Below, piece after piece: positions 1 through 12,183 of a stretch of 12,183 bases of DNA. Position numbers and translations under genes: made by a program. Location of the stretch: NCBI GenBank assembly GCA_030671465.1, contig DAOVIP010000011.1:1-12183 (forward strand). The letters run 5' to 3'. This stretch comes from Candidatus Aminicenantota bacterium (GTDB lineage Bacteria; Acidobacteriota; Aminicenantia; UBA2199). The notes under the pieces were generated by a model, which did no database searches, had not been told where the DNA came from, and was given only the letters and a program-made list of their open reading frames with translations. The stretch's first letter is position 1; the number at the start of each line of letters is the position of its first letter.

Positions 1-102
1 CAGGTGGGGTTTTGAAATATCCGGAAGTTCAACCACCTGCTGGGCAAACAGGGAAGCCGTCATGGAAACCATGATAAAAAAACAGCGAATTCCATATCTC
101 AT
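1..102 (-). CDS. Start of an exported protein, cut by window edge
   Basis: Only the first 34 codons are present; the gene runs off the left edge. The start is the ATG at 102-100, preceded on the minus strand by a purine-rich GGGGGGAG about 9 bases upstream, a good ribosome binding site. The N-terminus begins MRYGIRCFFIMVSM and continues into a hydrophobic stretch ending ASLFAQ, followed by polar residues. This is a typical Sec signal peptide with likely cleavage after the Ala of LFA (about residue 20). The mature product is therefore probably periplasmic or outer-membrane. The gene lies 43 bp behind the MinD-like ATPase gene on the same strand, so it is probably the third gene of that operon. 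Too little is visible to name a family. Confidence 0.65.
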   Translation of the reverse strand, partial: MRYGIRCFFIMVSMTASLFAQQVVELPDISKPHL

Positions 103-145
103 TTTTGAATTTCTCCCCCCATAAAAGAATTAGTTTATCCAATAA

Positions 146-1369
146 TCAGGTATAAAAAATGTTTCGGATTTCCTGTGGAGAGAGGATCCGGTTCATACCG
201 CAGTGATGAATACTGCTCTTGCCCAGGGCCTGCAACCGCGCCACCACAAAATCAAAATTGGCCTCCGGGTCCTGGCTGGCCCCGCGCACGACCATTCTTC
301 TGAGTACATCAAGCTGCCGGGTGACCTCATTGCTCCCGGATTCTATTGAAGGGTTCGGGGATCGGGAAGTAAGTGACTTTTTTTTCACCCCCATCAGTTC
401 CCTGAGTTCGGCTTCTATTCGATCCTGACCGGAGATCTTCGGCTTCCGGCGGTATTGTTGCATGATCAAATATGGCAAGGCATCCTCAGAGGAATTACGG
501 ATATCTTCATGGTAAACCACCCAGCCCAGGTTGGTGGGGGCCAGGTTGGCAGATACCAGGCTGTTCAAGTGCTCCACAAAGGGTCTGATGATATTTTCGG
601 CAGAGGTTTCAATCCCGTCGAATTGATTGAGGACAAAATTGACCCGGAAATTACTCACAAACCGTTTCAGGCGGGGAATGATCCGGGTCTCCGGAAACCG
701 TTCTTCCACCTGGAGGAAAAAATGATCGAAATTCGGTACTCTCCGGTTGTACACATCTTCCAGCCGGTCAACAACCGATACCAGCATCTGGAGATCCTTT
801 GAGCTCAAGGTTTTTCCGGAATCGAGCTTGAGGGCCTTGGGTTTCATCAATATCCGGCAAACCCGGAATAGCACCGCCCTCACCATCTCGGCTGCGGTTA
901 TGGTGGCCGCCTTCATCTTGGGGGTAAACACCAATATACCGGTATTGGTGATGGGCAGAAAATCCAGCACCTGCTCATCGATTCCGGCCTTGATATCCAG
1001 GATCACATAATCGGCCCGGAGATGGTTGATGCCCCTGATCAATTTGGCCTTCAGCTGATAATTTAAATTCACAATATCGGATATGAAATTCCGGGGTGAG
1101 GCAAGCATGCGGAAACCGGCAAATAAATTTTCCGGGTCCAGGCTTCGGTCCAGGCCAACCAGGCATTTTTCCAGGGGGTGACCTTTTTTCAAAAAATGAT
1201 AGATATCCTTGCCGATCTTCATCTGCAGGAAATTTCTCAGGCTGGAGGTACCGGCATCCAGGTCAATGAGCACGGTTTGATACTGCCTGGACAAGGCCAG
1301 GGCCAGATTCAGGGCCAGGGTGGTCTTGCCCACCCCTCCTTTTCCCGAGGCAATCGGTATGATTTTCAT
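146..1369 (-). CDS. MinD/ParA-family P-loop ATPase
   Basis: This is a cytoplasmic ATPase of the SIMIBI class (MinD/ParA/FlhG group). Members dimerise on ATP and position or partition cell structures. Residues 9-16 form a deviant Walker A motif, GKGGVGKT, with the signature lysine K10. Residues 33-40 (VLIDLDAG) match the A' strand that begins VIDxD in MinD, and residues 121-130 (YVILDIKAGI) match the Walker B/switch II strand. At 407 residues it is longer than MinD (about 270). The extra C-terminal part from about residue 300 is basic and helical with no recognised domain. It sits 31 bp downstream of the repeat/nuclease-like gene and is probably co-transcribed with it. An AAGGA lies about 11 bases before the ATG. 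No min, flagellar or chromosome-partition genes are visible nearby, so the cargo is unknown. The family is secure; the cellular role is not. Confidence 0.9.
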   Translation of the reverse strand: MKIIPIASGKGGVGKTTLALNLALALSRQYQTVLIDLDAGTSSLRNFLQMKIGKDIYHFLKKGHPLEKCLVGLDRSLDPENLFAGFRMLASPRNFISDIVNLNYQLKAKLIRGINHLRADYVILDIKAGIDEQVLDFLPITNTGILVFTPKMKAATITAAEMVRAVLFRVCRILMKPKALKLDSGKTLSSKDLQMLVSVVDRLEDVYNRRVPNFDHFFLQVEERFPETRIIPRLKRFVSNFRVNFVLNQFDGIETSAENIIRPFVEHLNSLVSANLAPTNLGWVVYHEDIRNSSEDALPYLIMQQYRRKPKISGQDRIEAELRELMGVKKKSLTSRSPNPSIESGSNEVTRQLDVLRRMVVRGASQDPEANFDFVVARLQALGKSSIHHCGMNRILSPQEIRNIFYT

Positions 1370-1400
1370 TCCCGCTTACATCCTTGTAATCAGTTTAAAC

Positions 1401-2342
1401 TCACTCCCGGAAAAAATCCTCAAAGCGTTCCATCTCGGATTTAAGTTCCAGGACCTCGGTCGGACAATCCTTGTGATCATGAATCCAGCAGACAATCAGG
1501 TCACAACCGTTTTCCAGCAATTCCGACTCCTGAACATCGGAGCAGCGGTATTCAAATTGTATCCGGATATGCTCCCACTGATTGTTTTCCAGATCCACAC
1601 AGCGCCGGGCATCACAATCGGGAAATTCCGGACTGAGGGATTCAATGACAAATCCCAGTTCCGGGGCCACTATTCCGAACAGGAATATAACCCCCTTTTT
1701 ATCAGCCGGGGCAAACCTCAGGCCCCGGAATTTAATGGATTCACCCAGGGTCCTGGGTCTTTTTTTTGCCTGCTTGGGTTTTATAGTCTGGGGAATGAAT
1801 TTTATTTTTTGTTCCTCCACCATTTCCTCCTCTGCCCTATCGGGTTGTTTTTGGACATTGTATTCCTCCAGGGACATCTGTGCATCTTCGATGGAAACAG
1901 CTCCGGATTTGCCACTTTGAATGTTGAATTTTTCCGGAAAGCTCTTTCTGGCTTGCAACAGGGCCTCATCCAGGCTCTTCCAATGTTTACGGTATAAATG
2001 CTCTCCATATTTTCCCTGGGCATCCACGGTCAGAACCGTGGGTTCCTCTCCGATTTTATTGTAAATTCGGATCAGCTCCATCAACAATTTCTCTTCACTC
2101 ACAGCCGAACTTTTCGCCTGCTGGTTTTGGCTGGATTTTTGCCGTTGGCCCCGGGCTTTCTCATCAGAAACCGGGGTTAAATCCGCCTGTTTCAGGGCCT
2201 GTTCCCAGCTACCCAGGTGATACTTTACGGTTTCGACGGGAATGGTGGAATACAATTCGAATTGATTCTCGTTCAATCCCTTGCCATCCAATTTTTTAGC
2301 CACCCGCTGAATCTCTTGGATAATACGTTCCTTGGTAATCAT
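1401..2342 (-). CDS. Protein with homing-endonuclease-associated repeats and nuclease-like C-terminal domain
   Basis: The 313-residue protein has three parts. Residues 2-55 and 81-133 are two copies of a helical repeat seen next to HNH homing endonucleases, ending GSWEQALKQA and KSLDEALLQA; the spacing of Trp/Leu and the helical pattern identify it. Residues 134-195 are a charged linker rich in Glu and Lys. Residues 196-313 form a compact domain containing LFGIVAPELGFVIE (221-234), PDCDARR (241-247), CDLIVCWIHDH (280-290) and VLELKSE (297-303). From memory of related proteins, this resembles a restriction-endonuclease-like fold, with an acid before the strand at D281 and an ExK at E299-K301. 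That assignment is inferred. No HNH motif is present. The ATG has only a weak GGAAAG upstream. It heads the minus-strand operon with the MinD-like ATPase. Function is unproven; a non-catalytic DNA-binding role is equally possible. Confidence 0.8.
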   Translation of the reverse strand: MITKERIIQEIQRVAKKLDGKGLNENQFELYSTIPVETVKYHLGSWEQALKQADLTPVSDEKARGQRQKSSQNQQAKSSAVSEEKLLMELIRIYNKIGEEPTVLTVDAQGKYGEHLYRKHWKSLDEALLQARKSFPEKFNIQSGKSGAVSIEDAQMSLEEYNVQKQPDRAEEEMVEEQKIKFIPQTIKPKQAKKRPRTLGESIKFRGLRFAPADKKGVIFLFGIVAPELGFVIESLSPEFPDCDARRCVDLENNQWEHIRIQFEYRCSDVQESELLENGCDLIVCWIHDHKDCPTEVLELKSEMERFEDFFRE

Positions 2343-2391
2343 TGGTCTTTCCGGCTCACGGCTAAGCCTACCGGCTATTCATCCCGTTTAT

Positions 2392-2420
2392 ATCTTATAT
2401 TTAAAAAATGCAGTTGTCAA
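2392..2420 (-). promoter_or_regulatory. Sigma-70 promoter for the minus-strand operon
   Basis: On the minus strand a perfect TTGACA lies at 2420-2415, followed after 17 bp by TAAGAT at 2397-2392. An overlapping TATAAG at 2399-2394 gives a 15-bp spacer. The start would fall near 2385, leaving a leader of about 43 bases before the ATG at 2342. The -35 box lies inside a 15-bp palindrome. Confidence 0.62.
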
Positions 2421-2424
2421 CTGC
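2410..2424. promoter_or_regulatory. Perfect 15-bp palindrome, candidate operator
   Basis: GCAGTTG-T-CAACTGC is a perfect dyad with 7-bp arms around one central base. It covers the whole -35 element of the minus-strand promoter and ends 29 bp before the -35 of the plus-strand promoter. A dimeric repressor bound here would block the minus-strand operon and could also affect the FHA gene. It is not followed by a T-run, so it is not a terminator. The cognate regulator is unknown. Confidence 0.5.
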
Positions 2425-2452
2425 TGCAGGCCGGAACAGGTTTACAATTTTT

Positions 2453-2481
2453 TTGACTTTTTTTTTCCAATAGTCTACAAT
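2453..2481 (+). promoter_or_regulatory. Sigma-70 promoter for the FHA gene
   Basis: TTGACT at 2453-2458 and TACAAT at 2476-2481 are separated by an optimal 17 bp; each box differs from consensus at one position. Transcription would start near 2488, giving a leader of about 22 bases that contains the GGAG ribosome binding site of the gene at 2511. Confidence 0.75.
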
Positions 2482-2510
2482 AAATCCAAAGATGTCAGAA
2501 GGAGAAAGGC

Positions 2511-3479
2511 ATGGATCAATCCGAAGAAAAACAGGCTTATCTGGAAGGAATAACCGGACTTTACAACGGTAATAAATACCTTATCGCCGGAGATGAGTTT
2601 GTGATTGGCAGGAGCCCGGATTGTGACCTGATCATGAAAGAGAGTACCATCTCGGCCCAGCATGCCAAAATCACCCGGACCGGAGATGTTTTTGAAATCA
2701 TAGACCTCGGTTCTATCAACAAAACCTCTGTCAACGGTGAAAATGTGGAGCGAAAGAGACTGCGAACCGCGGACAAGATCAGGCTGGATGTAGTCGAATT
2801 CACCTTTATCAACCCCGGGGATGTGGTTCGGACCGAATTGTCCTCCCCGGATCCTGGATTCGATCTGCCCAAAACCGTGATCCGCTCCGAACCTGCGGAC
2901 ACCCAAACCCCCAACTCCGAAAAAACCCATCCCCTGATCCGCGAAGATATCAAAACCAAGCCGGACCGGCCGGCCCGAAAAGGAAACCTTTTCAACGGTC
3001 TGGTTCTGGGACTGTTGATCGCCTATATTCTCTCCTGGGGCGGCCTGCTGCTGAGTGTACTGATGCAGAACCGGCTATCATCGGCCAGCATTACCGGTCT
3101 TTTCCGGGGTCAAATGATGGTTTTTCCGCTCCTGCACCTGCACACCCACTGGTTGAATATCGCTCATTGGACCCCGCCTGTCGCCGTCAGCCTCATTTGC
3201 CTGGTCATGGGCCTCTTTATCGGGGGAATCATTGCCCGGGATATCGGACGGTATAAACGTTCCAATACTGCCCTGATTTTCAGTGTGGTTTATATATTGA
3301 TTGCTGCTGTGGTTCAGCTGGCCGCCCTGCAGTTTGATTTCACTGCCTGGCAGAACCTGGCCCGGGGAGCCGGCCTGGGAATGGGTAATCCGCTGCTGAA
3401 TCTGATTCTGGTGATGGCCTACTTCTGGGTGGTCAGTTTTATCATTTCCTTTATGGGCACCCTGCTGGGCAAGAAATAA
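2511..3479 (+). CDS. FHA-domain protein with four C-terminal membrane segments
   Basis: An N-terminal forkhead-associated domain (about residues 10-102) binds phosphothreonine peptides. The core motifs are GRS at 33-35, SAQH at 48-51 and SINKTSVNG at 68-76, matching the family pattern GRxx...SxxH...NGxxxNG. A proline-rich linker (about 103-157) connects to a membrane region with hydrophobic segments near 160-185, 222-242, 253-273 and 294-318. It ends LLGKK. The FHA domain precedes the first membrane segment and there is no signal peptide, so it should face the cytoplasm. The ATG follows GGAG by 6 bases. The tricorn-like protease gene begins 88 bp downstream on the same strand and may be co-transcribed. 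No Ser/Thr kinase is in the window, so the phosphorylated partner is unknown. The membrane part resembles small integral-membrane modules and has no visible enzyme motif. Confidence 0.9.
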   Translation: MDQSEEKQAYLEGITGLYNGNKYLIAGDEFVIGRSPDCDLIMKESTISAQHAKITRTGDVFEIIDLGSINKTSVNGENVERKRLRTADKIRLDVVEFTFINPGDVVRTELSSPDPGFDLPKTVIRSEPADTQTPNSEKTHPLIREDIKTKPDRPARKGNLFNGLVLGLLIAYILSWGGLLLSVLMQNRLSSASITGLFRGQMMVFPLLHLHTHWLNIAHWTPPVAVSLICLVMGLFIGGIIARDIGRYKRSNTALIFSVVYILIAAVVQLAALQFDFTAWQNLARGAGLGMGNPLLNLILVMAYFWVVSFIISFMGTLLGKK

Positions 3480-3567
3480 TCTGTTTCTAAACCATCCCCA
3501 TTCTTTTACGTAATACAATATTTGGTAAAAAGACCTGTATGTTTTCTGTATCCAAAAGGAGGATTTT

Positions 3568-6500
3568 ATGAAAAAAACACTATTCACAGTACTATTGTTA
3601 CTCATTTTTGCCGGGTATATCTTTTCCATAGACGATGCCCGGCTGTTAAGAACCCCGGATATTAACGGCAACCTGATTGCATTCGTATACGCCGGTGACA
3701 TCTGGACGGTTCCGGCTACGGGCGGAGATGCCACCCGCCTGACTTCACATGAAGGCCTGGAATTGTTTCCTAAAATATCCCCGGATGGAAAGTGGATTGC
3801 CTTTTCCGGGGAATATTCCGGTTCACGCCAGGTATATGTCATGCCGGCCACCGGGGGAACCCCCAGGCAGTTAACCTATTACAATGACGTGGGGATCATG
3901 CCACCCCGCGGCGGTTACGATTACATTGTCATGGACTGGACCCACGACTCCAGCAAGATCCTGGTCAGGGCCAACCGCACTCCCTTTTTTAAAAGGATGG
4001 GTAAATACTTTCTGGTCAGCCTGAAGGGAGGCCTGGAAACCCCGCTACAGATACCGGAAGTGGGCTTCGGCAGCTTCTCACCCTGCGGCAAAAAGATCGT
4101 CTACACCCCCATATCCAGGGAATTCAGGACCTGGAAACGAATGAAGGGTGGTCGGGCCCAGGATGTATGGACCTATGACCTGGAGAAAGACGAGTCCAAG
4201 AGGATTACCACCTTTACCGGCACCGATCAGCATCCGCTCTGGTACAAAAACAAACTGTATTTTGTATCTGACCGGGATATGAAATTGAATTTCTGGTCTT
4301 ACGATCTGAATACCGGTAAAAAAGAACAGGTAACCCGGCACAGTGAATACGATGTACTATGGCCCTCCGGCCACAATGGTCTGGTGGTCTATGAATACGA
4401 TGCCCATATCTACAAGCTCGATCTGACCAGCGGCAAGACTGATAAAATTACGGTAAATATTCATTTTGACAATCCCAATATACTCCCCTATTTTAAAAAC
4501 GTATCCAAATTCATCTCCCGTTTCGGCGGTGCTCTCACCACAACCGGGAAACGGGCCATCTTTGATGCCCGGGGCGATATTTTTACGGTTCCGGCCAAAA
4601 AGGGTGTGACCGTTAACCTGACCCGCACCCCGGGAGTCCGGGAAATATATCCGGTCACCTCTCCGGACGGAAAATGGATTTCTTACATATCCGATAAGAG
4701 CGGAGACTATGAAATGTACCTGCTGGATCCCAAGACCAAAAAATCCGTCCAGCTGACCCAGGATCACCAGGTATGGAAATATCCGCCGGTCTGGTCACCG
4801 GACAGTAAAAAACTGGTCTTTTCCGATATGAACCGGGAACTCCAAATCCTGGATATCGCCAGCAAGAAAATCACCCGGGTAGACCGGGGCCGTTTTTCTC
4901 AGATCCGTCATTACGACTGGGCACCGGATTCCAAATGGATCACCTACACCAAGGAAATCGACAACAAACTCCAGGCTGTCTGGGTCTATTCACTGGAAAC
5001 GAACCAATCCCACACCCTGAGCAACGGTAAATACAATGACTACGGCGGCGCCTTTTCCCAGGACGGAAAGTATATCTACTTTCTCTCCGACCGGGATTTC
5101 ACCATGGATTTCCGGACCGGCTTTTCCAGCATGGAATTCGACTTTATCTACAACAAATCCATGCGGGCATATGCCATGGCCCTGACCAAAACAGCCCCAA
5201 ACATCTTCAAAGAGGAAAATGATCTGGATGAAACAGCCAAACCCGCTGACCCCCCGGCCAAGGATAAGAAATCCAAAAAGGACAAAGATAAGAAGAAAAA
5301 AGCAGTGGTCGTGAAAATCGATTTCAAGGACATCGGCAACCGGGTCAATGCCTTTCCCATGGGTTCCGGCCGGTACAATATGGTGCTGGATATCGGCGGG
5401 GAAAAGATCCTCTATTCCAAGGACCGGGAACTCCGGATGTACAACCTGAAAGACAAAAAGGATGAACTGATCATCAGTGGAATCCAGTATGGTTCGTTTT
5501 CCGCCGATTACAAAAAACTCCTCTATCGGGCCCAGAACAAATGGGGAATCATCGACATCAAGCCCAAGCAAAAAGTCGGCACCGGTACCCTGAAACTGGA
5601 TGGCCTGACCATGAAAATCGATCCGGTCATCGAGTGGCAGCAGATATACAATGAGGGCTGGCGGATCTACCGCGACTGGTTTTATGTAAAAAACATGCAC
5701 GGCGTGGACTGGCCCAAGATGAAGGAAAAATACGCCAAATGGCTCCCCTACGTCAGCCACCGGGCCGACCTGGACTATATCTTCGGCGAACTGGTCGGTG
5801 AACTGAATGTCGGCCACTGCTATGTGAACTGGGGAGATTTCAAACGGGTAAAACGCATCAACACCGGCTTATTAGGTGCCGAACTCAAAGTTGATCCAGC
5901 TTCCGACCGCTATATCATTTCCAAAATTTTTCAGGGAGAAAACTGGAACAACAACACCCGTTCCCCGCTCACCGAGCAGGGCATCGATGTCCATGTCGGT
6001 GACTACCTGATCGAACTGAACGGCTACGAGGTCACCACCAAAGACAATCCCTACCTTTTCCTGGAAAATACCGCCAATAGCAAAATCACCATCAAGGTCA
6101 ATTCCAAGCCTGAAACCCAGGGGGCCCGGACCTACTGGATCAAGCCCATTTCCAGCGAATTGAACCTGTTCTACATGGACTGGGTGGAAACCCGTAGAAA
6201 GATGGTGGAAAAACTGTCCAAGGGCCGCATCGGTTATATCCATGTGCCCAATACTGCCATCGAGGGCAACCGGGAGCTCTTCAAGGGTCTTTACGCCCAG
6301 AGCCACAAGGAAGCCCTGATCATCGATGAACGCTACAACGGCGGTGGCTGGGATTCCATCAAGATGATCGAAAAATTACTCCGCTCCCCCAAGAGTTACT
6401 GGCATGCCCGGGGACTGGAGCTGAACGTCTCTCCGACCTTCGGACACGACGGCCCCAAGGCCATGCTGATCAACCATTATTCCTCATCAGGAGGGGATGA

Positions 6501-6855
6501 ATTTCCATACAGCTTCCGGAAGACCAAACTGGGAATCCTGATCGGTACCCGTACCTGGGGAGGCCTGGTCGGATACGGCTGGAGCCCTAGCCTGGTGGAC
6601 GGACCCTCTTTTGCCGTGCCCATGTTCGGCATCGTCAGCACCGAAGGCGAATTCGTGGTCGAGGGTGTGGGCGTGTACCCGGACCCGGGATTTGAAGTTT
6701 ATGACCGGCCAGAACTGGTGGCCAAGGGCAAAGATCCCAGTATTGAAGTCGCGGTAAAATACCTGTTGGAACAGATCAACAAGAAACCCCGAAAAAAAAT
6801 CACCAATCCCAAGGATCCGGATCGCTCCAAATGGTTTGAAAAAGAGATCAAATAA
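3568..6855 (+). CDS. Secreted tricorn-like S41 peptidase
   Basis: Tricorn proteases degrade oligopeptides in a beta-propeller-gated chamber. Residues 1-20 form a signal peptide (lysines, then LLLLIFAGYIFS), so this version is exported, unlike the cytosolic archaeal enzyme. Residues about 25-305 and 310-690 carry PD40/TolB-type blades (ISPDGKWIAF, TSPDGKWISY, WSPDSKKLVF), matching the six- and seven-bladed propellers. The C1 part ends with GELNVGHCYV (H750), a PDZ domain spans about 767-855, and the C2 part holds DERYNGGG (920-927), SSSGGDEF (nucleophile S974) and VEGVGVYPD (E1032). These align with archaeal His746, Ser965 and Glu1023; the Ser745 position is Gly749 here. A lysine-rich insert at 565-578 lies within the second propeller. 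Length (1095) fits the family (about 1070). AGGAGG lies 5 bases before the ATG. Its 3' end is 3 bp from the convergent regulator gene. Confidence 0.95.
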   Translation: MKKTLFTVLLLLIFAGYIFSIDDARLLRTPDINGNLIAFVYAGDIWTVPATGGDATRLTSHEGLELFPKISPDGKWIAFSGEYSGSRQVYVMPATGGTPRQLTYYNDVGIMPPRGGYDYIVMDWTHDSSKILVRANRTPFFKRMGKYFLVSLKGGLETPLQIPEVGFGSFSPCGKKIVYTPISREFRTWKRMKGGRAQDVWTYDLEKDESKRITTFTGTDQHPLWYKNKLYFVSDRDMKLNFWSYDLNTGKKEQVTRHSEYDVLWPSGHNGLVVYEYDAHIYKLDLTSGKTDKITVNIHFDNPNILPYFKNVSKFISRFGGALTTTGKRAIFDARGDIFTVPAKKGVTVNLTRTPGVREIYPVTSPDGKWISYISDKSGDYEMYLLDPKTKKSVQLTQDHQVWKYPPVWSPDSKKLVFSDMNRELQILDIASKKITRVDRGRFSQIRHYDWAPDSKWITYTKEIDNKLQAVWVYSLETNQSHTLSNGKYNDYGGAFSQDGKYIYFLSDRDFTMDFRTGFSSMEFDFIYNKSMRAYAMALTKTAPNIFKEENDLDETAKPADPPAKDKKSKKDKDKKKKAVVVKIDFKDIGNRVNAFPMGSGRYNMVLDIGGEKILYSKDRELRMYNLKDKKDELIISGIQYGSFSADYKKLLYRAQNKWGIIDIKPKQKVGTGTLKLDGLTMKIDPVIEWQQIYNEGWRIYRDWFYVKNMHGVDWPKMKEKYAKWLPYVSHRADLDYIFGELVGELNVGHCYVNWGDFKRVKRINTGLLGAELKVDPASDRYIISKIFQGENWNNNTRSPLTEQGIDVHVGDYLIELNGYEVTTKDNPYLFLENTANSKITIKVNSKPETQGARTYWIKPISSELNLFYMDWVETRRKMVEKLSKGRIGYIHVPNTAIEGNRELFKGLYAQSHKEALIIDERYNGGGWDSIKMIEKLLRSPKSYWHARGLELNVSPTFGHDGPKAMLINHYSSSGGDEFPYSFRKTKLGILIGTRTWGGLVGYGWSPSLVDGPSFAVPMFGIVSTEGEFVVEGVGVYPDPGFEVYDRPELVAKGKDPSIEVAVKYLLEQINKKPRKKITNPKDPDRSKWFEKEIK

Positions 6856-6858
6856 TTA

Positions 6859-8214
6859 TCAATCGATAGACCCCGGCCCCTCTTTTTTTATATTAAACTC
6901 CTTTATTTTTCTGTAAAGACTGGGTCGGGACATGCTCAGCAGCTTTGCCGCCCTGGAAATATTGAAGTCGGTTATTTGTAAAACTTTAATGATGTAATTT
7001 TTTTTGTATTCTTCATAGGTTAAAATCCGGTCTTCACCGGTTTTCTCCTGCCTAATGGCCGAATAGGAAAGATCATCCATTTCAATAATATTGTTTTTCG
7101 TGAAGGGGAGAACGCCCTTAATGAAATTTTTAAGTTCCCGGACATTACCGGGCCAGGTGGCATTCAGAAAATAGTATTCAACCTCTTTGCTGATTCCCTC
7201 GATCGCCTTGCCATACAGGGTATTAAACAGACCAATATAATGATGGGTCAGGGGCAGTATATCCTCAATCCGTTCTCTCAGCGGGGGCAGAATAATCATG
7301 GATTCTTTCAGTCGGTAAAAAAGGTCACTTCGAAAATTTTTCAGTTTGACCTCATTTTCAAGATTCTTATTGGTTGAGGCAATCAAACGGATATCGATCT
7401 TCTGGCCCTTTTCACTCTTGAGCCGGTATATCACCTGTTCGTCAAGAACCCTCAACAATTTGGCCTGAATATGCAGAGGCAATTCTCCGATTTCATCCAG
7501 AAACAGGGTTCCCCTGTTGGCCTGAAGGAAGCGCCCGCGGTAATCGGTCGTGGCACCTGAAAAAGCGCCCTTTTCAAATCCGAATAATTCCGACTCAAAC
7601 AATTCACCGGGTATGGATGCACAATTGACCGGCAGGAAAATTTCCTGATTGCGCAGGGAATGGTTGTGAATCGCCTGGGCAAAAACCTCCTTTCCGGTAC
7701 CGGTTTCACCCTGGATCAGAACAATATTATCGGTTCCGGACAGTATTTTTGCCCGCTCGATCATTCTCTCCATCTGATTGCTCCGATAGACAATCTTACC
7801 AAAGGTGAAATTGGAGACCACTTCATTTTTAAAATTTTGATGTTCTTCTACCAACCGGTTCATCTCCATGATCTTCGTGACCTGGGCAAATAGCATTTCG
7901 TTGGATACCGGCTTTTCAAGATAATTGACCGCTCCTTTCTTAATGGCCTCCACAACCGTCGGGATACTGGGATTGCCGGTGATAATAATGGACTTGCCTT
8001 TCAATCGATCGGAATACATGTCAAAAAGCTTGATGGAGTTTCCATCCGGGAGCATCATATCCAGAATGAAGATGTCATATGAATTCAGCTCTATTTTTTT
8101 TACGGCCTCGTCAATGCTGGCGGCCTCATCAACCTGGAATTGCCGGGATTCCAGCTTTAATTTCAACATCTCCCTGATTTCCAGGGTATCTTCCAGTAAT
8201 AAGATTCTGGTCAT
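6859..8214 (-). CDS. NtrC-family sigma-54-dependent response regulator
   Basis: This 451-residue cytoplasmic activator has the full three-domain layout. The receiver domain (1-120) has acidic pocket E8-D9, phospho-acceptor D52, T79 and K101. The AAA+ domain (about 139-370) has Walker A GETGTGKE (169-176), Walker B GTLFLDE (235-241) and candidate arginine fingers in FRSDLFYRL (R295, R301). The C-terminal Fis-type helix-turn-helix is at 419-440 (NISRAAKLLSMSRPSLYRKI). The sigma-54 contact loop reads GAFSGA (216-221) where GAFTGA is usual. The start chosen is the ATG at 8214, with GAGG five bases upstream and the receiver beginning at once (MTRILLLEDT). An upstream TTG at 8271 would add 19 unlikely residues. 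No histidine kinase is adjacent. The target is probably the divergent gene at 8567, which has a sigma-54 promoter. Confidence 0.95.
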   Translation of the reverse strand: MTRILLLEDTLEIREMLKLKLESRQFQVDEAASIDEAVKKIELNSYDIFILDMMLPDGNSIKLFDMYSDRLKGKSIIITGNPSIPTVVEAIKKGAVNYLEKPVSNEMLFAQVTKIMEMNRLVEEHQNFKNEVVSNFTFGKIVYRSNQMERMIERAKILSGTDNIVLIQGETGTGKEVFAQAIHNHSLRNQEIFLPVNCASIPGELFESELFGFEKGAFSGATTDYRGRFLQANRGTLFLDEIGELPLHIQAKLLRVLDEQVIYRLKSEKGQKIDIRLIASTNKNLENEVKLKNFRSDLFYRLKESMIILPPLRERIEDILPLTHHYIGLFNTLYGKAIEGISKEVEYYFLNATWPGNVRELKNFIKGVLPFTKNNIIEMDDLSYSAIRQEKTGEDRILTYEEYKKNYIIKVLQITDFNISRAAKLLSMSRPSLYRKIKEFNIKKEGPGSID

Positions 8215-8280
8215 CCCGGCCTCAGGTTCATTATACAGATAAAACAAAAAAAGGCAAATTTTCAGGGTCAATTTTAAAAA

Positions 8281-8303
8281 AAATGTAAAAATTTGTTACA
8301 CAT
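8281..8303. promoter_or_regulatory. Candidate enhancer site A for the NtrC-type regulator
   Basis: An imperfect dyad with left arm AAATGTAA, a 7-bp spacer and right arm TTACACAT. It matches site B at 14 of the 16 arm positions and lies 33 bp from it, measured arm to arm. It is about 230 bp upstream of the predicted sigma-54 start, a normal distance for an enhancer. Confidence 0.6.
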
Positions 8304-8313
8304 GCTCCGGAGA

Positions 8314-8336
8314 ATGTGTAAAATTATATTACACAT
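8314..8336. promoter_or_regulatory. Candidate enhancer site B for the NtrC-type regulator
   Basis: A perfect dyad, ATGTGTAA-N7-TTACACAT, 33 bp (about three helical turns) from site A, so both would lie on nearly the same DNA face. The bases between the sites contain CTCCGGAG (8305-8312). With the flanking TTACACAT (8296-8303) and ATGTGTAA (8314-8321) this makes a second overlapping dyad centred at 8308.5. An ATTACA-N2-TGTAAT dyad (8328-8341) overlaps the right arm. Tandem dyads of this kind are what a dimeric Fis-type helix-turn-helix regulator binds. Confidence 0.65.
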
Positions 8337-8504
8337 GTAATTTTTCCTGATACCTGCAATATATAAGGATTTTTTGGCAGATATTTTTTTTCGGACATGA
8401 AAAAGCCGATGATGTTTCAAAAATTTACAGTCTGAATTTCAACCAAAAACCTGAAATCCGCCGAAACCCTCATTGGTAAACGATTTCCGGAATTGACATC
8501 AATA

Positions 8505-8520
8505 TGGCATCATTTTTGCT
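8505..8520 (+). promoter_or_regulatory. Sigma-54 (-24/-12) promoter
   Basis: TGGCAT-CATTT-TTGCT fits the sigma-54 consensus TGGCAC-N5-TTGCW at all but one specified position. The invariant GG (8506-8507) and GC (8518-8519) have the required spacing. Transcription should start near 8531, giving a leader of about 36 bases before the ATG at 8567. A sigma-54 activator gene is encoded immediately upstream in the opposite direction. Confidence 0.85.
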
Positions 8521-8566
8521 TCAGGTATGATGGAATGAGGTTAAATGTAATGAAAAGGGGGATAAA

Positions 8567-9751
8567 ATGATTCACAAGAAAAAGGGGAGAAAGATTTTAT
8601 TTATGGTTGGTTTTTTACTTTCCGCCACTTCACTGGTTTTTTCTTTCGGCTTTGATTTCGGACTGGGAATCCAGCCAACCAGTGACAATGGTTTTGTGTT
8701 TGTCGGTTTTACCGATTCCCATTCTTATGGAAAATACGATTTCATGATTTACAAACTGAATGAGAACGGGGATATGATATGGTCTACAAATCTGGGAGGC
8801 AACAATAATGATATTGCCTTCTCGGTTCAGCAAACCTCTGACGGTGGTTTTATCGTGGCCGGGCTGACCGAATCATTCACCAATGGCAAATCAGATTTTC
8901 TGGTTTATAAATTGAGTGCCACCGGTGAAATACTCTGGCGAAAGAACTACGGGGGAAGCAACGATGATTTTGCCATCTCCATCAAGGAAAAACCCTGGGG
9001 AGGCTATATCGTTGCCGGGAGTTCATTCTCTTATAGCAATGGCAAATCGGACTTTCTGGTTTACAGCCTGGATGACCAGGGTAATGTCGGATGGTTCAAC
9101 CACTATGGCGGCCCGGAGCAGGAGCAGGCCTGTTCAATTCTGATTACATCCGACGGCTACATCCTGGCCGGAACTTCCAGCTCCTATACCAATGGCTCAC
9201 ATGATTTTCTGGTCTACAAACTCAGCCCCCGGGGATCTATTGTCTGGCGTAAAAACTACGGGGGATCCGGATGGGAGGAGGCATCTTCCATTCAGCAAAC
9301 TTCGGATAATGGATATATTCTCCTGGGGTCCACCAGATCATTCATCCCCGGTAAAACCCAGTATCTGGTTTACAAAACCAATTCGACCGGTGATATCCTT
9401 TGGAGCAAGAATCTTGGTTGCACCCAGGGTGGTGAATCCTTCGGAACTTCGGTTTTGGAGACAGATAACGGATATGTATTGGCCGGTAATGCCTTCCATC
9501 CCCAAAATCCCATTGATCAATTTTTTGTGCTTTTTAATCTGGATACCCAGGGAAATATAAGATGGGAACGCATGTACGGGGGCGATTTGTGGGATGAAAC
9601 CAATACCCTCTGTCAGACCAACGACGGCAATATCGTCATCGCCGGTGCATCATTTTCCTACAGCAATTCTTTCGGCATGCCGGATTTTCTGATGTACAAG
9701 GTGACAGGAACCACAGGAGATGAAATTTATAGAAAAAATTTTGGTGAATAA
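8567..9751 (+). CDS. Secreted seven-repeat beta-propeller-like protein
   Basis: The first 26 residues form a signal peptide (MIHKKKGRKI, then a hydrophobic core ending LVFS), so the protein is exported. The rest is seven repeats of about 52 residues (roughly 29-78, 79-130, 131-182, 183-233, 234-285, 286-339 and 340-394). Each has the pattern TSDGGFIVAG, a variable loop with NGKSDF, LVYKL, then GDILWRKNYGG. The sheet-forming strands and the Trp/Gly positions resemble the PQQ/Kelch-like repeats of surface propellers, and seven repeats suit a closed seven-bladed propeller. There is no catalytic motif and no recognisable C-terminal sorting signal; the protein ends NFGE. A GGGG ribosome binding site sits 6-7 bases before the ATG. 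It is probably activated from the sigma-54 promoter by the divergent NtrC-type regulator. Binding of a ligand or surface partner is a guess; the function is unknown. Confidence 0.9.
   Translation: MIHKKKGRKILFMVGFLLSATSLVFSFGFDFGLGIQPTSDNGFVFVGFTDSHSYGKYDFMIYKLNENGDMIWSTNLGGNNNDIAFSVQQTSDGGFIVAGLTESFTNGKSDFLVYKLSATGEILWRKNYGGSNDDFAISIKEKPWGGYIVAGSSFSYSNGKSDFLVYSLDDQGNVGWFNHYGGPEQEQACSILITSDGYILAGTSSSYTNGSHDFLVYKLSPRGSIVWRKNYGGSGWEEASSIQQTSDNGYILLGSTRSFIPGKTQYLVYKTNSTGDILWSKNLGCTQGGESFGTSVLETDNGYVLAGNAFHPQNPIDQFFVLFNLDTQGNIRWERMYGGDLWDETNTLCQTNDGNIVIAGASFSYSNSFGMPDFLMYKVTGTTGDEIYRKNFGE
8651..9748 (+). repeat. Seven tandem 150-165 bp coding repeats
   Basis: The propeller gene is built from seven tandem units visible in the DNA as well as the protein. 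For example, an AATGGC-AAATC-GA-TTTCTGGTTTA block recurs near 8881, 9041 and (diverged) 9192, and AACTACGGGGG recurs near 8945 and 9253. Units 2 to 5 are the most alike; units 1, 6 and 7 have diverged. This suggests growth by internal duplication. Confidence 0.8.
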
Positions 9752-9791
9752 TTTCAGTCAGAGCCCAGAGCTCCCTCTTTAAATAAAAACG

Positions 9792-9841
9792 AAAAAGGGC
9801 CTCATCGATAATTGGTTTCACATCGATGATGGCCCTTTTTT
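9792..9841. terminator. Bidirectional rho-independent terminator
   Basis: A long stem pairs AAAAAGGGCC plus TCATCGAT (9792-9809) with ATCGATGA plus GGCCCTTTTT (9822-9841), with one bulged base and a 12-base loop. It is flanked by an A-run on the left and a T-run on the right, so it can end transcripts from both sides. It serves the propeller gene (stop at 9751) and the PagL-like gene (stop at 9844), which converge on it. Confidence 0.92.
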
Positions 9842-9843
9842 TA

Positions 9844-10446
9844 TTACCAACAATAACCGAAACGAAAGCCGAGTACATCCAGTCCCTGGTTGTACTCGGC
9901 CGTATACCCGTTGGACATGTGAGAAAACATCAGGGATACCCGGCAGCGGATTGACAGCCGGTATCCCACCTCGACCGGAATCCGGAACAACACCCGGCGG
10001 CCCAACAGTTTCCGCCCGGGCACAAAGGTATTGAGTTCACCGTCATGGATGGCTACCCCCAGTCCCAGATCCAGGAACAGGCCCTGCCGGGTTTGCCACT
10101 CCCATAAAAAACCGGCATACAGCTTGCTGGTATAGCCCCGGGAATTGACGGTTACCCCCAGGTTGGGGCGTATAATACCGGAAAGCAAACAGAGTGAGGG
10201 CTTAAAAAACACCAGCTCCAGGTTGAAATCAACCCCCCCCTCCAGGTGCAAATTGCTCCACAGGTGGTCCACATCGTGGGCTAATATTCCGGTCCGGATC
10301 TCACCGAACCATTTTTTCTCCGGCGGATTCTGACTTTCAGCTGCCAGCCCCCGACTCTGAACAGAAATCCCCATCAGAACCAGCAGCAGAACCCATATCC
10401 ACCCGGACAGAGTCAAGGAGGAATATTTGTTAAGAAACATCAACAT
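9844..10446 (-). CDS. PagL-like lipid A 3-O-deacylase (acyloxyacyl hydrolase family)
   Basis: PagL enzymes are small outer-membrane beta-barrels that remove the 3-O acyl chain from lipid A. This 200-residue protein has a hydrophobic export segment (about 13-31) and alternating barrel strands. It carries the family's C-terminal signature: HMSNG (H176, S178) followed by NQG and D190, ending in an aromatic residue (GYCW). The catalytic triad known in PagL is His-Ser-Glu, and the Glu position appears to be Asp190 here. The first ATG overlaps the stop of lnt by one base (TAATG), which suggests translational coupling. GGAG is only 3 bases from that ATG and 9 bases from the next in-frame one (codon 3, at 10440), so the second may be the true start. 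The terminator follows directly. The pairing with lnt fits an envelope-lipid operon. Family confidence is good; activity is inferred. Confidence 0.85.
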   Translation of the reverse strand: MLMFLNKYSSLTLSGWIWVLLLVLMGISVQSRGLAAESQNPPEKKWFGEIRTGILAHDVDHLWSNLHLEGGVDFNLELVFFKPSLCLLSGIIRPNLGVTVNSRGYTSKLYAGFLWEWQTRQGLFLDLGLGVAIHDGELNTFVPGRKLLGRRVLFRIPVEVGYRLSIRCRVSLMFSHMSNGYTAEYNQGLDVLGFRFGYCW

Positions 10447-12077
10447 TAACTCCGGGGCAAGGCCGGTTTGATGATGACATGGATCAGGCCCAGTACTGTA
10501 AACAGTACACAGATCCAGGAAAACAGATTGCCAATCCGGGTATAGAGGCTGGGCAGTCGGACCAGTTTGACCGGGTATAACAACACCCGGGGCTGAAATA
10601 ACTCGCTCTGTTCACCTGTCCGGCCCAGGGCATCAATGACCGTGGAAATACCGGTGGTACCCAGCCGGACCAGGGGAATTCCGTTTTCAACGCTCCGGGC
10701 CGTGGCTAACATCAGGTGCTGATAAGGAGCGGAGGTCCTTCCGAACCAGGCATCATAGGTGATGTTGACCAGCAAATGGGCCCCGGCCCGAACCGACTCC
10801 CGGACCAGGGACGGGAAGATGGCCTCATAACAGATTAAAAATGCATAGGGAATGCCCTGCAGCTTCTGGACCACCGGGTCCTTTCCGGGATAGAGAACCT
10901 GGCGGCGGCTGAGATGGCGGTAAATAAATGACAGCTGTTTCTCAAAGGGCAGGTATTCACCGAAGGGCACCAGCATACGCTTGTCATAGCGCCGGCCCAG
11001 TCCTGTTTCCGGGTCCACCTGGATAGCACTGTTGCTGGGAAAACGCCGGCCGTTCTTATATTTCATATGAAATCCCCCCAGCAGGAGCGGGCGTCCCAGC
11101 TCCCGGCTGTCTCGTTCCAGAATCTCCCTGGCAACCGGAGAATTCAAATGCGGTTTGAACTCACCCTCTGACCAGATAATCCAGTCCGCTCCCCGGGATA
11201 CCGCTTCCCGGCTCATGTCCAGGTAGAGTTGATGGATTTGTTGGAAACCCATTTTGCGATGCTGGTGAGGAGTGATGTTGCTCTGGATGAGTCCCACGGT
11301 CAGGGTGGGGACCTGGGTAGACTTCTGTCGGTATTGAACCCCGCGCCACCAGCCGTATCCCAGGACCAGGATCACTGAAATCATTAACAACAACAGCGGC
11401 TTCCAGTAAAACGTCCGCTTTCGGCGAAAACCGTCCAGGGCATGATAGAATACGCAATTGGAGAAAAAAAGCAGATAGCTGATGCCATACACCCCGGTAA
11501 TCGAGGCCAGCTGATAGACCGGGTTCACCCGGAAATGACTGAGCCCCTGCATGTAGGGAAAGATCTGGGGCATCAGAAATTCCAGGGTCACCACCAGGGC
11601 CGGAGCCAGAAAAATCCAGGCTCGGGGAAAGTGCTTCACCAGCCGGGGGATCAACACCGCCAGCGCCATCCACTGCAGACTCAGATAACTGCAGAGCACA
11701 AAAACCAGAAGCATGGAAACCGGTTTGGGCACATTGCTGAAATTGGGAATGAACTCGGCAATCCAGGAAAACAGGAACAGGTTGCCGATGGTCCCCCCGA
11801 TATAGGCAAACAGCAGGTTGCCCCGGCCTTTCTGGGCCCGGATGGCCCAGATGAAGGGTATCCAGGAGATCCAGTGCAGTGGCCACAGATTCAGGGGGAT
11901 GTTCAGCAGGGGATACTGGGCAATGGCCAGGCCAAAGGCCCCCAGGCGCAGGAACAGCAGCCGGGGATTACCGTACCCCTTCCACAAGCCCGGAGGTTTC
12001 TGGTTATCATTCTTTTTTTTCAAATCAATCGTATTGTAAAAAAAACCAAATGAGAATGCAAACAGTTCTAAGGCCAA
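10446..12077 (-). CDS. lnt: Apolipoprotein N-acyltransferase
   Basis: Lnt adds the third acyl chain to the N-terminal cysteine of lipoproteins, at the periplasmic face of the inner membrane. The N-terminal half has the expected membrane helices, between about residues 40 and 245. The C-terminal half is a nitrilase domain (about 258-505) with the catalytic triad E304 (IIWSEGEF), K366 (YDKRMLVPFGEYLP) and C416 (LICYEAIFP). The conserved NxTNDAWFG block reads NITYDAWFG (438-446). A last helix lies at 516-537. At 543 residues it is slightly longer than the usual 500-520, because about 38 polar residues precede the first helix. The start is uncertain: no ATG is in frame. The TTG at 12077 has AAGGA about 12 bases upstream; TTG at 12023 is an alternative without a clear ribosome binding site. 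Two 8-base homopolymers (12013-12020 and 12038-12045) lie in this leader. Confidence 0.95.
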   Translation of the reverse strand: MALELFAFSFGFFYNTIDLKKKNDNQKPPGLWKGYGNPRLLFLRLGAFGLAIAQYPLLNIPLNLWPLHWISWIPFIWAIRAQKGRGNLLFAYIGGTIGNLFLFSWIAEFIPNFSNVPKPVSMLLVFVLCSYLSLQWMALAVLIPRLVKHFPRAWIFLAPALVVTLEFLMPQIFPYMQGLSHFRVNPVYQLASITGVYGISYLLFFSNCVFYHALDGFRRKRTFYWKPLLLLMISVILVLGYGWWRGVQYRQKSTQVPTLTVGLIQSNITPHQHRKMGFQQIHQLYLDMSREAVSRGADWIIWSEGEFKPHLNSPVAREILERDSRELGRPLLLGGFHMKYKNGRRFPSNSAIQVDPETGLGRRYDKRMLVPFGEYLPFEKQLSFIYRHLSRRQVLYPGKDPVVQKLQGIPYAFLICYEAIFPSLVRESVRAGAHLLVNITYDAWFGRTSAPYQHLMLATARSVENGIPLVRLGTTGISTVIDALGRTGEQSELFQPRVLLYPVKLVRLPSLYTRIGNLFSWICVLFTVLGLIHVIIKPALPRS

Positions 12078-12101
12078 CTCAGATCTTTTCCTTTTTCCCC
12101 T

Positions 12102-12129
12102 TTGACTATGGGCAAAAATCTGATATAAT
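12102..12129 (+). promoter_or_regulatory. Strong sigma-70 promoter with extended -10
   Basis: TTGACT (12102-12107) and a perfect TATAAT (12124-12129) are 16 bp apart. TG precedes the -10 box by one base, the extended -10 form. The start would be near 12136, with a leader of about 14 bases that includes the GGAGG of the gene at 12150. Confidence 0.85.
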
Positions 12130-12132
12130 CAA
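12105..12132 (-). promoter_or_regulatory. Possible promoter for lnt
   Basis: On the minus strand TTGATT (12132-12127) and CATAGT (12110-12105) are 16 bp apart. They overlap the plus-strand promoter almost completely, so the two divergent genes would compete for polymerase. The -10 box matches at only four of six positions. Confidence 0.4.
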
Positions 12133-12149
12133 ACTCCTGGAGGACATTC

Positions 12150-12183
12150 ATGAAAATATTCCTGGATACGGCCAATGTCGAAG
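12150..12183 (+). CDS. Transaldolase / fructose-6-phosphate aldolase-like protein, start only
   Basis: The gene is cut by the right edge; 11 codons and one base are visible. They read MKIFLDTANVE, the characteristic first strand of the small transaldolase/Fsa (TalC) family, where the early Asp of FLDTA belongs to the (beta-alpha)8-barrel active site. These cytoplasmic enzymes make or split sugar phosphates through a lysine Schiff base that lies beyond this window. GGAGG sits 6 bases before the ATG, and a strong extended -10 promoter is just upstream. Whether it is a transaldolase or a fructose-6-phosphate aldolase cannot be told from this fragment. Confidence 0.85.
   Translation, partial: MKIFLDTANVE

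Follow-up and report, generated by a model that had tools for sequence, protein, structure and literature searches.

We consider it likely, judging from the sequence, that an NtrC-type regulator, tandem dyads and a -24/-12 sigma-54 promoter form a phosphorylation-controlled switch for a single gene encoding a probably exported propeller protein. These four parts, as listed in the initial annotation, are all present in the window (the whole analysed stretch of 12,183 nucleotides). In sequence terms, the switch is real and of an established type; what seems to be new here is an operator whose spacing recurs, together with an apparently exchangeable output. The operator type and partly its spacing recur near orthologous regulators in related genomes, and the source genome encodes sigma-54. 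Thus, the proposed chain of regulator, operator, promoter and gene holds up and no longer depends on the general logic of sigma-54 activation alone.

Regulator, operators and promoter in the window

The window is contig C488 of the source draft genome (2.41 Mb in 521 contigs, 88% complete), and its relevant features are collected in Table 1. The regulator and propeller genes are divergent across an intergenic gap of 352 bp. Response_reg, Sigma54_activat, AAA_lid_14 and HTH_8 domains were each found in the regulator above the Pfam cut-off, and the receiver residues for phosphorylation (E8/D9, D52, T79 and K101) are all conserved. The regulator start is the ATG at 8214, and a 470-aa version of the ORF begins at a TTG further upstream. 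The GAFTGA loop is GAFSGA in the window regulator, as also in P0121 (93% identical, encoded on a 3143-base contig) and G008_C120, and GAFTGA in most aligned rows of the clade; this departure from the usual form counts against an active regulator, although the T-to-S change may be tolerated. The regulator scored below every NCBIfam equivalog cut-off, the best being the PEP-CTERM regulator (344.8 bits vs 502.6). Its relatives P0167, P0179 and P0195, whose source label is Candidatus Aminicenantes, are 57-60% identical. In a scan of named genomes, none of the regulators (80 of 90 kept) exceeded 46% identity in its best segment. On its other side, a Tricorn-protease-like gene (3568-6855) stops a few bases from the end of the convergent regulator gene.

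Table 1. Features of the propeller locus, with positions in the window.
Feature	Positions	Strand	Basis
NtrC-type response regulator, sigma-54 activator, 451 aa including stop codon	6859..8214	-	Pfam domains; clade support 97/96
Dyad 1, TGTAAAAATTTGTTACA, probable activator site	8284..8300		exact pattern; G011-matrix rank 1 (21.6); end 204 bp before -24
Dyad 2, TGTAAAATTATATTACA, probable activator site	8317..8333		exact pattern; G011-matrix rank 2 (20.0); end 171 bp before -24
Weak dyad 3, TGTTTCAAAAATTTACA, possible proximal site	8413..8429		2 mismatches; G011-matrix rank 3 (5.7); end 75 bp before -24
-24/-12 sigma-54 promoter, TGGCATCATTTTTGCT, predicted start 8531	8505..8520	+	exact TGGCAYN5TTGCW match
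Purine-rich ribosome-binding site, AAGGGGG	8555..8561	+	read from sequence
Seven-bladed propeller protein, 394 aa, probably exported, DUF5122 / delta-60-like repeats	8567..9751	+	PF17164; repeats; AlphaFold2
Strong hairpin with A and T runs, probable terminator common to the convergent PagL-like gene	9791..9841		-26.9 kcal/mol, z -6.3

The tandem repeat at 8284-8304 and 8317-8337 consists of two exact TGTAA-N7-TTACA dyads, 33 bp apart. Under a dyad matrix built from 24 sites at the examined promoters of the family genome G011, the sites at 8284, 8317 and 8413 are the top three of the whole 12-kb window. When 8215-8566 was dinucleotide-shuffled 20,000 times, 20 of the products carried one or more exact dyads and none carried two, though these are not blind probabilities, since the pattern was chosen after comparing the window with G011 and the exact pair is therefore not a blind test. 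Moreover, two sites scoring at least 20 were never seen in 5000 shuffles of 8215-8504. The position of the third site comes closer to a blind test: a site matching dyad 3 in quality at 70-80 bp occurred in 14 of the 5000 shuffles. The distances of dyads 2 and 3 from -24 match G011 spacings, and the 204-bp distance and the 33-bp pair spacing differ from the G011 layout.

Only two exact dyads occur in the source genome (control 2), both in the window, and 41 dyads with up to one mismatch compare with 61 in the control; with no enrichment at this level, there is no second dyad cluster. The other nine exact sigma-54 promoters of this genome have no dyad (up to one mismatch) within 400 bp, with only 138 bp upstream at one of them (L216), so the operator-promoter unit is found once within the draft. 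The single dedicated output claimed in the initial annotation is thus plausible as a one-gene regulon, to the extent that the only exact dyads of the draft sit here. An earlier reading of the operator as TTACACAT-N10-ATGTGTAA was rejected, the source genome giving six matches against five in the control at up to three mismatches, of which only the window copy was exact.

With the stricter TGGCAC form of the promoter and up to two mismatches, five matches were found in the window, as expected by chance (mean 5.12), and the 8505 site is the sole one with a single mismatch. Taking C8519 as -12 gives the same start, 8531, as had been predicted before. The ribosome-binding site and the ATG of the propeller gene span 8555-8569. 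The hairpin behind the gene, which the scan for consensus terminators did not list, probably terminates the transcript, so that a single-gene transcript is likely. The convergent PagL-like lipid A deacylase gene (9844-10446) adjoins an apolipoprotein N-acyltransferase gene. Elsewhere in the source genome, exact promoters (ten in all, L213-L222) were seen before pilin-like prepilin ORFs (L217) and before an efflux-type membrane-fusion-like ORF (L215), both named by eye, and before two paralogous ORFs of about 490 aa (L213 and L220), also read by eye.

The propeller protein

The propeller protein contains seven repeats in sequence and scored 33.6 bits against PF17164 (DUF5122), above the gathering cut-off of 27, and 62.8 bits against the delta-60 repeat TIGR02608, under the curated cut-off of 76.5. 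Its AlphaFold2 model, made from 36 sequences, has a mean pLDDT of 93.2 and 28 strands, namely seven times four. The N-terminus is lysine-rich and then hydrophobic when read by eye, and on this reading the protein is probably exported. Relatives are numerous (5633 at E <= 0.001 among 7994 scored). The best solved fold is CylK (TMq 0.82, E 2.0e-19), which is also the best match by profile (E 1.7e-32). Tetrathionate hydrolase, at 0.46-0.52, and PLL lectins, at about 0.65, match the fold less well than CylK, as do BamB and B12-binding surface lipoproteins. From the predicted fold, we would guess that the protein may have a role in binding or adhesion outside the cytoplasm.

Operator layout and outputs in related genomes

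In a tree of 30 regulators, the window regulator falls in a clade of 15 rows (support 97/96), and so do seven loci from genomes of the family (G011_C937, G004_C170, G014_C296, G014_C531, G018_C206 and the partial G008_C120 and G021_C670). Operators and an exact sigma-54 promoter lie beside the regulator or kinase at four of the seven (G011, G014_C531, G018 and G021). A Reg_prop-type gene is located upstream of the regulator at five of the seven; kinase domains were detected by Pfam in all four of these genes tested, and the G008 one was judged from its ORF. None of the eight window genes tested with Pfam has a kinase domain, and the proposed description of the locus as self-contained is not supported. 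A Reg_prop hybrid kinase, truncated by the contig start, is encoded on C414 of the source genome.

The genes next to these operators vary. In G011, the regulator has dyads and an exact promoter divergent from it, and this promoter is followed by a single gene for a DUF7948 + SBBP propeller protein, which is a propeller of a different kind, so that the exact pair of the window is not present. At G014_C531, an exact promoter that points away from the kinase-regulator pair has sites 71, 161 and 250 bp before it and leads to ORFs of 34 and 48 aa, the former just over a short bacteriocin-signal model (17.7 bits, cut-off 15.7) and the latter without match. G018 and G021 each have three TGTATC-type dyads with lower G011-matrix scores (6.1-10.6), flanked on both sides by exact promoters, one of them toward the kinase-regulator genes. 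On one side in G018, two peptides score above the cut-off of 22 for the class I lanthipeptide leader (30.2 and 38.7 bits), and on the other a 59-aa peptide just below it (21.6) precedes the kinase. The small ORF tested in G021 had no family match, and its rightward promoter has no good proximal site. At G004_C170, there is a lanthionine-synthetase-C-like gene, and 1.8 kb away a TGTAAA-type triplet occurs with a one-mismatch promoter. No operator was found within the 593-bp flank at hand for G014_C296, and the G008_C120 contig begins inside the upstream gene. Thus, the output near the orthologous regulator is an SBBP propeller for G011, whereas G018 has class I lanthipeptides and G014 and G021 have other small ORFs.

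The conserved regulator-propeller pair expected from the initial annotation did not appear: DUF5122 matched on none of the contigs of the seven orthologous loci as far as these reach, several ending near the regulator. Propeller matches (E <= 1e-3) were found in 22 of 60 relatives, and none in G001, the sole same-genus genome among the 60 (70% complete). On contig C64 of G001 (L163), a sister-clade regulator is accompanied by three TGTATC-type dyads at intervals of about 77 bp, of which one is strong (14.8) and two are weak, and by a one-mismatch sigma-54 site pointing away from the regulator. Two further places were not counted, namely a dyad and promoter in G001:C92, which are upstream of an unrelated response regulator, and a repeat-protein ORF 1.3 kb from the sister-clade regulator in G008:C824, with no operator or sigma-54 site nearby.

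Exact dyads, with control counts in parentheses, number 25 (9) in G011, 38 (7) in G004, 13 (7) in G021, 10 (8) in G014, 8 (6) in G018, 2 (4) in G008 and 3 (0) in G001, so that enrichment is clear in G011 and G004 only; G008, G014 and G018 show no clear enrichment despite their clade regulators. The strict form TGTAAC-N5-GTTACA accounts for 12 of the 25 in G011. There, dyad ends lie 73-78 bp before -24 in nine of 11 promoters, 163-174 bp in five and 241-275 bp in ten, within a selected set covering 10 of the 18 exact-dyad contigs, which were picked by motif form and clustering. These promoters comprise nine exact ones, one with one mismatch and one with two, and dyads were allowed up to two mismatches. 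A joint pattern of dyad, 62-92 bp and promoter occurs at 11 places in five of 34 family genomes and at none for the reversed control. The source genome has no match to it, because its proximal site is degenerate. The G015 match is a TGTAAA-type triplet, and the best regulator match of G015 is only 43% identical, so related motifs occur in genomes with regulators of another clade, and the motif is not specific to the clade of the window regulator.

With regard to wider target sets, DUF7948 gave 50 matches in seven of eight genomes and none in the source genome. We examined 40 of them, the 10 left out being all partial and three of the 30 non-G011 ones having less than 900 bp upstream. Dyads (up to one mismatch) were present at five of 10 DUF7948 genes in G011 vs one of 30 elsewhere. 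DUF7948 was therefore rejected as a general target, this set of targets being peculiar to G011. The sole case outside G011 is a poor dyad in G005, 22 bp from a one-mismatch promoter, at one of four DUF7948 genes examined there; G005 belongs to the genus of G011 and lacks a clade regulator (best match 37%). Elsewhere in G011, two PKD-domain proteins are encoded after further dyad-promoter units, in one case in third position. At G011:C403 (L204), there are two dyad triplets, each with an exact promoter toward small ORFs, including a 62-aa ORF without family match; the Reg_prop histidine kinase gene of this contig is not claimed as a target, as both promoters point away from it. In G004, TGTAAA-N5-TTTACA-type triplets precede sigma-54-like promoters at 12 places (L156, L168 and L194-L202) by about 72-89, 155-178 and 227-256 bp. 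The adjoining genes include a lanthionine-synthetase-C-like one as well as large ORFs that look NRPS-like and radical-SAM-like from their sequence. This set looks like a secondary-metabolism regulon.

Proposed mechanism, alternatives and known systems

We infer the binding, the activation, the kinase and the role of the protein as follows. A histidine kinase encoded elsewhere would phosphorylate the regulator, an oligomer of which would bind the two strong dyads (8284-8333) and might also occupy the weak 8413 site. It would then contact sigma-54 RNA polymerase at 8505-8520 via DNA looping, and the single propeller gene would be switched on from about 8531. The exported seven-bladed product may act in binding or adhesion outside the cytoplasm.

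The same control DNA could be read otherwise. The dyads may mainly control the regulator's own gene, leaving the propeller promoter to another sigma-54 activator: the strong dyads are nearer to the regulator start codon (70-119 bp upstream) than to -24 (171-204 bp), the source genome has 14 activator-domain matches (the weakest four probably other AAA proteins), and the promoters toward the kinase-regulator genes in G018 and G021 fit such a control. However, the 8505 site (+) is the only sigma-54 site, exact or with one mismatch, in 8200-8600, and none points toward the regulator. In addition, the weak third dyad lies 75 bp before -24 as in G011, and the adjoining promoters of G011 and G014_C531 point away from the regulator, so we regard self-control as the main function of the dyads as unlikely. 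It is very unlikely that the -24/-12 match is fortuitous and the gene is transcribed from a sigma-70 promoter. Although a 9-of-12 sigma-70-like match (8504-8531, +) overlaps the site, such matches were not clearly over chance in the scan (6 vs a shuffle mean of 3.8), whereas exact TGGCAYN5TTGCW sites number ten in the source genome against none for the reversed pattern, arose on either strand in only 11 of 20,000 dinucleotide shuffles of 8215-8566, and stand at four orthologous loci as well.

As for the output, the first rank of CylK by both fold and profile might suggest a CylK-related alkylating enzyme in place of a binding protein. CylK catalysis, however, requires Arg105 of the N-terminal calcium-binding domain and Tyr473, located at the domain interface (PMC8916777), and the window protein aligns to CylK chains only from residue 244 or 252, so that the Arg105 domain is absent. 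Weaker matches to the propeller also come from binding-type proteins, namely PLL-type lectins, BamB and the surface lipoproteins that bind B12. An alkylating activity is hence scarcely to be expected, and a switch for a single, probably exported propeller, possibly a binding protein, is the reading that we retain.

Beyond the window, we tentatively raise the possibility, with considerable doubt, of a lineage cassette that keeps its control DNA and swaps its output between lanthipeptide-like peptides and exported propellers, with a one-gene regulon in the window species. This cassette would consist of a Reg_prop-type sensor kinase, an NtrC-type regulator and sets of TGTAWC-type dyads whose distances from a sigma-54 promoter are nearly constant. 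If so, peptides and propellers may serve the same kind of surface interaction. Through the operator, functionally uncharacterized exported repeat proteins, and lanthipeptide-like peptides in relatives, are linked to one regulator clade and probably also to propeller-type sensor kinases. The operator provides a searchable handle on sigma-54 targets in a lineage represented largely by draft genomes, and with one regulator and one target the window locus would be the simplest test case.

Compared with known systems, the window protein shares its repeat sequence and predicted seven-bladed fold with delta-60 / DUF5122 and SBBP propeller proteins but is propeller only, with nothing past the last repeat; with CylK it shares the seven-bladed fold but not the calcium-binding domain. 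Like NtrC/AtoC/GlrR-type activators, the regulator has a receiver, an AAA+ sigma-54 domain and a Fis-type HTH, with 17-bp dyads 5' of a -24/-12 promoter. It differs in that the window has no kinase gene and no NCBIfam equivalog is reached, and the dyad TGTAA-N7-TTACA differs from the NtrC site, TGCACC-N5-GGTGCA. We found no description of this operator layout in the open-licence literature searched. The output had also been called unusual, which is partly right: sigma-54 is described as a controller of the bacterial exterior, including polysaccharides, flagella, LPS, lipoproteins and peptidoglycan, as a general theme, and repeat propellers and lanthipeptides are not among the outputs named in the available part of that paper (PMC3162934). 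A probably exported protein under a sigma-54 promoter beside an activator gene is consistent with this theme (PMC3162934).
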